DNA of 64,000 nucleotides from Actinomycetota bacterium. GTDB lineage: Bacteria > Actinomycetota > Thermoleophilia > Solirubrobacterales > Solirubrobacteraceae. The position numbers and the translations under genes were made by a program. Below the pieces are notes generated by a model. That model was given only the letters and a program-made list of their open reading frames with translations. It had not been told where the DNA came from and searched no databases. The stretch lies in the NCBI GenBank assembly GCA_018268595.1, contig JAFDWH010000004.1:1-64000 (forward strand). Reading direction: 5' to 3'. Of this stretch, positions 1 through 64,000 are shown piece by piece; position 1 is the stretch's first letter, and every line of letters starts with the position of its first letter.

Positions 1-1
1 G

Positions 2-499
2 ACCGGCCTCGGCCCCAGCACGGCCGCCGCCGTCGCCGCGGCGGCGCCGCCCGCGCCGACGCCGGAGCCGCCGGCCGCGGCGCCGGAGCCCGTCGCCGCC
101 CCCACTCCGCCCCCGGCGGGCGCGCTCGACCTCGCCGCGCTGCGCGAGCTGTGGCCGGCGGTGGTCGACGCGGTGCGGTCCGAGAACGGCCTGCTCGGCG
201 CGGCGCTCGAGAAGGCGCAGCCGGTCGAGCTGGCGGACGGCGAGGCGACCTTCGCGTTCGCGCGCGAGGAGTCGTTCTTCAAGGGCACGGCCGAGCGCGA
301 CGAGCACCGCCAGCGCGTCGCGGAGGCGATCCGCGCGCTGGCCGGCGTCGCGCTGCGCCCCCGCTACGAGCTGCGCGAGCTGGAGGCAGAGCTGCCGGGG
401 ATGCCCGCGCCGATCGCCCCGACGGACGACGAGCTGGTCGACCGCTTCGTGGCAGAGTTCGACGCAGAGGAGCTGATCGACGACGAGGAAGGCACCTGA
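2..499 (+). CDS. dnaX: DNA polymerase III subunit gamma/tau, C-terminal part (partial)
   Basis: Only the last 165 or so codons are in the window; the 5' end lies outside. The visible protein starts with an Ala/Pro-rich linker, then a small folded domain beginning near 'LDLAALRELWPAVVDAV', the pattern found at the C-terminus of actinobacterial DnaX after its proline-rich linker. The ATPase domains are not visible. The stop TGA overlaps the ATG of the next gene by one base (TGATG). The order dnaX-ybaB-recR is a widely conserved bacterial operon and is the main support. DnaX is the clamp-loader subunit that couples the replicative polymerase cores. Confidence 0.8.
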   Translation, partial: TGLGPSTAAAVAAAAPPAPTPEPPAAAPEPVAAPTPPPAGALDLAALRELWPAVVDAVRSENGLLGAALEKAQPVELADGEATFAFAREESFFKGTAERDEHRQRVAEAIRALAGVALRPRYELRELEAELPGMPAPIAPTDDELVDRFVAEFDAEELIDDEEGT

Positions 500-843
500 T
501 GCCGCAGCCGAACATGCAGCAGATGCTCAAGCAGGTCCAGAAGATGCAGGCCGAGATGATGGCCGCGCAGGAGCAGCTCAAGGACGAGGTGGTCGAGGCC
601 TCGGCCGGCGGCGGCATGGTGACGGTGAAGGTGAGCGGCGACCTCGACGTCAAGTCGATCGCGATCGACCCCGAGGCCGTCGACCCGGAGGACGTCGAGC
701 TGCTGCAGGACATGGTGCTGGCGGCCGTCAACGAGGGGCTGCGGGCGGCGCAGGAGCTGGCCTCGAAGAAGCTCGGCGGGATCACCGGCGGGCTCGGCGG
801 CCCGGGCGGCGGGCTCGGCGGGCTCGGGCTGCCTGGGTTCTAG
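499..843 (+). CDS. ybaB: YbaB/EbfC family nucleoid-associated protein
   Basis: A 114-residue protein starting 'MPQPNMQQMLKQVQKMQAEM', a typical YbaB N-terminal helix, followed by the beta-strand core ('GGGMVTVKVSGDLDVKSIAI') and a second helix. The last 20 or so residues are a Gly/Leu-rich tail. Members of this family are small homodimeric DNA-binding proteins, usually encoded between dnaX and recR as here. The start codon overlaps the dnaX stop, so translation is probably coupled. The gene ends 56 nt before recR. Confidence 0.93.
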   Translation: MPQPNMQQMLKQVQKMQAEMMAAQEQLKDEVVEASAGGGMVTVKVSGDLDVKSIAIDPEAVDPEDVELLQDMVLAAVNEGLRAAQELASKKLGGITGGLGGPGGGLGGLGLPGF

Positions 844-899
844 CCGTGGCCGCGCGGCGCGAGCGGGCGAACGACGCGGCCGGCCGCGCGCGCTGACGC

Positions 900-1547
900 A
901 TGTCCTCCTTCTCCCCACCGGTCCAGCGGCTCGTGACCGAGCTGGGCAAGCTGCCCGGCATCGGCGGGCGCACCGCGCAGCGGCTCGCGTTCCACCTGCT
1001 GCGCGCCGACAAGGAGGAGGCGCTCGCGCTCGCGGAGGCGATCCGCGAGGTGAAGGAGCGGATCGGCCTGTGCGAGATCTGCTTCAACCTCGCCGACGGG
1101 CCGCGCTGCCGCATCTGCGCCGACGAGCGGCGCGACCCCGCGGCCGTGTGCGTCGTCGAGGAGCCGAGCGACATCATCCCGATCGAGCGCACGCACGAGT
1201 TCCACGGCCGCTACCACGTGCTCGGCGGCGCGCTCTCGCCGATCGACGGGGTCGACCCCGAGGACCTGCGGATCGCGGAGCTGCTCACGCGCGTGGACGG
1301 CACGCACCAGCCGGCGCTCGACGCGAACGAGGGTCAGGCCGAGGGGATCCGCGAGGTCGTCCTCGCGACCAACCCGACGACGACCGGCGAGGCGACCGCC
1401 CTGCACATCGCCGAGCAGCTTCGCGCACGCGCGCCCGAGGTGACGGTCACGCGGCTCGCGAGCGGCCTGCCGGTCGGGGCGGACCTGGAGTACGCCGACG
1501 AGCTGACGCTCGGCCGCGCGTTCGCCGGGCGCCGCCGCCTGTCGTAG
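900..1547 (+). CDS. recR: Recombination protein RecR
   Basis: A 215-residue protein with the RecR layout: N-terminal helix-hairpin-helix ('LGKLPGIGGRTAQRLAFHLL', about residues 15-34), a four-cysteine zinc finger ('CEICFNLADGPRCRICADE', about 59-77) and a Toprim domain (VVEEPSDI onward). RecR acts with RecF and RecO to load RecA at gapped DNA. Within the Toprim domain, about a dozen residues ('THQPALDANEGQ') are inserted before the conserved 'VVLATNPTTTGEATA' stretch compared with typical RecR; I take this as lineage variation. It is the last gene of the dnaX-ybaB-recR operon and faces the kam operon tail to tail. Confidence 0.96.
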   Translation: MSSFSPPVQRLVTELGKLPGIGGRTAQRLAFHLLRADKEEALALAEAIREVKERIGLCEICFNLADGPRCRICADERRDPAAVCVVEEPSDIIPIERTHEFHGRYHVLGGALSPIDGVDPEDLRIAELLTRVDGTHQPALDANEGQAEGIREVVLATNPTTTGEATALHIAEQLRARAPEVTVTRLASGLPVGADLEYADELTLGRAFAGRRRLS

Positions 1548-1571
1548 CCCGCCCCGCACGCACCGGAATTC

Positions 1572-1620
1572 GAGGACCGCGGATCTGACCCCCTATACGA
1601 GGGTCTGATCCGCGCTCCTC
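1572..1620. terminator. Long imperfect hairpin between convergent genes
   Basis: Two 20-nt arms (1572-1591 and 1601-1620) pair at 18 of 20 positions around a 9-nt loop. It lies 24 nt after the recR stop and 11 nt before the end of the convergent kam operon, so it can serve as a bidirectional terminator. There is no U-tract on either side. The outer arms (GAGGAnCGCG and GATCCGCGCTCCT) recur in a hairpin at 45515-45563. Confidence 0.75.
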
Positions 1621-1631
1621 GGGGCGGGCGC

Positions 1632-2669
1632 TCAGGCGGGGACGGGCGCGTCCGCCAGCACGTCGAGCACCGGCACGCCCGGCAGCTCGCGGGCGATCCG
1701 CTCGCGCAGCTCGGCCGCGTCGAAGCGGTGGCGCAGCGGCGCGACCGGGTTCGTCGTCACCGCCAGCAGCGGGATCGCGTGCAGGACCGCCAACACGACC
1801 CCGCGCGCACGGTGGCGGGCGCACGTGCCGCGGCCGAGGAACACTCTCGTCGCGTCGTCGGCGATCGCGAGCGTCGCCCTGCCGCGGCGGGCGCGCGCCA
1901 CCTGCTCCAGCAGCGGCTCGCACAGCGCGCCTCTGACGACGAGCGCCTGCACGTCCGCGCGGCCGCGCAGCAGCGGCACGATCGCTTCGACGCGGTCGTG
2001 CACGATCGCCGTCTCGAGCGGGACCGCCTCGCCGTCCTCCAGCAGCAGCGCGCTCGTCCGCAGCTCCGCCGCCCGCGCGCGCAGCGCCGCGTCTTCGACC
2101 GCCGGCAGCGTCATCAGCTCGGCGGCCGCGCGCGTGCGGCGCACGAGCTGGTCGAGGTCGGCGCTCAGCACCGCGCCGGTCGACATCACGACGCCGTCCG
2201 CGAGCCGCGGGGAGGCGCCGGCGCGGCGGTCGATCGAGCCGTCGACCAGCACGCGCTCGGCGCCGAGCCTGCGCATCGTCTCGACCACGTCGCCGACGTC
2301 CTGCGCGGCGACCGGCCCGGCGACCTCGACCGTCCCGCGCTCGAGCAGCCGCGCGATCACGACGCGGCCGAGCGGCGTGCGGTGGTCGGTCGGCAGCGCC
2401 ACCTCGGTGCGCGCCGCGCTGCGCTCCAGCAGCCGGTCGGTCGTCGCGACGAGCGCCATCGGCGGCAGGTGGATCGGCGGCTTCGCGATCGCGTCGTCGA
2501 TCGCGTCGGTCGCCTCGCCGTCGCGGCCTATCGACGTGACGCCGATCGTCTCGCCGCGCGCCTCCAGCTCGGCGAGGATCGCGCCGAGCGCGACCGTCTT
2601 GCCGGTGTTCTTCGCGAGCCCGACGAGCGCCACGCGCGCGGCGGGCGCGATCGCGTCCCCGATTCGCAC
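1632..2669 (-). CDS. KamC-like lysine 5,6-aminomutase reactivase ATPase
   Basis: A 345-residue protein with a P-loop near the N-terminus ('GLAKNTGKTVALGAIL', about residues 14-29), then a region typical of P-loop NTPases ('RVLVDGSIDRRAG'). It is the last gene of the kam operon, starting with GTG 5 nt after the kamE stop. B12-dependent aminomutases are inactivated by loss of adenosylcobalamin, and reactivating ATPases (KamB/KamC) are encoded beside some of them. The assignment as KamC rests on the P-loop, size and position and is inference; no separate KamB is visible here. The GTG start was chosen because it follows kamE directly and places the P-loop at the N-terminus. Confidence 0.68.
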   Translation of the reverse strand: MRIGDAIAPAARVALVGLAKNTGKTVALGAILAELEARGETIGVTSIGRDGEATDAIDDAIAKPPIHLPPMALVATTDRLLERSAARTEVALPTDHRTPLGRVVIARLLERGTVEVAGPVAAQDVGDVVETMRRLGAERVLVDGSIDRRAGASPRLADGVVMSTGAVLSADLDQLVRRTRAAAELMTLPAVEDAALRARAAELRTSALLLEDGEAVPLETAIVHDRVEAIVPLLRGRADVQALVVRGALCEPLLEQVARARRGRATLAIADDATRVFLGRGTCARHRARGVVLAVLHAIPLLAVTTNPVAPLRHRFDAAELRERIARELPGVPVLDVLADAPVPA

Positions 2670-2674
2670 GGCGC

Positions 2675-3466
2675 CTACAGCTCCGGCGCGGCCGCGTCGA
2701 CCGGCGGCCTCTCGCGCGCCGCCAGCTCCTGCGCGATGAAGGCGGCGACGTCGTTCGGGTAGGTGCCCTTCGAGAAGCCGGCGTCGAAGCCGAGCTCCTT
2801 CGCCAGCTCGTCGGTGATGCGCGGGCCGCCGCAGACGAGCAGCAAATCGCGCCGCTTGCCTTCGGCCTCCACCAGCTCGACCAGCTCGGTCAGGTTGTGC
2901 AGGTGCAGCCCCTGCTGCGTGACCGTCTGCGAGACGAGGATCGCGTCGGCCTCGACGTCGAACGCCTTCGCCAGCAGCGCGGTGTTCGGCACCTGGCTGC
3001 CGAGGTTGTGAGCGCGGAACCAGTGGTAGGCCTCGAGCCCGTGGCGGCCGTCGAAGCCCTTGAGGTTCAGGATCGAGTCGATCCCGACGCTGTGCGTGTC
3101 GGTGCCGGTGCTCGCGCCGATCACGACGATCGGGCGGCCGAGCCGCTCGGCGACGAAGGCGTCGACCTCCTCCTCGCTCATCGCGCGCGTCGCCGTGCGC
3201 ACCGCCGCGAGCCGGTCGCAGTCGACCGCGTGCTGGCACTGCGCGAACAGCACGAAGTAGGTGTAGCCGGGCGTGAGCGGCTTCGCGTGCACGATCTCCG
3301 GCTTTATCAGCCCCATCTTGTCGCGCACGAGCGCGAGCGCCGCCTCACGCGCGAGCGGGCCGTGGTCGACCGGCAGCGTGAAGCTGAGCTGGACGAGGCC
3401 GTCGTCGAGGTGGTCGCCGTAGGGGCGGACCGCGTCGAGCGAGGCGCGCTGCGCGACGCTAGACAC
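2675..3466 (-). CDS. kamE: Lysine 5,6-aminomutase beta subunit (B12/PLP-binding)
   Basis: A 263-residue protein, matching the roughly 260-residue beta subunit of lysine 5,6-aminomutase, which moves the terminal amino group of D-lysine or beta-lysine using adenosylcobalamin and PLP. The cobalamin motif DxHxxG is present ('DTHSVG', cobalt-ligand His at residue 125). A lysine lies eleven residues later ('ILNLKG', Lys136), the same spacing as the His133/Lys144 pair of the clostridial enzyme that binds B12 and PLP. A dimerisation domain precedes the Rossmann-type B12 domain. The GTG start lies inside the kamD 3' end (8-nt overlap), so translation is probably coupled. Confidence 0.94.
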   Translation of the reverse strand: MSSVAQRASLDAVRPYGDHLDDGLVQLSFTLPVDHGPLAREAALALVRDKMGLIKPEIVHAKPLTPGYTYFVLFAQCQHAVDCDRLAAVRTATRAMSEEEVDAFVAERLGRPIVVIGASTGTDTHSVGIDSILNLKGFDGRHGLEAYHWFRAHNLGSQVPNTALLAKAFDVEADAILVSQTVTQQGLHLHNLTELVELVEAEGKRRDLLLVCGGPRITDELAKELGFDAGFSKGTYPNDVAAFIAQELAARERPPVDAAAPEL

Positions 3467-5018
3467 CGGCGGGCGCCTCCACCGCGCCGGCCAGCGGGTT
3501 GAGGTAGTCGCTCGCGACGTCGAAGATGCCGTCGGCGCCGCGGCCGCCCTCCAGCGTGCGCGAGACGTCGCCGAAGGTCGCACGCTCGAGCGCCGCGAAC
3601 AGCCCGATCTCGACGATCTCCTCGAGCATCGCGTGCGCCTCCCTCAGCACTTCGTGCGCGCGCCTGACGATGAACCCGTCCGGCTTGAACTCGATCTCGT
3701 CGGCGAGCGAGCGCGCAGCCGTGAAGACGTAGTTCGAGCACTCCATCCCGAGCACGCGGTCATGGATGTGCGGCGTGAAGATCCCCTCGGTCGGGATGCC
3801 GATCGTCTGGATCTCCTGGTCGGTCGCAACCGTGATCAGGTTGAACAGCGTGTCGCACGCGTGCGTCATGAAGAGGTTGCCGTCCATGTGCTTGGTCGGC
3901 GGCATGTACTTGACCGGGCACTCGGGGAACAGCTCGCGCGTGAGCTGTGCGTGCGCCCACTCGTACAGCAGCCCGTTCTCGACCGAGGGCGCGATCTCGA
4001 ACGAGTTGCCGATCGCGATCTGCGCGTCGGGCACGCCGCAGTCGCGCGCGAGGAAGTAGTTGATGAACTGCGAGGCGACGACAGACGGTGCCGCGTCGAT
4101 CGCGTCGGCCGTGCGCAGGTAGTTGTCCTCGCCCGTGTTGATGACGATCCCGAAGCGGCCGTTGACCGCGCGCGAGACGCGCTGGTCGATCATCGTGCGC
4201 TGGATGTTGAGGTCGCGGTAGAGGATCCCGTAGAGCGCGTCGTTGACCATGTTGTCGAGCCCCTCGGCCGCGCCCATCGCCGCGATCTCCGGCATGCAGA
4301 GGCCCGAGCAGAAGCTCGACAGGCGCACGTAGCGCCCGTTCGCGCGCGACCACTCGTCGAGCGCCTCGCGCATGATGCGGAAGTTCGCCTGCGTCGCGAA
4401 CGTGCCGCCGTAGCCCTCCGTCGTGGGTCCGAAGGGGACGAAGTCGAGCAGGCTCTGAGCAGTCGAACGGATCACGGCGATGATGTCCCCGCCCGCCTCC
4501 GCGACGGCGAGCGCGTGGTCGCGGTCCTCGTAGACGTTTCCGGTCGCTGTCAGCACGTAGCGGTGCGGGCGCGCCTGCTCGCCGAGCCGCTCGCGCAGCG
4601 CGTCGCGCTCGGCGCAGCGCGCGCGCATCGCGGCGATCGTCGCGGCGTGCGCATCGGCGATCGCGCGCTCGATCGGCTCGCGCTCCGCCCACGGCAGCTC
4701 GCCCAGCGACAGCTCGCCGGCGCCGACGGCCGCCGCCACCTCCGCCGCCGTGCGCTCCGTCGCCACCATCGCGTTGCCGACCCACGCGGCGACGCCGCGC
4801 GGGAGGCCGTCGAGCTCGGCGACGTGGTCGACGAGCGCGTTCGGCAGCGGGACGTCGTGCGGGTCGACGCCGTCGACGCCGAGCATGCGCGCGACGGTGC
4901 GCTCGACGGCGACGCTGGACCTGCCCGCGGTCGCCTCGGCCACCTGCGCGGCGACCCTCGCCGCGGCGGCGCGGCAGGAACGCACGAGTCCGGCGTCGAG
5001 TGCAAGCTTCGACCGCAT
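3459..5018 (-). CDS. kamD: Lysine 5,6-aminomutase alpha subunit
   Basis: A 519-residue TIM-barrel-type subunit, the usual length for KamD. Conserved stretches include 'DIIAVIRSTAQSLLDFVPFG', 'GYGGTFATQANFRIMREALD' and 'YMPPTKHMDGNLFMTH'. It binds the substrate and, with KamE, migrates the epsilon-amino group in lysine catabolism. ATG was chosen because a GGGGGA ribosome site lies just upstream; longer in-frame extensions have no such site. It follows the ArgRS-like gene by 85 nt on the same strand and overlaps kamE by 8 nt. Other lysine-fermentation genes (kamA, kdd, kce, kal) are not in this window. Confidence 0.95.
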   Translation of the reverse strand: MRSKLALDAGLVRSCRAAAARVAAQVAEATAGRSSVAVERTVARMLGVDGVDPHDVPLPNALVDHVAELDGLPRGVAAWVGNAMVATERTAAEVAAAVGAGELSLGELPWAEREPIERAIADAHAATIAAMRARCAERDALRERLGEQARPHRYVLTATGNVYEDRDHALAVAEAGGDIIAVIRSTAQSLLDFVPFGPTTEGYGGTFATQANFRIMREALDEWSRANGRYVRLSSFCSGLCMPEIAAMGAAEGLDNMVNDALYGILYRDLNIQRTMIDQRVSRAVNGRFGIVINTGEDNYLRTADAIDAAPSVVASQFINYFLARDCGVPDAQIAIGNSFEIAPSVENGLLYEWAHAQLTRELFPECPVKYMPPTKHMDGNLFMTHACDTLFNLITVATDQEIQTIGIPTEGIFTPHIHDRVLGMECSNYVFTAARSLADEIEFKPDGFIVRRAHEVLREAHAMLEEIVEIGLFAALERATFGDVSRTLEGGRGADGIFDVASDYLNPLAGAVEAPAGV

Positions 5019-5103
5019 CAGATCCCCCTCATCGAATGGCGCGCGAGACGCGCCTGCTTCCCCCAGTGGCGCGTGCTGCGCCGACCCGTTCGAGACTACC
5101 GCC

Positions 5104-6813
5104 TCACTTCTCCGATCGCAAAGGATCAGGGGCGAGCCCGACCGCCCGCATCCCGCACTCCAGCAGGCCGCGCGTCGCGCGCGCGACGCTCGGCGACGGG
5201 TCCTCCTGGGCGAGGAACCACTCGGCCGCGTGCACGTGCATCCCGAGCAGCGGACGCACATCGAGCGCGCGCAGCGAGCGCTCCGCGAGGCGGCGGTGCA
5301 GCTGCGAGCGCAGCACGAGCGAGCGGTAGTCGGCGTCGTCCGGATGCGGGGCCGGCGCGCCGTCGAAGGTCGGGTCCCACGCGCGCGCCCACGCGCGCGC
5401 GAGCGTCCAGCCGGCGTTCGCGCGCTCGTCCAGCAGCATCTCCGACTCGAGCGGCAGCGCCTTGCGCGGATGTATGTCGATGCAGATGCCGAGCGCGGCG
5501 ACCGCCGCCAGCCGCTCGGGCGTCGCGCGCTCGTTGGCGTGCGCGCGCAGCCGCGCGTCGGCGACGAGGTCGTCGAGCAGCTGGTCGACCAGCCACGGCG
5601 CCCCGCCGCTCGACTTGATCGCGCCCCTGCCGCTCGTGACCATCCCGTGCACGACCCAGTGCGTCGGATGGATCTCGCCGCCGGCCGCGAGCCCCTCCAG
5701 GATCGCCGGCCCCTGCTGCACGAGCGGCTCCCACTCGTCGCCGACGAGCGCGAGCGAGGTGGTGCCGGCGAGGATGTCGCGGCCCGTCAGGTGCCACATC
5801 CCCATGCAGCGCATGTGCGTGGTCGGGAAGCCGTCGGGGCGGTGCAGCAGCAGGTGGCCGTCTTCGCGCTCGTGCGAGACGACGGCGCCGTCGTCCGAGC
5901 GGCGCACGAGCCGCTGCTCGAGCGCCGTCGCCGTCAGTGCGTGCGTGTCCGCGAGGAAGTCGACCTCGTAGATGACGCGGTCGAAGATCACGCCGAGCCG
6001 CGCGAGCGTCGCGTCGTGGCCGCGCAGCGCCCATTCGCGCATGCGCCGCCACAGCTCCACGACCTCCGGATCCCCCGCGCCCAGGCGCTCCAGCAGCCGC
6101 TCGGCGAGGTCGTCGTAGGAGCCGTCCTCGCGCGAGAGCGCCGGGTCGCGCTCCGCCCCGCCGCCGACCTCCGGCGGCGCCAGGTCCGCCACGTAGCGGC
6201 TGTAGCAGGCGCCGACGAAGTGGTCGCTCTTGACGCCGGCGCTCTCCGGCGTCTGCGGCGCGAAGTGCTCCAGGTACCCGGCCATCGCCTCGCCCATCTG
6301 ACGCCCGACGTCGCCGATCTGCGTCTGGTGCACGACGTCCGCGCCGCAGGAGGCGGCGAGGCAGCCGAGCGCATGGCCGAGCGCGACCGTGCGCAGGTGG
6401 CCGACGTGCAGCGCCTTCGTCGCGTTCGGGTCGCAGTAGTCGACGACGAAGCGCTCGCTCGTGGCGACGTCGCGGCCGAGGAACGGCTCGACCTGGACCG
6501 CCTCCAGCGCAGCGCCGAGCGCGGCGACGCGCTCGTCCGCGAGCCGCACCAGCAGGCGGTTGCGTGCCGGGTCGAGCTCCGCCTCGCGCACGGCGGGGTG
6601 GGCCGTCAGCGCGCCGCCGAGCGCCGGGCCGGCCTCGGCGGCCCAGCCGCTGCGGCGCCCGGCGAGGAACACGTCGCAGCCGGGCACGTTGTGCGGGACG
6701 ACGAGCGAGGCGAGCGGGCCGTCGTCGCCGGTCGCCCGCTCCAGCGCGCGGTCGAGCTCGTCGAGCAGGTTCGGCACGGCCGCGACGGCGACCTCGTTGA
6801 CGTCGGTGCTCAC
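5104..6813 (-). CDS. Arginyl-tRNA synthetase paralogue
   Basis: A 569-residue class I synthetase-like protein. The HIGH-type motif is clear ('NATKALHVGHLRTVALG', first His at 136), followed by 'QTQIGDVGRQMG', equivalent to 'NHIGDWGTQFG' of ArgRS. The KMSKS-equivalent loop reads 'GAIKSSGG' (Lys400) instead of KMSxRxGN, and a DALR-like helical C-terminus follows. The N-terminal 100 or so residues do not look like the usual ArgRS additive domain. The GTG start is preceded by GGGGGA. It leads the kam operon and diverges from a tRNA-Arg(CCU) gene. It could charge tRNA, act on another acceptor, or be regulatory; which one cannot be told from sequence. Confidence 0.82.
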   Translation of the reverse strand: MSTDVNEVAVAAVPNLLDELDRALERATGDDGPLASLVVPHNVPGCDVFLAGRRSGWAAEAGPALGGALTAHPAVREAELDPARNRLLVRLADERVAALGAALEAVQVEPFLGRDVATSERFVVDYCDPNATKALHVGHLRTVALGHALGCLAASCGADVVHQTQIGDVGRQMGEAMAGYLEHFAPQTPESAGVKSDHFVGACYSRYVADLAPPEVGGGAERDPALSREDGSYDDLAERLLERLGAGDPEVVELWRRMREWALRGHDATLARLGVIFDRVIYEVDFLADTHALTATALEQRLVRRSDDGAVVSHEREDGHLLLHRPDGFPTTHMRCMGMWHLTGRDILAGTTSLALVGDEWEPLVQQGPAILEGLAAGGEIHPTHWVVHGMVTSGRGAIKSSGGAPWLVDQLLDDLVADARLRAHANERATPERLAAVAALGICIDIHPRKALPLESEMLLDERANAGWTLARAWARAWDPTFDGAPAPHPDDADYRSLVLRSQLHRRLAERSLRALDVRPLLGMHVHAAEWFLAQEDPSPSVARATRGLLECGMRAVGLAPDPLRSEK

Positions 6814-6909
6814 GATCGTTCCCCCAACTGGTCGACGCGCGGCATCCCCATGCCGCGCACGGTCGAGCATAGCCGCGCAGCACGCTCGCGCGCGACGGCT
6901 TCCTCCCGG

Positions 6910-6939
6910 TTGACAGCGTTCTTCGCGCCTGGTTATGGT
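6910..6939 (+). promoter_or_regulatory. Housekeeping-type promoter for tRNA-Arg (and perhaps lysC-asd)
   Basis: A perfect TTGACA (6910-6915), an 18-nt spacer and TATGGT (6934-6939) lie about 80 nt upstream of the tRNA-Arg gene on the same strand. The 207-nt region 6814-7020 separates this tRNA from the divergent ArgRS-like gene; I see no further feature in it. Confidence 0.65.
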
Positions 6940-7020
6940 TGCCGCAGGAGGGGGACGCTCGGCGCCGGGGGATCCACGCCGACGCCAAGCATCACGGCTC
7001 GAGCAATCGAGCGAGGGCGA

Positions 7021-7094
7021 GCACCCGTACCTCAACTGGCTAGAGGGGCCGCCTCCTAAGCGGAACGTTGCGGGTTCGAGTCCCGTCGGGTGCG
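7021..7094 (+). tRNA. tRNA-Arg (anticodon CCU)
   Basis: A 74-nt cloverleaf: acceptor stem GCACCCG/CGGGTGC with discriminator G, D-stem CCTC/GAGG, anticodon stem-loop with the seven-base loop CTCCTAA giving anticodon CCT, and a T-arm with GGTTCGAGTCC. CCA is not encoded. It reads AGG codons, which should be rare at this G+C. It lies between the ArgRS-like gene (divergent) and lysC (70 nt downstream). Confidence 0.95.
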
Positions 7095-7163
7095 CCTCGA
7101 CGGCGGGCGGCTCCTCGTGAGCCGTCCGCCGCCGACTCGCCCTGCCATCTACTCTGTGCACCC

Positions 7164-8429
7164 ATGCCAACGGTCGTTATGAAGTTCGGCGGGACGTCCG
7201 TCGCCGACGCCGAGCGGATCAAGCGCGCGGCCCGGCGGATCGTCGCCGCGCGCGAGCAGGGCAACCGCGTCGTCGCCGTCCTGTCCGCGCGCGGGAAGAC
7301 GACCGACGAGCTGATCGCGGCGGCCGCGGAGATCTCCGCGACGCCCGACGCGCGCGAGATGGACATGCTGCTCTCCACGGGCGAGCGCATCTCGTGCGCG
7401 CTGTGCGCGATGGCGATCAACGACCTCGGCCACCGCGCGATCTCGCTGACCGGCTCGCAGGCCGGCATCGTCACCGACACGTCGCACACGAAGGCGCGCA
7501 TCCTCGACGTCAGAGCCGACCGCATCGAGGCGGCGCTCGAGGAGGACATGATCGTGCTCGTCGCCGGCTTCCAGGGGATGTCGACGGCGCGCGACGTGAC
7601 GACGCTCGGGCGCGGCGGCTCGGACACGACCGCGGTCGCGCTCGCCGCCGCCGTCGGCGCCGACGTGTGCGAGATCTACACCGACGTGTCGGGCGTCTAC
7701 AGCGCCGACCCGCGCATCGTCCCGGAGGCGCGCAAGCTCGAGGTCGTCTCGTTCGAGGAGATGCTCGAGATGGCGTCCTCCGGCGCGAAGGTGCTGCAGC
7801 TGCGCTCGGTCGAGTACGCGCGCAACCACGGGGTCCGCATCCACTGCCGTTCCAGCTTCGAGGACGGCCCCGGTACATTCGTCGTCGGAGAGCAGGAGAC
7901 CATGGAGCACGCCCTCATCACCGCCGTCACGCACTCGACCGACGAGGCGCGCCTCACGCTGACCGGCGTGCCCGACCAGCCCGGCGCCGCCGCGCGGATC
8001 TTCGAGACGCTCGCCGAGGCGAACTGCAACGTCGACATGATCATCCAGAACGAGCCGCTCGGCGAGGGCCGCGAAGGCGCCGAGCTGTCGTTCACCGTCC
8101 CGCGCGACGACCTGCGGATCGCGCGCGAGGCGCTGCAGCCGATCCTCGGCGAACTCGGGATCGCGCAGATCGACGAGGAGCCGGAGATGGGCAAGGTCTC
8201 GATCGTCGGCGCCGGCATGAAGTCGCATCCCGGCGTCGCCGCGAAGGTGTTCGCGACGCTCGCCGGCGAGGGGATCAACATCGAGATGATCTCGACCTCG
8301 CCGATCAAGATCTCGTGCGTGATCCGCAGCGGGCGCGTGCCCGACGCGGTGCAGGCGCTGCACACCGCGTTCGAGCTGGGCGCCGACGCGGTCCTGGAGG
8401 AGCGTCCGATCGGGGAGCGGGCGCGGTGA
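7164..8429 (+). CDS. lysC: Aspartate kinase
   Basis: A 421-residue aspartokinase: catalytic amino acid kinase domain from '[12 protein letters not shown]' with '[18 protein letters not shown]' and '[14 protein letters not shown]' (residues about 1-250), then two ACT domains (about 265-335 and 345-415) that bind feedback effectors. It phosphorylates aspartate as the first step toward lysine, threonine, methionine and diaminopimelate. The ATG begins 70 nt after the tRNA-Arg with no clear ribosome site, so it may be co-transcribed with the tRNA and processed. It overlaps asd by 4 nt (GTGA). Confidence 0.96.
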
Positions 8430-9466
8430 GCGACGCCGGCTATCGCGTCGCGGTCGTCGGCGCGACCGGCCAGGTCGGCGGCGTGATACTGGAGCTGCTG
8501 CGCGAGCGCGGCTTCCCGGCGCGCGAGATCGTGCCGTTCGCGTCCGAGCGCTCCGCCGGCAAGCAGCTGGAGGGCGTCGGCGTCGTGCAGCCGCTGACCG
8601 ACGAGACGATCCAGGGCTTCGACGTCGCGATCTTCTCGGCCGGCGGCGCGACCTCCGGCGAGTGGGCGCCGCGCTTCGCCGACGCCGGCGCGCTCGTCGT
8701 CGACAACTCCTCGAAGTGGCGGATGGACGAGGACGTGCCGCTCGTCGTCTCCGAGGTCAACCCGGACGCGCTCGCCGAGACGCGCAAGGGGATCGTCGCG
8801 AACCCGAACTGCTCGACGATGCAGATGGTCGTCGCCTTGAAGCCGCTGCACGACGCGGCCGGGATCGAGCGGCTCGTGATCTCGACCTACCAGGCGGTCT
8901 CGGGGACCGGCAGGAAGGGCGTCGACGAGCTGCTCGGCCAGTCGCACGCGCTGCTGCACGGCCAGGACCCCGAGGTGTCCGTCTACGCGCACCGGATCGC
9001 GTTCAACGCGCTGCCGCACGCCGGCTCGTTCGCCCCCGGCGACGACCACACCGACGAGGAGCGCAAGCTGATCAACGAGACGCGCAAGATCCTCGGCGAC
9101 CCGTCGATCCGCATCAGCGCGACGTGCGTGCGCGTGCCGGTCGTGAACGGCCACTCGGAGGCGGTCAACGTCGAGACGCGCTCGGAGCTGACGCCGGAGC
9201 GCGCGCGCGAGCTGCTGAGCGCCGCGCCGGGCGTGACCGTGCTGGACGATCCCGGCGCCGGGATCTACCCGATGGCGATCGAAGCGGACGGCAAGGACGA
9301 CGTGTTCGTCGGCCGCATCCGCCGCGACCCGGGCAACGAGCGCGCGCTCGACCTGTGGGTCGTCGCCGACAACCTGCGCAAGGGCGCGGCGACGAACGCC
9401 GTGCAGATCGCCGAGCTGCTGCACGAGCGCGGCATGCTCGGCGCCGCGGCCGCGCGCGCGGCGTAG
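8426..9466 (+). CDS. asd: Aspartate-semialdehyde dehydrogenase
   Basis: A 346-residue enzyme with the NADP-binding 'GATGQVGG' at the N-terminus, the catalytic cysteine in '[10 protein letters not shown]' and the substrate-binding stretch '[14 protein letters not shown]'. It reduces aspartyl-4-phosphate to aspartate semialdehyde directly after LysC. The GTG start overlaps the lysC stop in the sequence GTGA, indicating coupled translation. The operon then meets a convergent gene only 4 nt downstream. Confidence 0.96.
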
Positions 9467-9470
9467 GCGC

Positions 9471-11051
9471 TCAGCGCACCGCCGGCGTCGCCGCCGCCTC
9501 CGCCGCGAGCGCGCGGCGGTCGACCTTGCCGTTGGGCGTCGTCGGCAGCGCGTCGCGCAGCTCGACGCGGGCCGGGACCATGTAGTCCTCGAGGTGGGCG
9601 GCGCAGTGGCGGCGCAGCGCCGCCGGCGTGAGCGTCGCGCCGTCGTGCGGCACGACGTAGGCGACGATCGCCTCGCCGAGCAGGCGGTCGGGGGCGCCGA
9701 CGACGGCCGCCATGCGCACGCCCTCGGCGGCGTGCAGGACGGCCTCGACCTCGCGCGGCGCGACCTTCTCGCCGCGCGACTTGAGGATGTCGTCCCTGCG
9801 CCCGACGAAGCAGAGGTAGCCGTCGGCGTCCTGGCGGAACAGGTCGCCGGTCAGCAGCTCCCGCTCCCACGGCCAGCGGCCGGGCCGCAGCCGCTGGGCG
9901 GTCGCGTCCGCGTCGTTCCAGTAGCCCTGCATCACGTGCGCGCCGCGCACGACCAGCTCGCCGACCTCGCCCGGCGGGAGGCGGTCGCCCGCCTCGTCCT
10001 CGACCCACGCCTCGGTGCCGGGGATCGGGATGCCGACCGAGTCGGGGCGCGTGTCGAGCTGCTCGGGCGGCAGCCACGAGACGCGCTTGCACTCGGTGAG
10101 GCCGTACATCGAGTACAGCCGCGCGCGCGGGAAGGCGGCGCGCAGCGCCTCGATCGTCGCGGGCGCGAGCGCGGCGGCGGTGTTCGTGAGGAAGCGCAGG
10201 TGCGGGAGGTCGGGCGTCGTGCCGAGCGCGGCGGTCAGCACCTGGAAGATCGTCGGCACCGCCGGCAGGCCGGTGACGCACTCGCGCGCCAGCAGCTCCA
10301 GCACGCGGCCGGGGAACGCGAAGCCGCGCTCGAGGATCAGCGTCGCGCCGACGCGCACGCACATCAGCAGCTGGTAGAGCCCGTAGTCGAACGACAGCGG
10401 CACGACGCACAGCACGCGGTCCTCGGCGCGCATCTGCAGGTACGCGACGATCGCGCCGGCCGCGAAAGTCATGTTCGCGTGGGTGAGCGTGACGCCCTTG
10501 GGGCGACCGGTCGAGCCGGAGGTGTAGACGATCGCGGCGAGGTCGAGGGAGATCGGCGGCGCCCCCGCGCTGGCGGTGGGCGCGGGGCGCGATCTTGCGC
10601 TGCCTGGCCATGAAACACTGGCCGCAGCGCAAGATCGCGTCCCGCGCGCGTCCGCAGCCTGCTCCGCGCGCAATGTGTGGCGCGCGCTCGGCGCGTGTGC
10701 GCGGGCCTCGTCCGCAAGCGGAGCGAGCTGGTCGTCGGTGACGATGGCGGTGGCTTCGCAGTCGCGCAGGACGTAGGCGAGCTTGTCGGCCTTGATCGTC
10801 GGGTTGAGCGGGACGAAGGCGGCGCCGGCGCGCAAGGTGCCGTAGATCGCGATGGCCGCCTCGACGCCGTTGGGCAGGAGGATGGCGACGCGCTCGCCGC
10901 GCTGCACGCCGAGCGCGTGCAGCCGCGCCGCGAGCGCGCTCGCGGCGGCGTCGAGCTCGGCGAAGGTGAGGCGGCGGTCGCCGGCGACGAGCGCCTCCTT
11001 GTCGGGCGCAGCCGTCGCGACGCGGCGCAGGTCGGCGTCGAGCGTCGTCAC
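9471..11051 (-). CDS. AMP-forming acyl ligase (exosortase-cluster-like)
   Basis: A 526-residue ANL-superfamily enzyme. Motifs include 'IVYTSGSTGRPKG' (phosphate-binding loop), 'YSMYGLTE' (A5), 'LTGDLFRQDADGYLCFVGRRDD' (A7-A8) and a C-terminal 'TTPNGKVDRRAL' with the catalytic lysine. The stretch 'PLSFDYGLYQLL' resembles AMP ligases found next to exosortase systems. It would activate an acyl or amino acid as adenylate, probably loading the ACP encoded directly upstream. GTG start, 4-nt overlap with the ACP gene. Residues about 136-157 are encoded by a long palindrome (10581-10646) and look unlike the family. True substrate unknown. Confidence 0.85.
   Translation of the reverse strand: MTTLDADLRRVATAAPDKEALVAGDRRLTFAELDAAASALAARLHALGVQRGERVAILLPNGVEAAIAIYGTLRAGAAFVPLNPTIKADKLAYVLRDCEATAIVTDDQLAPLADEARAHAPSARHTLRAEQAADARGTRSCAAASVSWPGSARSRPAPTASAGAPPISLDLAAIVYTSGSTGRPKGVTLTHANMTFAAGAIVAYLQMRAEDRVLCVVPLSFDYGLYQLLMCVRVGATLILERGFAFPGRVLELLARECVTGLPAVPTIFQVLTAALGTTPDLPHLRFLTNTAAALAPATIEALRAAFPRARLYSMYGLTECKRVSWLPPEQLDTRPDSVGIPIPGTEAWVEDEAGDRLPPGEVGELVVRGAHVMQGYWNDADATAQRLRPGRWPWERELLTGDLFRQDADGYLCFVGRRDDILKSRGEKVAPREVEAVLHAAEGVRMAAVVGAPDRLLGEAIVAYVVPHDGATLTPAALRRHCAAHLEDYMVPARVELRDALPTTPNGKVDRRALAAEAAATPAVR
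10581..10646. repeat. Palindromic element inside a coding region
   Basis: Arms 10588-10603 and 10624-10639 are perfect 16-nt inverted complements. The match extends outward (6 of 7) and inward (TGGCC, with one bulge) around an 8-nt apex. The whole lies in frame inside the AMP-ligase gene, just before its YTSGSTG motif, in the linker where the family varies. Confidence 0.8.
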
Positions 11052-11317
11052 GACGGGCGCCGCCGCTCGACGAACGCGACGAGCGCGTCGATCGAGCCGA
11101 AGTTCTCCTCCGTGATCTCGAGCGCGTCGACCGCGATCCCGTAGCGGCTCTGCACCTCCTCGACGAGCTCGACGAAGCCGAGCGAGTCGATCACACCGAG
11201 CTCGAGAAACTGGTCCTCGTCGCGCAGCTCGACGTCCGGGTGCAGGTACAGGAACGCCTCCTCGACGTACGCGCGCAGCTTCGCGCGCAGCCCCGTGCCG
11301 ACCTCCGTCTCCCCCAT
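11048..11317 (-). CDS. Acyl carrier protein
   Basis: An 89-residue carrier protein with the phosphopantetheine site 'ELGVIDSLGFVELVEEV' (Ser in DSL) and a helical C-terminus. It lies between the asparagine synthase-like gene (8 nt upstream) and the AMP ligase (4-nt overlap), so it is probably the carrier loaded by that ligase. A thioester-bound intermediate could then be amidated or transferred by the neighbouring enzymes. ATG was chosen because it fits family length. Confidence 0.9.
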   Translation of the reverse strand: MGETEVGTGLRAKLRAYVEEAFLYLHPDVELRDEDQFLELGVIDSLGFVELVEEVQSRYGIAVDALEITEENFGSIDALVAFVERRRPS

Positions 11318-11325
11318 CGCTCCCC

Positions 11326-13290
11326 CTAGCTCGTGATCCCCGCGGCGACGTCGAGCCGCACGCGCGGCTGCGACCGCTCGGCCGGCCACCCCGCCGCTCC
11401 CGCTCCGCAGAAGCGCTCGTGCCAGACCTGCGTGGACAGTATGCCGACGAGCGCCATGCCCTCGCGAAAGCCGCTCGCCTTTCCGGTGCGACAGCGCCGC
11501 AGCAGCCCTGCGACACGCGCCGGGTCGAAGATCCCGACCGCGTCGAGCGCGCGCGCTTCGAGCCGCTCCTCGACCCACGCGGGCGCGTGCGGGCCGAAGA
11601 ACGGCGCGACCTCGGGCGCGCGGTAGGGCTGCTTCGGGCGCGCCGCGACCTCGGCGGGCAGCAGGCGCGCGGCGAGGTCCCTCAGCTCCGCCTTCTCGCG
11701 CAGGCCCGGGCCGAGCTTGCGCTCCGGCGGCAGCGCGGCGGCGTGCGCGAACACGCGATGGTCGAGGAACGGGAAGCGCCCCTCGACGCCGTGCGCCATC
11801 GCGACGCGGTCGCCCTGCGCGGCGAGCAGGTTCGGCGCCAGCAGCGTCGTCAGCTCCAGCCAGGCGGCGCGCTCGAGCGCGCTCCAGCGCGCGAAGCCCG
11901 GCGGTAGGTCGGCGCGCAGGCGCGCGAGCGGGTCGGCGCCGGCGAGCGACTGCGCCGCCTCCGGGCGGTAGAAGGCCCTGACGACCGCGGTCGCGGCGAT
12001 CCGCGGCCCGTGCGAGAACAGCGGGTCGCCGGGCGCGCCCGCCTCGAAGAAGAAGCGCCGCCACGCCGGCCCGCGCCGCTCGGCCGGCACGTCGAGGTAG
12101 GGGTAAAGGCCGTCGAGCAGCGCCTCAGCGCGTGCCGGATCGCGCACGTGCAGCTCGCGCAGCGCGGTCTCCTTGAAGAGGTCGTAGCCCCAGAACAGCT
12201 CGTCCGCGCCCTCGCCGGTCGCGACGACCGTGATGCCGTGCGCGCGCGTCGCGCGCGCGAGCAGGTGGAGCGGCACCGGCGCGGTGCGGATCAGCGGCGT
12301 CTCGGCGTGCGCGACGACCGCGCGGAAGCCGTCGGCGATCTCGCGCGGGCCGACCTCGACGGCGTGGTGGCGCGTGCCGAGCGCGCGCGCGACGCGCTCC
12401 TGCCAGGGGCGCTCGTCGTAGCGCGCGTCGTGGAAGGCGACCGAGAAGGTGCGCAGCTCATGGTCGGTCGCCCGCTGCGCGAGCGCGCTGATCAGCGACG
12501 AGTCGAGCCCGCCGGACAGGTAGGTCCCGACGGGCACGTCCGCGCGCAGACGCAGGCGCACGGCGTCGGCGAGCAGCTCGGCGAGGTCGCCGGGCGCGGG
12601 CGCGGCGGACCCGCCCCGGGCGCAGTCCGGCTCCCACCACGTGCGCTGCGCGACCGGCTCGCCGTCCTCCCACACGAGCAGGCCGCCGGGCGGGAGCTGC
12701 GCTACGCCCGCGAACGCGCTGCGCGGAGCGCGCGCGCCCCACGTCGTGAAGACCTCGTCGATCCCGGCGAGGTCCGGCGCGGCGGCGACCTCGCCGCTCG
12801 CGAACAGCGCCTTTGCCTCCGACGCGAACGCGATCCCGCCGTCGGGCAGAGCGGCCCAGTGCAGCGGGCGCACGCCGAAGCGGTCGCGCACGAGCGTCAG
12901 GCGGCGCGCCGCCGGCTCCCACCAGGCGAGCGCGAACTGGCCGTTGAGGCGGTCCAGCGCGCGCACCCCCTCGCGCTCGAGCAGCCGCAGCACGACCTCG
13001 GTGTCGCTCGTCGTCGCGAACGCGCCGCCCAGCTCGCGGCGCAGCTCCGGGTGGTTGTAGACCTCGCCGTTGTAGACGAGCAGCGTCCCGCGCTCGCCGC
13101 GCATCGGCTGCCAGCCGCCCGGCACGTCGAAGATCGCGAGGCGGGTCGAGACGAGGCCGGCGCCACCCTCGCGCGCGAGTCCCCACCCGTCGGGGCCGCG
13201 ATGGCGCAGCGCGCCGGCCATCCGCCGCAGCGCCTCCTCCGCGACCGGGGCGTCGGCGTCGGCGCGCACGATGCCGGCGATCCCGCACAT
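11326..13290 (-). CDS. Asparagine synthase-like glutamine amidotransferase
   Basis: A 654-residue two-domain enzyme. The N-terminal class II glutaminase domain begins with the catalytic Cys2 ('MCGIAGIV') and contains 'RHRGPDGWG' and 'LVYNGEVYNHPELR'. The synthetase domain has the PPi loop 'YLSGGLDSSLISAL' and 'TGEGADELFWGY'. It resembles AsnB and the XrtA-type amidotransferases of exopolysaccharide or PEP-CTERM clusters. Because it sits with an ACP, an AMP ligase and a NAD-synthase-like ATPase, a role in amidating a carrier-bound or sugar substrate is more likely than bulk asparagine synthesis; this is inference. Its ATG overlaps the previous stop by one base. Confidence 0.88.
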   Translation of the reverse strand: MCGIAGIVRADADAPVAEEALRRMAGALRHRGPDGWGLAREGGAGLVSTRLAIFDVPGGWQPMRGERGTLLVYNGEVYNHPELRRELGGAFATTSDTEVVLRLLEREGVRALDRLNGQFALAWWEPAARRLTLVRDRFGVRPLHWAALPDGGIAFASEAKALFASGEVAAAPDLAGIDEVFTTWGARAPRSAFAGVAQLPPGGLLVWEDGEPVAQRTWWEPDCARGGSAAPAPGDLAELLADAVRLRLRADVPVGTYLSGGLDSSLISALAQRATDHELRTFSVAFHDARYDERPWQERVARALGTRHHAVEVGPREIADGFRAVVAHAETPLIRTAPVPLHLLARATRAHGITVVATGEGADELFWGYDLFKETALRELHVRDPARAEALLDGLYPYLDVPAERRGPAWRRFFFEAGAPGDPLFSHGPRIAATAVVRAFYRPEAAQSLAGADPLARLRADLPPGFARWSALERAAWLELTTLLAPNLLAAQGDRVAMAHGVEGRFPFLDHRVFAHAAALPPERKLGPGLREKAELRDLAARLLPAEVAARPKQPYRAPEVAPFFGPHAPAWVEERLEARALDAVGIFDPARVAGLLRRCRTGKASGFREGMALVGILSTQVWHERFCGAGAAGWPAERSQPRVRLDVAAGITS

Positions 13291-14249
13291 CAGTCGAGCG
13301 TGACGGCCGCGGCGTGCAGGTAGCGCGTGGCGACGCGGCGACGGCCGATCTCCCAGTAGGCGGCCTCGACGTCGTCCGGCGTGAGGCCGACGCGTGGCGC
13401 CAGCTCGCCGGCGGGCACGTCCGCGTCGCGCGCCCACACGAGCAGGTCCATCCGCTCGTACGGATGGCCGAAGTAGAACTCCTCCTGCGTCTGCGGCAGC
13501 GAGAAGGTCTCGGTCGTCGGCGCGCGCCGCGCGATCTCGTCCGGCAGGCCAAGCGCCTGCGCGAGCGTGTAGACCTGCGTCTTGTAGAGGCGTGCGATCG
13601 GCTTGACGTCGGCGAGCCCGTCGCCGCCCTTGACGAAGAAGCCCTGGTCGTACTCGAGCAGGTTCGGCGTGCCGAGCACCGCGTAGCCGAGCTGGTCGGC
13701 CCACGTGTACTCGATCAGCTTGCGCACGCGCTGCTTCATGTTCGTCGCGGCGATCAGCGCGCGGTAGGCGGCCGACGGCAGCGCCCGCCGCTCGGTCGAG
13801 CCGTCGGGCCGCTCGACGACGAGCGAGAAGGTGATCAGCGCGCCGGTCGGCGCCGAGCGCACGAGCTTGTGACGCCAGCTCGGCTCGTAGTCGGGGAAGA
13901 CGCTGCGGATCGCCGCATCGCGGCGGCGGTAGCAGCCGAGCGCCTCGAGCGCCGCCGTGATCGGCTCCTCCTCGGTCGGCGCGCCGAGCGCCTGCGCCAG
14001 CTCCAGGCCGAGGTCGGATGCCGCGTCGCCGATGTCGCGCTCGGGCAGGCGCAGCAGCAGCACACGCTGCGGGCCGAGCGCGCGCACCGCGAGCGCCGCG
14101 ACGACGCCCGAGTCGACCCCGCCCGAGACCGCCACGACCGCGCCGCGCCGGCCCAGCTCGCGCACGGCCGCGCGCGTGCAGTCGGCCAGCCGCGCGATCG
14201 TCGCGTCGGCGTCGAGCGCCAGCGGATCCCCCGATCCACGATCCCCCAT
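13290..14249 (-). CDS. NAD(+) synthase-like ATP pyrophosphatase
   Basis: A 319-residue adenine nucleotide alpha-hydrolase with the PP-loop 'VAVSGGVDSGVVAAL' and 'GTPNLLEYDQGFFVKGGDGLADVKPIARLYKTQVYTLA', which matches NadE closely. It has no N-terminal glutaminase domain, so it would use ammonia or a partner amidotransferase. It is the first gene of the four-gene operon with the asparagine synthase-like gene, the ACP and the ligase. A TATGGT -10 box 7 nt before this ATG (14257-14262, minus) suggests a leaderless transcript; an ATG 12 nt further up is the alternative. It may be the true NadE or a cluster-specific paralogue. Confidence 0.8.
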   Translation of the reverse strand: MGDRGSGDPLALDADATIARLADCTRAAVRELGRRGAVVAVSGGVDSGVVAALAVRALGPQRVLLLRLPERDIGDAASDLGLELAQALGAPTEEEPITAALEALGCYRRRDAAIRSVFPDYEPSWRHKLVRSAPTGALITFSLVVERPDGSTERRALPSAAYRALIAATNMKQRVRKLIEYTWADQLGYAVLGTPNLLEYDQGFFVKGGDGLADVKPIARLYKTQVYTLAQALGLPDEIARRAPTTETFSLPQTQEEFYFGHPYERMDLLVWARDADVPAGELAPRVGLTPDDVEAAYWEIGRRRVATRYLHAAAVTLD

Positions 14250-14287
14250 GTTTCGGACCATAGCGGGCGGCGCGCCCGCTGTGGCGC

Positions 14288-14671
14288 TCAGCGGATCAGC
14301 ACGACCTCGACGCCCACGTCGACCTTGCGCCAGTCGCGGTCGGCGGTGTGCGCCGGCACGTCAAGCCGCCGCGCGAGCGCGAGGCAGGCACGGTCGGCCA
14401 GCGAGAGGCCGACTCTCCGCGTCGGTTGCCAGAACTCGGCGACGACATCGGCGTCTTCCGCTGTGAAGCTCTCGATCCCGATCCCGAGCGCCTCGACGCT
14501 TTCGCGCTTGTCGGCGGTGCCGAGGCCGTGGGCGCGATAGCGCTGGAGCACTTCCGCCCAGTTGACGGTGGAGATGACTGCTCGGCCGAGCAGTCGCTCG
14601 ACCATTTCGGCGCCCGGCTCTCCCCGCAGCAGAGCGATCAGCGCCGAGGCGTCGAGGACGGCATCAGGCAT
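14288..14671 (-). CDS. vapC: VapC-type PIN-domain toxin
   Basis: A 127-residue PIN-domain protein. Acidic active-site residues expected of VapC ribonucleases are visible: Asp in 'VLDASALIALL', Glu in 'NWAEVLQR', Asp in 'LADRACLALARR' and Asp in 'TADRDW'. VapC toxins cut RNA, often initiator tRNA or rRNA loops, when freed from antitoxin. Its ATG lies 8 nt inside the end of the AbrB-type antitoxin gene, the usual toxin-antitoxin overlap. A second VapBC lies at 20.8 kb. Confidence 0.9.
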   Translation of the reverse strand: MPDAVLDASALIALLRGEPGAEMVERLLGRAVISTVNWAEVLQRYRAHGLGTADKRESVEALGIGIESFTAEDADVVAEFWQPTRRVGLSLADRACLALARRLDVPAHTADRDWRKVDVGVEVVLIR

Positions 14672-14948
14672 CGCGCTCCAGCTCGGCCGCCTCTCGTCGA
14701 GCCTCACGACGACGCTCGGCGAGGAGCTCGTCGACCATGCTCGTCCCGGATTGCGTCGCTCCACGCAGCTCGGAGCGCAAACGGTCGAGGATCTCGTCCC
14801 CCCGCTCGAGCACAAGGCGGCGCGACTCGACGCGCGCCAGCACCGTCTCACCGGGCTCGAAGCCCAGCTCGTGGCGCATCTCGGCCGGGATCACCACCCG
14901 ACCCTGCGGGCCGATGCGGAGTGGGACTGCGCGGGATTGGCGTGCCAT
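14664..14948 (-). CDS. vapB: AbrB/MazE-family antitoxin
   Basis: A 94-residue protein with an N-terminal SpoVT-AbrB swapped-hairpin domain ('VPLRIGPQGRVVIPAEMRHELGFEPGETVLARVE', residues about 8-42) and a charged helical C-terminus that probably wraps the toxin. It would neutralise the downstream VapC and repress its own promoter. The region just upstream of the ATG carries repeated TGCCA/TGGCA half-sites (14944-14984) that could be an operator, though I see no convincing -10/-35 pair. Confidence 0.88.
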   Translation of the reverse strand: MARQSRAVPLRIGPQGRVVIPAEMRHELGFEPGETVLARVESRRLVLERGDEILDRLRSELRGATQSGTSMVDELLAERRREARREAAELERDA

Positions 14949-14990
14949 CTCGCAAGGAGTGTGGCACGTCGGGGTGCCTGTGGCAAGTGC

Positions 14991-15599
14991 TCAGGTCCGT
15001 GCCAGCTCGCGCCGGGAGCGGACGCCGAGCTTGCGGTAGATCGCGCGTGCGTGGGTGCGGACCGTCTCGACGCCGATGTGCAGCTGGGCGGCGATCTCGC
15101 CGTTCGAGCGGCCGCCCTGCAGCAGCTCGAGCACGGCCGCTTCGCGCGGGGTCAGCAGCTCCGGTCCGCTCGGCGGCAGCGCGTCGTCGGCGCCCTCCGT
15201 GCCGGTCTGGCGCAGCACGTGCAGCCCGCGCGAGGCGAGGTGGATGGCGCTCAGCACGTCGCGCGCCTGCGTCTCCTTCGAGAGGCAGGCGGTCGCGCCG
15301 AACGCGAGCATCTGGTTGCACTCGGCCGGCGAGGGACGGTTCGCGAGCACGACGAGGTGCGTGTCGGGGTGCGTCGCGACCAGCTCGCGCACTTCGAGCG
15401 GCGTGCGCAACGAGCCGTAGTTGAGCAGCGCGACCTGCGGACGGTGCTTCGCGATCGCCGACACGAGCCGCTCGTGCGGGACGCCGCGGGCGCGCAGCTC
15501 GAGGTGCTCGTCCTCCTCGATCAGCACCTGCAGGCCGCGGTCGACGAGGTCCTCGAAGCGGGCGAGGACGACGCCCACGCGTGTGGACACGACCACCAC
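14991..15599 (-). CDS. LuxR-type regulator with atypical receiver domain
   Basis: A 202-residue protein with NarL/FixJ-type layout: receiver-like domain (about 1-120) and a C-terminal LuxR helix-turn-helix ('LTPREAAVLELLQGGRSNGEIAAQLHIGVETVRTHARAIYRKLGV', about 148-192). The conserved lysine is present ('CLSKE'), but the position of the phosphoacceptor Asp reads Asn ('VALLNYGSL') and the N-terminal acidic pair is missing ('VVLARFED'). It is probably a phosphorylation-independent DNA-binding regulator. No histidine kinase is adjacent. GTG at the first of several close GTG codons is uncertain. Confidence 0.82.
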   Translation of the reverse strand: MVVVSTRVGVVLARFEDLVDRGLQVLIEEDEHLELRARGVPHERLVSAIAKHRPQVALLNYGSLRTPLEVRELVATHPDTHLVVLANRPSPAECNQMLAFGATACLSKETQARDVLSAIHLASRGLHVLRQTGTEGADDALPPSGPELLTPREAAVLELLQGGRSNGEIAAQLHIGVETVRTHARAIYRKLGVRSRRELART

Positions 15600-15641
15600 G
15601 CGCCGGATCCTAGCGTGCTGCGGGTGACCTGCGTCTCACCC

Positions 15642-15862
15642 GGACCTCCCCCGGGAGGTCCCCCGAAGATCACCCGCGACAGGGGACGACACGGCGGGCG
15701 ACGGCAGCGAAGATGCCGATCACGGCGGCAGGGGTCACACACCAACCGCCGTGAACCACCCCGAGCGAGGCTGGTCCCCCCTCCCTCCTCTCGGGGTGCG
15801 TCGCCCGGGCTCGGCCACCCTCCCCCTGGCCGGGCCCGGGCCTCCCCCGTCAGCGACGGGGG
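15642..15862. other. Hairpin-rich intergenic region with terminator
   Basis: The 268-nt gap 15600-15867 holds no gene but four stem-loops: 15642-15661 (9-bp arms GGACCTCCC/GGGAGGTCC), 15757-15798 (9-bp CACCCCGAG/CTCGGGGTG, 24-nt loop), 15803-15841 (GCCCGGGC and GGCCA arms) and 15844-15862 (perfect 8-bp CCCCCGTC/GACGGGGG, 3-nt loop). The last lies 5 nt beyond the stop of the sdh operon and is probably its terminator. The others are unexplained. Confidence 0.7.
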
Positions 15863-15867
15863 TGCGC

Positions 15868-16779
15868 TCAGGCCGGCGCGGGCGCGGCGACGACGGCGCT
15901 CGACCAGTCGATCACCGACGTCGGCTTGACGACGTGCTTGCTCATGCCGAGCTGCTTGGGCTCCAGCCCGAGCGCGAGGCCGACGAGCTGCGGCAGGTGC
16001 AGGACCGGCATCTTGAGGTCGTCTCGGCCGACGGCCTTCGAGGCGAGCGGCTGCTGCAGGTCGAGGTTGAGGTGACACAGCGGGCACGGCACGACGAGGC
16101 AGTCGGCCTCGGCGTCCTGCGCGTCCGACAGGTGGCGACCCGCCTGCTTCAGCGACGCCTCCTTGTTCATCGTGATGATCGGGAAGCCGCAGCACTTGTG
16201 GATGCCGGCGTAGTCGATCACCGTGCCGCCGAGCGCCTCGATCACCCAGTGCAGGTAGTGGTCGCGCGGACGGTCCGCGTCGATCCCGAGGCGGTCGGTC
16301 GGGCGCACGATGTAGCAGCCGTAGAAGGGGCCGACCTTGAGGTTCGTGAGCGGGCGCTTGACCTTCTTCTTGAGGTTCTCCAGGCCGATCTCCTCGACCA
16401 GCAGCCACAGGAAGTTCTTGTTGGTCAGGCCCTTCTCGTAGGAGAGCCCCTCGCCCGCCAGCGTCCCGTTGACGTGGGTCCGATATTCGGAATTCGCGTC
16501 CAGGCGCTCCTGCGACTCGCTCTGCGCGCCCTGGCAGGTCGAGCAGATGTTCATCATCAGGTCGGCGCCCTGCACCGCCTGCGCCAGCGCGAAGGTGCGC
16601 GCGTTGAGCGTGTCCGCCAGCTCCTGCGAATGCTCGGCGATCACGCCCGCGCCGGTGCAGCAGGCACGGTCGAGCTCGACCAGCTCGATGTCGAGCAGCG
16701 GCGCGACCGCCGCCATCGAGCCGTGCAGCTCAGGGGTGAAGCCGCGGCTCACGCAGCCGGGCCAGTACGCGACCTTCAT
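15868..16779 (-). CDS. CCG-domain succinate dehydrogenase subunit (SdhE/HdrB-like)
   Basis: A 303-residue protein with two cysteine-rich CCG domains: '[10 protein letters not shown]', '[12 protein letters not shown]', '[10 protein letters not shown]' in the first half and '[10 protein letters not shown]', '[11 protein letters not shown]', '[12 protein letters not shown]' in the second. This is the HdrB-like subunit that replaces heme-binding anchors in non-classical (archaeal-type) succinate:quinone reductases. It overlaps sdhB by 4 nt (ATGA) and is the third gene of sdhA-sdhB-sdhE. It probably passes electrons from the iron-sulfur subunit toward the quinone pool at the membrane. No separate transmembrane subunit gene is visible. 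Confidence 0.87.
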
Positions 16780-17960
16780 GCGGACTCGCTTTCGCTCGCG
16801 GCCGTGGGCCGGTTCGGATCGGGGCCGGGCGCGGACGGCATCCCGTCGCCGGCGCCGACGGCGGCCGGCACGGCCTCCGCCGGGGCGGCCTCGTCGTCGT
16901 CTTCGTAGCCCGAGATGTAGAGGTTCAGCTCGTAGCGTCTGTCCTTGCCCTCGACCTTCTCGTAGATCGCCTTGACCGCCTTCAGGTCGGCCTTCGGGAT
17001 TCTGTGGCCGAGCATCGCCTTCTTCACCGTGAACTTGCCGGTGGCGAGCCCGCGCGCGAGGACCGGCAGCGACTCGAGCAACTGCTGGCCGGCGGCCGGG
17101 TGGAACTTGCCGAACCACGAGTCGCCACCGTAGGAGCGCGGCAGCAGCTCGGCCTCGTGCAGCAGGCCGTAGTCGCGGATCAGCGAGACGAACGCGCGCT
17201 CGTGGCGCTCGCCGTTGTTGCGGTCGACGATGTGGTGGTCGTTGCCGGCGATGCGGCGCAGACGCATGATCTGGCTCATCGGCGCGACGCCCTTCGGGCA
17301 GGCGTCGATGCACGTGAAGCAGTGGGTGCAGTCGTAGATGCCGTGCGGGTCCTCGGCGAGGTCCTTGAGGCGCTCGTACTGCTCGGCGTCGCGCGGGTCG
17401 CCGACGAAGCGGTACGCCTTCGCCGAGGCGGCCGGACCGACGAACAGCGGGTCGACTTCCATCGAGAGGCAGTCGGACACGCACGCGCCGCACTGGATGC
17501 ACGCCATCGTCTGCGTGACGTCGACCATGTTCTCGTGCGGGACGATGTACTCGCGCTCCGGCACCGGCTGCTTGTTGATCAGCCACGGCGTGACACGCTG
17601 GATCTTCTTCCAGTGGACCGCGTCCATGTCGACGATCAGGTCCTTGATGACGGGCATGTTGCCCATCGGCTCGACGAGGATCGTCTTGCCGTCGGCGTTG
17701 ACGCCGGTCTTCGCCGCCTTGTCCAGGTGGGTGTGGCAGGCGAGGCCCGGTCTGCCGTTGATGCGCACCCCGCACGAGCCGCAGATCGCGGCACGGCAGG
17801 AGCAGCGGATGCCGACCGACCCGTCCTGCTCGGCCTTCACCTTCAGGATCGCCTCGAGCACCGAGCGGTGCGGCTCGAGGTCGACCTGGAACTCCTCGTA
17901 GTAGGGCGCGTCGCCCGCCTGGGGGTCGTAGCGCCGCAGCTTCAGCGTGTACTCGGCCAT
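16776..17960 (-). CDS. sdhB: Succinate dehydrogenase iron-sulfur subunit
   Basis: A 394-residue protein. The N-terminal 2Fe-2S ferredoxin domain has '[25 protein letters not shown]' (about residues 50-75), and the C-terminal ferredoxin domain has '[11 protein letters not shown]' and '[16 protein letters not shown]'. It is longer than the usual 230-260 residues because of a C-terminal extension of about 140 residues ending in an acidic, Ala/Pro-rich tail. It carries electrons from the SdhA flavin. It follows sdhA by 15 nt and overlaps the CCG-domain gene. Confidence 0.93.
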
Positions 17961-17975
17961 GTCAGCTCATTTCTC

Positions 17976-19661
17976 CTAGTACGTCCGCTCCTGCGGCTCC
18001 CAGCGGGTCATCGTCACCGGCGCGGTCCCGAGGCTCGGGCCGTCACCGTTGAGGGACACGGTGATGTGGTGCAGCCATTCGGCGTCGTTGCGCTCAGGGT
18101 AGTCCGTGCGGAACTGCGCGCCGCGCGACTCTCTGCGCTCCTGCGCCGCGACGACGATCGCCTCGGCCACGTCGAGCATGTACCCGAGCTCGACCGCCGC
18201 CAGCACGTCCTGGTTGAAGACCGTGCCCTTGTCGTCGATCGCGGCGTTCGGCGCCTCGTCCTTGAGCCGGCGGACGATCTCGAGCGCCGTCGCGAGGCCG
18301 TCGGCGTCGCGGTAGACGGCGACGTATCTGTTCATCGTCTCGCCGAGCTCGTTCTTGATCTCGGAGATGCGACGGCCGCCGGTCGGCCGGTTGAGGATGC
18401 CGTCGATCTCGCCCTGCGCGTCGTTCAGCACGCTGACGGGTGATCTCGGCATCGCCGTGCCGCGCGCGCGCTGGGCCGCGTGGTCGCCCGAGCGGCGCCC
18501 GAAGATCAGCGTGTCGAGCAGCGAGTTCGCGCCGAGGCGGTTGCCGCCGTGGACCGAGACGCAGGCGACCTCGCCGGCGGCGTAGAGGCCGGGGATCGAC
18601 GTCTGGCCGTCGTAGTCGGTCTTGACGCCGCCCATGATGTAGTGCATTCCCGGGCGGATATGGATCGGCTCGCGCGTGATGTCGACGCCGGCGAAGTCCT
18701 TGCCGATGTTGACGATCTCGCGCAGCGCCTCGAGCGTGCGCTTGCGCGGGACCTTCGTGATGTCGAGCGCGATCGTGCCGTCGGGGAAGCCGCGGCCCTC
18801 GTTGATCTCCGTCTGCTCGGCGCGCGAGACGACGTCGCGCGAGGCCAGCTCCAGCTTGTTCGGCGCGTACTTCTCCATGAAGCGCTCGCCGAGCGCGTTG
18901 TAGAGATGCGCACCCTCGCCGCGGGCGCCCTCGGTGATCAGGAAGCCGTTCTCCGCGAGCGTCGTCGGGTGGTACTGGATCATCTCCATGTCCATCAGCG
19001 GCGCGCCGATGCGGTACGCCTGCGCGATCCCGTCGCCCGTGCAGATGAGCGCGTTCGTGGTCGGCTTGAACGCCTGGCCGGCGCCGCCGGAGGCGAGGAT
19101 CACCGACTTCGCGTTGAAGACCTCGAGCGCGCCGGTGCGGATGTCGCGCGCGACGCAACCCACGCAGGCGCCGCTCTCGTCCTGCAGCAGCTGGGTCGTG
19201 AACCACTCCTCGTAACGCGAGATGCGCTCGCCGTGCATCATCAGGCGCTCGTACAGCACGTGCAGGATCGCCTGCCCGGTGATGTCGGCGACGTAGTACG
19301 TGCGCGCCTGCGACGCGCCGCCGAACGCGCGCGTGCCGAGGTGGCCGGTGCCGTTGCGGTGGAAGGTGACGCCGGCGTGCTCGAGCCAGAGGATCTCGTC
19401 AGGCGCCTCGCGGCACATGATCTCGATCGCGTCCTGGTCGCCGAGGTAGTCGGAGCCCTTGACGGTGTCGAACGCGTGCGACTCCCACGAGTCCTCGGGG
19501 TTGAGGGCGGCGTTGATGCCGCCGGCCGCGGCGACCGAGTGGGAGCGGACGGGATGAACCTTGCTGAGGATCGCGACCGACGCCCCGGCGTCGGCGGCCG
19601 CAAGAGCGGCGCGCTGGCCAGCGAGGCCCGCGCCGATGATGAGGACGTCGTGAGCTGGCAT
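17976..19661 (-). CDS. sdhA: Succinate dehydrogenase flavoprotein subunit
   Basis: A 561-residue flavoprotein with the FAD-binding 'VLIIGAGLAGQRAALAAADAG' at the N-terminus, the flavin-attachment region 'HSVAAAGGINAAL', the active-site stretch 'QYHPTTLAENGFLITEGARGEG' and 'GLYAAGEVACVSVHGGNRLGANSLLD'. It oxidises succinate to fumarate. It is the first gene of a three-gene minus-strand operon with sdhB and a CCG-domain subunit, suggesting a type E-like succinate:quinone reductase. The 45-nt gap to gpgS upstream leaves little room for a separate promoter. Confidence 0.95.
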   Translation of the reverse strand: MPAHDVLIIGAGLAGQRAALAAADAGASVAILSKVHPVRSHSVAAAGGINAALNPEDSWESHAFDTVKGSDYLGDQDAIEIMCREAPDEILWLEHAGVTFHRNGTGHLGTRAFGGASQARTYYVADITGQAILHVLYERLMMHGERISRYEEWFTTQLLQDESGACVGCVARDIRTGALEVFNAKSVILASGGAGQAFKPTTNALICTGDGIAQAYRIGAPLMDMEMIQYHPTTLAENGFLITEGARGEGAHLYNALGERFMEKYAPNKLELASRDVVSRAEQTEINEGRGFPDGTIALDITKVPRKRTLEALREIVNIGKDFAGVDITREPIHIRPGMHYIMGGVKTDYDGQTSIPGLYAAGEVACVSVHGGNRLGANSLLDTLIFGRRSGDHAAQRARGTAMPRSPVSVLNDAQGEIDGILNRPTGGRRISEIKNELGETMNRYVAVYRDADGLATALEIVRRLKDEAPNAAIDDKGTVFNQDVLAAVELGYMLDVAEAIVVAAQERRESRGAQFRTDYPERNDAEWLHHITVSLNGDGPSLGTAPVTMTRWEPQERTY

Positions 19662-19706
19662 ATGCCGCGATCCTATCGCCGCATTCTGCGGCTTGATCTC
19701 CGACCG

Positions 19707-20648
19707 CTACGACTGGAATTGGCCGGCGCGCAGCGCGCCCAGCGGCGGGCGCTCCTCGACCGCGACGCCGGTCGCGGCGAGCGTCCCGTCGGGCGCCGGA
19801 CGCACGAGCTGCGCGAGGGCGGCCGCGACGTCGTCGCCGTGGATGCGACGCTCGGCCGCGATCAGCACCGCGTACGCCATCGCGCTGAGCGCGTGCAGCG
19901 GCTGGTGGGCGTTGCGGCGGGTGCCGAGGTCCACCTGCGCGAGCGCGTCGAGGCCGGCGGCGCGCAGCGCGTCGATCAACAGCGCGATCTCGACGCCGTA
20001 GCCGACCGGGAACGGAAGCTGCTCGAGCAGGACGCGGCGGCCGGCCATCTCGCCGGCGAGCGGCTGGACGATCCCGGCCAGCTCCGGCACGTGCAGGTTC
20101 AGCAGCGGGCGCGCGAGCAGCTCGGTGACGCGGCCGCCGCCCTCCGGGACGACGTGGTCCGCGATCGTCAGCGGGCGGCGGTAGGCGCCCTTCACGAACG
20201 CCACGTCGTCGTCCGTCAGCAGCGGCCCGAGCAGCCCGAGCGCGAAGCGCGGGTCGAAGCCGTCGCTGTCGGCGTCGAGGAACGCGACGACGTCGCCGCT
20301 GGTCGCGTGCAGCGCGCGCCACAGCGCGTCGCCCTTGCCGCGCGCCGGCCCATGCTCGGCGAGGATCTCCGACTCCTGCACGACCGTCGCGCCGGCCGCG
20401 GCGGCGATCGCCGCAGTGCCGTCGGCGGAGGCGGCGTCGACCACGACCAGCTCGTCGAGCAGGCCGGCGTCGCGCAGCGGCACGAGCGCGGCGACGGTCG
20501 GGCCGATCGTGCGCGCGACCCGGCGCGCCGGCAGGACGACGCTGACGCTCGTCGCGCCCTTCGCGGCAAGCAGGCGGTCGAGCGAGAAGTCGCCGGCGGC
20601 GTAGGTGCGGCGCGCCAGCCAGTCGGCGACGGTGGGGATCGCGCTCAT
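19707..20648 (-). CDS. gpgS: Glucosyl-3-phosphoglycerate synthase
   Basis: A 313-residue GT-A glycosyltransferase of the GT81 type. The N-terminus 'SVSVVLPARRVARTIGPTV' binds nucleotide sugar, 'VVVDAASADGTAAIA' follows, and the DxD-like metal motif is 'FLDADSDGFDPRF'. Also conserved are 'VKGAYRRPL' and 'FPVGYGVEIALLIDA'. It joins glucose to 3-phosphoglycerate, the first step to glucosylglycerate and methylglucose lipopolysaccharides in actinobacteria. ATG at 20648 was chosen; a GTG 9 nt upstream is possible. It diverges from tRNA-Ser 39 nt away. Confidence 0.92.
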   Translation of the reverse strand: MSAIPTVADWLARRTYAAGDFSLDRLLAAKGATSVSVVLPARRVARTIGPTVAALVPLRDAGLLDELVVVDAASADGTAAIAAAAGATVVQESEILAEHGPARGKGDALWRALHATSGDVVAFLDADSDGFDPRFALGLLGPLLTDDDVAFVKGAYRRPLTIADHVVPEGGGRVTELLARPLLNLHVPELAGIVQPLAGEMAGRRVLLEQLPFPVGYGVEIALLIDALRAAGLDALAQVDLGTRRNAHQPLHALSAMAYAVLIAAERRIHGDDVAAALAQLVRPAPDGTLAATGVAVEERPPLGALRAGQFQS

Positions 20649-20687
20649 CGCCGCCACGGTACCCTTCCGCGCAGCGCCAGCGCACTC

Positions 20688-20777
20688 GGAGAGGTGCCGG
20701 AGTGGTTGAACGGGCGCGACTGGAAATCGCGTAACGGGGGTTGACCTCGTTCGGGGGTTCGAATCCCCCCCTCTCCG
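20688..20777 (+). tRNA. tRNA-Ser (anticodon GGA)
   Basis: A 90-nt class II tRNA: acceptor stem GGAGAGG/CCTCTCC with discriminator G, anticodon stem GCGA/TCGC around loop CTGGAAA, a long variable arm (residues from AACGGGG to CTCGTTC) and T-loop GGTTCGAATCC. CCA is not encoded. The long variable arm and the GGA anticodon identify serine. Confidence 0.96.
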
Positions 20778-20805
20778 TACCGATCGGCCGGCCGGCGATT
20801 ACCGT

Positions 20806-20820
20806 TATACTCGTCGAGTA
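20806..20820 (+). promoter_or_regulatory. -10 box and overlapping operator of the second VapBC
   Basis: TATACT (20806-20811) lies 8 nt before the antitoxin ATG, which predicts a leaderless mRNA starting at or next to the ATG. A perfect inverted repeat TACTCG-T-CGAGTA (20808-20820) overlaps the -10 box and the first base of the start codon. An AbrB-type antitoxin bound there would block its own promoter; this is inference. Confidence 0.6.
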
Positions 20821-21035
20821 TGACTGGACGGATCGGCGCCAAGGGGCAGGTCGTCATCCCCAAAGCGCTGCGCGATCGGGCGCATGTGCAGCCAGGCGAC
20901 GAGGTCGACTTCGAGCTCGACGATGACCGGATCACGCTCGTGGTACGTCGGCAGCGGGCGCGGCTGGGTGGCCGCTTCGCGGGCAGCGGGATGGCCGCAC
21001 GGCTGCTCGAGGACCGGGCGAGCGAGCCGCGGTGA
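20820..21035 (+). CDS. vapB: AbrB/MazE-family antitoxin
   Basis: A 71-residue protein whose first 45 residues form a SpoVT-AbrB domain ('RIGAKGQVVIPKALRDRAHVQPGDEVDFEL'), followed by a short basic tail that probably contacts the toxin. It is unrelated in detail to the VapB at 14.7 kb, so the two modules probably do not cross-neutralise. The stop overlaps the GTG of the toxin gene by 4 nt (GTGA). It lies 42 nt after tRNA-Ser, a frequent insertion neighbourhood, but no attachment site is visible. Confidence 0.9.
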   Translation: MTGRIGAKGQVVIPKALRDRAHVQPGDEVDFELDDDRITLVVRRQRARLGGRFAGSGMAARLLEDRASEPR

Positions 21036-21418
21036 GCGCCTGTCTCGACTCCTGGGCGATCCTCGCGTGGCTCGATGGGGAGGAGCCAGCGTTCTCCCGC
21101 GTCGAGAAGCTGATTGACGAGCGCCCCGTGGCGAGCTGGATGAACCTCGTGGAGGTGTACTACCGCGTCGAGCGCGACCACGGCCGCCTCGCCGCCGACG
21201 ACACGCTCGCGCAGCTGCGCGGCGTCTTGTCGCTTGATTTGCCCGGGACGGCCCGCATGGTCGAGGCGGCACGGCTCAAGGCGCGTGCGGCAATCGCGCT
21301 CGGCGACTGCTTCGCGGTCGCGACGGCTGCCGCCCACGGCGCCATTCTCCTGACCGGGGATCCAGAGATTCTCGAGCTCACCGGGTCGCCGTGCGCGACC
21401 GAGGATCTCCGCCCATGA
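21032..21418 (+). CDS. vapC: VapC-type PIN-domain toxin
   Basis: A 128-residue PIN-domain protein beginning 'MSACLDSWAILAWLDGE' with the first acidic residue, then Glu in 'NLVEVYYRV', Asp in 'ALGDCFAVATAAAHGA' and Asp in 'LLTGDPEIL'. These match the acidic quartet of VapC ribonucleases. The GTG start overlaps the antitoxin stop. It should be an endoribonuclease held inactive by the AbrB-type partner. Confidence 0.92.
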   Translation: MSACLDSWAILAWLDGEEPAFSRVEKLIDERPVASWMNLVEVYYRVERDHGRLAADDTLAQLRGVLSLDLPGTARMVEAARLKARAAIALGDCFAVATAAAHGAILLTGDPEILELTGSPCATEDLRP

Positions 21419-21846
21419 TCACGCGGCGCGTGTCTCAAGCGCCGACAACCGACTTACGTTCCGTGGCACACGCCATAGCATGGTCCGGTGCCCCTCGACC
21501 TGCTGCGCGCGACCGGGCACCCCGGACCCCCGACACCACTCACGGCATCAGCGCATTGCCGTCTGAGCCGATCGCGCGAGGCTGCGGTAGCGCGCGCTCG
21601 TGACCGCCGGCCAGCCGGCTCCATCAGGAGTTCGATGACGCGGTCGAGGTTCGAACGTCGTCCCCGACTCTCCGTCGTCGGGCCGCACTGCGAGGCAGCG
21701 CGCCGACGCGCCAGCTCCTATCACCGGACCGGTAAAGCGTTTGCAAAGCGGCGTGTTCGAGTACGAACATCGCGTTCGCTAGCATGAGGCGCTGCCTCCA
21801 GGCGGCACCGGCAACGAGTGTCCGCGGGAGGCCAGCGCTCCCCCGC
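21419..21846. other. 428-nt intergenic region without a supported gene
   Basis: Reading frames across this stretch are short and lack the codon bias of neighbouring genes. Apart from the inverted repeat at 21754-21769 and a weak TAGCAT (21780-21785) before the polyketide synthase gene, I see nothing recognisable. It may hold decayed sequence. Confidence 0.5.
21754..21769. promoter_or_regulatory. Inverted repeat, probable operator of the type III PKS gene
   Basis: TGTTCG-AGTA-CGAACA is a perfect 6-4-6 inverted repeat 77 nt upstream of the polyketide synthase ATG. Its size and symmetry fit a TetR- or GntR-like dimer site. It is not an actinobacterial SOS box, which has the half-sites in the opposite order. 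Confidence 0.45.
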
Positions 21847-22869
21847 ATGAACGTCCGAGTCAACGACATCGCGGTCGCCAACCCGGCGTCCTCCTACACG
21901 CAGGAGCAGATGCTGGAGCTGCTCGGGCTCGCGGACGACGACTTCGCGCAGATGATCTTCGGCAGATGCGGCGTCGAGCGGCGGCACTTCGACCTGACGC
22001 CCGACATGCTCGGCACGACGCTGCAGGAGCGCACCGCCCAGACGGAGGAGCAACTGCTGCGGATGGCGACGCAGGCGGTCGACCGGCTCGAGCTCGACCC
22101 GGCCGCGATCGGCACCGTGGTCACCGCCACCTACTACTCGCTCGGCGGCCCGACGCTCGCGCACAAGCTGATCGAGCACTACGACATGGACCGCGCGACC
22201 GACAAGTACCACGTCGTCGGGGTCGGCTGCGCGAGCGCGGTGCCGCTCTGCAAGATCGCCTCGCAGTCGATGCGCGACCACCCTGGCAAGCACGCGCTGG
22301 TCGTCGCGGCCGAGTCGATCACCGGCTTCCTGACCGCCGTCGAGGAGGACGACGAGCAGGTCAAGACGATCGGCTCCTCGCTGTTCGGCGACGGCTGCGC
22401 CGCGGCGGTGCTGACGAACGGCGCGAGCACCGCCGGGCCGGCGATCCTCGCCGCGCGCCAGCACCAGATCGAGAACACGCTCGGGACGGTGCACTTCCGC
22501 CTCGACGCCGACGACAGCTTCATGCAGATCGGGCGCGAGCTGCCGAAGCTCGCGAGACGGCGGCTGCTGGAGCTGGTGACGGACTTCCTGGCCGAGACGG
22601 GAACGGAGCGGGACGCGATCGACCACTGGGTCGTCCACCCGGGCGGCCGCGGGATCATCGACGGCGTGCAGAGAGGGCTGGGCCTGAGCGACGACGACGT
22701 CGCGATCAGCCGGGACGTGCTGGCGCGCTTCGGCAACATGGGCACACCCAGCAGCTTCTACGTGCTGCGCGAGACGATCGCGCAGCGCGCGCCGCAACCC
22801 GGCGAGCGCGGGCTGGTTGTGACGATCGGGCCCGGCGTGACCGTCGGGTTGATGCTGCTGAGCTGGTAG
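21847..22869 (+). CDS. Type III polyketide synthase (chalcone/stilbene synthase family)
   Basis: A 340-residue thiolase-fold enzyme with the type III PKS triad: Cys128 in 'GVGCASAVPLC', His264 in 'VVHPGGRGIIDGV' and Asn297 in 'RFGNMGTPSSFYVL'. The spacing (136 and 33 residues) is close to plant chalcone synthase (139 and 33). These enzymes extend an acyl-CoA starter with malonyl-CoA and cyclise it to pyrones, resorcinols or naphthalenes. ATG was chosen at the beginning of the conserved N-terminus. A sulfotransferase gene follows 47 nt downstream, probably in the same operon, suggesting that the product or a lipid partner is sulfated. Confidence 0.88.
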   Translation: MNVRVNDIAVANPASSYTQEQMLELLGLADDDFAQMIFGRCGVERRHFDLTPDMLGTTLQERTAQTEEQLLRMATQAVDRLELDPAAIGTVVTATYYSLGGPTLAHKLIEHYDMDRATDKYHVVGVGCASAVPLCKIASQSMRDHPGKHALVVAAESITGFLTAVEEDDEQVKTIGSSLFGDGCAAAVLTNGASTAGPAILAARQHQIENTLGTVHFRLDADDSFMQIGRELPKLARRRLLELVTDFLAETGTERDAIDHWVVHPGGRGIIDGVQRGLGLSDDDVAISRDVLARFGNMGTPSSFYVLRETIAQRAPQPGERGLVVTIGPGVTVGLMLLSW

Positions 22870-22916
22870 CCGCGCGGCGTTCGCCGCGGCGGTGCGGACC
22901 GACGAAGGGAGACGCA

Positions 22917-23570
22917 GTGGCGGACGTGCAAGTGATCGGGGCGGGCTTCGGCCGCACCGGGACGTGGTCGCTGAAGGCGGCGCTCGAGCAGATCGGCTGC
23001 GGCCCCGCGTTCCACATGATCGACCTGATGCCGCACCCCGACCGCGCGCCGATGTTCCTGGCCGCGCTGCGGGGCGAGGAGGTCGACTGGAACGCCGTCT
23101 TCGACGGCTACTGCGCGACGGTCGACTGGCCGGGCTGCACCTTCTACGACCGCATCCTCGCCGCGTACCCGGACGCGAAGGTGATCCTGTCGGTGCGCGA
23201 TCCGGAGAAGTGGTACGCGAGCGCCGAGAGAACGATCTACGCGCTGAAGGAGGCAGCGGCGCGCGGCGAGCTGGAGGGCGACGGCCCGGCTGCGCCCCCG
23301 GAGGTGCTCGGGATGATCAAGCAGCTGATCTGGGACACGACGTTCGAGGACCGCTTCGCCGAAAAGGACTTCGCGATCGAGGTCTTCAACCGGCACAACG
23401 AGCGCGTGAAGGAGACGGTGCCGGCCGAGCAGTTGCTCGTGTACGAGATCCAGCAGGGCTGGGAGCCGATCTGCTCGTTCCTCGGCGTGGACGTGCCCGA
23501 GGAGGAGTTCCCGCATCTGAACGACGCCGAGTCGTTCCGCAAGATGTTCGGGGTGCCGGCGGGGGCGTAG
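22917..23570 (+). CDS. Sulfotransferase family protein
   Basis: A 217-residue protein beginning 'VIGAGFGRTGTWSLKAALEQIG', the 5'-phosphosulfate loop of PAPS-dependent sulfotransferases, and containing 'KVILSVRDPEKWYASAERTIY', the 3'-phosphate-binding stretch. Most similar to the bacterial sulfotransferase family with 'WP' and 'W..I..FL' C-terminal features ('QGWEPICSFLGVDVPEEEFPHLND'). It would move sulfate from PAPS to a hydroxyl acceptor. The GTG start has a GAAGGGAGA ribosome site. Position directly after the polyketide synthase gene suggests a phenolic or alkyl product as substrate. Confidence 0.88.
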   Translation: MADVQVIGAGFGRTGTWSLKAALEQIGCGPAFHMIDLMPHPDRAPMFLAALRGEEVDWNAVFDGYCATVDWPGCTFYDRILAAYPDAKVILSVRDPEKWYASAERTIYALKEAAARGELEGDGPAAPPEVLGMIKQLIWDTTFEDRFAEKDFAIEVFNRHNERVKETVPAEQLLVYEIQQGWEPICSFLGVDVPEEEFPHLNDAESFRKMFGVPAGA

Positions 23571-23951
23571 CGCTCGTTGGGCGGGGCGGCCGGCTGGTTG
23601 CGGCCGCCCCGGCGGCGGAGTCCGACGATGCGAGGGTCTCGCATCGGGGAGACCGGCTGACGGCGGCTCCGCTTCGCCCTGACCGCCCGGCCGTCGGCTA
23701 ACCGACCGCCGAGTTGCCAGACCGGTTTTCGGTCGGTAGGCTGGTCCTGCTTCGGGGGTCGCTGAACCAGCGACCCCCGGTGCGGCGCCCGCTGCTCGGG
23801 CGTCAGGTGGGGAAATCGTTGTGCGCGGGGGTGACTGCATTCGCATGCGCGCCCCTGCGCTCGTTCATGCCGTCGCGACAGCCTGCTGCAGCGACCGCCG
23901 GCGAACGGTCGCCGCAGCGGGCTGCGCCCCAATCCGATTGGAGGGATGTCG
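23571..23951. other. Intergenic region with a series of strong hairpins
   Basis: No gene is supported in these 381 nt. Stem-loops: 23583-23610 (9-bp arms GGGGCGGCC/GGCCGCCCC, 10-nt loop; probably the terminator of the sulfotransferase operon), 23626-23646 (perfect 9-bp CGATGCGAG/CTCGCATCG, 3-nt loop), a larger imperfect one at about 23698-23740 and 23754-23778 (perfect 11-bp GGGGGTCGCTG/CAGCGACCCCC, 3-nt loop). The density suggests a structured RNA or several repeats. Confidence 0.6.
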
Positions 23952-24599
23952 ATGCGGACACGCAGCAAGCTCCTGCTCGCCACGCTCACCGTCGCCGTGA
24001 TGTTGGCCTCGGCTGTCGCCACAGCAAGCGCGGGGCGACTCTCAGTAAGCGAAGCGAGGTTCAGAATAACCTGGTCGAGCCTTGAATTGTCCGGCTTTGC
24101 CACAAACGTCAGGTGCGCGCTGACACTCGAAGGGTCGTACCACAGCAGGACGTCGGCGAAGACGGCGGAAGCGCTAGCGGGGTATATCACCGGGGCAACT
24201 GTCAGGCACCCCTGCACGGGCGGTGAAGCGTGGGCGTTCAACGGGACGGAAAACCTAGAAGGGACGACCCTGGCCAACAGCCTACCTTGGCACATCCGCT
24301 ATGAATCGTTTAGCGGAACTCTACCCAACATAACGGAAATTACAGACAAACTCGTCGGTGCGAGATTCCTAATCAAGGCCACGTTCCTCGGCATCACCAT
24401 CAGGTGCGTGTATACGACGACTGCGACGGAACCGGCGCACGGGCCGACGAGGCGTGACATCACGAGCAGGACGCTGACGAGCCACAGAGCCGAAGGGTCG
24501 ATAAGGTCGGAAACCGGCGGCTGCCCAACCGGCACGTTCTCGGGAGAAGGGCCGATCACCACGCCCGCCGGGGCGAGGATCACCGTCACCCTAATATAG
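23952..24599 (+). CDS. Secreted protein of unknown function, low G+C
   Basis: A 215-residue protein I do not recognise. An N-terminal signal peptide is clear (basic 'MRTRSKLLL', hydrophobic core, probable cleavage after 'ATASA'). The mature part is Ser/Thr-rich with four cysteines ('VRCALTLEG', 'RHPCTGG', 'IRCVYTTT', 'GGCPTGTF') that could form two disulfides. ATG at 23952 was chosen because GGAGGG (23940-23945) stands 6 nt before it; an ATG 6 nt earlier has no spacing. Base composition is far lower in G+C than any neighbour, with AT-rich third positions, suggesting transfer or relaxed codon selection. Confidence 0.75.
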   Translation: MRTRSKLLLATLTVAVMLASAVATASAGRLSVSEARFRITWSSLELSGFATNVRCALTLEGSYHSRTSAKTAEALAGYITGATVRHPCTGGEAWAFNGTENLEGTTLANSLPWHIRYESFSGTLPNITEITDKLVGARFLIKATFLGITIRCVYTTTATEPAHGPTRRDITSRTLTSHRAEGSIRSETGGCPTGTFSGEGPITTPAGARITVTLI

Positions 24600-24636
24600 G
24601 AAATCGCGTGCGGGCCGGCCGCGACGGGTCGGCCCG

Positions 24637-25317
24637 CTACACCGCAGTCCGTCTTTCGGCGCGGCGTCGTTGGGGCGCCGTGCCGAAGACGTGGTCCCAG
24701 AAGGGGGCGCTGACGCCGTAGCCGGTGTCGCCGTCCTGGAAGTGGTGGCGCATGTGCAGCTCGTGGAGCATGCGCGGGACCCAGGCTCTCGGCCGGCGGC
24801 CGCCGGGGAGGTGGTGCACGTAGTAGTGCAGCATGTCGTACGCCAGGTAGCCGCCCCAGAAGCCCGCGGCGAACGGCAGCGCGCGCGTGTCGCCCAGCAC
24901 CAGCACGAACAGGCCGTAGAACAACGCCGCGAGCGGGATGCTCACGGACGGCGGCATCACGAGCCGCAGCGGGTCGTTCGGGTGGTCGTGGTGGACGCCG
25001 TGGATGATCCAGTGCAGCCGCGCGCCGATCCCGTCGTGCGGCTCGAAGTGGAAGACGATGCGGTGCAGCCAGTACTCGGTCAGCGTCCAGAAGAGGTAGC
25101 CGCCGAGCGCCCACAGCAGCGCCTCGCCGGCCCCCATGCGGCCGAGCGCGGTCACCAGCACGACGACGATGGCCGGCACGAAGACGAACAGCGGCACGCT
25201 CCAGTGCACGCGCGAGAGCTTGTCGAGCAGGCTCGACTCGAACATGCGCGGCGACGCGCGCAGGACGTCCGCGCGCTTCATGCCTGCCAGGTCAGCGCGC
25301 CGGGGGTAGCTCGCCAT
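24637..25317 (-). CDS. Fatty acid hydroxylase / sterol desaturase family protein
   Basis: A 226-residue integral membrane protein with about four hydrophobic segments and the di-iron histidine clusters 'HRIVFH', 'HGVHHDH', 'HYYVHH' and 'ELHMRHH'. Together these match the fatty acid hydroxylase superfamily, close to fatty acid 2-hydroxylases. It would hydroxylate a lipid acyl chain or a carotenoid at the membrane. ATG at 25317 was chosen; TAACCT (rc of 25325-25330) lies 7 nt upstream, so the transcript may be leaderless. Neighbouring genes give no clear pathway link. Confidence 0.86.
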   Translation of the reverse strand: MASYPRRADLAGMKRADVLRASPRMFESSLLDKLSRVHWSVPLFVFVPAIVVVLVTALGRMGAGEALLWALGGYLFWTLTEYWLHRIVFHFEPHDGIGARLHWIIHGVHHDHPNDPLRLVMPPSVSIPLAALFYGLFVLVLGDTRALPFAAGFWGGYLAYDMLHYYVHHLPGGRRPRAWVPRMLHELHMRHHFQDGDTGYGVSAPFWDHVFGTAPQRRRAERRTAV

Positions 25318-25367
25318 GGCGCCTAGGTTACTCGGCCGCTCGCGTTCCTCAAGGCGGTCCGCACCGC

Positions 25368-25634
25368 TCAGGAGGCTTCGGGCGAGCCCTCCTCGGCGCT
25401 GGTCGCGAACACGATGTGACGCCGGCCGAGCGCCACGTAGTCGTGTCGCGTGCACGGGCGCGCGGGCTCGTCGAGCGAGGCGACCTCGACGTCGGTCAGC
25501 GCGAGGAACTCACGCTCGCCCGCGTTGAGGTGGTCGGTCAGCCGGCTGCGGTAGCCCTCGGCCGGCATCCGCACGGTGCCGGTCAGCCGGTATCGCGCGG
25601 TCTCGACGACGATCCGCTCCTCGCGCTGGTTCAT
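25368..25634 (-). CDS. Small conserved protein of unknown function (DUF6812-like)
   Basis: An 88-residue protein ('NQREERIVVETARYRLTGTVRMPAEGYRSRLTDHLN', then 'EFLALTDVEVASLD' and 'HDYVALGRRHIVFA'). The pattern of short beta-strands with 'GYRSRLTDHLN' resembles a small family seen widely in actinobacteria and often labelled DUF6812; this naming is from memory. No catalytic residues, signal peptide or membrane segment are visible. It diverges from the secreted protein gene at 25687, leaving 52 nt between the start codons. Confidence 0.65.
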   Translation of the reverse strand: MNQREERIVVETARYRLTGTVRMPAEGYRSRLTDHLNAGEREFLALTDVEVASLDEPARPCTRHDYVALGRRHIVFATSAEEGSPEAS

Positions 25635-25686
25635 GCGCGCGACCTTAGCGGACGGCCGCCTGCAATCCGGGGTAGAGTCGGGGAAC

Positions 25687-26439
25687 ATGCGTGTTCACCG
25701 AGTCATCGGAATCGCCGCCGCCGCGCTCGCCCTGCTCCCGGCGAGCGTCGCCGCCAGAACGGTCGTGACGCTCGACGGCGTCGCCACCCCGCCGATCGGC
25801 GACTTCACGCTGACGCCCAGGACGCTCAGCCTGACGATCGACGCGAGATTCGCCAGCGACGTGGCCGACGAATTGCCGGGGACCGTCTCGAGGGCGGTCA
25901 TCTACTTCCCGCACGGCCCGCGCGTGAACGGCCGCCTGTTCCCGAGCTGCGACCCGCGGCGGCTGCGCAGACTGCGCGGCTCCCCGCGCGCGTGCCCGCG
26001 TGGCTCGCGCCTCGGCGGCGGCACCGCGATCGGCGCCTCGCCGCAGTTCGGCAGCGGCGTGCGCGAGCGACTGCAGGTCGACATGTACAACGGCAAGGGC
26101 GGGCGCAGCATCGTGTTCATGCTGCGCGGCTTCAGCCCGGTGCTGATCTCGGGGATGATCGTCGCGCCGTTCACGGCGCTGCACGGCGGCAGATGGGGCT
26201 ACCGGCTGACGATGAACGTGCCGCACGGCCTGCAGGAGATCGCCTCCGACATCTTCGCCTCGCTGCTCGACTTCAAGGTCAAGGCGGGCGGCAACGTCGT
26301 GCGCGGCGGCCACCGCTACGGCTACATCGAGGCGCTCGCGTGCCCGCCGGGCGCGCTCGTCCCGCTGCGCGGGGTCTTCTCGTTCCGCGGCGGCGAGTCG
26401 ACGACGACCGACTCGTACATCGCCTGCGGGCACAGATAA
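25687..26439 (+). CDS. Secreted protein of unknown function
   Basis: A 250-residue protein with a signal peptide ('MRVHRVIGIAAAALALLPASVAA', cleavage about residue 23). I do not recognise the mature domain; it is beta-rich, with 'FPHGPRVNGRLFPSCDPRRLRRLRG' and 'ACPRGSRLGGGTAIG', and several cysteines (Ser-Cys-Asp, Ala-Cys-Pro, Ala-Cys-Pro, Ala-Cys-Gly) that may pair. The 'CPxGSxxGxG' element recurs in secreted proteins of Thermoleophilia, in my recollection. GGGTAG at 25670-25675 lies 11 nt before the ATG but lacks a good -35. Confidence 0.75.
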   Translation: MRVHRVIGIAAAALALLPASVAARTVVTLDGVATPPIGDFTLTPRTLSLTIDARFASDVADELPGTVSRAVIYFPHGPRVNGRLFPSCDPRRLRRLRGSPRACPRGSRLGGGTAIGASPQFGSGVRERLQVDMYNGKGGRSIVFMLRGFSPVLISGMIVAPFTALHGGRWGYRLTMNVPHGLQEIASDIFASLLDFKVKAGGNVVRGGHRYGYIEALACPPGALVPLRGVFSFRGGESTTTDSYIACGHR

Positions 26440-26482
26440 GGTCCGCACGAGCAGGGCAGTCGAAGCCGAAGGGGGATCGGCG

Positions 26483-27394
26483 ATGGCGAGCGGGGACCAG
26501 ATCGACGCGTGGATCGGGCGGCTGCGCCTGATTCCCGACAGCGCACGCCAGTTCGCCGTCGCGCGCGAGCAGGCCGAGCGCGAGTTCGGCTTCGACGCCG
26601 ACGCGCTCGGCGAGCTGGTCGCGCGCGGGCTGCCGTGCGCGCAGGACGGCGACGGCCCGCTGTTGTGGGCGACCGACCTGCAGTACCTCAGCCTGCGGCT
26701 CGACCGCGGGGCCGTCTACCAAGGCGTCCTCAACCGCTGGGCGAGCGCGTTGGCGAGCTTCTCCGCACGCGCGCAGACGCCGGTCGCGATCCGCTGTCGC
26801 GCGTACGCGCCGGCCGGCACGACGGTCGAGCTGCTCGCACCCGGAGGCGAGCGCGTGCGCGCGCAGGCCGGCGCCGGCGGCGCGCCGCTCGGCTTCGAGG
26901 CGACGATGCGCGGGGAGCTGCCGCCGCTGCCCGCTCCGCTTGCGCGCACGCTCGGCGAGGTGCTGGCGGACCTCGCGGCGCACGACTTCTGCTGGCTGCG
27001 CCCGCCGCTCGAGGCCGACCTCGCGTTCGTGCGCGCGACGCGGCTGGCGAACTGCCGCTCGACCGCCGGGCTGCTGGTCGAGGAGGCGCCACGGCTCGGC
27101 GTCGAGGCGCGGCTCGTGCACGGGCTGCTGCTGGCGCCGCCGTACTCGACGCCGCACAACTGGGCCGAGGTGCGGACCGACGACGGCTGGGTCGCGCTCG
27201 ACCCGCTGCTGCTCGGGCTGCTGGCGCGCTTCGCCGGGCTCGACGCCGCCGCCTGGCCGCCGGAGCGCTCGCCCGGCGCGATCCTGCTCGGTCTGACGGA
27301 GCCCGGCACGCCGCTCGTGCGCGACGCGGCGAGCGGCGCGCCGCTCGAGGCGACGTTCCTCACGAGGCCGCTGGTGGAGCCGGAGGATCGATAG
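26483..27394 (+). CDS. Transglutaminase-like cysteine protease-fold protein
   Basis: A 303-residue protein whose C-terminal half carries a transglutaminase-like triad: Cys in 'RLANCRSTAGLLVEEAPRLG', His in 'TPHNWAEVRTDDGW' and Asp in 'VALDPLLLG'. The N-terminal 150 residues are unfamiliar. No signal peptide is visible, so it is probably cytoplasmic. It lies 54 nt upstream of the NRPS gene on the same strand, and transglutaminase-like enzymes sometimes form or cut amide bonds in peptide biosynthesis. Whether it acts on the NRPS product is inference. Confidence 0.75.
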   Translation: MASGDQIDAWIGRLRLIPDSARQFAVAREQAEREFGFDADALGELVARGLPCAQDGDGPLLWATDLQYLSLRLDRGAVYQGVLNRWASALASFSARAQTPVAIRCRAYAPAGTTVELLAPGGERVRAQAGAGGAPLGFEATMRGELPPLPAPLARTLGEVLADLAAHDFCWLRPPLEADLAFVRATRLANCRSTAGLLVEEAPRLGVEARLVHGLLLAPPYSTPHNWAEVRTDDGWVALDPLLLGLLARFAGLDAAAWPPERSPGAILLGLTEPGTPLVRDAASGAPLEATFLTRPLVEPEDR

Positions 27395-27448
27395 ACCGGA
27401 GATTGGTACGATGACCCTCAGGCGGCGACCGCGCTTGGGGGAAGGCAA

Positions 27449-30400
27449 GTGGGAGCAGGCACCGCGGCCGTCGATCCCGCGCTGCGCGCCATCTGGGCCG
27501 AGGTGCTGGGCGTCGACGCGCCCGACGTCGACGACGACTTCTTCGCGCTCGGGGGCAACTCCCTGCTCGCGACGCAGATCACCGCGCGCGTCGCCGACGT
27601 GCTCGGCGTCGAGGTCGCGCTCGACGCGCTGTTCGAGGCGCCGACGCTCGGCGAGTACGCCGAGCGGGTGCGCGCGGCGGCGGGCGGGGGCGGCGGCGCG
27701 GCGGGCGCGGGCGCGGAGAGCGCGAGCGACGCGCGTAGGCGCGGTGGTCTGCGCGGGCTGCTGCGCGGGCGACGGGACGGCGGGCGGGCGGGTGATGCGG
27801 CAGCGGGGCATGCGGCTCCGGCCGCCGGCGGCGAGGCGGGCGCGAGGCGCCGGCGCGACGAGGCGCGACCCGACGCGCTGTCCGAGCTGGAGTCCTCCGC
27901 CTGGTCGGTCCAGCGCTACCAGCCGAACCTGCACCCGCATGTCGGCAGGGTCTTCACGCTCCACGGCGCGCTCGACGTCGAGGCGCTCGAGCGCGCGTTC
28001 ACGACGCTCGTCGCCCGCCACGAGCAGTTGCGCACGAGCTACCCGCTCGACGGCCACCGGCCGTGCGCGCGCGTGCATCCGGCCGAGCCGGTGCGGATCG
28101 AGCAGCTCGGCGGCGGCAGGCGGATGCGGGATGAGCAGGTGCGGGAGCTGGTCGGTGCGGCCTGGCGCGAGCCGTTCGACTACGAGCGCACGCCGCCGCT
28201 GCGGCTGCAACTGATCCGCACCGGCAGGACCAGCGCGGTGCTCGTGTTCCTCTTGCACGAGGTCGTCTGCGACGGCCAGTCGTACGACCTGCTCGTGCGC
28301 GAGCTGGGCGCGCTGTACGCCGCCGAGCGAGCGGGCGAGCCCGCGTCGCTGCCGGAGCCGCCGGGGCAGTACCGCGACGTCGTGCGCGCACACGGGCCGC
28401 AGCTCGCCGCACGCGACGCGCAGGCGGGGCGCGCGCACTGGCACACGGCGCTCGCGGGCGCGCCGCTCGCGCTGACGCTGCCGCACGACGAGCTGGGCGT
28501 CGAGGCGCCCGGCGCGCCGGCCGCCTACGCGCGCAGGACGGCCCAGCTCCCGCCGCAGCTCACCGGGCGCCTGCGCGCGCTCGCGCAGGCTGAGGCGGCG
28601 ACCTCGTTCATGCTCCACCTCGCCGCGCTCTACGCGCTGCTGCACCGCTGGAGCGGCGAGACCGACCTGCTCGTCAAGTCGCCCGCCGCGAACCGCGCGC
28701 GCAGCGAGTGGGAGCGGATCGTCGGCTTCTACTCGATGATGCTGCCGCTGCGCGTCGCGCTCGACGACGACCCCAGCTTCCGCACGCTGCTGCGGCGCAC
28801 GCGCGACGCGTCGCTCGCCGCCTTTCGCGACGCAAGCCTCGCGCCCGAGGACAACGCGGTGCGCGCGGTGACGGGCATGCGGGGGCTCGGCGGCTGGTCG
28901 GCGATGTTCCGCCTGTGGGACCCGACGAGCGAGCAGCCGCCCGAGCTGCCCGGCGTGTCTGCGAGGCACTACGAGGAGGACCGCGAGCAGGGCCGGCTGG
29001 TGCTGGTCGTGACCGAGCGCGCCGACGGGCGCGCGAGCGCGACGCTCAGCAGCTCCTCGGCGCAGCTCGACGCGCGCGCGCTCGGCGAGCTGCTGCGCCA
29101 CTACGAGCGGCTGCTCGAGCAGGTGGCGGAGGACCCGGAGCGGCGCGTCGGCAGCGGCGTCGAGCTGCTGACCGCCGCGGAGCGCGACCGCCTCTCGGGG
29201 CGCGCGCCGGCGCGCGACGACGGCGCGCGCGGCGCCGGCCTGCACGGGCTCGTCGCGCAGGCCGCGCGGCGCGCGCCGGACGCGGTCGCGTACGACCCCG
29301 GCGCGGGCGGCGAGGCGTGGTCGTACGCACAACTCGACGCGCGCGCCGGCGGCGTGGCGGCGCTGCTGCGCGCGCGCGAGATCGGCCCCGGCGCGCGCGT
29401 CGGCGTGCGCCTGCCGCCCTCCGGCGCGCTGCTGGCCGCGCTGCTCGGCGTGCTGCGGAGTGGCGCGGTCGCAGTGCTGCTGGAGGACGGCGAGGACGCA
29501 CCCGGCCCGCTCGCGGCGGTGCTCGACGCGCGCGTGGTGGCGGAGGCGGGCGCCGTGCCGGCGCCGCCCGGCGCCGGCACGGCGGACGGCGCCGTCGAGC
29601 CGGGGCAGGTCGCGCTGGTCGTGCGCACGGCCGGGACGGGCGGCGGCCCGCGCGCGGTCGAGCTGACGCACGCGACGCTGTGCCGCGCGGCGCAGCGCCA
29701 GCGCGACGCGCTGCGGCTGACGGCGGCCGACCGCGTCGCGTACGCGCCGGGACGCGGCGCGTGGTCGTGGGCGCTCGCGCCGTGGGCGGCGCTGGCGGCC
29801 GGCGCGACTGTGGTCGGGCCGGAGCGGATGCCGGCGAGCGGCTCGGCGCAGGCGAACGGCTCGGCGCAGGCGCGCGGCTCGGTGGAGACGAGCGGCGCCG
29901 TGGAGACGAGCGGCTGGCTGGAGGCGAGCGACGCGACCGTCGCCGCGCTCGACCCGCACCGCGCGAGCGCCGCGCTGGCGCAGCCGGCCGCGTTGCCGCG
30001 GACGCTGCGCGCGCTCGCCGTCCAGGGCGCCGGACCGCTCGCGGCGACGGCGCGCGAAGCGGCGGCGGGCGGGCGCGGGCGCCTCACGCTCCAGCGCTGG
30101 TACGGCGTGACGGAGCTGGGCGGCTTCGTGATGGCCGTGGGCGCCGGCGAGCCCGCCGGCGTGTGCGCGCGCGTGCTCGACCGCTACGGCAACGTCGCGC
30201 CTGCCGGCGTGATCGGCGCGCTGGAGCTGGACGACGGCTCCGGGCCGGTCGCGACCGGCGACCTCGCGCGGCGCGGCGCGAGGGGCGCACTCGAGCTGGC
30301 CGGCCGCGCGCAGGACGAGCTGCGCTGGCGCGGCGTGCGGCTGCGGCCGATCCTCGAGGACCTCGAGACCGCGCTCGCCGCCCATCCGGGCGTGGCGGCG

Positions 30401-30871
30401 GCGGCCGCCTGCTGGCACGCCGCGCGCGAGGCGCTCGTCGCGTGCGTCGTGCCGCTGGGCGCCCAGCCGCCCCCGGCGCAACTGGAGGCATGGCTGCAGC
30501 AGACGATGACCGACTGGATCCTGCCCGCCGCCTACGCGACCGTCGCGGCGATCCCGGCGCGCCCCGACGGGCGGCCCGACCGCGACGCGCTCGCGGCGCT
30601 GCCCGCGGTCGCCGAGGCGCTCGACGCGGCGGCCGGCGGATCGCCGCGCAGCGCGACCGAGCGCAGGATCGCCGCCGCCTGGACACATGCGCTCGGCGTG
30701 CGCGACCCCGGCGCCCACGACAACTTCTTCGCCGCGGGCGGCACGCTCGTGCGCGGCGTCGAGCTGGTCGAGCGGGCGCGCGCGGCCGGCGTGCCGATCG
30801 AACCGGTCGACGTGATGCTGCGCCCGACGATCGCGGAGCTCGCGGCGCTCGCCGACGGGCGCCGCGCATAG
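27449..30871 (+). CDS. Non-ribosomal peptide synthetase-like protein (PCP-C-A-PCP, partly degenerate)
   Basis: A 1140-residue protein. Residues 8-80 form a carrier domain with the phosphopantetheine Ser38 ('LGGNSLLATQI'). A low-complexity linker follows (about 82-135), then a condensation domain (about 150-560) whose HHxxxDG motif reads 'HEVVCDG' (His270, Glu271, Asp275), so the usual second His is replaced by Glu. An adenylation-like domain (about 590-1050) has weak motifs: 'RTAGTGGGPRAVELTHATL', 'YGVTELGGFV', and an A10-like 'DGRPDRDAL' with Arg1042 where Lys is expected. The last carrier domain has Thr1099 in place of the phosphopantetheine Ser. GTG start with GGGGGAAGG. Product unknown. 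Confidence 0.82.
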   Translation: MGAGTAAVDPALRAIWAEVLGVDAPDVDDDFFALGGNSLLATQITARVADVLGVEVALDALFEAPTLGEYAERVRAAAGGGGGAAGAGAESASDARRRGGLRGLLRGRRDGGRAGDAAAGHAAPAAGGEAGARRRRDEARPDALSELESSAWSVQRYQPNLHPHVGRVFTLHGALDVEALERAFTTLVARHEQLRTSYPLDGHRPCARVHPAEPVRIEQLGGGRRMRDEQVRELVGAAWREPFDYERTPPLRLQLIRTGRTSAVLVFLLHEVVCDGQSYDLLVRELGALYAAERAGEPASLPEPPGQYRDVVRAHGPQLAARDAQAGRAHWHTALAGAPLALTLPHDELGVEAPGAPAAYARRTAQLPPQLTGRLRALAQAEAATSFMLHLAALYALLHRWSGETDLLVKSPAANRARSEWERIVGFYSMMLPLRVALDDDPSFRTLLRRTRDASLAAFRDASLAPEDNAVRAVTGMRGLGGWSAMFRLWDPTSEQPPELPGVSARHYEEDREQGRLVLVVTERADGRASATLSSSSAQLDARALGELLRHYERLLEQVAEDPERRVGSGVELLTAAERDRLSGRAPARDDGARGAGLHGLVAQAARRAPDAVAYDPGAGGEAWSYAQLDARAGGVAALLRAREIGPGARVGVRLPPSGALLAALLGVLRSGAVAVLLEDGEDAPGPLAAVLDARVVAEAGAVPAPPGAGTADGAVEPGQVALVVRTAGTGGGPRAVELTHATLCRAAQRQRDALRLTAADRVAYAPGRGAWSWALAPWAALAAGATVVGPERMPASGSAQANGSAQARGSVETSGAVETSGWLEASDATVAALDPHRASAALAQPAALPRTLRALAVQGAGPLAATAREAAAGGRGRLTLQRWYGVTELGGFVMAVGAGEPAGVCARVLDRYGNVAPAGVIGALELDDGSGPVATGDLARRGARGALELAGRAQDELRWRGVRLRPILEDLETALAAHPGVAAAAACWHAAREALVACVVPLGAQPPPAQLEAWLQQTMTDWILPAAYATVAAIPARPDGRPDRDALAALPAVAEALDAAAGGSPRSATERRIAAAWTHALGVRDPGAHDNFFAAGGTLVRGVELVERARAAGVPIEPVDVMLRPTIAELAALADGRRA
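29826..29932 (+). repeat. Short tandem repeats within the NRPS adenylation-like domain
   Basis: Successive imperfect units of about 21 nt encode 'ASGSAQANGSAQARGS' then 'VETSGAVETSGWLEASD'. The first pair shares GGCTCGGCGCAGGCG, the second GTGGAGACGAGCGGC. The units sit between the A-domain core motifs and look like slippage-expanded filler. Confidence 0.7.
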
Positions 30872-30921
30872 CGTCCGCAGCCGGCCGTTTCAGCGCGCGT
30901 CGCGCGGGTACTGGTGGGGCC

Positions 30922-31170
30922 ATGGCCGGTGGCATCGCAATCCTTCTTCTCATCATCATCCTGCTCGTCGTGGGCGGGATCGCGCTCGCCCTCTACGGAA
31001 CGGGCGGCTTCCTCTGGTGGCGCAAGACCGATCCGCGCGCGGACCGGGCCGACGTCCCGCCGGAGGGCCCGTCCGGCGACAGCGGGGAGCGCCGCCCGCA
31101 GCACACGCGCCCGCGGACGACCGCCCAGGAGCGGACCGACTTCGCCGGGCGCCACGCGCAGCACGGCTGA
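30922..31170 (+). CDS. Small single-pass membrane protein
   Basis: An 82-residue protein with one long hydrophobic segment ('IAILLLIIILLVVGGIALALYG', residues about 5-26), then 'FLWWRK' and a hydrophilic, disorder-prone tail rich in Arg, Pro and Asp. Orientation with the tail in the cytoplasm is likely from the positive residues after the segment. No known family recognised. It lies 50 nt after the NRPS gene and 36 nt before the MFS gene, all on the plus strand, so it may belong to the same transcription unit. Confidence 0.6.
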   Translation: MAGGIAILLLIIILLVVGGIALALYGTGGFLWWRKTDPRADRADVPPEGPSGDSGERRPQHTRPRTTAQERTDFAGRHAQHG

Positions 31171-31206
31171 CCGCGGCGGCTGAGCGCCGACAGCAAAGGA
31201 GCGGCT

Positions 31207-32970
31207 GTGTCCGCGCACGCGGCTGAGCTCGACACGATCGAGACGCGCATCCCCGCCCGCTTGGACCGTCTTCCGTGGGCGCGCTTCCACTGGCTGATCG
31301 TGATCGGCCTCGGGACCGTGTGGATCCTCGACGGGCTCGAGGTGACGATCGTCGGCGCGATCGCGAGCCGCCTCACGGAGCCGGGCAGCGGGATCAAGCT
31401 CGACGCCAGCATGATCGGCACCGCGGCCGCGTTCTACGTCGGCGGCGCCTGCATCGGCGCGCTGTTCTTCGGTCAGTTGACGGACCGCTTCGGCCGCAAG
31501 CGGCTGTTCCTCGTGACGCTCGCGCTCTACCTCGTCGCGACGGCGGCGACCGCCTTCGCGTTCGCGCCCTGGTACCTGTACGCGGCCCGCTTCCTCACCG
31601 GCGCGGGCATCGGCGGCGAGTACGCGGCGATCAACTCGGCGATCGACGAGCTGATCCCGGCGCGCGTGCGCGGGCGCGTCGACCTGATCATCAACGGCTC
31701 GTACTGGCTCGGCGCGGCGGCCGGCTCGGTCGCGGCGCTGTTCTTCCTCGACACGAGCATCTTCGCGACGAACGTCGGCTGGCGGTTGGCGTTCGGCGTC
31801 GGCGTCGTGTTCGGGCTCGCGATCCTGTTCGTGCGCCGCAACCTGCCGGAGAGCCCGCGCTGGCTGTTCATCCACGGCCGCGAGCAGGAGGCGGAGGAGA
31901 TCGTCGGCCGGATCGAGGCGGAGGTCAGAGACGAGACCGGGCAGCCGCTGGAGGAGCCGCGCGACGCGCTCGTCGTGCGGCAGCGCAAGACGATCCCGTT
32001 CCGCACGATCGCGCGCACCGCCTTCCGCGACCACCGTCAGCGCACGTGGCTCGGGCTCGCGCTGTTCGTCGGCCAGGCGTTCATCTACAACGCCGTCACG
32101 TTCGACCTCGGCACGCTGATCTCGAGCTTCTTCGGCGTCTCGTCCGGCAACGTGCCGTACTGGTTCGCGGTCTTCGCGGTCGGCAACTTCCTCGGCCCGC
32201 TCACGCTCGGGCGGCTGTTCGACACCGTCGGGCGCAAGCCGATGGTGTCCGGCTGCTACCTCGGCTCGGCGGCGATGCTGACGCTCACGGCGGCGCTGTT
32301 CGTCGGCGACACGCTCACGATCGGCTGGTTCATGCTGCTGATCGGCGTGACGTTCTTCATCGCGTCGGCCGGCGCCAGCTCGGCGTACCTGACCGTCAGC
32401 GAGATCTTCCCGATGGAGACGCGCGCGCTGGCGATCGCCTTCTTCTACGCGATCGGGACGGCGGTCGGCGGCATCACCGGCCCGCTGCTGTTCGGCCACC
32501 TGATCGCGTCCGGCAGCCACAGCCAGGTCGCGTTCGGCTTCTACCTCGGCGCGGCCGTGATGGCGGTCGGCGGGGTCGCCGAGCTGCTGTTCGGCGTGCC
32601 GGCGGAGCAGAAGCCGCTCGAGCAGGTCGCGAGACCGCTGACGGAGCAGGAGGCGAAGCCCGCGCCCGCGCAGCGTGCGCCCGCGCGGCGGCGCGAGCGC
32701 TACCGGCCCGGCCCGGGCACCGGCTCCGCCGCCTCCTCCCCCGGCATGTGGGCCGCGGTGCCGTCGCCGCCGGTGCCGATGGACCGCGAGGTGGAGGCGA
32801 TCGTGCGCGCGCTCGAGCAGAACGGCCCGACCGACCGCGGCGCGCTCGCGCGGCTCGTCGGGGCGCGCTACTGGGGCCCCGGCCGCTTCCGCGGCGCGCT
32901 CGTGCAGGCGCTGCTGGACCAGCGCGTCCGCCGCGTCGGCCGCGGGCGCTTCGACGCGATGGCGCACTGA
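31207..32970 (+). CDS. MFS transporter with C-terminal extension
   Basis: A 587-residue major facilitator. Twelve hydrophobic segments span about residues 25-460. Signature loops are present: 'GQLTDRFGRKRLFLVTL' (loop 2-3), 'RFLTGAGIGGEYAAINSAIDELIPARVRGR' (sugar-porter-like after TM4) and 'GRLFDTVGRKPM'. After the last segment there are about 120 extra residues: a basic, Pro-rich linker and a folded-looking domain ('MDREVEAIVRALEQNGPTDRGALARLVGARYWGPGRF') resembling a small winged helix. GTG start with AAAGGAG. Substrate unknown; it may export or import something tied to the NRPS cluster. Confidence 0.85.
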   Translation: MSAHAAELDTIETRIPARLDRLPWARFHWLIVIGLGTVWILDGLEVTIVGAIASRLTEPGSGIKLDASMIGTAAAFYVGGACIGALFFGQLTDRFGRKRLFLVTLALYLVATAATAFAFAPWYLYAARFLTGAGIGGEYAAINSAIDELIPARVRGRVDLIINGSYWLGAAAGSVAALFFLDTSIFATNVGWRLAFGVGVVFGLAILFVRRNLPESPRWLFIHGREQEAEEIVGRIEAEVRDETGQPLEEPRDALVVRQRKTIPFRTIARTAFRDHRQRTWLGLALFVGQAFIYNAVTFDLGTLISSFFGVSSGNVPYWFAVFAVGNFLGPLTLGRLFDTVGRKPMVSGCYLGSAAMLTLTAALFVGDTLTIGWFMLLIGVTFFIASAGASSAYLTVSEIFPMETRALAIAFFYAIGTAVGGITGPLLFGHLIASGSHSQVAFGFYLGAAVMAVGGVAELLFGVPAEQKPLEQVARPLTEQEAKPAPAQRAPARRRERYRPGPGTGSAASSPGMWAAVPSPPVPMDREVEAIVRALEQNGPTDRGALARLVGARYWGPGRFRGALVQALLDQRVRRVGRGRFDAMAH

Positions 32971-33045
32971 CGCCGTCCCGGCGCACGTTGCTTTCCAACG
33001 CGGCCGGCCGACGAAGCGCCATCTCTGACATGGATCCGCGGCCGC

Positions 33046-33879
33046 ATGGGGACCTTCGAGTGTGTGGCGCACACGTCCGTCAAGCCGCTCGCCGCCGAGC
33101 CGCTGGGCCGCCGTGCCGAAGGAGAGGAGCTGCTCGCGCTCTATCACCGCACGAGGGACCCGCGCGCCCGCGACCGCGCGATCGAGCAGTACCTGCCGCT
33201 CGCGCGCCGGCTGGCTGCGCGCTACCACCACCGTCAGGAGCCGTTCGAGGATCTCGTGCAGGTGGCGAGCCTCGGGCTCGTGAAGGCGGTCGAGCGCTAC
33301 GACCCCGACCGCGGGACGCGCTTCACGTCGTTCGCGGTGCCGACGATCTCGGGCGAGCTGCGGCGCCACTTCCGCGGCACCGCGTGGAACCTGCACGTGC
33401 CGCGCGGCGTGCAGGAGGACGCGCTCACGGTGCGCAACGCGATCAGCAGACTGACGCACCGCCTCGGCCGCTCGCCGCGCATCAGCGAGCTGGCAGCGGA
33501 GACCGGGCTCGACGCGGAGGCGATCAGCGAGGCGCTGCACGCGCGCGCGGTGCAGGCGACGGCCTCGCTCGACCAGACCGTCGGCGGAGCGGGCGACGAG
33601 GGCGACGCGACGCTCGGCGAGCTGATCGGCGCCGACGACGACGGCTTCGAGCTGGCCGAGCGCCAGGCGGACGTTGCGCCGCTGCTGCGCGCACTGCCAC
33701 GGCGCGAGCGCGAGGTGCTGTTCCTGCGCTTCGCGCGCGACATGACGCAGAGCGAGATCGCCGAGCGGATCGGCTGCTCGCAGATGCAGATCTCGCGCAT
33801 CCTGCGGCGCACGATCGGGCAGCTCAGCGAGCAGGCGGAACGGCCGGCGCCGTCCGGGGTCGGGCGTGCTCTGAGGTGA
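33046..33879 (+). CDS. RNA polymerase sigma factor, SigB/SigF type
   Basis: A 277-residue group 3 sigma factor. Region 2 ('YLPLARRLAARYHHRQEPFEDLVQVASLGLVKAVERYDPDRG', then 'FTSFAVPTISGELRRHFRG', residues about 45-115), region 3 (about 120-195) and region 4 ('RALPRREREVLFLRFARDMTQSEIAERIGCSQMQISRILRR', about 215-257) are intact. SigB/SigF factors control general stress or sporulation genes and are held by anti-sigma kinases. Partner-switching genes lie 1-4 kb downstream, and SigB-like promoter motifs precede many genes from 33.9 to 54 kb. ATG at 33046 may not be the true start; 'VKPLAAEPLG' begins the conserved part. Confidence 0.93.
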   Translation: MGTFECVAHTSVKPLAAEPLGRRAEGEELLALYHRTRDPRARDRAIEQYLPLARRLAARYHHRQEPFEDLVQVASLGLVKAVERYDPDRGTRFTSFAVPTISGELRRHFRGTAWNLHVPRGVQEDALTVRNAISRLTHRLGRSPRISELAAETGLDAEAISEALHARAVQATASLDQTVGGAGDEGDATLGELIGADDDGFELAERQADVAPLLRALPRREREVLFLRFARDMTQSEIAERIGCSQMQISRILRRTIGQLSEQAERPAPSGVGRALR

Positions 33880-33895
33880 GCGAGGCGCGCTCATC

Positions 33896-33921
33896 GTTGG
33901 GCGGCGGCGCCTCGCGGGTAC
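33896..33921 (+). promoter_or_regulatory. SigB/SigF-like promoter of the Crp-like gene
   Basis: GTTGGG (33896-33901), 14-nt spacer, GGGTAC (33916-33921), ending 12 nt before the ATG of the Crp-like gene. It follows the sigma gene directly, so the sigma factor may drive this regulator. Confidence 0.55.
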
Positions 33922-33933
33922 CCATAAGGGTCG

Positions 33934-34770
33934 ATGACGGCCGCGACGACCGCGTCAGAGCGGACGATACGCCTGCTCGACTACGACCCTGAGCTGGGCG
34001 CGACGCTGCGCCCCGAGCGGCGCGAGGAGGCACGCCGCTCGGCGCAGGCGACGCTCGTCGAGATCGGGCGCGGGGTGCGCACCGCGCGCGAGCTGAGCGG
34101 GAACCGCGAGGCCGCGTACGGGGTGCTGCTGCTCGACGGCCTCGTGAACCGCGCCGTGGTGCTCGACGGCGTCGTCTCCGCCCAACTGCTCGGCCGCGGT
34201 GACCTCGTCCACGTGCGCGACCAGAGGGGCGAGCCGCTCGTCGAGACGGCGACCCGCTGGATCGTGCTGGAGCCGATCGCGGCGGCGCTGCTCGACGAGC
34301 GCTTCCTGCTGTCGGTGCGGCGCTGGCCGGAGGTCGTCGCCGCGCTGTTCGAGCGGCTCGCCGCGCAGGACGAGCGCCGCGAGATCCACCGCGCGCTGTC
34401 GCAGTTGCCGCGCGTCGAGGACCGCATCCACGCGCTGCTGTGGATGCTCGCTGAGCGGTGGGGCCACGTGACGCCACAGGGCGTCACGCTGCACCTGCGC
34501 CTGACGCACGAGCTGATCGGCCAGCTCGTCGGCGCCAAGCGCCCGACCGTCAGCCTCGCGTTAAAGGAGCTGGAGGAGCGCGGGACGGTCCACCGGCGTC
34601 CTGACGGCGGATGGTCGCTCGATCAGGCGTGGACCACGCCGCCGACCGGCGCTCCGGAAACGGCGGAAGGCGCCGGGATCGTGCCGGACGAGCGGCCCGC
34701 GTCAGCGCGCGGGGCACCCCTGCCGACGGCGCCGACTTCGGTGCGCACGGCGCCAGGCGCGGGCACCTGA
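33934..34770 (+). CDS. Crp/Fnr-family transcriptional regulator
   Basis: A 278-residue protein. The N-terminal two thirds resemble a cyclic-nucleotide-binding-type beta barrel, though no cNMP-binding RxS motif is evident. The C-terminal winged helix has 'THELIGQLVGAKRPTVSLALKELEERGTVHRRPDGGWSL' (about residues 190-228), typical of Crp. A Pro/Ala-rich tail of about 45 residues follows. It lies 54 nt after the sigma factor gene behind a SigB-like promoter. Effector and targets are unknown. Confidence 0.85.
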   Translation: MTAATTASERTIRLLDYDPELGATLRPERREEARRSAQATLVEIGRGVRTARELSGNREAAYGVLLLDGLVNRAVVLDGVVSAQLLGRGDLVHVRDQRGEPLVETATRWIVLEPIAAALLDERFLLSVRRWPEVVAALFERLAAQDERREIHRALSQLPRVEDRIHALLWMLAERWGHVTPQGVTLHLRLTHELIGQLVGAKRPTVSLALKELEERGTVHRRPDGGWSLDQAWTTPPTGAPETAEGAGIVPDERPASARGAPLPTAPTSVRTAPGAGT

Positions 34771-34799
34771 GCTGCACCCGGCAGACGCCCGGCCGGCGG

Positions 34800-35138
34800 T
34801 CAGTCGACGAACTCGAACAGCGTCACGAGCGAGGTGACCTCGAACACCCGCTGCACCGCGAACGGCCCGCGCCGCAGCAGCAGCGTGCGGCCGGCGTCGA
34901 GCGCCCGCTCGCGCGCGCCCAGCATCAGCCGCAGCCCGGTCGAGTCCATGAACGCGAGCGCCGACAGGTCAAGCTCCAGCGTCGGCGGCTGCCGCTGCTC
35001 GGCGCGCGCGATCGCCGCTTCGGCGCGGGGCGCTGCGGCCACGTCCAGCTCGCCGATCAGCCGCACGCGCGCCAGGCCCTCGGCGCGCGCGACCTGGGCG
35101 ACGAACGGCGCCAACGGCCCAGCTTGCACTTGCGTCAT
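34800..35138 (-). CDS. STAS-domain anti-anti-sigma factor
   Basis: A 112-residue STAS domain ('VRLIGELDVAAAPRAEAAIARA', 'LELDLSALAFMDSTGLRLMLGA'), with the phosphorylatable Ser in 'MDSTG'. Proteins of this type bind an anti-sigma kinase when unphosphorylated and release the sigma factor. It diverges from a second STAS gene at 35497 across a 358-nt spacer. Which of the two antagonists partners with the HATPase-bearing protein at 35844 cannot be told. Confidence 0.9.
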   Translation of the reverse strand: MTQVQAGPLAPFVAQVARAEGLARVRLIGELDVAAAPRAEAAIARAEQRQPPTLELDLSALAFMDSTGLRLMLGARERALDAGRTLLLRRGPFAVQRVFEVTSLVTLFEFVD

Positions 35139-35496
35139 CTCCCGCCTGCCTTCCTGGTGTGGTGCCGGTCCGCTGCGTCCCCCGCTTCGGACACGCTACG
35201 CCGGGACCGCATGCCTGTGGGGGCGGCGTGCACCAAGAGGTTGGTTTCCAACCTGAAAGCTGCCGTTCGGCAGGCAATCGACGAGCCAGCCGATTCGACC
35301 GCTTTCCGGTTTGGGAATGCGCGGAGCGGGAAGGATCTCGCCGGCGAGCCCGACCCCCAGGTCGCCCCCCACGATCCGGGATCGCTTCCGTCCCCGGCCC
35401 TTCGCATCCTTCGTCGAAGGGCCGGGGACGTCCTCCCGGCGAGCGCACGGCGCAGTACTCTCCGTGCGGCCGGTGATGACGGATCGAGGAGACAGC
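35139..35496. other. Divergent spacer with a 16-bp perfect hairpin
   Basis: The 358-nt gap between two STAS genes holds no gene. It contains a perfect 16-bp stem (35389-35404 with 35415-35430, CGTCCCCGG.../...CCGGGGACG, 10-nt loop), a small palindrome CGATCC-G-GGATCG (35372-35384) and CTGCC-GTTC-GGCAG near 35260. No SigB-like -10 box is visible in it. Confidence 0.6.
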
Positions 35497-35847
35497 ATGA
35501 GCGAGCCGCAGTGGCCGCAGGCGGGCGAGCCGTTCGAGATGGCGGAGCGCCGCAACGGCGACGCGACGATCCTCGCGCTCAGCGGCGAGCTCGACTTCGC
35601 CACCGCCGACGCCGTGCAGGCGCGCCTCGCCGAGCTGCGCGACGCCGGCGCCGCGACGGTGCTCGACCTCGACCGGCTGACGTTCATGGACTCGACCGGC
35701 ATCCGGCTGGTGCTGACCGCCTGCGAGGACGCGGAGCGGGGCGGCTGGAGCTTCCGCGTCACGCGCGGCTCGGAGCGCGTGCAGCGCGTGCTCGAGGCCG
35801 CGCAGGTGAGCGACCGGCTGCCATACGACGAGCCCACCTCGGCATGA
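35497..35847 (+). CDS. STAS-domain anti-anti-sigma factor
   Basis: A 116-residue STAS protein ('ATILALSGELDFATADAVQARLAELRDAG', 'VLDLDRLTFMDSTGIRLVLTA') with the conserved Ser in 'MDSTG'. ATG was chosen because GAGGAGA stands 6 nt before it. It overlaps the following HATPase-PP2C gene by 4 nt (ATGA), so the two products are made together. It is the likely direct substrate: phosphorylated by the kinase-like domain and dephosphorylated by the PP2C domain of its neighbour. Confidence 0.92.
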   Translation: MSEPQWPQAGEPFEMAERRNGDATILALSGELDFATADAVQARLAELRDAGAATVLDLDRLTFMDSTGIRLVLTACEDAERGGWSFRVTRGSERVQRVLEAAQVSDRLPYDEPTSA

Positions 35848-37967
35848 CCGGAGCGGCTCCCGTGCGCCGTCGCAGCCTGCCGCGGGACCCGACCGCCGCC
35901 GCGCTCGCGCGACGCGCCGTGGAGGCCGACGCCGCGGCGCTGAGCGCCGAGCAGCTCGACCTCGCGCGCCTGCTCGTGTCGGAGCTGGTGACGAACGCGG
36001 TGCGCCACGGCGCCGGCGAGCAGGTCGTGCTCGCGTCGTCGATCGACGACGCGCGAGCGCGCTTCGAGGTCCACGACGCCGGCACGCAACGACCAGCGCT
36101 GCGCGCGCCGCGCGGCGCGGCCGGCGGCTACGGGCTCAACCTCGTCGAGACGCTCGCGAGCCGCTGGGGCGCCGACGGCGACGCCGGCGTGTGGTTCGAG
36201 CTCGACCTGCCGCAGAACGGCGCGGCGGCGCCCCCGGCGGCGGCCGTGCACGATCGGCCGCCGATCGACGCGGCCGTCGCGCGCCAGCTCGGCACCGTGC
36301 TCGACGGGCTCGCCGAGGCGGTCACCGTCTCGGACGAGCAGGGCCGCACCGTCTACGCGAACGACGCCGCCGTGCGGCTGCTGCGCCTGACGGCCGAGGA
36401 GCGCGAGCGGGGCGCCGCCGGGCGCGAGCTGATGGAGCGCTTCGACGTCTACGACGAGCACGGCGAGCCGGTCGCGATCGAGGCGCTGCCCGGCTCGCGC
36501 GTGCGCGCGGGCGAGCACGACGCCGCGCCGATGCTCGTGCGCAACGTCGTGAAGGCGACCGGCGAGGAGCGCTGGCTGCTGAACAAGACGACGGCGCTGC
36601 GCGACGAGAACGGACGCGTGACCGGCGTCGTCAACGTGATCGAGGACGTGACCGAGGCCAAGCGCGCCGAGTTCGCGCAGCGGCTGCTCGCGCGGGCGAG
36701 CGACGTGCTGGCCTCTTCGCTCGACTACGAGGCCACGGTGCAGCGCGTCGCCGAGGTCGCCGTGCCGGTGCTCGCCGACTGGTGCGGCGTCGACGTGCCG
36801 GGGCCCGACGGCTACGCGAAGCTCGTCGCGCTCGTGCATCGCGACCCGCAGCTGGTCGCGCTCGCGAGACGCATGCGCGCCCGCTATCCGGTGCCGCTCG
36901 ACCGCACCGACGGGATCGCGACCGTGATGCGCGGCGCCTCGCACTTCGTGCGCGCCGACGTCGGCGAGGAGGAGCTGCGGGCGTACGCGCAGGACGAGGA
37001 GCACTTCGAGATGCTGCGCGAGCTGGGCATGGCGTCCGTCGTGGTCGTTCCGCTCGCGGCGGGCGGGCAGAAGCTCGGCACGCTGATCCTCGCGCGCTCG
37101 ACGCGCGGACGGCCGTTCGACGACGCCGACGTCGCGCTCGCCGAGGAGCTGGGCCGCCGCGCCGGCACGGCGATGCTGAACGCGCGCGCGTACACCGAGC
37201 GCGCGGCGATCGCGGCGACGCTGCAGCGCGGCCTGCGCCCGCCGGAGCTGCTGGCGCCCGCCGGCTTCGTCGTCGCGACCCACTACGACGCGGCCGGCGC
37301 CTTCAACGAGGTCGGCGGCGACTTCTACGACGCGTTCACGACCGCCGCCGGCTGGATGCTGGTGATCGGGGACGTCGCCGGGCACGGCGCCGAGGCGGCC
37401 GCGCTGACGGCGCTGGCGCGCTGGACGCTGCGCACCACGAGCCAGCTCACGCGCGACCCGACGCGCGCGGCGCGGCAGCTCAACGCGACGCTGCGCGACC
37501 TGCCGCAGCTGTCGCTCTGCACCGCCGTGTGCGCGCACGTGCGTGCCGACGGCGACACGATGGACGAGGTGACGGTGACGCTCGCCAACTGCGGCCATCC
37601 GCGCCCGCTGCTGGTGCGCAGGGGCCGCATCGAGGAGGTCGGCGAGGTCGGCCCGATGGCGGGCGCGTTCGACGACGGCGAGTGGCCCTCCGCCGAGGTG
37701 ACGCTGCAGCCCGGCGACACGCTCCTGCTCTACACCGACGGCGTGCTCGACACCGTCGGCACGCGCGAGCGCTTCGGCGAGCAGCGGCTGCGCGCGGCGC
37801 TCGAGGCGGCGGCGCACGCCGAGCAGCCGAGCGCGCTCGTCGCGCGGCTGGCGGGCGCGCTCGAGACGTTCCGCGACGGCCCGCAGCGCGACGACACGGC
37901 GATCGTGGCGCTGCGCTTCACCGGCGTGCCGGCCGGCGCATACGAGGCGGCCGCGACGGGAACGTAG
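35844..37967 (+). CDS. HATPase-PAS-GAF-PP2C stress regulator
   Basis: A 707-residue multidomain regulator. Residues about 1-125 form an RsbW-type HATPase ('VSELVTNAVRHG' N box, 'GGYGLNLVETLASRWG' G box). A PAS domain follows (about 145-265, 'LGTVLDGLAEAVTVSDEQGRTVYAND' and 'VTGVVNVIEDVTEAKRAE'), then GAF (about 280-430) and a SpoIIE/RsbU PP2C phosphatase ('NEVGGDFYDAF', 'VIGDVAGHGAEAAALTA', 'RDDTAIVALRF', about 465-695). It thus joins the anti-sigma kinase and the activating phosphatase of a partner-switching module in one chain, with two sensor domains. Start ATG overlaps the STAS gene stop. Confidence 0.93.
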   Translation: MTGAAPVRRRSLPRDPTAAALARRAVEADAAALSAEQLDLARLLVSELVTNAVRHGAGEQVVLASSIDDARARFEVHDAGTQRPALRAPRGAAGGYGLNLVETLASRWGADGDAGVWFELDLPQNGAAAPPAAAVHDRPPIDAAVARQLGTVLDGLAEAVTVSDEQGRTVYANDAAVRLLRLTAEERERGAAGRELMERFDVYDEHGEPVAIEALPGSRVRAGEHDAAPMLVRNVVKATGEERWLLNKTTALRDENGRVTGVVNVIEDVTEAKRAEFAQRLLARASDVLASSLDYEATVQRVAEVAVPVLADWCGVDVPGPDGYAKLVALVHRDPQLVALARRMRARYPVPLDRTDGIATVMRGASHFVRADVGEEELRAYAQDEEHFEMLRELGMASVVVVPLAAGGQKLGTLILARSTRGRPFDDADVALAEELGRRAGTAMLNARAYTERAAIAATLQRGLRPPELLAPAGFVVATHYDAAGAFNEVGGDFYDAFTTAAGWMLVIGDVAGHGAEAAALTALARWTLRTTSQLTRDPTRAARQLNATLRDLPQLSLCTAVCAHVRADGDTMDEVTVTLANCGHPRPLLVRRGRIEEVGEVGPMAGAFDDGEWPSAEVTLQPGDTLLLYTDGVLDTVGTRERFGEQRLRAALEAAAHAEQPSALVARLAGALETFRDGPQRDDTAIVALRFTGVPAGAYEAAATGT

Positions 37968-37972
37968 GTCGC

Positions 37973-39070
37973 GTGCCGCGCACGCGACGCGTCGACTGCT
38001 CGGGTCCGGGGATCGCCCGCGTGCGGCGCGGGCGCGGCTTCGCGTACGTCCATGCCGACGGCGCCCGCGTGATGGACGCGGCGACGATCGACCGCATCCG
38101 CGCGCTCGCGATCCCGCCCGCGTGGCGGGACGTGTGGATCTGCACCGACCCGCGGGGGCATATCCAGGCGACCGGGATCGACGCGGCCGGGCGCAAGCAG
38201 TACCGCTACCACGACGACTGGCGCAGACGGCGCGACCAGGCGAAGTTCGACGCGATGGTCGCGTTCGCGCAGGCGCTGCCGGCGCTGCGACGGCGCGTGG
38301 CGCGCGACCTCGCCGACGCCGACGACGGCGCCGGCGGGCTCGGCGAGGCGCGCGTGCTCGCGTGCGCGGTGCGGCTGCTCGACGTCGGGCTGTTCCGCGT
38401 CGGCGGCGAGGACTACGCGGCGCAGAACGAGACGTACGGGCTCACGACGCTGCGCAGAGCGCACGTGCGCGTCGAGCGCGACGGGCTGCTGTTCGACTTC
38501 CCCGCCAAGCACGGCGTGCGGCGCGTGCAGCGCGTCTGCGACGGCGACGTGCGGCCGGTCGTGGCGGCGCTGAAGCGGCGGCGCGGCGGCGGCGAGGAGC
38601 TGCTGGCGTGGCGGCGGCCGAGCGGCTCGCGCTCGCGCTGGGTCGACGTGAAGGCGGAGGACGTCAACGCCTACCTGAAGGAGGCGGCCGGCGGCGACTT
38701 CAGCGCGAAGGACTTCCGCACCTGGAACGCGACCGCGCTGTGCGCCGTGGCGCTCGCGGTGCGCGCGCAGGAGGCGACCTCGCGCACCGCGCGCAGACGA
38801 CTCGTGAAGGCGGCGATCGACGAGGTCGCGACGTTCCTCGGCAACACGCCGGCGGTCGCGCGCGGCTCCTACGTCGACCCGCGCGTGATCGACCGCTTCC
38901 ACGAGGGGCTGACCGTCGCGGCCGCGCTGGCGGCCGGGCACGAGCCGCTCGACGCGGACGAGCCGGTGCCCGAGCACAGCGTCAGCGAGCGCGTGCGCCG
39001 CGCGGTGCTCGACCTGATCGCGGGCGAGGAGGACGCGCCGGGCGTGGACGAGCTGGCGGCGGCGGCGTAG
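37973..39070 (+). CDS. DNA topoisomerase IB
   Basis: A 365-residue eukaryote-like topoisomerase I of the bacterial type: N-terminal domain ('RALAIPPAWRDVWICTDPRGHIQATGIDAAGRKQYRYHDDWR', about residues 38-80), catalytic domain with 'SAKDFRTWNATALCAVAL' and the active-site Tyr in 'NTPAVARGSYVDPRVIDRF'. It relaxes supercoils of both signs through a 3'-phosphotyrosine. GTG start 5 nt after the stop of the preceding regulator, so possibly co-transcribed with the stress module. Confidence 0.95.
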   Translation: MPRTRRVDCSGPGIARVRRGRGFAYVHADGARVMDAATIDRIRALAIPPAWRDVWICTDPRGHIQATGIDAAGRKQYRYHDDWRRRRDQAKFDAMVAFAQALPALRRRVARDLADADDGAGGLGEARVLACAVRLLDVGLFRVGGEDYAAQNETYGLTTLRRAHVRVERDGLLFDFPAKHGVRRVQRVCDGDVRPVVAALKRRRGGGEELLAWRRPSGSRSRWVDVKAEDVNAYLKEAAGGDFSAKDFRTWNATALCAVALAVRAQEATSRTARRRLVKAAIDEVATFLGNTPAVARGSYVDPRVIDRFHEGLTVAAALAAGHEPLDADEPVPEHSVSERVRRAVLDLIAGEEDAPGVDELAAAA

Positions 39071-39365
39071 CCGGTCTGGTCGGACTGCTTGGGGCGCGGC
39101 TGACGGCCGGCGGCTCGGCGTCCGGTTCGGGCTCGGGCGGCTGCGGCTCGTCGGGGATCTCGGGGCCGGTCGGGTCCGGCGAGGGGACGTCCGGCGCGCC
39201 CGGCTCCGGCTCGACCGGCGGCTGCGGGTCGGGCACCTCCGGCGCCGGCGGCGTCTGCGCCGGCTGCTCCGGCGGCGAGGGGTCGACGGGGACGTCCGGC
39301 CCCGGCCCGGGCCCCGTGGGGGCCTCGGGCGCGCCGGGAGCCGGAACCTCGAGCGTCGCGGGCAT
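38982..39365 (-). CDS. Possible proline-rich protein, partly antisense to topoisomerase
   Basis: An open frame of 127 codons starting with ATG 2 nt after the CBS gene stop. The first 95 codons, in the 297-nt gap, read as Pro/Glu/Asp/Gly repeats ('VPAPGAPEAPTGPGPGPDVP', 'PPEQPAQTPPAPEVPDPQPP'). The rest runs antisense through the 3' end of the topoisomerase gene. No clear ribosome site. Its acidic Pro-rich composition is not what the antisense of a gene would force, since most of it is intergenic. It may be real or a G+C-rich artefact. Confidence 0.3.
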   Translation of the reverse strand: MPATLEVPAPGAPEAPTGPGPGPDVPVDPSPPEQPAQTPPAPEVPDPQPPVEPEPGAPDVPSPDPTGPEIPDEPQPPEPEPDAEPPAVSRAPSSPTRPATPPPPARPRPARPPRPRSGRAPRGARAR

Positions 39366-39367
39366 CG

Positions 39368-39787
39368 TCACTGGTTCGCCGGGGCGGCGCTGATGTCGGC
39401 CAGCGCGGAGCGCTCGTCGCGCTCGATCGCGAGGTCGCCGATCGAGACGATCCCGACCGGCCTGTCGCCTTCGACGACCGGGAGGCGGCGCACGTGCCGC
39501 TCGCGCATCACCTGCACCGCGCGGTCGACGTCGTCGTCGGGCGTGAGCGCCTCGACGTCGGCGCTGTAGATCTCCTGCAGCTCGACCTGGGAGGGGTCGC
39601 GGCCCGCGGCGATCGCGCGCACGACGATGTCGCGATCGGTCAGCAGCCCTCTGAGGTGGCCCTCCTCGCACACGAGGATCGCGCCGCTGTCGACCTCGCG
39701 CATCCGGCGCGCCGCGTCGGTCGCGCTGGCGTGCACGTCCAGGCACACCGGGTCCCGCGTCATGACGTCCTTGATCGCCTGTGCCAT
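39368..39787 (-). CDS. CBS-domain protein
   Basis: A 139-residue protein made of two CBS motifs ('VMTRDPVCLDVHASATDAARRMREVDSGAILVCEEGHLRGLLTDRDIVVRAIA' and 'LQEIYSADVEALTPDDDVDRAVQVMRERHVRRLPVVEGDRPVGIVSIGDLA'). Stand-alone CBS pairs bind adenine nucleotides and are often stress-induced in actinobacteria. A ribosome site GAAGGGAGA precedes the ATG, and a strong SigB-like promoter (39823-39847) lies 35 nt upstream, with a short leader. Confidence 0.92.
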   Translation of the reverse strand: MAQAIKDVMTRDPVCLDVHASATDAARRMREVDSGAILVCEEGHLRGLLTDRDIVVRAIAAGRDPSQVELQEIYSADVEALTPDDDVDRAVQVMRERHVRRLPVVEGDRPVGIVSIGDLAIERDERSALADISAAPANQ

Positions 39788-39822
39788 CGCTGCTCTCCCT
39801 TCGCTCGGGTCGTGATCCCGCC

Positions 39823-39847
39823 TACCCGGCGACCGGTCGGCGAAACG
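39823..39847 (-). promoter_or_regulatory. SigB/SigF-like promoter of the CBS gene
   Basis: Reading the minus strand: GTTTCG, 13-nt spacer, GGGTAG. This is the closest match in the window to the SigB-type consensus (GTTT and GGGTAT). The -10 box ends 35 nt before the start codon, leaving a normal leader with a ribosome site. Confidence 0.7.
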
Positions 39848-39877
39848 GCGCGCGGCGGTGCGCAGACCGGTCCGCGC

Positions 39878-40416
39878 TCACGCCGCGGCGAGCAGTCCCG
39901 CGACCACGCGCAGGTCGGCGACGAAGGCCGCGTACGCCGCGTGGCGCGCGGCCTCGTCGGGGGCGCGCAGCAGCGAGGACGGGTGCACCGTGACGATCAC
40001 GTGCTCGGCCAGGTCGCACTCCAGCGAGCGCCCGCGGTCGACCGTCACGCGCACATGGCAGCCGACGAGCGCGTGCGCGGCGGTCGCGCCGAGGCACACG
40101 AGCACGCGTGGTCTGACGAGCGCCAGCTCGGCGTCGAGCCACGGGCGGCACGCCGCGACGTGGACCGCGTCGGGCTTCTGGTGGATGCGGCGCTTGCCCT
40201 GCGCTCTGTAGCGGAAGTGCCCTCTCTGTCCTCGCGGTCGCCCGGCTGCTCGCCGACGAGCATCGCCGCGGCCGGCGTCGTGCCTTCGCCGAGGACCGCC
40301 TGCGTCGCGCCCGCCCACAGCTCGCACGCGCGGCAGCGCTGCGCCGCGCTGCGCAGGCGCGGCAGCGTCGGCCGCGCCGGGACGGGCGCTGCCTCAGTGG
40401 ATCGCGGCGGCGGCAT
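39878..40416 (-). pseudogene. UdgX-type uracil-DNA glycosylase, internally deleted
   Basis: Two reading frames together make most of a family-4-like uracil-DNA glycosylase. The first (from ATG 40416) gives 'CRACELWAGATQAVLGEG' and 'AAMLVGEQPGDREDREG'; the second continues as 'HFRYRAQGKRRIHQKPDAVHVAACRPWLDAELALVRP' to 'VTVHPSSLLRA'. KRRIH is the signature of UdgX, whose His bonds covalently to uracil-excised DNA. About 30-35 residues expected after the GEQPGD motif (the RPFVGPAGRLLD region) are absent, and the join at about 40222 shifts the frame. The product is not expected to work. Its first 23 nt overlap the end of the phosphoesterase gene. Confidence 0.82.
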
Positions 40417-41188
40417 GGTCGGGCAGCTCGAACACGTGGAAGTCGCGCCCCAGCACGTGGATCGAGACGTTGCGCACCGGCACGGTCCCGATCGAGGCCG
40501 CGAACGTGCCCGCATGCGCGTGCCCGTGAAGCACGAGCGTCGGCTCGTGCTCGGCGATCGGCGGAGCGAGCCGGTCGGTGCCGAGGAACGCCTGGATCCC
40601 CGGCGACTCGCCGACGAGCGTCGCGTCGGTCGGCGCATAGTGCAGCAGCACGATCCGCACCGGGCACAGCTCGATCGCGCGCAGCCCGCGCTCGAGCGCG
40701 GCGACGTCCTGCGAGGTCTCCTCGTAGACCGCGCGCAGCAGCGGCTCGCCGAAGTCCGGCAGGTGCGAGCCGGGGAAGCCGCCGACGAAGCCCTTCACGC
40801 CGACGACGCCGACCTCCACGGCGCCGGCGCACTCGCACGTGCGCCAGTCGCGCTCGAGCACGACGACGTCGCCGTGCTGCTGGATCGCCGCGACCAGCTC
40901 GTCGCGGCGGTTCGCGTGCCAGTCGTGGTTGCCGAGCACCGCGTACACCGGCATCCCGATCCCGCGGCACGCGTCGGCCAGCACCGCCCCCTCCTCCGGC
41001 TCGCCCGTCGTCGTGAGGTCGCCCGCCAGCAGCAGCATGTCGGCGGCGCCGCGCATCGCGGCGAAGCTCTCGAGCGCCGCCTCGCGCCGGTCGACACGGC
41101 AGTGCACGTCGCCCGCGGCCGCGACGCGCACGACGCCCGCGGCGTGGCCGTCTGAGGGCGCGGGCGCGATTGTCGCCTGCTCGTCCAC
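40394..41188 (-). CDS. Metallophosphoesterase
   Basis: A 264-residue calcineurin-type phosphoesterase. Metal motifs: 'AAAGDVHCRVDRR' (D-x-H), 'LLLAGDLTTTGEPEEG' (GDL), 'VLGNHDWHANRRDE' (GNHD), 'VLLHYAPT' and 'LHGHAHAG' (GHxH). Substrate unknown; it could be a nucleotide or protein phosphatase. GTG at 41188 was preferred over 41191 because the GGGTAG -10 box then stands 11 nt upstream, as in neighbouring leaderless genes. It diverges from the nucleotidyltransferase gene. Confidence 0.85.
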   Translation of the reverse strand: MDEQATIAPAPSDGHAAGVVRVAAAGDVHCRVDRREAALESFAAMRGAADMLLLAGDLTTTGEPEEGAVLADACRGIGMPVYAVLGNHDWHANRRDELVAAIQQHGDVVVLERDWRTCECAGAVEVGVVGVKGFVGGFPGSHLPDFGEPLLRAVYEETSQDVAALERGLRAIELCPVRIVLLHYAPTDATLVGESPGIQAFLGTDRLAPPIAEHEPTLVLHGHAHAGTFAASIGTVPVRNVSIHVLGRDFHVFELPDHAAAAIH

Positions 41189-41199
41189 CACCCGCAGCC

Positions 41200-41244
41200 C
41201 TACCCCGCTTCGCGTCGCGGCTAGCGTCGCGCCGCGCGGGGTAG
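41200..41244. promoter_or_regulatory. Symmetrical divergent GGGTAG promoters
   Basis: CTACCC (41200-41205) and GGGTAG (41239-41244) face outward toward the phosphoesterase (minus) and the nucleotidyltransferase (plus), each about 10 nt from its start codon. Both could use the central palindrome GCTAGC (41220-41225) as -35 at 14 and 13 nt, which is a weak match to the SigB consensus. Confidence 0.45.
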
Positions 41245-41254
41245 GCCTTCTCGC

Positions 41255-41833
41255 ATGGGGAGCGGCTGCAACGACAACTTCGACGCGCTCGTCAGCGCAC
41301 TGCGCGCCGCCGTTCCCGTGCTGCGCGAAGCGGAGATCCCGTTCATGCTCGGCGGCAGCATGGCGGTGTGGGCCTACGGCGGCCCGGAGCCGACGAAGGA
41401 CCTCGACCTGATGCTGCGCGAGGCGGACGCCGAGCCCGCGCTGCGCGCGCTGGCGACGGCCGGCATGCGCACCGCGCACCCGCCCGAGGAGTGGCTCGTG
41501 AAGGCGTGGCACGGCGACGTGCTGATCGACCTGATCCACGGCCCGCGCGGGCTGCCGATCACCGACGAGGTCCTCTCCCGCGCCGTCGAGCGCAACCTCA
41601 GCGCGCTGCGCGTGCCGGTGATGGCGCTCGAGGACGTGCTCGCGACGAAGCTGCTGTCGCTCGACGAGCACCAGCTCGACCTCTCGTGGCTGCTGCAGAT
41701 CTCGCGCGCCGTGCGCGAGCAGGTCGAATGGGAGTCGCTGCGCGCGCGCACCGACGGCTCGCCCTACGCCGCCGCCTTCTTCACGCTCGTCGAGCGGCTC
41801 GGGATCGTCAGTCCGGCAGCAGCCGCCGCGTGA
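41255..41833 (+). CDS. Nucleotidyltransferase-fold protein (DUF6036-like)
   Basis: A 192-residue protein with a minimal nucleotidyltransferase core: 'PFMLGGSMAVWAYGGPEPTKDLDLMLRE' (GG/S and D-x-D, about residues 30-57) and 'DVLIDLIHG' with the third acidic residue. A helical C-terminus ('VMALEDVLATKLLSLDEHQLDLSWLLQISRAV') follows. It resembles AbiEii-like or DUF6036 proteins, some of which act in toxin-antitoxin or defence systems, but no partner gene is adjacent. ATG 10 nt after a GGGTAG box suggests a leaderless stress-induced gene. Confidence 0.8.
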   Translation: MGSGCNDNFDALVSALRAAVPVLREAEIPFMLGGSMAVWAYGGPEPTKDLDLMLREADAEPALRALATAGMRTAHPPEEWLVKAWHGDVLIDLIHGPRGLPITDEVLSRAVERNLSALRVPVMALEDVLATKLLSLDEHQLDLSWLLQISRAVREQVEWESLRARTDGSPYAAAFFTLVERLGIVSPAAAAA

Positions 41834-41847
41834 GTCGCCGTCGAGGG

Positions 41848-43392
41848 CTAACCGAGCGGCTTGCGCTCCAGCCGGTGGACGGCCGGCCCCTCCAGCACCG
41901 TGCCGTCGGTCGCGAAGCGCGAGCCGTGGCAGGGGCAGTCCCAGCTGCGCTCGGCCGCGTTCCAGGCGACGAGGCAACCGAGGTGCGTGCAACGGGCGGA
42001 CAGCGCGTGGAGCGTGCCGTCGTCGTCGCGCGCGGCCGCGACGCGCTCGCCCTCGTGCTCGACGATCGCCCCCTCGCCCGGCCGCAGGTGCTCGAGCGGG
42101 CGCCGGCTGGGGCGCCGCAGCCGGTCGCCGACGAGGTGGTCGGCGACCTGCGCGTTCTCGGTCGCGAAGCGCGGCAGCGACTGGCGCAGCGTGAGGCGCC
42201 AGGGGTCGAACAGGCCGGCCCACGCCGCCGGGCGGCCGAGGCAAAGGTCGGCCAGCAGCAGCGCGGCGGCGGTCCCGTTCGCCATCCCCCACTTCGCGAA
42301 GCCGGTCGCCGTCAGGACGCGGTCGCTGTGCGGCAGCAGGCGGCCGACGTACGGCAGCCCGTCGAGCGTGACGGGGTCCTGCGCCGACCAGCGGTATGCC
42401 ACCTCGCGCACGTCCCAGTGCTCGCGCGCGAACGCCTCGAGCCGCTCGTAGCGCAGCTCGGTGTCGCGCTCGGTGCCCGTCACGTGGCCCTCGCCGCCGA
42501 CCAGCAGCAGCTCCTCGCCGTCGCCGAGCGGGACCGCGCGGATCGAGCGCGTCGGCGACTCGCCGGAGATGTGCATCCCCGCCGGCGGCGCGCCCGCGAT
42601 CCGGCAGGCGATCGCGTAGGAGCGCTCCGGGCGCAGCCGCGCGAACGCCAGCGAGCGGTCGAGGAACGGGTAGTGCGTCGCGAGCACGACGCGCTCGGCC
42701 AGCACGCGGCCGCCCGGCGCCTTCGCGACCTGGCGCCCCTCGTGCGCGCCGACCTCGACGGCGTGCGAGCGCTCGAAGACGCGCGCGCCTGGAAGCGCGG
42801 CGAGCCGCTCGGCGAGCGCGAGCAGGTACTTGCGCGGGTGCAGCTCGGCCTGGTGCTCGAAGCGCACCGCCGCCGCGACCGCGAACGGCAGCGGCGTCTC
42901 CTCCACGAGCGTCGCCGGCAGCCCGGCGGCGCGCGCCGCCTCGACCTCGCGCTCGACGGCCGTGCGCCGCTCCGCGCTCGTCACGTACGCGTACGCCGGC
43001 TGGCGGCGGAAGTCGCAGTCGATGCCGTCTCTCGCGACGCGCGCCGCGATCCACGCGAGCGCCGACTCGTTCGCGTCGCCGTAGCGCCGCGCGGTCTCCG
43101 CGCCGTGGCGCGACCGCAGCGCGTTGTAGATCAGCCCGTGCTGCGACGTGACCTTCGCGGTCGTGTTGCCGCTCGTGCCGCCGGCCAGCCGGCCGGCCTC
43201 CAGCAGCACCACGCTCGCGCCCGCCTCGGCCAGCAGCAGCGCCGTCGTGATGCCGACGATGCCGCCGCCGAGCACCGCCACGTCGGCGCGCACGTCGCCC
43301 TCGAGCCGCGGGTGGGGCGACGGGTCCGGCGCGGTGTCGACCCACACGGAGGCGCGGCGGGCGGCCGGGATGCCCGGGCTCGCGGCGCTCAC
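41848..43392 (-). CDS. FAD-dependent oxidoreductase with C-terminal Rieske domain
   Basis: A 514-residue protein. The D-amino-acid-oxidase-type FAD domain begins at about residue 35 ('VAVLGGGIVGITTALLLAEAGASVVLLEAG'), with 'GTSGNTTAKVTSQHGLIY' typical of Rieske-fused members. The C-terminal Rieske 2Fe-2S domain has 'CTHLGCLVAW' and 'WDCPCHGSRF'. The reaction is unknown; such fusions are common next to stress genes. GTG start overlaps the SRPBCC gene by 4 nt (GTGA), forming a two-gene operon behind the SigB-like promoter at 43849-43875. Confidence 0.9.
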   Translation of the reverse strand: MSAASPGIPAARRASVWVDTAPDPSPHPRLEGDVRADVAVLGGGIVGITTALLLAEAGASVVLLEAGRLAGGTSGNTTAKVTSQHGLIYNALRSRHGAETARRYGDANESALAWIAARVARDGIDCDFRRQPAYAYVTSAERRTAVEREVEAARAAGLPATLVEETPLPFAVAAAVRFEHQAELHPRKYLLALAERLAALPGARVFERSHAVEVGAHEGRQVAKAPGGRVLAERVVLATHYPFLDRSLAFARLRPERSYAIACRIAGAPPAGMHISGESPTRSIRAVPLGDGEELLLVGGEGHVTGTERDTELRYERLEAFAREHWDVREVAYRWSAQDPVTLDGLPYVGRLLPHSDRVLTATGFAKWGMANGTAAALLLADLCLGRPAAWAGLFDPWRLTLRQSLPRFATENAQVADHLVGDRLRRPSRRPLEHLRPGEGAIVEHEGERVAAARDDDGTLHALSARCTHLGCLVAWNAAERSWDCPCHGSRFATDGTVLEGPAVHRLERKPLG

Positions 43393-43838
43393 GACGGCGA
43401 CCGCTCCGCGTGCAGCAGCGCCAGCTCCTCCAGCCGCATCAGCGACTCCGCGTTGCGGCCGCGCAGCAGCAGTTGCAGGAGCGGGTTGAAGGCGAGCCAC
43501 GAGGTCGCCCCGTCCGGCTCCTCGCACATCTGCACGCGCGTGCCGCCGGCATGCGGCGTCAGCGTCAGCGTCACGTCGGCGGTGCCGAGCGGCCGCGCCT
43601 TCGCTCTCATGCGCAGCCGGCTCGGCGCGCGCGCCTCGACCGACTCGGTGTGGTCTCTGACGCGCAGCGGGCCGAACCCGACGGTGTGGTGGAAGCGCGC
43701 CCCCGCATCCGGCCAGGTGGCGTCGACGTCGCGGATCTCGCTCGAGCCGACCACCCAGTAGCCATAGCTGCGCGCGTCCGCGAGCGCGTCCCAGACGGCC
43801 TGCGGCGGGACCGGCATGAAGCGCTCGCTGGTCGCCAT
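43389..43838 (-). CDS. SRPBCC-family (START-like) protein
   Basis: A 149-residue helix-grip protein: 'VPPQAVWDALADARSYGYWVVGSSEIRD', then beta-strands 'FHHTVGFGPLRVRDHTESVEARAPSRLRMRAKARPLG' and a long C-terminal helix. This fits polyketide-cyclase/dehydrase-like lipid-binding proteins. No catalytic residues are evident. It leads a two-gene operon with the Rieske oxidoreductase and starts 10 nt after a GGGTAG box, so the mRNA is probably leaderless. Confidence 0.85.
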   Translation of the reverse strand: MATSERFMPVPPQAVWDALADARSYGYWVVGSSEIRDVDATWPDAGARFHHTVGFGPLRVRDHTESVEARAPSRLRMRAKARPLGTADVTLTLTPHAGGTRVQMCEEPDGATSWLAFNPLLQLLLRGRNAESLMRLEELALLHAERSPS

Positions 43839-43848
43839 GCGCTCCGGG

Positions 43849-43902
43849 CTACCCAGGGCGGCGCACGCCGAAAACGGCTTCGTCGGGCTTGGCGCGGGGT
43901 AG
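43849..43902. promoter_or_regulatory. Two divergent SigB/SigF-like promoters
   Basis: Minus: GTTTTC (rc of 43870-43875), 15-nt spacer, GGGTAG (rc of 43849-43854), 10 nt before the SRPBCC ATG. Plus: GCTTCG (43877-43882), 14-nt spacer, GGGTAG (43897-43902), 9 nt before the GTG of the desaturase-like gene. The two -35 boxes are back to back, so both units may respond to the same sigma factor. Confidence 0.65.
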
Positions 43903-43911
43903 GGGCTTCGG

Positions 43912-45516
43912 GTGCGCGCAGACGTCGACGCGATCGTGATCGGAGCGGGCCACAACGGCCTCGTGGCCGCCAACGTGCTGGCCGAGCGCGGCTGGCGCGT
44001 GCTCGTGCTGGAGGAGCAGGCGACGCCGGGCGGCGCCGTCAAGAGCGGGCCGATCGCGGAGCCCGGCTTCACCAGCGACCTGTTCAGCTCCTTCTATCCG
44101 CTCGCGCTGGCGTCCCCCGCGCTCGGCGCGCTGGAGCTCGAGCGCTGGGGCGTGCGCTGGCGGCGCGCGCCGCTGCCGGTCGCGCACCCGCAGCCGGACG
44201 GGCGCTGCGCCGCGCTGTCGCTCGACGCGGACGAGACGGCCGCCTCGCTGGAGCGCTTCGCGCCCGGCGACGGCGAGCGCTGGCACCGCTTCCAGGCGAC
44301 CTGGGAGCGCGCCGGCGGGCCGTTCATGGACGCGCTGCTGCGTCCCTTCCCGCCGCTGCGCGGGAGTGCGCGACTGGCGGCCGCGCTCGGCCCGCTGGGG
44401 CTGCTGCGCTTCACGCGCTTCGCGCTGCTGCCGGTGCGGCGGCTGGCGGAGGAGCGCTTCCGCGGCGAGGGCGCGGCGTGGCTGCTGGCGGGCAACGCGC
44501 TGCACGCCGACCTGACGCCGGAGTCGGCCGGCGGCGGGCTGTTCGCGTGGGTGCTGTGCGGGCTCGGGCAGCAGCACGGCTTCCCCGTGCCGGAGGGCGG
44601 CGCCGGGCGGCTCGTCGAGGCGCTCGTCGCGCGCCTGCGCGCGCACGGCGGCGAGCTGACGTGCTCGGCGGAGGTGACGCGCGTGCTCGTGCGCGGTGGT
44701 CGCGCGGTCGGCGTGCGGCTGCGCGACGGCACGGAGGTGTCGGCCGCGCGCGGCGTGCTCGCGACGACGCTCGCGCCCCTGCTGTTCCGCGCGCTCGTCG
44801 GCGAGCAGCACCTGCCCGCCGGGTTCGTGCGCGACCTGGGCCGCTTCCAGCTCGACAACGGCACGGTCAAGGTCGACTGGTCGCTCGACGCGCCGATCCC
44901 GTGGACGGCCGCGGAGGCGCGCCGCGCCGGGACGCTGCACGTCGCCGACGGGGTCGACGCGCTCACGCGCACGACGGGGCAGCTCGCGGGCCGTTTGATC
45001 CCCGACAGACCGTTCCTCGTCGCCGGGCAGTACGCGCCCGTGGACCCGACGCGCATGCCGGCGGGCCGCGAGGTCGCGTGGGCGTACACGCACGTGCCGC
45101 AGCGGGTCGACGGCGACGCCGGCGGCGAGGGCCTGACGGGTGCGTGGGACGAGCGCGAGACGGAGCGCTTCGTCGCGCGGATCGAGGCGGAGATCGAGGC
45201 GCGCGCGCCCGGCTTCCGGGCGCTGATCCGCAGACGCCACGTGTTCACGCCCGCGACGCTGGAGGCGGCGAACCGCAACCTGCTGGGCGGTGCGATCAAC
45301 GGCGGGACGGCGCAGATCCACCAGCAGCTCGTGTTCCGCCCCGTGCCCGGGCTGGGGCGGCCGGAGACCCCGCTGCGCGGGCTGTTCCTCGCCGGCGCCT
45401 CCGCGCACCCCGGCGGCGGCGTGCACGGCGCGGCCGGCGCGAACGCGGCGCGCGCGGCGCTGCTGGCGTGGCGCGCGGGCGCGGTCGGGCGCGCGGTGCG
45501 CTCGCACCCGCGTTGA
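43912..45516 (+). CDS. Phytoene desaturase-like FAD oxidoreductase
   Basis: A 534-residue flavoprotein with the N-terminal FAD site 'DAIVIGAGHNGLVAANVLAERGWRVLVLEEQATPGGAVKSG' and the C-terminal 'GLFLAGASAHPGGGVHGAAGANAARAAL' typical of CrtI-like desaturases and retinol-saturase relatives. It may act on a carotenoid or other polyene; no other carotenoid gene is adjacent. The GTG start lies 9 nt after GGGTAG, predicting a leaderless transcript. A long hairpin follows the stop. Confidence 0.87.
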   Translation: MRADVDAIVIGAGHNGLVAANVLAERGWRVLVLEEQATPGGAVKSGPIAEPGFTSDLFSSFYPLALASPALGALELERWGVRWRRAPLPVAHPQPDGRCAALSLDADETAASLERFAPGDGERWHRFQATWERAGGPFMDALLRPFPPLRGSARLAAALGPLGLLRFTRFALLPVRRLAEERFRGEGAAWLLAGNALHADLTPESAGGGLFAWVLCGLGQQHGFPVPEGGAGRLVEALVARLRAHGGELTCSAEVTRVLVRGGRAVGVRLRDGTEVSAARGVLATTLAPLLFRALVGEQHLPAGFVRDLGRFQLDNGTVKVDWSLDAPIPWTAAEARRAGTLHVADGVDALTRTTGQLAGRLIPDRPFLVAGQYAPVDPTRMPAGREVAWAYTHVPQRVDGDAGGEGLTGAWDERETERFVARIEAEIEARAPGFRALIRRRHVFTPATLEAANRNLLGGAINGGTAQIHQQLVFRPVPGLGRPETPLRGLFLAGASAHPGGGVHGAAGANAARAALLAWRAGAVGRAVRSHPR

Positions 45517-45563
45517 GGAGCGCGATCTGTGGTCGGCGGGGACGACCGCGATCCGCGCTCCTG
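45515..45563. terminator. Hairpin between convergent genes, related to the one at 1572
   Basis: Arms 45515-45534 and 45544-45563 pair imperfectly (GAGGAGCGCGATC with GATCCGCGCTCCT) around a 9-nt loop. It begins at the desaturase-like stop and ends 3 nt before the end of the convergent membrane-protein gene. GATCCGCGCTCCT is identical, base for base, to the right arm of the hairpin at 1572-1620. Confidence 0.7.
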
Positions 45564-45565
45564 CG

Positions 45566-46114
45566 TCAGGCGCCGCTCGCGAGCGCGCGGTAGACGCCCT
45601 CGCCGGCGGCCGCGTAGACGGCGTGGTGCAGTGCGCTGATCGACAGCTCCAGCGGACCCCAGCGCCACGGCGGCGGGGCTGCGCCGGCGGCCGGCACGAC
45701 GGCGAGGTCGGGCAGCCAGGCGATCGCGAAGAAGGCGGCGGGCGCAGCCGCTCCGTGCACGCCGGCGACGTCGAGCAGCCCGCGCGCGGCGCCGAGCGAG
45801 GTGCCGGTGCCGAGGTGCGCGACCGTCGCGAAGCGGGCGCCCGCTCTCTTCCGCGGCTTGACGCCGAGCAGTCTGCCGGCGACCTCGGCCGGCGCGCTGC
45901 TCGGCGCGCGTCTGCGCAGCTTCATCTCGGCAGTCGAGGCGACCGTCATCGCGGCGGTCGCGGCGACGCCCGCGACGAGGCCGCGCCCGAGCGCGACCGC
46001 GAGCGCGTCGAGCGCCTCGACGGCGGCCGGCCGGCGTGGCGAGCGCCCGCGCACGACCCGGCGCGCGGCGGCGCGGTGCGCGCGGCGTGCTGGGCTCACG
46101 CGCCGCAGCCTCAT
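45566..46114 (-). CDS. Membrane protein of unknown function
   Basis: A 182-residue protein I do not recognise by name. After a very basic N-terminus (about 30 residues) come hydrophobic segments ('ALAVALGRGLVAGVAATAAMTVAS', 'AAAPAAFFAIAWLPDLAVVPAAG', 'ELSISALHHAVYAAAGEG'). The pattern 'GLVAGVAATAAMTVASTAEMKLRRR...PSSAPAEVAGRLLG' is frequent in small actinobacterial membrane proteins with an internal repeat. The ATG overlaps the stop of the truncated SDR by 4 nt. Confidence 0.65.
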   Translation of the reverse strand: MRLRRVSPARRAHRAAARRVVRGRSPRRPAAVEALDALAVALGRGLVAGVAATAAMTVASTAEMKLRRRAPSSAPAEVAGRLLGVKPRKRAGARFATVAHLGTGTSLGAARGLLDVAGVHGAAAPAAFFAIAWLPDLAVVPAAGAAPPPWRWGPLELSISALHHAVYAAAGEGVYRALASGA

Positions 46115-46545
46115 CGCGGCCCGACCCCGCCGCGCGGCCGCGTGCCGCGCAGTTGCAGCGCCGCGAGCAGGCTCGGACGGCCGTGCAGATGGCCGCCCAG
46201 CTCGCCCTCGCCGGACGGCTCCCACAGCCCGTGCGGCGTCGCGTCCGCATGCGCGCGGTCGCGCGCGAGGCGGCCGGCGAGCGCGAGCGCGCGCTCCGTC
46301 AGCGGTCGCGCGTAGCGCTCGGCGAGCCCCAGCAGGCGCGTGTCGACCGCGCCCGGCCGCACCTCGGCGACGCGCACGTGCGAGCCGCCGGCGCGCAGGT
46401 CGGCGCGCAGGCTGTTGAGGAAGCCGTGCAGCCCGTGCTTGGCCGCGACGTAGGGGGAGAGCAGCGGCAGCTCGACCGCGTCGACCGCGCCGATCCCGCT
46501 GCTCGCGCCGGTCACGAGCGCCCGCTGTCCGTCGAGCCGTCCCAC
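46111..46545 (-). pseudogene. Short-chain dehydrogenase with internal deletion
   Basis: The 144-codon frame starts as a classical SDR ('LDGQRALVTGASSGIG', cofactor loop) and then jumps directly to 'AVDAVELPLLSPYVAAKHGLHGFLNSLRADL', which holds the YxxxK catalytic motif, and 'VRVAEVRPGAVDT'. About 110-130 residues normally between these parts (the NNAG region and the catalytic Ser) are absent, yet the frame stays open. The product cannot form a normal Rossmann fold. GTG lies 9 nt after GGGTAT, so the promoter looks intact. The deletion may be in the genome or an assembly collapse. Confidence 0.75.
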
Positions 46546-46554
46546 CCTCGCCGG

Positions 46555-46560
46555 ATACCC
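46555..46560 (-). promoter_or_regulatory. GGGTAT -10 box before the SDR remnant
   Basis: Minus-strand GGGTAT ends 10 nt from the GTG at 46545, the spacing seen for other SigB-like leaderless genes here. The -35 is poor (GCGTAC at 13 nt). Confidence 0.4.
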
Positions 46561-46599
46561 GATCTTTGGGGTGGTACGCGTGAGGGGGCGACGGTATCT

Positions 46600-46629
46600 T
46601 CATCTCACGAGGATCAAGGCAATGGCCAT
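46600..46629 (-). CDS. Tiny ORF, copy 1 (9 codons)
   Basis: ATG (46629) to TGA encodes MAIALILVR. GGAGG (rc of 46637-46641) stands 7 nt before the ATG, ideal spacing. The DNA from here to 46653 is a copy of the sequence at 46758-46807, including TGATGCATATGGAGG. Differences inside the shared AIALILV codons are synonymous (GCC/GCT, ATC/ATT). One nucleotide fewer before this ATG puts the upstream ATGs out of frame, unlike copy 2. It may be a decayed copy or a real leader peptide. Confidence 0.35.
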   Translation of the reverse strand: MAIALILVR

Positions 46630-46807
46630 GACGTTGCCTCCATATGCATCACAGAGCCCCGGGGTGACGACTCCGGGGCTCGCTGCTTGAGGCGACCCCG
46701 GCGCCGCACGTTACGCCGCCGGGGCCTTGCCTTGTTCACCGTCTCAACACGTGGTTGATCACGAGAATCAAGGCAATAGCCAAGACAAGCTCCTCCATAT
46801 GCATCAC
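46605..46807. repeat. Direct repeat pair containing the tiny ORFs
   Basis: Units 46605-46653 and 46758-46807 share TCACGAGnATCAAGGCAAT, nGCCA and CCTCCATATGCATCAC, with a variable 9-10 nt stretch between. Each is flanked on the upstream (minus-strand) side by a hairpin: AGCCCCGG/CCGGGGCT (about 46654-46681) for copy 1 and CGGGGC/GCCCCG (about 46817-46834) for copy 2. Another stem-loop (ACCCCGGCG/CGCCGGGG, 46695-46724) lies between. Confidence 0.75.
46736..46804 (-). CDS. Tiny membrane peptide ORF, copy 2 (20-22 codons)
   Basis: ATG at 46804 or, better, 46798 to TGA encodes a 20-22 residue peptide, 'MEELVLAIALILVINHVLRR' in the shorter form: one hydrophobic helix with acidic residues before and basic residues after it. 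AAAGGGGG lies 8 nt before the ATG at 46798. The core AIALILV repeats in copy 1 with synonymous changes. A GC-rich stem-loop directly precedes each copy. No known small-protein family recognised; a branched-chain-rich leader peptide for attenuation is the main alternative. Confidence 0.45.
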   Translation of the reverse strand: MHMEELVLAIALILVINHVLRR

Positions 46808-46979
46808 CCCCTTTCGCGGGGCCGTCGCCCCGGCCGGAGTTGGAGCTCCGGCGGATCGGGAGGTGCGCCGATGGAGGCTGTCGTTGACCGCACCTGACGC
46901 TAGGCGCAGCCTGTCGAGCGGTCTACAGCAGGAAGTGGTGGATGGCGTGAGCGGTGCGGGCAGCGCGCGCGAGAGCGCG

Positions 46980-47486
46980 TCAGAGCGCGTCCTCGGCCCG
47001 CTTGTACGCGATCTGCAGCATGTCGGAGGCGAACACGATCGCCAGCACGGAGGCGATCCAGCGGGTCGCGCGCGGGGCGACGAGCAGGCCCGCGGTGAGC
47101 AGCGTCGCGAACCACATCGAGAGGCAGTACGGGCACACGATCAGCTCGCCGATCACGCGCCGCAGGCCGCTGCCACGCGCCGCCTCCTCGACCTCGTCGG
47201 GGCCGCCGTCCTCCTGGTAGCGCGTGAACGGCGCACGCACCGCGCTCATCACCCGCGCCTTGCCGAGCAGCCGCGAGCCCTTGTGCGCCGCGACCGCCAC
47301 CAGCGCCAGGTCGCGCGCGTCGATCCGCTCCGGCAGCGTGCGCCCGGAGCGGCGGAACCACGCGGCGAAGGCGCCGAAGCCGCCCGCGTACAGCGAGATC
47401 AGCAGCGCGTACCAGCCGAGCGGCCGCTCGCGCCGCGGCGAGTGCCCCGCGAACGGCGGCAGATCCTGCACACGCGTCTCGACCAT
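46980..47486 (-). CDS. DUF1360 family membrane protein
   Basis: A 168-residue protein with hydrophobic segments near residues 25-45, 115-135 and 140-155 and the family signature 'LIVCPYCLSMWFATLL'. Similar proteins in Bacillus are linked to sporulation or stress, but the function is unknown. The ATG is 10 nt after GGGTAG with GCTTCG 13 nt further up, one of the better SigB-like promoters here, and it diverges from the cysteine hydrolase gene. The 150 nt downstream (46830-46979) hold only hairpins. Confidence 0.87.
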   Translation of the reverse strand: MVETRVQDLPPFAGHSPRRERPLGWYALLISLYAGGFGAFAAWFRRSGRTLPERIDARDLALVAVAAHKGSRLLGKARVMSAVRAPFTRYQEDGGPDEVEEAARGSGLRRVIGELIVCPYCLSMWFATLLTAGLLVAPRATRWIASVLAIVFASDMLQIAYKRAEDAL

Positions 47487-47496
47487 GCCCCCGCAT

Positions 47497-47527
47497 CTAC
47501 CCGTCGGCCCCGTCCCGAAGCGGGTAT
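47497..47527. promoter_or_regulatory. Overlapping divergent SigB-like promoters
   Basis: Minus: GCTTCG (rc of 47516-47521), 13-nt spacer, GGGTAG (rc of 47497-47502), 10 nt before the DUF1360 ATG. Plus: GGGTAT (47522-47527), 10 nt before the ATG of the cysteine hydrolase, with only a weak -35 (GTCGGC, 47503-47508). Confidence 0.6.
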
Positions 47528-47537
47528 GTGTGCGCGC

Positions 47538-48086
47538 ATGCCGTCCGCCGCGCTGCTCGTCGTCGACATGCTGAACCCGTACGACCACGAGGACGCCGAC
47601 GCGCTCGCGGACCACGCGGCCGCCGTCGTCGCGCCGCTCGCGGACCTCGCCGCACTTGCGCGCGAGCACGACGGCGTCGAGCTGATCTACGTCAACGACA
47701 ACCTCGGCGACTTCACGGCCACGCGCCACGACCTCGTCAGACGCGCGCTCGACGGCCGCCGCCCGGAGCTGGTCGAGCCGCTCGTCCCGCCCGACGACCT
47801 CCCGTTCCTGCAGAAGGTCCGCCACAGCGTCTTCTACGGCACCGCGCTCGACCACCTGCTCAGACAGCGCGAGCTGAGCACGGTGATCCTCACCGGCCAG
47901 GTGACCGAGCAGTGCATCCTCTACAGCGCGCTCGACGCGTACGTTCGCCATTACGACGTCTGCGTGGTGCGCGACGCAGTCGCCTGCATCGACCCGCAAC
48001 TCGGCGACGCGGCGCTCGCGATGATGGCGCGCAACATGCGCGCGCAGGTCATCGCGGCCGCGAGCTGCCTCGACGACCTGCGCTGA
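47538..48086 (+). CDS. Isochorismatase-family cysteine hydrolase
   Basis: A 182-residue alpha/beta hydrolase of the isochorismatase-like family. The triad is visible: Asp in 'ALLVVDMLNPYDH', Lys in 'FLQKVRHSVFYGT' and Cys in 'LTGQVTEQCILYSALDAY' (with the preceding cis-peptide region). Relatives hydrolyse nicotinamide or carbamoyl substrates; the substrate here is unknown. ATG at 47538 was chosen because it lies 10 nt after GGGTAT; an ATG at 47526 overlaps that box. Confidence 0.88.
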   Translation: MPSAALLVVDMLNPYDHEDADALADHAAAVVAPLADLAALAREHDGVELIYVNDNLGDFTATRHDLVRRALDGRRPELVEPLVPPDDLPFLQKVRHSVFYGTALDHLLRQRELSTVILTGQVTEQCILYSALDAYVRHYDVCVVRDAVACIDPQLGDAALAMMARNMRAQVIAAASCLDDLR

Positions 48087-48101
48087 GGCGGCGGGGCCTC
48101 G

Positions 48102-48797
48102 TCAGGCGAGCGCCTGCGGGCGCAGCGCTACCCGCTGGAGTCGCCCGGCAAGCACGAGCAGTTCCTCCTCGCGCTGCCCCGGCGCGAGCAGCCCGCGCGC
48201 CTCCAGCAGCTCCGCGCGCGAGCGCATCAGCGGCCCCAGCGGGCCGCGCGTGGCGGCGACCCGCTCCGCGTGCAGGCCGGCCGCCCGCAGGCGCTCGAGC
48301 GTCGCCTGCTCGCCGCAGACGGAGGACTGCACGAGCAGCAGCGTGCCGCCGGGCGTCAGATGCGCGGGCGCCTCGTCGCACAGGCGGTCGAGCAGCGCGC
48401 GCCCGTCGCCGCCGCCCTCCCACGCGCGCGCGGCGCCGCGCCGCGGCAGCGCCTCGCCTGCGCCCGGCACGTAGGGCGGGTTGGCGAGGATCAGGTCAAA
48501 GCGCTCGCCCGCGACCGGGGCGAAGAGGTCGCCGCGCCGCAGCCGCAGCCGCGCGCCGTTGCGGCGCGCGTTGACCCACGCGCTCGCGAGCGCCCGCCGC
48601 GAGACGTCCACCGCCGTCACCTCGCGCGCGCCCTCGCGCGCGGCGGCGATCGCGATCGCCCCGCTGCCGGTGAACAGCTCCAGCACGTCGGCCCCCGGCG
48701 CCACTCCCGTCGCGCGCATCGCGCCGGCGAGCAGGCGCGCGTCGCTGTGCGGTTGGAAGACGCCGGGAAGGGTGATGATCCGCACGGAGCGCGCCAT
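48102..48797 (-). CDS. HemK/PrmC-like SAM-dependent methyltransferase
   Basis: A 231-residue class I methyltransferase with the SAM-binding 'VLELFTGSGAIAIAAAREGAREVTAVDVSRRAL' and the 'LILANPPYVPG' motif that marks N-methyltransferases acting on Gln, Asn or adenine. It is shorter than PrmC because it lacks the N-terminal helical domain. Target unknown; methylation of a release factor or ribosomal protein is possible. Its ATG and that of the divergent glutamate-cysteine ligase share the bases CATG (48795-48798). Confidence 0.85.
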   Translation of the reverse strand: MARSVRIITLPGVFQPHSDARLLAGAMRATGVAPGADVLELFTGSGAIAIAAAREGAREVTAVDVSRRALASAWVNARRNGARLRLRRGDLFAPVAGERFDLILANPPYVPGAGEALPRRGAARAWEGGGDGRALLDRLCDEAPAHLTPGGTLLLVQSSVCGEQATLERLRAAGLHAERVAATRGPLGPLMRSRAELLEARGLLAPGQREEELLVLAGRLQRVALRPQALA

Positions 48798-50010
48798 GCC
48801 CGCAACGGTCCGCCTCCAACCCCCGCCGAGCGCCGACGAGCTGCGCGCGCGCTGCGACGCGGTCGCGCCGTTCACGGTCGGGCTCGAGGAGGAGGCGATG
48901 CTGCTCGACCCCGCGACGCTCGACCTCGCGCCGGTCGCCGGCGACGTGCTCGCGCGGCTCGACGGCGACCCCCGCTTCACGCGCGAGCTGCCGGCGTCGC
49001 AGCTGGAGATCGCGACCGCGCCCGCCGCCTCGGCCGCCGAGGCGCTCGCCCAGCTCGCCGCCGCGCGCGCCGCGCTGCACGACGCCTGCGCGGGACTCGC
49101 CCGGCCCGCGACCGCCGGCGTCCATCCCTTCGCGGCGCCCGCCGGCGAGCTGAGCGAGGGCGAGCGCTACGAGCTGATCGAGCGCGCCTACGGCCCGGTC
49201 GCGCAGCGCCAGCTCGTCGCGAGCCTGCAGGTGCACGTCGCGGTCGGCGGCGCCGAGCGCACGCTCGCGGTGCACGACGCGCTGCGCTCGTTCCTGCCGG
49301 AGCTGGCCGCGCTCGCCGCCAACGGCGCCTTCCACGACGGCCGCGACAGCGGGCTCGCGTCGGTGCGGCCGCTGATCTCGGGAACGCTCCCGCGCCAGGG
49401 CGTGCCGCCGGCGCTGGAGAGCTGGGAGCGCGCGGCGGCGGAGCTGGCGTGGGGCGCGCGTGCCGGCGCGCTCGCCGAGCCGCGCCTGTGGTGGTGGGAG
49501 CTGCGCCCGCACCCGCGCTACGGGACGCTCGAGCTGCGCGTGCCCGACGCGCAGACGACGCTCGCGGAGGCGGCCGGCGTGGTCGTCGTCGCGCAGGCGC
49601 TCGTCGCGTGGCTGGCGGAGCGCTGGGACGCCGGCGAGCGGCCGCCGGTCGTGCCCCGCTGGCGGATCGAGGAGAACCGCTTCGCGGCGCTGCGTCACGG
49701 GCTCGAGGGCGAGCTGGCGGACCTCGCGAGTGGCGAGCGGATTCCGGCGCGCGAGCAACTGCGCGCGCTGCTGGACGAGCTGGCGCCGGTCGCCGAGCGG
49801 CTTGGCGCGGGCGCGCTGCTGCCGTTCGCGCACGCGCTCGCGGAGCGCAACGGCGCGCTGCGCCAGCGGACGGTCGCGGCCGAGCGCGGCGTGCACGGGC
49901 TGGTCGCGTGGATGGCCGAGCGCTACGGCGACGCGTTCCCGCACGTTGCGGCTTCCCCGTCCGGCGCGGCGCTTGGAGCGCCGACGGCCGGGGTACCTTG
50001 GGGCGCGTGA
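48796..50010 (+). CDS. Glutamate-cysteine ligase, YbdK type
   Basis: A 404-residue carboxylate-amine ligase. It begins 'FTVGLEEEAMLLDPATLDLAP' (the GxExE motif), with 'ELPASQLEIATAP', 'GVHPFAAPA', 'QLVASLQVHVAVGG' and 'WWWELRPHPRYGTLELRVPDAQT', all characteristic of the GCS2/YbdK family. It joins glutamate and cysteine or related amino acids, weakly in known homologues. Actinobacteria use a similar enzyme for ergothioneine (EgtA), but no egt genes are adjacent. The stop overlaps the next GTG by 4 nt. Confidence 0.88.
   Translation: MPATVRLQPPPSADELRARCDAVAPFTVGLEEEAMLLDPATLDLAPVAGDVLARLDGDPRFTRELPASQLEIATAPAASAAEALAQLAAARAALHDACAGLARPATAGVHPFAAPAGELSEGERYELIERAYGPVAQRQLVASLQVHVAVGGAERTLAVHDALRSFLPELAALAANGAFHDGRDSGLASVRPLISGTLPRQGVPPALESWERAAAELAWGARAGALAEPRLWWWELRPHPRYGTLELRVPDAQTTLAEAAGVVVVAQALVAWLAERWDAGERPPVVPRWRIEENRFAALRHGLEGELADLASGERIPAREQLRALLDELAPVAERLGAGALLPFAHALAERNGALRQRTVAAERGVHGLVAWMAERYGDAFPHVAASPSGAALGAPTAGVPWGA
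49971..49996 (+). promoter_or_regulatory. SigB/SigF-like promoter inside the ligase gene
   Basis: GCTTGG (49971-49976), 14-nt spacer, GGGTAC (49991-49996), ending 10 nt before the GTG of the iron-dependent redox enzyme. It lies in the last codons of the upstream ligase gene. Confidence 0.6.
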
Positions 50011-51056
50011 GCACCGGGTCCGTCGCTCCTTACGTCGCGCCGCCGGCGCCGCCCCGCCGCACGGCGCTGCCGCCGATGCGCGGCCCGATCTCGGGGATCC
50101 TGCTGGAAGTGCTGCGCTGCGCGCCCGGGATGCCGGTGGAGCTGCCCTCGCCGCCCTACCCGTCGCCGGCGCTGCTCGCGGACGACGACCTCCAGCTCGC
50201 GCTCTACCTCTGCTACGAGCTGCACTACGGCGAGCTGGACGGCGTCGACGAGCGGTGGGAGTGGGATCCCGGGCTGCTGGCGTTCCGCAGCGTGCTCGAG
50301 CGCGCGTTCGAGGCGGCGCTGCGCGAGGCGGTCCCGCAGCCTGCGGCACCGGCCGACCCGCACGCGACGGCGCTGACACTGCAGCGGCTCGTCGCCGCCG
50401 ACGACGGCCCGCCCCTCTCGCGCTACGTCGAGACGCAGGCGACGCGCGAGCAACTGCGCGAGTTCCTCGTGCACCGCTCGGCCTACCAGCTCAAGGAGGC
50501 GGACCCCCACTCGTGGGCGATCGCGCGGCTCAGCGGCGCGCCGAAGGCGGCGCTCGTCGAGGTGCAGGTCGACGAGTACGGCGGCGGACGCGCCGAGCGG
50601 ATCCACGCGGCGCTGTTCGCGAAGGCGATGAGCGCGGCCGGGCTCGACCCGCGCTACGGCGCCTACCTCGAGCGGCTGCCCGGCATCACGCTCGCGACGG
50701 TGAACCTGATGTCGCTGTGCGGCCTGCACCGGCGGCTGCGCGGCGCGATCGCCGGCCACCTGGCGGCGTTCGAGATGACCTCCTCGCTGCCGAACCGCCG
50801 CTACGGCAACGGCCTGCGCCGGCTCGGCTTCGACGCCGAGGCGACCGACTTCTTCGACGAGCACGTCACGGCGGACGCGGTGCACGAGCAGGTCGCGGCG
50901 TGGGACCTCGCCGGCGGCCTGGCGGTGTGCGAGCCGGAGCTGACGGACGACGTGCTGTGGGGCGCCGCCGCGCTGCTGGAGCTCGAGGCGCGCTGGGCGC
51001 GTCACCTGCTCGGCGCGTGGGAGCGCGGCGAGAGCTCGCTGCGCGCGCCGCGCTAA
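50007..51056 (+). CDS. Iron-containing redox enzyme family protein
   Basis: A 349-residue heme-oxygenase-fold protein. Likely metal ligands are in 'YLCYELHYGELDGVDERWEWDP' (E, H, E), 'EVQVDEYGGGRAERIHAALF' (E, D, E, H) and 'FFDEHVTADAVHEQVAAWDL' (D, E, H, H). Families of this fold include HDOs with two irons that oxidise amines, acids or aromatic amino acids; the substrate here is unknown. GTG start overlaps the ligase stop by 4 nt and has its own SigB-like promoter. Its 3' end overlaps the CDGSH gene by 4 nt tail to tail. Confidence 0.84.
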   Translation: MSTGSVAPYVAPPAPPRRTALPPMRGPISGILLEVLRCAPGMPVELPSPPYPSPALLADDDLQLALYLCYELHYGELDGVDERWEWDPGLLAFRSVLERAFEAALREAVPQPAAPADPHATALTLQRLVAADDGPPLSRYVETQATREQLREFLVHRSAYQLKEADPHSWAIARLSGAPKAALVEVQVDEYGGGRAERIHAALFAKAMSAAGLDPRYGAYLERLPGITLATVNLMSLCGLHRRLRGAIAGHLAAFEMTSSLPNRRYGNGLRRLGFDAEATDFFDEHVTADAVHEQVAAWDLAGGLAVCEPELTDDVLWGAAALLELEARWARHLLGAWERGESSLRAPR

Positions 51057-51277
51057 CGCGCCCGCTCGGCCTCGCTCGGCGCGGCGAAGCCGACCAGCTT
51101 GTGCGTGCCGTCGCAGAAGGGGCGCGTCTGCGAGCGGCCGCAGCGGCACAGCGCGACCGTGCGCCGGCCGCTCTCGATCACGTTGCCGTCCTGGTCGACC
51201 AGCTCGAACGGGCCGCGCAGCAGGTACGGGCCGTCGCGGTAGGGCGTCACGCGCGCGGGTCGTGCGTCGTCCTTCAC
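51053..51277 (-). CDS. CDGSH iron-sulfur domain protein
   Basis: A 74-residue protein with the 2Fe-2S motif 'CRCGRSQTRPFCDGTH' (three Cys and one His) near the C-terminus, preceded by 'YRDGPYLLRGPFELVDQDGN'. These small proteins carry a labile redox-active cluster and often accompany oxidative-stress genes. GTG was chosen as it gives the usual length; the region upstream (51278-51537) holds no other gene on this strand. Confidence 0.88.
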   Translation of the reverse strand: MKDDARPARVTPYRDGPYLLRGPFELVDQDGNVIESGRRTVALCRCGRSQTRPFCDGTHKLVGFAAPSEAERAR

Positions 51278-51338
51278 GAGCGCCGGCTTACCCGCGCGCG
51301 TCGCCTCGCACGCGTCCGTCGCCTGCGGTCGTGTGGGT

Positions 51339-51371
51339 TTGAGTCCGGCGACGCGTTCGACTAAACTGCGG
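51339..51371 (+). promoter_or_regulatory. Housekeeping-type promoter before a small membrane protein
   Basis: TTGAGT (51339-51344), 17-nt spacer, TAAACT (51362-51367). GTTCGACTAAACTGCGG (51355-51371) matches the sequence at 60586-60602 at 16 of 17 positions, where it precedes the MMPL gene. The transcript would have a leader of about 165 nt, in which I see no structure or gene. Confidence 0.55.
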
Positions 51372-51537
51372 TGTGAAGGGCAGCGGCGTGGGACGGATCG
51401 ACGTCCCGCGCGTGTGCAGCGACAACCGAATAGGAAAAGCTCCAGCCCTGTCCTGGAGCTTTGTCGAACGACGTGGCGGTTTGCTTTGTTGTCCGTCGCA
51501 CCGGCCAGGCAGGGGGGCCTTGTGCGGGGTGACGACA

Positions 51538-51789
51538 ATGCTCGAGACCGTCGGAACCGGCGATTCCCGCCGGGAGCTGCAAGAAGAGCTGGTGCTCACG
51601 ATCCGCGCCGAACGGCGCCTGCGCGAGCACGAGCTCACGCGTCGGCGCGTGCTGCTCGCGCTGACCGTCGTGCTGCCGATCGCCGCCGTCGTGCTGGCGC
51701 TGCTCGGCGAGCCGATCGTCGGCGGCGTGTTCCTCGGCGGCGGCCTCGCCTCCGGGGCGGGCGCCATCCCGCCGAGGGAGGGACGCTGA
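51538..51789 (+). CDS. Small membrane protein of unknown function
   Basis: An 83-residue protein: a charged N-terminal helix ('DSRRELQEELVLTIRAERRLREHELTRRRV', likely coiled), then two hydrophobic segments ('LLALTVVLPIAAVVLALLG' and 'IVGGVFLGGGLASGAGAI'). No family recognised. ATG at 51538 was chosen at the beginning of the folded-looking part; a GTG 9 nt upstream is possible. A good housekeeping promoter stands far upstream (51339-51371). Confidence 0.55.
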   Translation: MLETVGTGDSRRELQEELVLTIRAERRLREHELTRRRVLLALTVVLPIAAVVLALLGEPIVGGVFLGGGLASGAGAIPPREGR

Positions 51790-51883
51790 ACCGCCGGTCG
51801 GCGCGCGAACCACGCCGCTTGGCGAGCGGCGATCGCGGGGACGGACGCAGGACCAGCCGACCCCGACGAGAGGAGCCGCGGCG

Positions 51884-53067
51884 ATGACGGCGGTCACGTT
51901 CCACGGCAGACGCGACGTGCGCGTCGACACCGTTCCCGATCCGACGATTCAGGAGCCGACGGACGCGATCGTGCGGATCACCTCGACCGCGATCTGCGGC
52001 AGCGACCTGCACCTCTACGAGGTGCTCGCGCCGTTCATCGAGCAGGGCGACATCCTCGGCCACGAGCCGATGAGGGTCGTCGAGGCGGTCGGCAGCGAGG
52101 TGACCCACATCCGACCGGGCGACCGCGTCGTGATCCCGTTCAACATCTCGTGCGGTCACTGCTGGATGTGCGACCGCGGCCTCTACTCGCAGTGCGAGAC
52201 GACGCAGGTCCGCGACCAGCACAAGGGCGCCGCGCTGTTCGGCTACACGAAGCTGTACGGCGAGGTGCCCGGCGGGCAGGCCGAGCTGCTGCGCGTGCCG
52301 CAGGCGCACTTCGGCCCGGTCAAGGTCCCGGAGGGACCGCCCGACGAGCGCTTCCTTACCTCTCGGACGTGCTGCCGACGTCGTGGCAGGCGGTCGACTA
52401 CGCGGCGATCCCCGAGGGCGGCAGCGTGGCGGTCTTCGGCCTCGGCCCGATCGGCCAGATGTGCGCGCGGATCGCGAAGCACCAGGGCGCCGGCCAGGTG
52501 ATCGGGATCGACCTCGTGCCCGAGCGGCTGCGGATGGCGGAGCGGCACGGGATCGACACGCTCGAGGTGGGCGCGCGCGACGGCGTCGCCGAGCGGCTGC
52601 GCGAGCAGACCGACGGGCGCGGGCCGGACAGCGTGATCGACGCGGTCGGGATGGAGGCGCACGGCGCGCCGTTCGGCAAGCTCGCGCACACGCTCGCCGG
52701 CTACCTGCCGGACCGGATCGCCGCGCCGCTGATCGAGAAGGGCGGGATCGACCGGCTGTCGGTCCTCTACAACGCGATCGACGCGGTGCGCCGCGGCGGC
52801 ACGATCTCGCTCAGCGGCGTGTACGGCGGCATGGTCGACCCGCTGCCGATGATGAACCTGTTCGACAAGCAGATCCAGCTCCGCATGGGCCAGGCGAACG
52901 TGAAGAGATACGTCGATCAGATCATGCCGCTGCTGACCGGCGACGACGACCCGCTCGACGTCGAGGGCCTCGCGACGCACAAGGTCCCGCTCGACGAGGC
53001 GCCGCACATGTACGAGGTCTTCCAGAAGAAGCAGGACGGCGCGATCAAGGTCGTGCTGAAGCCGTGA
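51884..53067 (+). pseudogene. Zinc-dependent alcohol dehydrogenase, frameshifted
   Basis: A full-length formaldehyde-dehydrogenase-like enzyme split by one frameshift. Frame 1 gives 'STAICGSDLHLYE' (catalytic Zn), 'ILGHEPMRVVEAVG' and the structural-Zn cysteines 'CGHCWMCDRGLYSQC', up to 'PPDERFL'. Frame 2 resumes with 'YLSDVLPTSWQAVDYA', the NAD site 'VAVFGLGPIGQMCARIAKHQGA' and the C-terminus 'GAIKVVLKP'. Loss of a single base at about 52356 (CTTACCTC where CTnTACCTC is expected) explains it. It is otherwise intact, so either a very recent mutation or a sequencing error. A GCTTGG-N14-GGGGAC element lies at 51817-51842. Confidence 0.85.
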
Positions 53068-54043
53068 GCGCCCGCGCGTGCGGCAACACCTCGCGCTCGT
53101 AGAAGCGCATGAAGCCCTCCTGGTCGGGCCCGACCTGGTGCACGAAGACGTGGTCGTAGCCGGCGTCCGCGAATCTGCGGATGAAGTCGAGGTGGACCTC
53201 CGAGTCAGGGCCGCAGGCGATCGATCTCGCGATCTGCTCCTCGGTCACGAGCTGCGCCGCCTGCTCGAAGTGCGCCGGCTGCGGCAGCACTTGGCCGAGC
53301 TCGCCGGGCAGGCCGGCGTTCGGCCACCACTCCAGCGCGGTGCGGCGCGCCTCGGCGTCGCTCTCCGCCCAGCAGATGGTGATCTGGCCGTAGCGCGGGC
53401 CGCTGCCGCCGGCCTCCGCGAAGCGCGCGAGCAGGTCGCCGTCGGGCGCGGTGCCGCAGAAGCCGTCGCCGATGCGGCCGGCGAGCGTCGCGGCCTCCGG
53501 GCCGGCGGCCGCGACGACGATCGGCGGCGGCTCGTCCGGCAGCGTGTAGAGGCGCGCGTTCTCGACCGTGTAGTGACGCCCGCGGTGCTCGACCAGCCCG
53601 CCGCCCCACAGCTCGCGGATCACCGCGACCGCCTCCTCCAGCATCTCGCGCCGCACCGCCGCGCTCGGCCACGACCCGCCGAGGATGTGCTCGTTGAGCG
53701 CCTCGCCGGTGCCGACGCCGAGCGTGAAGCGACCGTCGAGCATCGCCTGGCAGGTCGCCGCCGCCTGCGCGACGATCGCCGGGTGCTGGCGCACGGTCGG
53801 GCAGGTGACGGCGGTCCCGACGCGCAGTCGCTCGGTCGCGACCGCGACGCCGCCGATCACGCTCCACACGTGCGGACTGTGCCCCTGGCGCTCGGTCCAC
53901 GGATGGAAGTGGTCGGAGATCATCGCGAACGCGAAACCGGCCTCCTCGGCGCGCCGCGCGAAGCCGACCAGCTCGCGCGGGCCGTGCTCCTCGCACGCGA
54001 GCGTGTAGCCCAGCTCGATCGCGTCGGCGTCCCCGCTGCCCAT
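53045..54043 (-). CDS. LLM-class F420-dependent oxidoreductase
   Basis: A 332-residue TIM-barrel flavin/F420 enzyme of the luciferase-like family. Typical stretches: 'FAMISDHFHPWTERQGHSPHVWSVIGGVA', 'VGTAVTCPTVRQHPAIVAQAAAT' and 'FTLGVGTGEALNEHILG', matching the subfamily near F420-dependent glucose-6-phosphate dehydrogenase. The substrate is unknown. ATG at 54043 has a CGGTAC box 9 nt before it and GTTTGA 14 nt further, resembling other SigB-like sites. Its 3' end overlaps the alcohol dehydrogenase gene by 23 nt tail to tail. Confidence 0.9.
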   Translation of the reverse strand: MGSGDADAIELGYTLACEEHGPRELVGFARRAEEAGFAFAMISDHFHPWTERQGHSPHVWSVIGGVAVATERLRVGTAVTCPTVRQHPAIVAQAAATCQAMLDGRFTLGVGTGEALNEHILGGSWPSAAVRREMLEEAVAVIRELWGGGLVEHRGRHYTVENARLYTLPDEPPPIVVAAAGPEAATLAGRIGDGFCGTAPDGDLLARFAEAGGSGPRYGQITICWAESDAEARRTALEWWPNAGLPGELGQVLPQPAHFEQAAQLVTEEQIARSIACGPDSEVHLDFIRRFADAGYDHVFVHQVGPDQEGFMRFYEREVLPHARALTASARP

Positions 54044-54052
54044 GGCGGCTGG

Positions 54053-54078
54053 GTACCGCCGATCCGGCGCGGTCAAAC
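54053..54078 (-). promoter_or_regulatory. SigB/SigF-like promoter of the F420 enzyme
   Basis: Minus strand: GTTTGA (rc of 54073-54078), 14-nt spacer, CGGTAC (rc of 54053-54058), 9 nt before the ATG. The -35 overlaps the stop codon of the upstream nucleotidyltransferase gene. One mismatch in the -10 to GGGTAC. Confidence 0.45.
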
Positions 54079-55743
54079 GCGCGCGTGGCGCTGCTCGACC
54101 GACAGCAGCACGTCGCGCAGCTCGTCGAGCGGCAGCGCCGAGTCGAGGTGCGCACCGATCCGCACCCAGTCGTAGAACGTCTCGAGCGTCGTGCGCCAGC
54201 CGGCCGCGTCGGCGAACGAGCGCGGGAAGTCGGCCGCGCCGAGCGGCGCGCGCAGCCGCGCGACGAGCGCTTCGGCGTCGGCGAGCGCGGCGCGCCCGCT
54301 GGCGGCGTCGTGCGCCGCGAGGCGCGCGTCGAGCGCGCGCGCGTCGTCCGCCAGCCGCCGGTCGAGGCCGGGCAGCTCGGCGAGCCGCGCGCACGCCTCG
54401 CCGTAGGCCGGCAGCGGGTCGACGCCGTATGCGCTCAGCAGCGAGCGCGCGGCCCAGTCGAGCATCCGCCGCGCGACGACCGCCAGCACGCCCCACTGGC
54501 CGGCGTCGAGCGCGCCGACCGCGTCCTCGCGCGCGTTCTCGACCATCACGTTCGCCCACACGAGCGCCATCCCGGCGGCCGCGAAGCGGCGCGCCGGCAG
54601 CGGCACGAGCGTCACCTCGCCGGCGTCCGCGTCGGGGGTCGCGCCGCCGAGCGTGAGCGCGGGCCGCGCCGCGCCGGGCGGCGGCGTCGTCGCCGGCGCG
54701 CCCGCGATCGTCCCGCCGCCGCGCCACGCGAGCCGCACGAGGCCGAGACGGTGGAAGGCGGCGATCGACGGGCCCGCCTCCGGCGCGCGCTCCAGCACCG
54801 CCGGCAGCGGGCGCTCGAACACGACCGCGCGCCACGCGCGCGCCGCCCGCTCGCCGAGCACGAACGCCTCGCGGCCGTCGCGCAGCACGTGCAGGCGCCC
54901 GGCGATCGGCCACGTCGTCACGCCGGGCCGGCGCCGCAGCGACACGCGCTCGGGCGCGAGCGGGCAGCCGGCCACGCCGAGCCCCGGCAGCAGCTCCAGC
55001 ACGGCGCGCACGTACGCGCCCGCCTGCGCCGCCGCGGCCGGGCGCCGCGCGAGCGCGCCGCAGCGCTGCGCCGTCGCGGCGTCCGCGCCGCCGCGCGCGG
55101 CGACCCGCCTGAGCTGCTCCGGCAGCCACTTCGCGTCCACGTACGTCTCGCCGCGCAGCGCCGCCCACGCCTTCGCGCCGAACGTCAGCGCCGTCTCGGC
55201 CGCCATCGCGGCGCCGGCCTCGTCGGCCAGCGTCAGCAGCGCGACCGCGAGCCGTCCCGCCTGGCGTGCGCGGTGCGCGAACGACGCCGAGGCGATCTCG
55301 CCCAGCTCGTCGAGCGGCAGCGCCGCCTGCACGCGCGCGGCCAGCGCGCCGTCGCCCAGCGGCAGCGCGCGCGCGAGCCGCTGGCAGCGGTTGAGCAGGT
55401 CGTCGGGGATGCGCGCCGCCGCGCCCGGGCCGCGGGCGGCGAGCCGCCACAGCGCGTCGCGGTCGGCGGCGACTTCGCCGGTCGAGCGCAGCCGCACCTC
55501 GATGCGGCGGCCGTCGGCGAACAGCACCGTCGGGGTGCCGGCGTAGGACGCGTCGCCGTCGGCCAGCACGAGGAAGTCGACGTCGGAGGCGACGTTGCCG
55601 AAGCCCTCCGCGAGCGACCCCTCCAGCACCGCTTCGCTGCCGTCGGGGACCGGCATGCGCGCGAGCGCGAGCGTCAGCAGCTCGCGCAGCCGCGCGCTGT
55701 CGAGCGCGGTCCCCCCGCCGTTCGATCTCCCCCCGACCGACAC
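54073..55743 (-). CDS. Large protein with N-terminal nucleotidyltransferase domain
   Basis: A 556-residue protein. The N-terminus has a MNT-type nucleotidyltransferase core ('EAVLEGSLAEGFGNVASDVDFLVLADG', GS...DxD, about residues 35-62). The remaining 490 residues are mostly helical and unfamiliar, with Ala/Arg-rich stretches and 'ERVSLRRRPGVTTWPIAGRLHVLRDGREAFVLGE'. Such domains occur in aminoglycoside-type transferases, CCA enzymes and regulatory proteins; I cannot choose among them. A GTG start with a TATGCT box 6 nt upstream suggests a leaderless transcript. It diverges from the extended SDR gene and may belong to the lipid cluster. Confidence 0.6.
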   Translation of the reverse strand: MSVGGRSNGGGTALDSARLRELLTLALARMPVPDGSEAVLEGSLAEGFGNVASDVDFLVLADGDASYAGTPTVLFADGRRIEVRLRSTGEVAADRDALWRLAARGPGAAARIPDDLLNRCQRLARALPLGDGALAARVQAALPLDELGEIASASFAHRARQAGRLAVALLTLADEAGAAMAAETALTFGAKAWAALRGETYVDAKWLPEQLRRVAARGGADAATAQRCGALARRPAAAAQAGAYVRAVLELLPGLGVAGCPLAPERVSLRRRPGVTTWPIAGRLHVLRDGREAFVLGERAARAWRAVVFERPLPAVLERAPEAGPSIAAFHRLGLVRLAWRGGGTIAGAPATTPPPGAARPALTLGGATPDADAGEVTLVPLPARRFAAAGMALVWANVMVENAREDAVGALDAGQWGVLAVVARRMLDWAARSLLSAYGVDPLPAYGEACARLAELPGLDRRLADDARALDARLAAHDAASGRAALADAEALVARLRAPLGAADFPRSFADAAGWRTTLETFYDWVRIGAHLDSALPLDELRDVLLSVEQRHARV

Positions 55744-55799
55744 GTCGCCAGCATAGTGCGGTGCGCCCACCGGCCGGTCGGTATGGTCGTCGGCGGGGG

Positions 55800-56912
55800 A
55801 TGGGACGCGTGCTGATCACGGGGGCCTCGGGCGCGATCGGGGCGGAGGTCGCGGCGCTGCTGGCGGCGAGCGGCGAGCGCCTGCTCGCGCTGCTGCACCG
55901 CGAGCGCCGGATCGTGCGCAACGACGGCCGCGCGCTGGCGCTCGACGGCGCGGGCGACGGCGCCGTCGAGACGCTCGCCGGCGACCTCACGCAGCCGCGC
56001 TTCGGCCTGTCCGCCGCCGACTGGGAGCGGCTGCGCGCGGGGCTCGACGCGATCGTCCACTCGGCCGCGGTCACCGACTTCGGCCGCCCCGAGCAGCTCT
56101 ACCGCGACGTCAACGTCGAGGGCACGCGCCACGTGCTGGAGCTGGCGGCCGGCGGCGCGCGCGCGATCCCGCTCGTGCACGTCTCGACCGCCTACGTGTG
56201 CGGCGAGCGGCACGGCGTCGTGCGCGAGGACGAGCTGTCGGCCGGGCAGTCGTTCGCGAACGCCTACGAGCGCAGCAAGCACGACGCCGAGCTGCTCGTG
56301 CGCGCGGCGGCCGCGCGCGGGCTGCCCGTGACGATCGCGCGGCCGAGCATCGTCGTCGGCGCCGCGCGCTCCGGCGTCACGCGCGACTTCAAGGGCATGT
56401 ACTTGTTCGTGAAGCTGCTCGTCGAAGGGCGCGTGAGCCTCGTGCCGGCGAGCTACGACGCGCTCGTCGACTTCGTCCCGATCGACTACGTCGCGGAGGC
56501 GATCGCCGAGCTCGCCAAGCGCCCCCGCGCGACGGCCGGCAGCACGCTGCACCTCGTCGGCGCGACGCCGCTGACGCTGCGCGAGATCGGCGACGTGTTC
56601 GCCGAGTACCCGTCGTTCCTGATCCCCCGCTTCGTGCCGCCGCAGAGCTTCGACCCGGCGCAGCTCGAATCGCTCGAGCGCCGCTATCACGCGCGCGTCG
56701 GCCACCTGTTCGCGCCCTACCTCGCGCGCCACGTCGTCTTCTCCGCCGAGCAGGCGCGGCGCGTCGTGCGCGCGCGCCAGGCGACCTCGGGCAAGCCGCT
56801 GCTGCGGCGACTGATCGACTACGCGCTGCGGTGCGGCTACGTCGGCGCGCCGACGCGTCCGGTCGCCGACGTGCTCGCGTCGCTCGCTCAGCCGCTGCCG
56901 GCGGCGAGCTGA
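55800..56912 (+). CDS. Extended SDR, thioester-reductase-like
   Basis: A 370-residue extended short-chain dehydrogenase with 'RVLITGASGAIGAEVAALLAASGER' (NADP site), 'AIVHSAAVTDFGRPEQLYRDVNVEGTRHVLELA', 'LVHVSTAYVCGE' and the catalytic 'YERSKHDAELLV'. This pattern matches the male-sterility/thioester reductase branch that reduces ACP- or CoA-bound acyl groups to aldehydes or alcohols. It converges on an ACP gene (25-nt tail overlap) within a cluster with a FAAL-type ligase, so reduction of an ACP-bound lipid is a reasonable inference. Confidence 0.85.
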   Translation: MGRVLITGASGAIGAEVAALLAASGERLLALLHRERRIVRNDGRALALDGAGDGAVETLAGDLTQPRFGLSAADWERLRAGLDAIVHSAAVTDFGRPEQLYRDVNVEGTRHVLELAAGGARAIPLVHVSTAYVCGERHGVVREDELSAGQSFANAYERSKHDAELLVRAAAARGLPVTIARPSIVVGAARSGVTRDFKGMYLFVKLLVEGRVSLVPASYDALVDFVPIDYVAEAIAELAKRPRATAGSTLHLVGATPLTLREIGDVFAEYPSFLIPRFVPPQSFDPAQLESLERRYHARVGHLFAPYLARHVVFSAEQARRVVRARQATSGKPLLRRLIDYALRCGYVGAPTRPVADVLASLAQPLPAAS

Positions 56913-57151
56913 TCGAGCAGCCTGACAGCGACCTGCTCGACGTCGGCGAGCGTCTCGACCCGCAGCGACTCGGCGTCCTGCAGCTCGACGCCGAAGTGCT
57001 CCTCGAGCGCAAGCCCCAGCTCGACCAGCCGCAGCGATTCGTAGCCGAGGTCCTCCGTCAGCCGCGTCGCGCCGGTCGGCTGCGCGACCGCGCGCGGCGC
57101 CAGCGCGACGACGATCCGCACCGCCTCTTCCCGCACGTCCATGGTGCTCAT
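56888..57151 (-). CDS. Acyl carrier protein
   Basis: An 87-residue carrier protein with the phosphopantetheine serine in 'DLGYESLRLVELGLALEEHFGVEL' and the usual four-helix pattern. It is the last gene of the minus-strand unit FAAL ligase - ABC ATPase - ABC permease - ACP, so it probably carries the acyl group activated by that ligase. ATG at 57151 is closely preceded by GGAGGGGAG; a second ATG at 57142 has better spacing from that site. Confidence 0.9.
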   Translation of the reverse strand: MSTMDVREEAVRIVVALAPRAVAQPTGATRLTEDLGYESLRLVELGLALEEHFGVELQDAESLRVETLADVEQVAVRLLDQLAAGSG

Positions 57152-57161
57152 CTCCCCTCCC

Positions 57162-57926
57162 TCACGCGAAGCCGGTCCTCGCCTGCTCGAAGCGCATCCG
57201 CCACGCCGCCACGAGCGCCAGCGCGAGCGCGCCCGCCAGCAGCACGCCGGCTGCGGCGAGCGCGTCGCCGGCGCCGCCCTCGATCGCGTGCCGGTAGCCG
57301 CGCATCGCCCAGTAGGTCGGCGCGGCCGGCGCGATCGTCCTCGCCCACGGCGGCAGCAGCGACAGCGGCACGAGCGCCCCGCCGAGGCACGCGAGCAGCA
57401 GCGTGCCGAGGTAGGCGATCGTGTTCGCCTGCATGACGGTGCGGCAGACGGCGGTCACGGCCAGCCCGGCGGCGACGACGAACAGCCCGAAGGCGGCGCC
57501 GACGAGCACGACCGCCGCCCACGAGCCGCGCACGTCGAGCCCCATGAGGAGACTGCCGGCGCCGAACACGAGCACGAACTGCAGCGCCGCGAGCGCGAGC
57601 GAGCAGAGCGCCTTGCCGGCCATGATCTCGGCCGTCGTCGCGGGGCTCGCGCGCAGCCGCTCCCACGTGCGCCACGCGTGCTCGCGGTAGAAGCCGTAGC
57701 CGACGTAGCTGACGAGCAGGAAGCCGCAGGTCACGAGCATCCCGGGGACCGCCTGCTCGGCGCCGTTCGCGTGCGCGAGCCCTTCGGCGCGCAGCGTCGG
57801 GCGGAAGGCCGGCTTCATGAAGACCATCCCGACGAACGGCACGATCACGAGCAGCACGACCGGGAACGCGTCGCGCGCGACGATCCGCAGGTCGTTGCGC
57901 GCGATCGCGAGGCTACGCGCCACCAT
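57162..57926 (-). CDS. ABC-2 type transporter permease
   Basis: A 254-residue membrane protein with six hydrophobic segments and the ABC-2 layout: cytoplasmic N-terminus 'ARSLAIARNDLRIVARDAFPVVLLVIVPF', a soluble loop, then 'GFYREHAWRTWERLRASPATTAEIMAGK' (coupling helix) and four further segments. It pairs with the ATPase gene directly upstream (14-nt overlap). ABC-2 exporters move drugs, polysaccharides or lipids; here the neighbouring acyl-activating genes suggest a lipid or lipopeptide. Confidence 0.9.
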   Translation of the reverse strand: MVARSLAIARNDLRIVARDAFPVVLLVIVPFVGMVFMKPAFRPTLRAEGLAHANGAEQAVPGMLVTCGFLLVSYVGYGFYREHAWRTWERLRASPATTAEIMAGKALCSLALAALQFVLVFGAGSLLMGLDVRGSWAAVVLVGAAFGLFVVAAGLAVTAVCRTVMQANTIAYLGTLLLACLGGALVPLSLLPPWARTIAPAAPTYWAMRGYRHAIEGGAGDALAAAGVLLAGALALALVAAWRMRFEQARTGFA

Positions 57927-58866
57927 CGTCGTCCTCGCCGCCGCCCGCGTGGTGGCCGTTGACGGAGAAGCGCCGCCCGGTCACGTCGAGGAAGACGCTC
58001 TCGAGGCTCGGCTCGATCAGCTCGACCGCGCGCAGCCGGCGCGTCTCCGCGCCCAACCGCGCGAGGATGCGCGCGGCGGCCTCCGCCGGCGCCTCGCGCG
58101 TCGCGACGCGCACGCTCGTGTCGGACACGCGGTCGCCGTCGAGCGGCGGCGGCGGTCCGTCGAAGCGCAGCTCGACGCCGGCGCGGCCGTAGCGGCCGAC
58201 GAGCGCGTCGAGCGAGCCGCGCGCCGCGATCCGCCCCGCGTCGATGATCGCGACGGAGGCGCCGAGCCGCTCGACCTCGTGCAGGTAGTGCGTCGAGTAG
58301 CAGACGCCCGTGCCCTCGGCCGCGAGCGCGCGCACGAGCGCGAGCAGCTGCGCGCGCATGTCGAGGTCGGCGCCGGCGGTCGGCTCGTCGAGCAGCAGCA
58401 GCGCCGGGCGCCCCATCACGCTCATCGCCGTGTGCAGGCGCCGCGCCTCGCCGCCCGACAGCGTGCGCGCGGCGCGCGCGAGCAGCCGCTCGAGCGCGAG
58501 CGCCTGCGCGGCCTCGGCGATCCGGCGCCGCAGCTCGGCGCCGCGCAGCCCGGCCAGCTCGCCGTGGAAGCGCAGGTTGTCACGCACGCTGAGCGTCGGG
58601 TAGACGCCCAGCTCCTGCGGCGCGAGCCCGAGTCGCAGGCGCGCGCCGTGCGGGTCGCGCGCGACGTCGCAGCCGGCGACCTCCACGCGGCCGGCGTCGG
58701 CGCGCCGCAGGCCGGCGACGATCGAGACGAGCGTCGTCTTGCCGGCGCCGTTGGGGCCGAGCAGCGCGAGCACCTCGCCGGCGGCGATCTCGAGGTCGAC
58801 GTCGTCGAGCGCTACGAGCGCGCCGTAGCGCTTGCGCACCCCCTCGGCGACGAGCACGCGCGTCAC
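57913..58866 (-). CDS. ABC transporter ATP-binding protein
   Basis: A 317-residue ATPase with Walker A 'LLGPNGAGKTTLVSIVAG', the signature 'RTLSGGEARRLHTAMSVMG', Walker B 'LLLLDEPTAGADLDMR' and H-loop 'GVCYSTHYLHEVE'. The last 100 residues form the accessory domain typical of drug- and lipid-exporting ABC-2 systems. It precedes the permease gene and follows the FAAL-type ligase gene by 13 nt, forming one operon. Confidence 0.94.
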   Translation of the reverse strand: MTRVLVAEGVRKRYGALVALDDVDLEIAAGEVLALLGPNGAGKTTLVSIVAGLRRADAGRVEVAGCDVARDPHGARLRLGLAPQELGVYPTLSVRDNLRFHGELAGLRGAELRRRIAEAAQALALERLLARAARTLSGGEARRLHTAMSVMGRPALLLLDEPTAGADLDMRAQLLALVRALAAEGTGVCYSTHYLHEVERLGASVAIIDAGRIAARGSLDALVGRYGRAGVELRFDGPPPPLDGDRVSDTSVRVATREAPAEAAARILARLGAETRRLRAVELIEPSLESVFLDVTGRRFSVNGHHAGGGEDDDGGA

Positions 58867-58879
58867 GTCGCCGCCGGCC

Positions 58880-60505
58880 TCATCGCGTCCGGCCCAGCAG
58901 CTCGCGGCAGCGGAAGCGCTGGACCTTGCCGCTCGGCGTCTTCGGGAACGCGCCGGGGTCGAGGAACACGACCTCGTCGACCGACAGCCCGGCGCGCTCC
59001 AGCGCGATCGCGCGCAGCCGATCCGAGACGGCGTCCGGCTGCTCGGCCTCGCCGTCGCCGTTGCCGCGCGCGGAGGCCAGCTCGCACAGCACGCCGATGC
59101 GCGCGCGGCCGTCGCGGTGGCTCTCGACGATCGCGCAGTTGCCTTCGCGGATCGCCGGGTCGGCGCCCATCTCGGCCTCGACCTCGTGCACGTAGACGTT
59201 GCGCCCGCCGACGATCAGCACGTCGTCGCTGCGCCCGACGACGTACAGCTCGCCGTCGCGCACGAAGCCGATGTCGCCGGTCCGCACGGCGCCGTCGCGG
59301 AAGCGCGCGGCGGTCGCCTCGGGCTGGTGCAGGTAGCCGTCGGCGAGGCTCGGCGAGCGCACGACGATCTCGCTCGTGAGCGGGTCGACCTCGACCTCGG
59401 TGGCGCCGACGGGCGTGCCGGTCGAGAGGATCCGCCGCGCGTCCGCCGCGTCCCCGGCGACCTCCTCGATGCGCCCGTTCGCGAGCGCGTCGCCGTCCAC
59501 GTGCAGGTAGCGCGGCGGCGCGCCGAGCGCGCCGATCGTGACGGCGAGCGTCGCCTCCGCGAGCCCGTACGCGACCGTGAACGTGTCGAGCGAGAGGCCG
59601 CGCGGCGCGAGCGCGTCCGCCGCCGTCTCGAGCACCTCCCACTGCACCGGCTCGGCGCCGACGAGGCAGACGCGCAGGTCGAGCGGCTTCGCCTCGCCAC
59701 CGCCGGCCGAGCGCTCCGCGCGCGCGGCGAGGTGCAGCGCCGAGGGCGGCCCGGCGGTGACGGTGACGCCCATCTCGGCGCAGTCCGCGAACCACGAGCG
59801 CGGCTCCATCAGGAAGCGCTCGGGCGTCGAGCGGATCCCTCTCATGCCGGTGTAGATCGCGAGCAGGTTGCAGCCGAAGAAGCCCATGTCGTGCGACAGC
59901 GGCAGCCAGATGTAGCCGACGTCGCGCTGCGGGTCGATCCGCATCCGTTCCATCAGCATCCGCATCTGCGCGTCCATCGCGCGTCCGCTGAGCTGCACGC
60001 CGCGCGGCTCGCCGGTCGTGCCGGAGGAGAACTGCACGAACACGGTGCCGTCCGGGTCGGGCGGCTCGACGTCGGCCCGCTCGGGCGTCTCGACGAGCGA
60101 GCGGTAGCCGACGCCCTCGGCCGCGATCGGCGCGTCGGGCGGCATGAACTGGAGGAAGCGCTCCTCGGCGAGGAAGAACGGCGAGCCGACGAGCTTGCAG
60201 AGCGCGTCGAGCTGCCGCACGTAGCCCTCGACGCTCATCCCGCGGGCGGGGATCGGCAGCGAGGCGATCGCGGCGCCCGCGGCCCAGATGCCGACGTAGC
60301 CGGCGGTCGCGTCCGGCATGTTCGTGATCACCGCCGGCACGACGCTGCCGGGTCCGACGCCGCGGCGCCTGAGCCCTGCGGCGACGTGGCGCGCGGTCTG
60401 CAGCACGTCGTCGAAGCACTGGCGCTCGAAGCGCTCGCCGGTCCACTCCCACAGCTCCTGCGCGAGCCTCTCGGGCGCGAGCAGCTCGTCCCAGAACGTC
60501 GTCAT
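58880..60505 (-). CDS. Fatty-acyl-AMP ligase-like enzyme
   Basis: A 541-residue ANL enzyme with 'FVQFSSGTTGEPRGVQLSG' (phosphate loop), 'IWLPLSHDMGFFGCNLLAIYTGM', 'TVAYGLAEATLAVT' and a C-terminal 'PKTPSGKVQRFRCREL' with the catalytic Lys. The 'SxDMG' and 'YGLAEAT' patterns resemble FAAL enzymes, which form acyl-adenylates and pass them to an ACP rather than CoA. An ACP, an SDR, an ABC-2 exporter and an MMPL transporter surround it. ATG with AGGGGGG upstream. First gene of a four-gene operon. Confidence 0.87.
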   Translation of the reverse strand: MTTFWDELLAPERLAQELWEWTGERFERQCFDDVLQTARHVAAGLRRRGVGPGSVVPAVITNMPDATAGYVGIWAAGAAIASLPIPARGMSVEGYVRQLDALCKLVGSPFFLAEERFLQFMPPDAPIAAEGVGYRSLVETPERADVEPPDPDGTVFVQFSSGTTGEPRGVQLSGRAMDAQMRMLMERMRIDPQRDVGYIWLPLSHDMGFFGCNLLAIYTGMRGIRSTPERFLMEPRSWFADCAEMGVTVTAGPPSALHLAARAERSAGGGEAKPLDLRVCLVGAEPVQWEVLETAADALAPRGLSLDTFTVAYGLAEATLAVTIGALGAPPRYLHVDGDALANGRIEEVAGDAADARRILSTGTPVGATEVEVDPLTSEIVVRSPSLADGYLHQPEATAARFRDGAVRTGDIGFVRDGELYVVGRSDDVLIVGGRNVYVHEVEAEMGADPAIREGNCAIVESHRDGRARIGVLCELASARGNGDGEAEQPDAVSDRLRAIALERAGLSVDEVVFLDPGAFPKTPSGKVQRFRCRELLGRTR

Positions 60506-60585
60506 GACGCGATCCCCCCTGGCGTGGCTTCCCCCTGTCAGCCGCCGCACTGGCCGGCGGCAGATCAAGCTACCAACTAACAAGT

Positions 60586-60640
60586 GTTCGAGTAAACTGC
60601 GGCGGGCAATCGACGGACAATGCGTCCGCGTTCGGGGGAA
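60586..60640 (+). promoter_or_regulatory. -10 box and ribosome site of the MMPL gene
   Basis: TAAACT (60593-60598) lies within GTTCGAGTAAACTGCGG, nearly identical to 51355-51371. The -35 is poor (CTACCA). GGGGGAA (60634-60640) is 5 nt before the ATG. AACAAGTGTTCGAGT (60578-60592) just upstream could bind a TetR-type repressor. The 140-nt gap also serves the divergent FAAL-type gene. Confidence 0.5.
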
Positions 60641-60645
60641 CTGCG

Positions 60646-62745
60646 ATGGGGTTGCTGGCGCGCCTGGTGGTGCGACGGCCGCGCGCGACGATCGCCGGCT
60701 GGCTGCTGGTCGCGGCCGCCAGCGCCGTCGTCGCGAGCGGCCTGCTGGGAAGGCTGTCGGACCGCGGCTTCGCCGTGCCCGGCTCGGAGTCGGCGCGCGC
60801 CGCCGCGCTGATGATCCGCCACCTCCCCGGCCATCGCGGCGCCGAGCTGCTGGCCGTCGTGACGGTGCGCGACCCTGACCAGGGCGGGGCGTGGATAGCC
60901 GCCGCCGGGCGGCGCGCCGAACGGGCGCTCGGGGCGCGCGCCGACGTGCGCTCGCTGGCGACGCGCGGCAGCGCCGTCCACTACGGCCGCGGCGACTCGG
61001 CCACGACGCTCGGCATAGCGCTCGTGGAAGTGCTGCTGCGCGTCGACCCGGCGGCGACGCAGTCGCACGTGAGCGCGCTGCGGCACGCGCTCGCGCGCGC
61101 CGACGGCGGGCGCTTCCACGCGCTGCTGCTCGGCCCGCCGGTGCTCGAGCAGCGCTACGCGTCGATCGCGCGCGCCGACCTGACGCGCGCCGAGCGGCTC
61201 GCGCTGCCGCTGACCGCGCTCGTGCTGCTGGTCGCGTTCCAGGCGGTCGTCGCGGCGCTGCTGCCGGTGTTGCTCGCGGTCGTCTCGATGCTCGTCGCGT
61301 TCGCGTGCCTCGCGGTCGTCGGCGAGTGGGTCGGGATCAGCGTGTTCGTGACGAACACGGCCACGATCCTCGCGCTCGGCCTCAGCGTCGACTTCTCGCT
61401 GTTCATCGTCACGCGCTTTCGCGAGGAGCTGGCGCGCGGCGGCTCGACCGAGCAGGCGCTGATCGCGACGCTGACGACGACCGGCCGCGCGGTGCTGCTG
61501 TCGGCGTGCACGATCGCCGCCTCGCTCGTCGGCCTGCTCGTCGTCGGGATCGCGACCTTCTCGACGATGGCGGTCGGCGCCGGGATCGCAACGCTCGCGG
61601 CGGCCGCGACGGCGCTCACGCTGCTGCCGGCGACGATCCGCCTCGCCGGCCCGCGGATCGAGTGGCTGCGGATAGACCGCGTCGCGCGCGCGGCGGCGCG
61701 CGCGACGCTGTGGAGCCGGCTCGCGCGCGCGGTCACCGGCCGCCCCGTGGCGGCGCTGCTCGGCAGCCTCGCGCTGCTGCTCGCGCTCGCGCTGCCGGCG
61801 ACCTCGTTCCGCCTCGACGTGCACACGCAGCAGGTGCTGCCGCGCGAAGACCCGGTGCGCCGCGAGATGGCGTTCGTCTCGCGCATGCTCTACCCGGGCG
61901 CGGGCGCGCCGATCTTGATCACGACGCACGACCAGCTCGCGCGCGTGAAGGACGTCGTGCAGCACGAGCCAGGCGTCGCGCAGGTCTGGCACGAACTGTC
62001 CGGCAGCGGCGGCTGGTCGACGATCGAGGCGATACTGAGAACGCCGTCGGACGGGCGCGCGTCGCGGCTCGTCGTGCAGCGCCTGCGCCGCGCGCTCGCG
62101 CGCCGCACGCGCGAGACGTACGTCGGCGGCACGATCGCCGGCAGCGTCGACCTCGTCGACCGCATCGCTTCGCGCGCGCCGTGGGCGATCCTGACCGCGA
62201 CCGCGCTCTGCTTCGTGCTGCTGGCGTGGGGGCTGCGCTCGCTCGTGATCCCGCTCAAGGCGGTGCTGACGACGCTGCTGTCGGTCGGCGCGACGCTCGG
62301 CCTGCTGCTGCGGCTGTTCGACGGCGGCGCAGCGACGCCGCACCTGGAGTTCTTCGTGCCGCTGTCGCTGTTCGCGATCGTGTTCGGGCTGTCGGTCGAC
62401 TACGAGGTGTTTTTGCTGAGCCGCATCCGCGAAGCGGCGGCGGCCGGGCACGACCACCGCGAGGCGGTGCGGCGGGGGCTCGTCGGCAGCGGCCGCTCGA
62501 TCACGCTCGCCGGCCTGACGCTGACGACGGTGTTCCTCGCGTTCGCGAGCTCGCGGCTGCTGCCGCTGCAGCAGCTCGGCGTCGGGCTCGCGCTCGCGGT
62601 CGCGATCGACGTGACGCTCGTGCGCTGCGTGCTGGTGCCGGCGACGGTCGTGCTGCTGCGGCAGTGGAACTGGTGGTGGCCGTTCGACCGCCGCCGGGCG
62701 CTCAACGCGCCGGCGCGGGGGCCGGCGCCCGCCGAGCGCTCCTGA
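60646..62745 (+). CDS. MMPL-family (RND-type) lipid transporter
   Basis: A 699-residue membrane protein with about twelve hydrophobic segments in the RND pattern: one N-terminal, a periplasmic domain (about 40-180), five segments, then a second set. The 'LSVDFSLFIVTRFREELARG' and 'FGLSVDYEVFLLSRIREAAAAG' stretches carry the conserved Asp-Tyr/Phe elements of MMPL proton relays. MMPL proteins of actinobacteria export complex lipids. It diverges from the FAAL-ABC-ACP operon, so it probably moves the lipid made there. Confidence 0.92.
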   Translation: MGLLARLVVRRPRATIAGWLLVAAASAVVASGLLGRLSDRGFAVPGSESARAAALMIRHLPGHRGAELLAVVTVRDPDQGGAWIAAAGRRAERALGARADVRSLATRGSAVHYGRGDSATTLGIALVEVLLRVDPAATQSHVSALRHALARADGGRFHALLLGPPVLEQRYASIARADLTRAERLALPLTALVLLVAFQAVVAALLPVLLAVVSMLVAFACLAVVGEWVGISVFVTNTATILALGLSVDFSLFIVTRFREELARGGSTEQALIATLTTTGRAVLLSACTIAASLVGLLVVGIATFSTMAVGAGIATLAAAATALTLLPATIRLAGPRIEWLRIDRVARAAARATLWSRLARAVTGRPVAALLGSLALLLALALPATSFRLDVHTQQVLPREDPVRREMAFVSRMLYPGAGAPILITTHDQLARVKDVVQHEPGVAQVWHELSGSGGWSTIEAILRTPSDGRASRLVVQRLRRALARRTRETYVGGTIAGSVDLVDRIASRAPWAILTATALCFVLLAWGLRSLVIPLKAVLTTLLSVGATLGLLLRLFDGGAATPHLEFFVPLSLFAIVFGLSVDYEVFLLSRIREAAAAGHDHREAVRRGLVGSGRSITLAGLTLTTVFLAFASSRLLPLQQLGVGLALAVAIDVTLVRCVLVPATVVLLRQWNWWWPFDRRRALNAPARGPAPAERS

Positions 62746-63904
62746 GCGCGTCGAGGCCCGGCAGCGGGTCGCCGGCGAGCAGGTGCAGCAGCACGGTCCC
62801 GCCGGTCGAGACGTGCGTCACGCGGTCGGCCAGGCGCAGCGCGCGCAGCGGCATGCTCGTCGTGCCGCCGCCGACGATCGTCGGGCCGGACGCGTCCGCG
62901 CAGGCGACGGCGAGCGCCTCCGCGCCGCGCCGCCCGGCCGGCGCGTGCTGGAAGCCGGGCGGCCCGTTCCACACGACCGTCCCGGCCGCGCGGATGCGCC
63001 CGCCGAAGCGTGCGCAGGCGCGCGGCCCGAGATCGATCGCGCGCATGTCCGGGCGCAGGTCGGCGAGCGCCACGACGCGCAGCCGGCCGGCGTCGTCGAC
63101 GAGCAGGTCCGGCGGCAGCAGCGTGCGCTCGTGCGCCAGCACCCGCCGCGCGCGCTCCCCGTCCGGCTCCGCGGCCGCGCGCGCCACCCCCTCGGCGATC
63201 TGCGCGCCGAGCAGCAGCGTCGCGCCCGCCGCCGCCAGCCGCTCCAGCAGCGGGAGCTTCTCGCGCGCCCGCGTCCCGCCGACGACGACCACGAGCGGGG
63301 CGGGCGGCGCGCGCAGCGGCGCGAGCAGCTCCAGCTCCGTCGCGACGAGCGCACCGGCGGTCGCCGGCCCGGCTTCGACCAGCTCCGCGATCGACGCGTG
63401 GGGACGGTGGAGACTGCCGAACGCGTCACTCACGACGAGGTCGGCGCCGGCACGCAGCTCGTCCGCGAGCGCGCGCCGCTCGGCGCCCCACGCGCTCGTC
63501 TCGCGCGCGTCGAAGCGGACGTTCTCCAGCAGCGCGACGCGGGCGCCGCGCGGCGGCCGCTCATCGCGGTCGCGCACGAGCGGGACGTCCGTCCCGAGCA
63601 GTCGCGCGAGCGCCGCGGCGACGGGCGCGAGCGACAGGCGCGGCTCGGCCCCCGCGGGCCGACCGAGGTGCGCGACCGCCAGCACACGATTCTCGCCCGC
63701 GAGCAGCCGCCGCAGCGTCGGCAGCGCAGCCCGCACCCGCGCGTCGTCGGCGATCGCGCGGCCGGCGAGCGGCACGTTGAGGTCGAGCCGCGCGAGCACC
63801 GCGGCCCCGGCCAGCTCGTCCAGCGCCAGCCCGGCGCCGCCAGCCCCCGCCACCTCGTCCAGCGCCAGCCGGGACCCCGCGACCACCGGTCCGTCCACGC
63901 TCAC
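62702..63904 (-). CDS. Divergent phosphoglycerate kinase-like protein
   Basis: A 400-residue protein with the PGK fold recognisable throughout: 'LARLDLNVPL', 'VAHLGRPAG', 'LLENVRFDARE', 'SDAFGSLHRPHAS', 'VVWNGPPGFQ', 'HVSTGGTVLLHLLAG'. Several invariant positions are altered: the GGAKVxDK motif reads 'GGTRAREK', the nucleotide motif GGGDS/T reads 'GGGTTS', and STGGG reads 'STGGT'. The N-terminus is extended by about 25 residues. It may be a paralogue with a different job or the cell's only PGK; the window does not say. GTG overlaps the upstream stop by 4 nt. Confidence 0.82.
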   Translation of the reverse strand: MSVDGPVVAGSRLALDEVAGAGGAGLALDELAGAAVLARLDLNVPLAGRAIADDARVRAALPTLRRLLAGENRVLAVAHLGRPAGAEPRLSLAPVAAALARLLGTDVPLVRDRDERPPRGARVALLENVRFDARETSAWGAERRALADELRAGADLVVSDAFGSLHRPHASIAELVEAGPATAGALVATELELLAPLRAPPAPLVVVVGGTRAREKLPLLERLAAAGATLLLGAQIAEGVARAAAEPDGERARRVLAHERTLLPPDLLVDDAGRLRVVALADLRPDMRAIDLGPRACARFGGRIRAAGTVVWNGPPGFQHAPAGRRGAEALAVACADASGPTIVGGGTTSMPLRALRLADRVTHVSTGGTVLLHLLAGDPLPGLDALRSARRAPAPAPAR

Positions 63905-64000
63905 GCCCCGACCACGGCGACCCGCTCCAGCGTCTCCAGCGCCGCGCGCGCGGCGGCGCCGTAGTAGCGCGCCGCGGCCTCGGCGGTGCGGCCGGCCGCG
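63901..64000 (-). CDS. C-terminal end of an unidentified gene (partial)
   Basis: The last 32 codons of a minus-strand gene that begins outside the window ('RTAEAAARYYGAAARAALETLERVAVVGA'). Ala-rich and helical, not enough to identify. Its stop overlaps the PGK-like GTG (GTGA), so the two are in one operon. Confidence 0.6.
   Translation of the reverse strand, partial: AAGRTAEAAARYYGAAARAALETLERVAVVGA

What the first reader, a model, noticed from the sequence alone, without database searches (positions are those of the whole stretch)
46600..46834. Tandem unannotated tiny ORFs behind conserved hairpin leaders
Two copies of a 50-nt unit each contain TGATGCATATGGAGG and a frame with AIALILV; the codon differences within AIALILV are synonymous, which suggests selection on the peptide. 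Each is preceded by a GC-rich stem-loop. Copy 2 encodes a complete 20-22 residue peptide with one hydrophobic helix and basic end; copy 1 is 9 codons with an ideal GGAGG. This could be a new family of tiny membrane peptides, or Ile/Leu/Val/Ala-rich leader peptides for attenuation, with hairpins between.
Basis: partly seen in the sequence, partly recalled or inferred. Interest (0 to 1): 0.65.

Follow-up and report, generated by a model that had tools for sequence, protein, structure and literature searches.

The report
Antisense-controlled membrane peptide module in Conexibacter
A tiny gene for a 20-residue membrane peptide sits next to a broken copy of its own start, and the broken copy looks like the source of an antisense RNA that silences it, as in the addiction modules of other bacteria; this would be a first such family in the phylum Actinomycetota.

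Summary
The repeat is real, but it is not two tandem tiny genes. On the minus strand, unit A (window 46866-46736) is a folded leader, an SD hidden in a three-way junction, and a 20-aa peptide, MEELVLAIALILVINHVLRR. Two strong hairpins follow (46726-46654), then unit B (46652-46605), a frame-broken partial copy of A's start region. I found seven such loci in four of seven genomes of one genus, which holds Conexibacter woesei, and none elsewhere. All seven encode 19-20-aa hydrophobic peptides starting with AUG, AUU, AUA or AUC exactly 8 nt after GGAGG. Stems covary. Unit B is non-coding, yet tracks its own unit A: predicted antisense(B):mRNA(A) duplexes reach -36 to -80 kcal/mol and are mostly locus-specific. 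On the opposite strand a -10-like TAYNNT box lies 4-8 nt outside unit B in six of six loci (0 of 20,000 shuffles). This is the anatomy of the par/Fst type I toxin-antitoxin locus: convergent RNAs crossing direct repeats and shared terminator hairpins, with a sequestered SD. The peptides are not Fst family members. Toxicity, the antisense RNA and AUN initiation are inferred, not shown.

The parts
46859..46865 (-). anti-SD strand CACCTCC of leader helix P1 (pairs with the SD)
   Evidence: CM R3/A7: P1 kept in 98% of cells over 7 loci; RNAalifold finds it unaided
46833..46852 (-). leader hairpin P2, loop CTCCAA
   Evidence: 5 of 7 pairs show double compensatory changes over 7 loci
46817..46832 (-). 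leader hairpin P3, loop GACG
   Evidence: 3 of 6 pairs with double changes
46805..46814 (-). extended Shine-Dalgarno AAAGGGGGTG (GAGAAAGGAGGTG in five of the six other loci), sequestered in P1
46736..46798 (-). ORF of the 20-aa hydrophobic peptide MEELVLAIALILVINHVLRR (putative toxin)
   Evidence: seven homologous ORFs; shuffled sequence gives such an ORF 5 times in 100,000
46759..46807 (-). direct repeat, copy in unit A (start region of the ORF)
46694..46726 (-). hairpin H1, tip CGUAACGUGCG
   Evidence: 5 compensatory pairs between the two loci of this genome
46654..46681 (-). hairpin H2, tip UCGUCA; proposed shared terminator (its counterparts in L129 and L261 are intrinsic-terminator-like on the antisense strand)
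46605..46652 (-). unit B: frame-broken partial copy of unit A; its opposite strand is the proposed antitoxin 5' end
46595..46600 (+). antisense -10-like box TATCTT, 4 nt outside unit B
   Evidence: TAYNNT at 4-8 nt in 6/6 loci, 0 of 20,000 shuffles
46605..46690 (+). predicted antisense RNA: 5' part complementary to unit A, then H2
   Evidence: fold, duplex -80.4 kcal/mol with own mRNA against -30 with the paralogue; expression not shown

Best explanation
The locus is a type I toxin-antitoxin-like module with the anatomy of the enterococcal par (Fst) locus. The minus strand makes a highly folded mRNA for a 20-residue membrane peptide. Its SD is locked in a three-way junction, and in paralogues the start codon is a near-cognate AUU/AUA/AUC, both of which would keep translation low. 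A convergent promoter just outside unit B makes a short antisense RNA. Its 5' end (the complement of B) matches the SD/start region of unit A, and its 3' end is hairpin H2, a terminator shared by both RNAs. Pairing at H2 and at the repeat would block translation of the peptide. When the antisense RNA runs low, the peptide would be made and act on the membrane. Shown: anatomy, structural covariation, repeat pairing potential and its locus specificity, position of the antisense -10-like box, family of peptides. Inferred: transcription of both RNAs, pairing in vivo, toxicity, AUN initiation.
For: Seven loci share the leader, with 97% of cells paired and 19 double-change cells against 6.3 expected (0/500 shuffles). 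H1/H2 show 9 compensatory pairs between the two loci of this genome. All seven peptides are 19-20 aa and hydrophobic. Unit B is present in 6 of 7 loci and frame-broken in most, yet it pairs with its own unit A at -80, -56, -52, -36, -66 and -42 kcal/mol, against about -25 to -47 with the others. Differences are biased to those keeping G.U pairs: transitions 14 to 2, p=0.002. Antisense TAYNNT lies 4-8 nt outside B in 6/6 loci. H2 is a canonical terminator on the antisense strand in two loci. The par locus has convergent promoters, direct repeats, a bidirectional terminator, a sequestered SD and a non-AUG (GUG) start (PMC7472228).
Against: No expression data. Antisense -35 boxes are poor except at one locus (TTGAAC, spacer 17), and no consistent sense promoter was found. 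At c16 the -10 box may be a copy of the miaB promoter box. Locus g3 keeps leader, ORF and an antisense TACGCT but has lost complementarity. g4a pairs only weakly better with itself (-36 against -34). H2 of the window lacks a U-tract on either strand. B edges were set by eye, and B of cwoe and g4c is below or near the shuffle maximum.
Confidence: 0.7

Rival explanations
1. Antisense-regulated small membrane protein that is not a toxin, for example a regulatory peptide of a membrane complex, with the same RNA anatomy.
For: All the RNA evidence fits equally; 20-residue single-helix peptides also occur as regulators (own knowledge).
Against: No conserved neighbour or partner gene: rny/miaB, tRNA-Gln and others; patchy presence and absence and several paralogues per genome fit a TA module better.
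Confidence: 0.17
2. Two tandem coding units for tiny membrane peptides.
For: A/B differences fall at third codon positions in 10 of 17; copy 1 has GGAGG and ATG for MAIALILVR.
Against: Unit B is frameshifted (win, g4c), has an in-frame stop (g4b), or lacks a start (cwoe, g4a), and no SD-plus-start arrangement is conserved in it.
Confidence: 0.05
3. Leader-peptide attenuator for a downstream gene.
For: Short Ile/Leu/Val/Ala-rich ORF followed by hairpins.
Against: Downstream genes differ between loci; at rny the ORF is convergent with the neighbour; the residue choice varies as hydrophobic rather than as one amino acid.
Confidence: 0.03
4. Decaying mobile or repeat element (MITE-like) whose repeats are by-products of insertion.
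For: Discrete presence/absence at the rny-miaB site with a flanking near-duplicate at c16.
Against: No significant target-site duplication at the other five loci tested; stems covary and ORFs stay open.
Confidence: 0.05

Closest known systems
par locus of pAD1 (Fst / RNA I / RNA II), Fst/Ldr type I toxin-antitoxin family (PMC7472228)
   Same: Tiny membrane peptide with charged tail; SD sequestered by its own leader; pair of direct repeats flanking shared terminator hairpin(s); convergent short antisense RNA starting at the outer repeat; non-AUG start (GUG there); locus-specific repeats in paralogues.
   Different: Peptide 19-20 aa against 33, no PXXXG motif and no profile match; phylum Actinomycetota rather than Firmicutes; leader is a covarying three-way junction; usually two hairpins, not one; start codons AUU/AUA/AUC as well as AUG; no YUNR U-turn seen in the H2 loops of win, c16, cwoe and g4a.
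Ibs/Sib and other Gram-negative type I systems (from own knowledge)
   Same: Very short, almost wholly hydrophobic peptide of about 19 aa under antisense RNA control.
   Different: Sib is antisense to the entire ibs ORF and has no flanking direct-repeat architecture; no sequence link tested.
MsoT1/MsoA1 of Microcystis (PMC12390103)
   Same: Type I TA-like locus proposed outside the classical phyla.
   Different: Cyanobacterial, different peptide; the antisense RNA is not known to start from a repeat of the toxin start region.

Membership tests
Type I toxin-antitoxin (general) | small (<60 aa) hydrophobic peptide | tested here: met
   seven 19-20-aa peptides, 13-residue hydropathy 2.2-3.5
Type I toxin-antitoxin (general) | antisense RNA complementary to the toxin mRNA | tested here: inconclusive
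   complementarity and antisense -10 box predicted in 6 of 7 loci; RNA not observed
Type I toxin-antitoxin (general) | peptide toxic, antitoxin RNA relieves it | not testable with these tools
   needs induction assay
par/Fst locus | direct repeats, one at the toxin start region and one at the outer side of the terminator | tested here: met
   (6 of 7 loci)
par/Fst locus | convergent promoters | tested here: inconclusive
   antisense -10-like box conserved in position; sense promoter not identified
par/Fst locus | bidirectional terminator between the repeats | tested here: inconclusive
   H1/H2 lie there; U-tract terminator on antisense strand in L129 and L261 only
par/Fst locus | intramolecular structure sequestering the SD | tested here: met
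   P1 of the three-way junction
Fst/Ldr toxin family | Fst sequence motif (PXXXG) / profile match | tested here: not met
   no Pfam or NCBIfam match above cut-off; no P in any peptide
Fst/Ldr toxin family | YUNR U-turn in terminator loop | tested here: not met
   loops UCGUCA, CCACAA, UCACGAC read by eye; not universal in the family either
Attenuator leader peptide | regulated gene directly downstream | tested here: not met
   no shared downstream gene
Any Rfam family | match at gathering score | tested here: not met
   none but tRNA; best sub-threshold hits are chance-level

The most novel reading that the evidence does not exclude
A first type I toxin-antitoxin family of Actinomycetota, unrelated by sequence to Fst but of the same architecture (convergent evolution), in which near-cognate AUU/AUA/AUC start codons act as a built-in translational brake in addition to SD sequestration and antisense control.
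Probability: 0.5. Interest if true: 0.8.

Novelty: new variant of a known kind. Interest (0 to 1): 0.7.

Why it matters
Type I toxin-antitoxin systems were reported only from Proteobacteria, Firmicutes and Tenericutes until a 2025 cyanobacterial case (PMC12390103), and that narrowness is blamed on search bias. A family in Conexibacter, found through RNA structure instead of toxin similarity, shows how to find more. A family that uses all four AUN start codons at one position would also be a natural test bed for initiation-codon discrimination.

Tried and rejected
A genome-contig scan with the 14-mer GATGCATATGGAGG gave hits in unrelated phyla, consistent with chance for so short a pattern. Model R1 on H1/H2 found only the two loci of this genome; its other hits were chance, for example inside a sufC-like gene. 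The viral contigs pattern scan gave SD-rich phage promoter regions, none with this anatomy. Plasmids: no match. R2/R3 over class and phylum samples gave only noise outside the genus. The G010 hit to the SD+ATN pattern encodes an unrelated short ORF and lacks the leader. Mobile-element reading: no significant target duplications at five of six loci. Initiation at the in-frame GTG inside the SD was considered and rejected because the SD would overlap the start codon (zero spacing). Consistent sense promoter: not found.

Full report
What is in the sequence. Read on the minus strand, the region holds: a leader from 46866; an SD-bearing three-way junction; the ORF 46798-46736 (MEELVLAIALILVINHVLRR); hairpin H1 (46726-46694); hairpin H2 (46681-46654); and a partial second copy of the start region, unit B (46652-46605). 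TGATGCATATGGAGG is exact in both copies, and the shuffles never reach the observed count.

A paralogue with compensatory changes. The same genome (G000) carries a second locus, c16 (contig C16, L129), found by DNA similarity (E 3.8e-8). It has the same order of parts. In H1 and H2 the tips are identical while the stems changed on both sides in 9 pairs; sliding the partners destroys this. This is structured RNA (or DNA palindromes), not simple repetition.

More loci. The pattern CACCTCC-N-AAAGGRGGTGAT found a third locus in G006. G006 has 6,359,369 bases in one contig, the published length of Conexibacter woesei (PMC3035278). A covariance model of the leader then found three loci in G004 and one in G003, all of the same genus. 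Nothing else rose above noise in 399 genomes of the class or 396 of the phylum. The samples were limited and strict filters were used, so distant members may be missed.

Leader. Over seven loci the three-way junction is 97% paired, with 8 pairs showing changes on both sides and 19 such cells (0/500 shuffles for cells; slid controls below 50% paired). RNAalifold recovers it on its own from the first three. P1 pairs CACCTCC with GGAGGTG, so the SD is sequestered. The alignment was fitted to the model, which leans towards that structure, but P2 and P3 covariation is far beyond both controls.

Peptides. The seven ORFs: MEELVLAIALILVINHVLRR, xEVTISLIVLLLVIHRVTR, MELLLAIVLLFLVDRLTRQR, xEIIALTMALLWLIDRMNRN, xEQLLLGMLLLLLILVVVTR, xDKLALILALLLVILWVTR, xELVTLTMVLLAVILWITRR. 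The codon written x is ATT, ATA, ATT, ATT and ATC. It lies at the same 8-nt distance from GGAGG as ATG in the other two. The in-frame GTG inside the SD cannot be the start with that SD. AUN initiation is therefore the simplest reading, but it is inferred; known AUU starts such as infC are from own knowledge. Shuffled sequence gives such an ORF 5 times in 100,000 (thresholds set after seeing the peptides).

Unit B is not a gene but tracks unit A. It is frameshifted in win and g4c, has an in-frame TAA in g4b, and has no start in cwoe and g4a. Local similarity of A and B exceeds all 500 shuffles in five of six loci; cwoe falls short (28 against 32) and g4c passes narrowly (39 against 38). Predicted duplexes of antisense(B) with its own mRNA are -80.4, -56.1, -52.0, -36.0, -65.7 and -41.9 kcal/mol; between paralogues of one genome they are about -25 to -34. 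A/B differences are asymmetric: T-to-C 12, A-to-G 1; transitions that keep a standard or G.U pair 14, the mirror transitions 2 (p=0.002).

Antisense promoter. On the opposite strand TAYNNT stands 4, 6, 6, 8, 6 and 5 nt outside unit B in six of six loci: TATCTT, TACCCT, TACGCT, TATCGT, TACACT, TACCAT. None of 20,000 flank shuffles has all six within 3-8 nt. A start about 7 nt after the box falls on the edge of the repeat. The RNA would have a 5' part complementary to unit A followed by H2. H2 is an intrinsic-terminator-like hairpin on the antisense strand at c16 and g4a. Weaknesses: -35 boxes are poor except TTGAAC with spacer 17 at g4a, and at c16 the box resembles the miaB promoter box. The box was found by eye before the test.

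Genomic behaviour. At the rny-miaB junction the module is present in G000 and G003 and absent in G001, G004, G005 and G006 (rny and miaB named from their sequences, own knowledge). The C. woesei and g4a loci share a tRNA-Gln neighbour. Each orthologous pair has diverged strongly in the repeat. In g3 unit B has lost complementarity (-28.6, within shuffles), so that copy may be relaxed.

Comparison. The par locus of pAD1 has a toxin mRNA and a short RNA II from convergent promoters crossing direct repeats DRa/DRb, a bidirectional terminator, a 5' stem-loop that hides the SD, and a GUG start; paralogues do not cross-protect, presumably because the repeats differ (PMC7472228). The present loci match most of this plan in silico. 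The peptides are not Fst members: no profile match, no PXXXG. So it works like par; it is not an Fst/Ldr member. Type I systems were known only from Proteobacteria, Firmicutes and Tenericutes before a 2025 cyanobacterial report (PMC12390103). My literature searches found no actinobacterial case, but only open-licence papers were searched.

Verdict. [quoted passage not shown] Toxicity and the RNAs themselves remain to be shown.

Noticed in passing
L299-L304 (rny-miaB junction): A GGTACCCT/CTACCCT box precedes the miaB start in the genus at a fairly constant distance, probably its -10; at c16 a near-copy (TACCCT followed by GGGGCGAT) stands on both sides of the module.
   Followed up: partly
L293 (G010:C22:108273): Perfect SD GAGAAAGGAGGTG 6 nt before ATC and a short ORF IESSSSYGTLEVTGR; unrelated to the family here, identity unknown.
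   Followed up: partly
window 46111-46545, minus strand: Short-chain dehydrogenase-like ORF that jumps from TGASSGIG to a late part of the fold, as if internally deleted; a possible pseudogene just downstream of the module.
   Followed up: no
L207 (viral contig) 9927: Two opposed SD sequences about 50 nt apart with a 23-aa hydrophobic ORF MPVHGFLWLGFWFLSYLFLCLIG after one of them, in a low-GC viral contig.
   Followed up: no
L264 (G003 locus g3): Leader, peptide ORF and an antisense TACGCT box are kept but H2 and the pairing repeat are lost; possibly an orphan or decaying module.
   Followed up: partly
window 46780-46720 and counterparts in L129, L182: The last half of the ORF with the stop codon folds into a long hairpin in the three mRNAs folded; not tested for covariation.
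   Followed up: no
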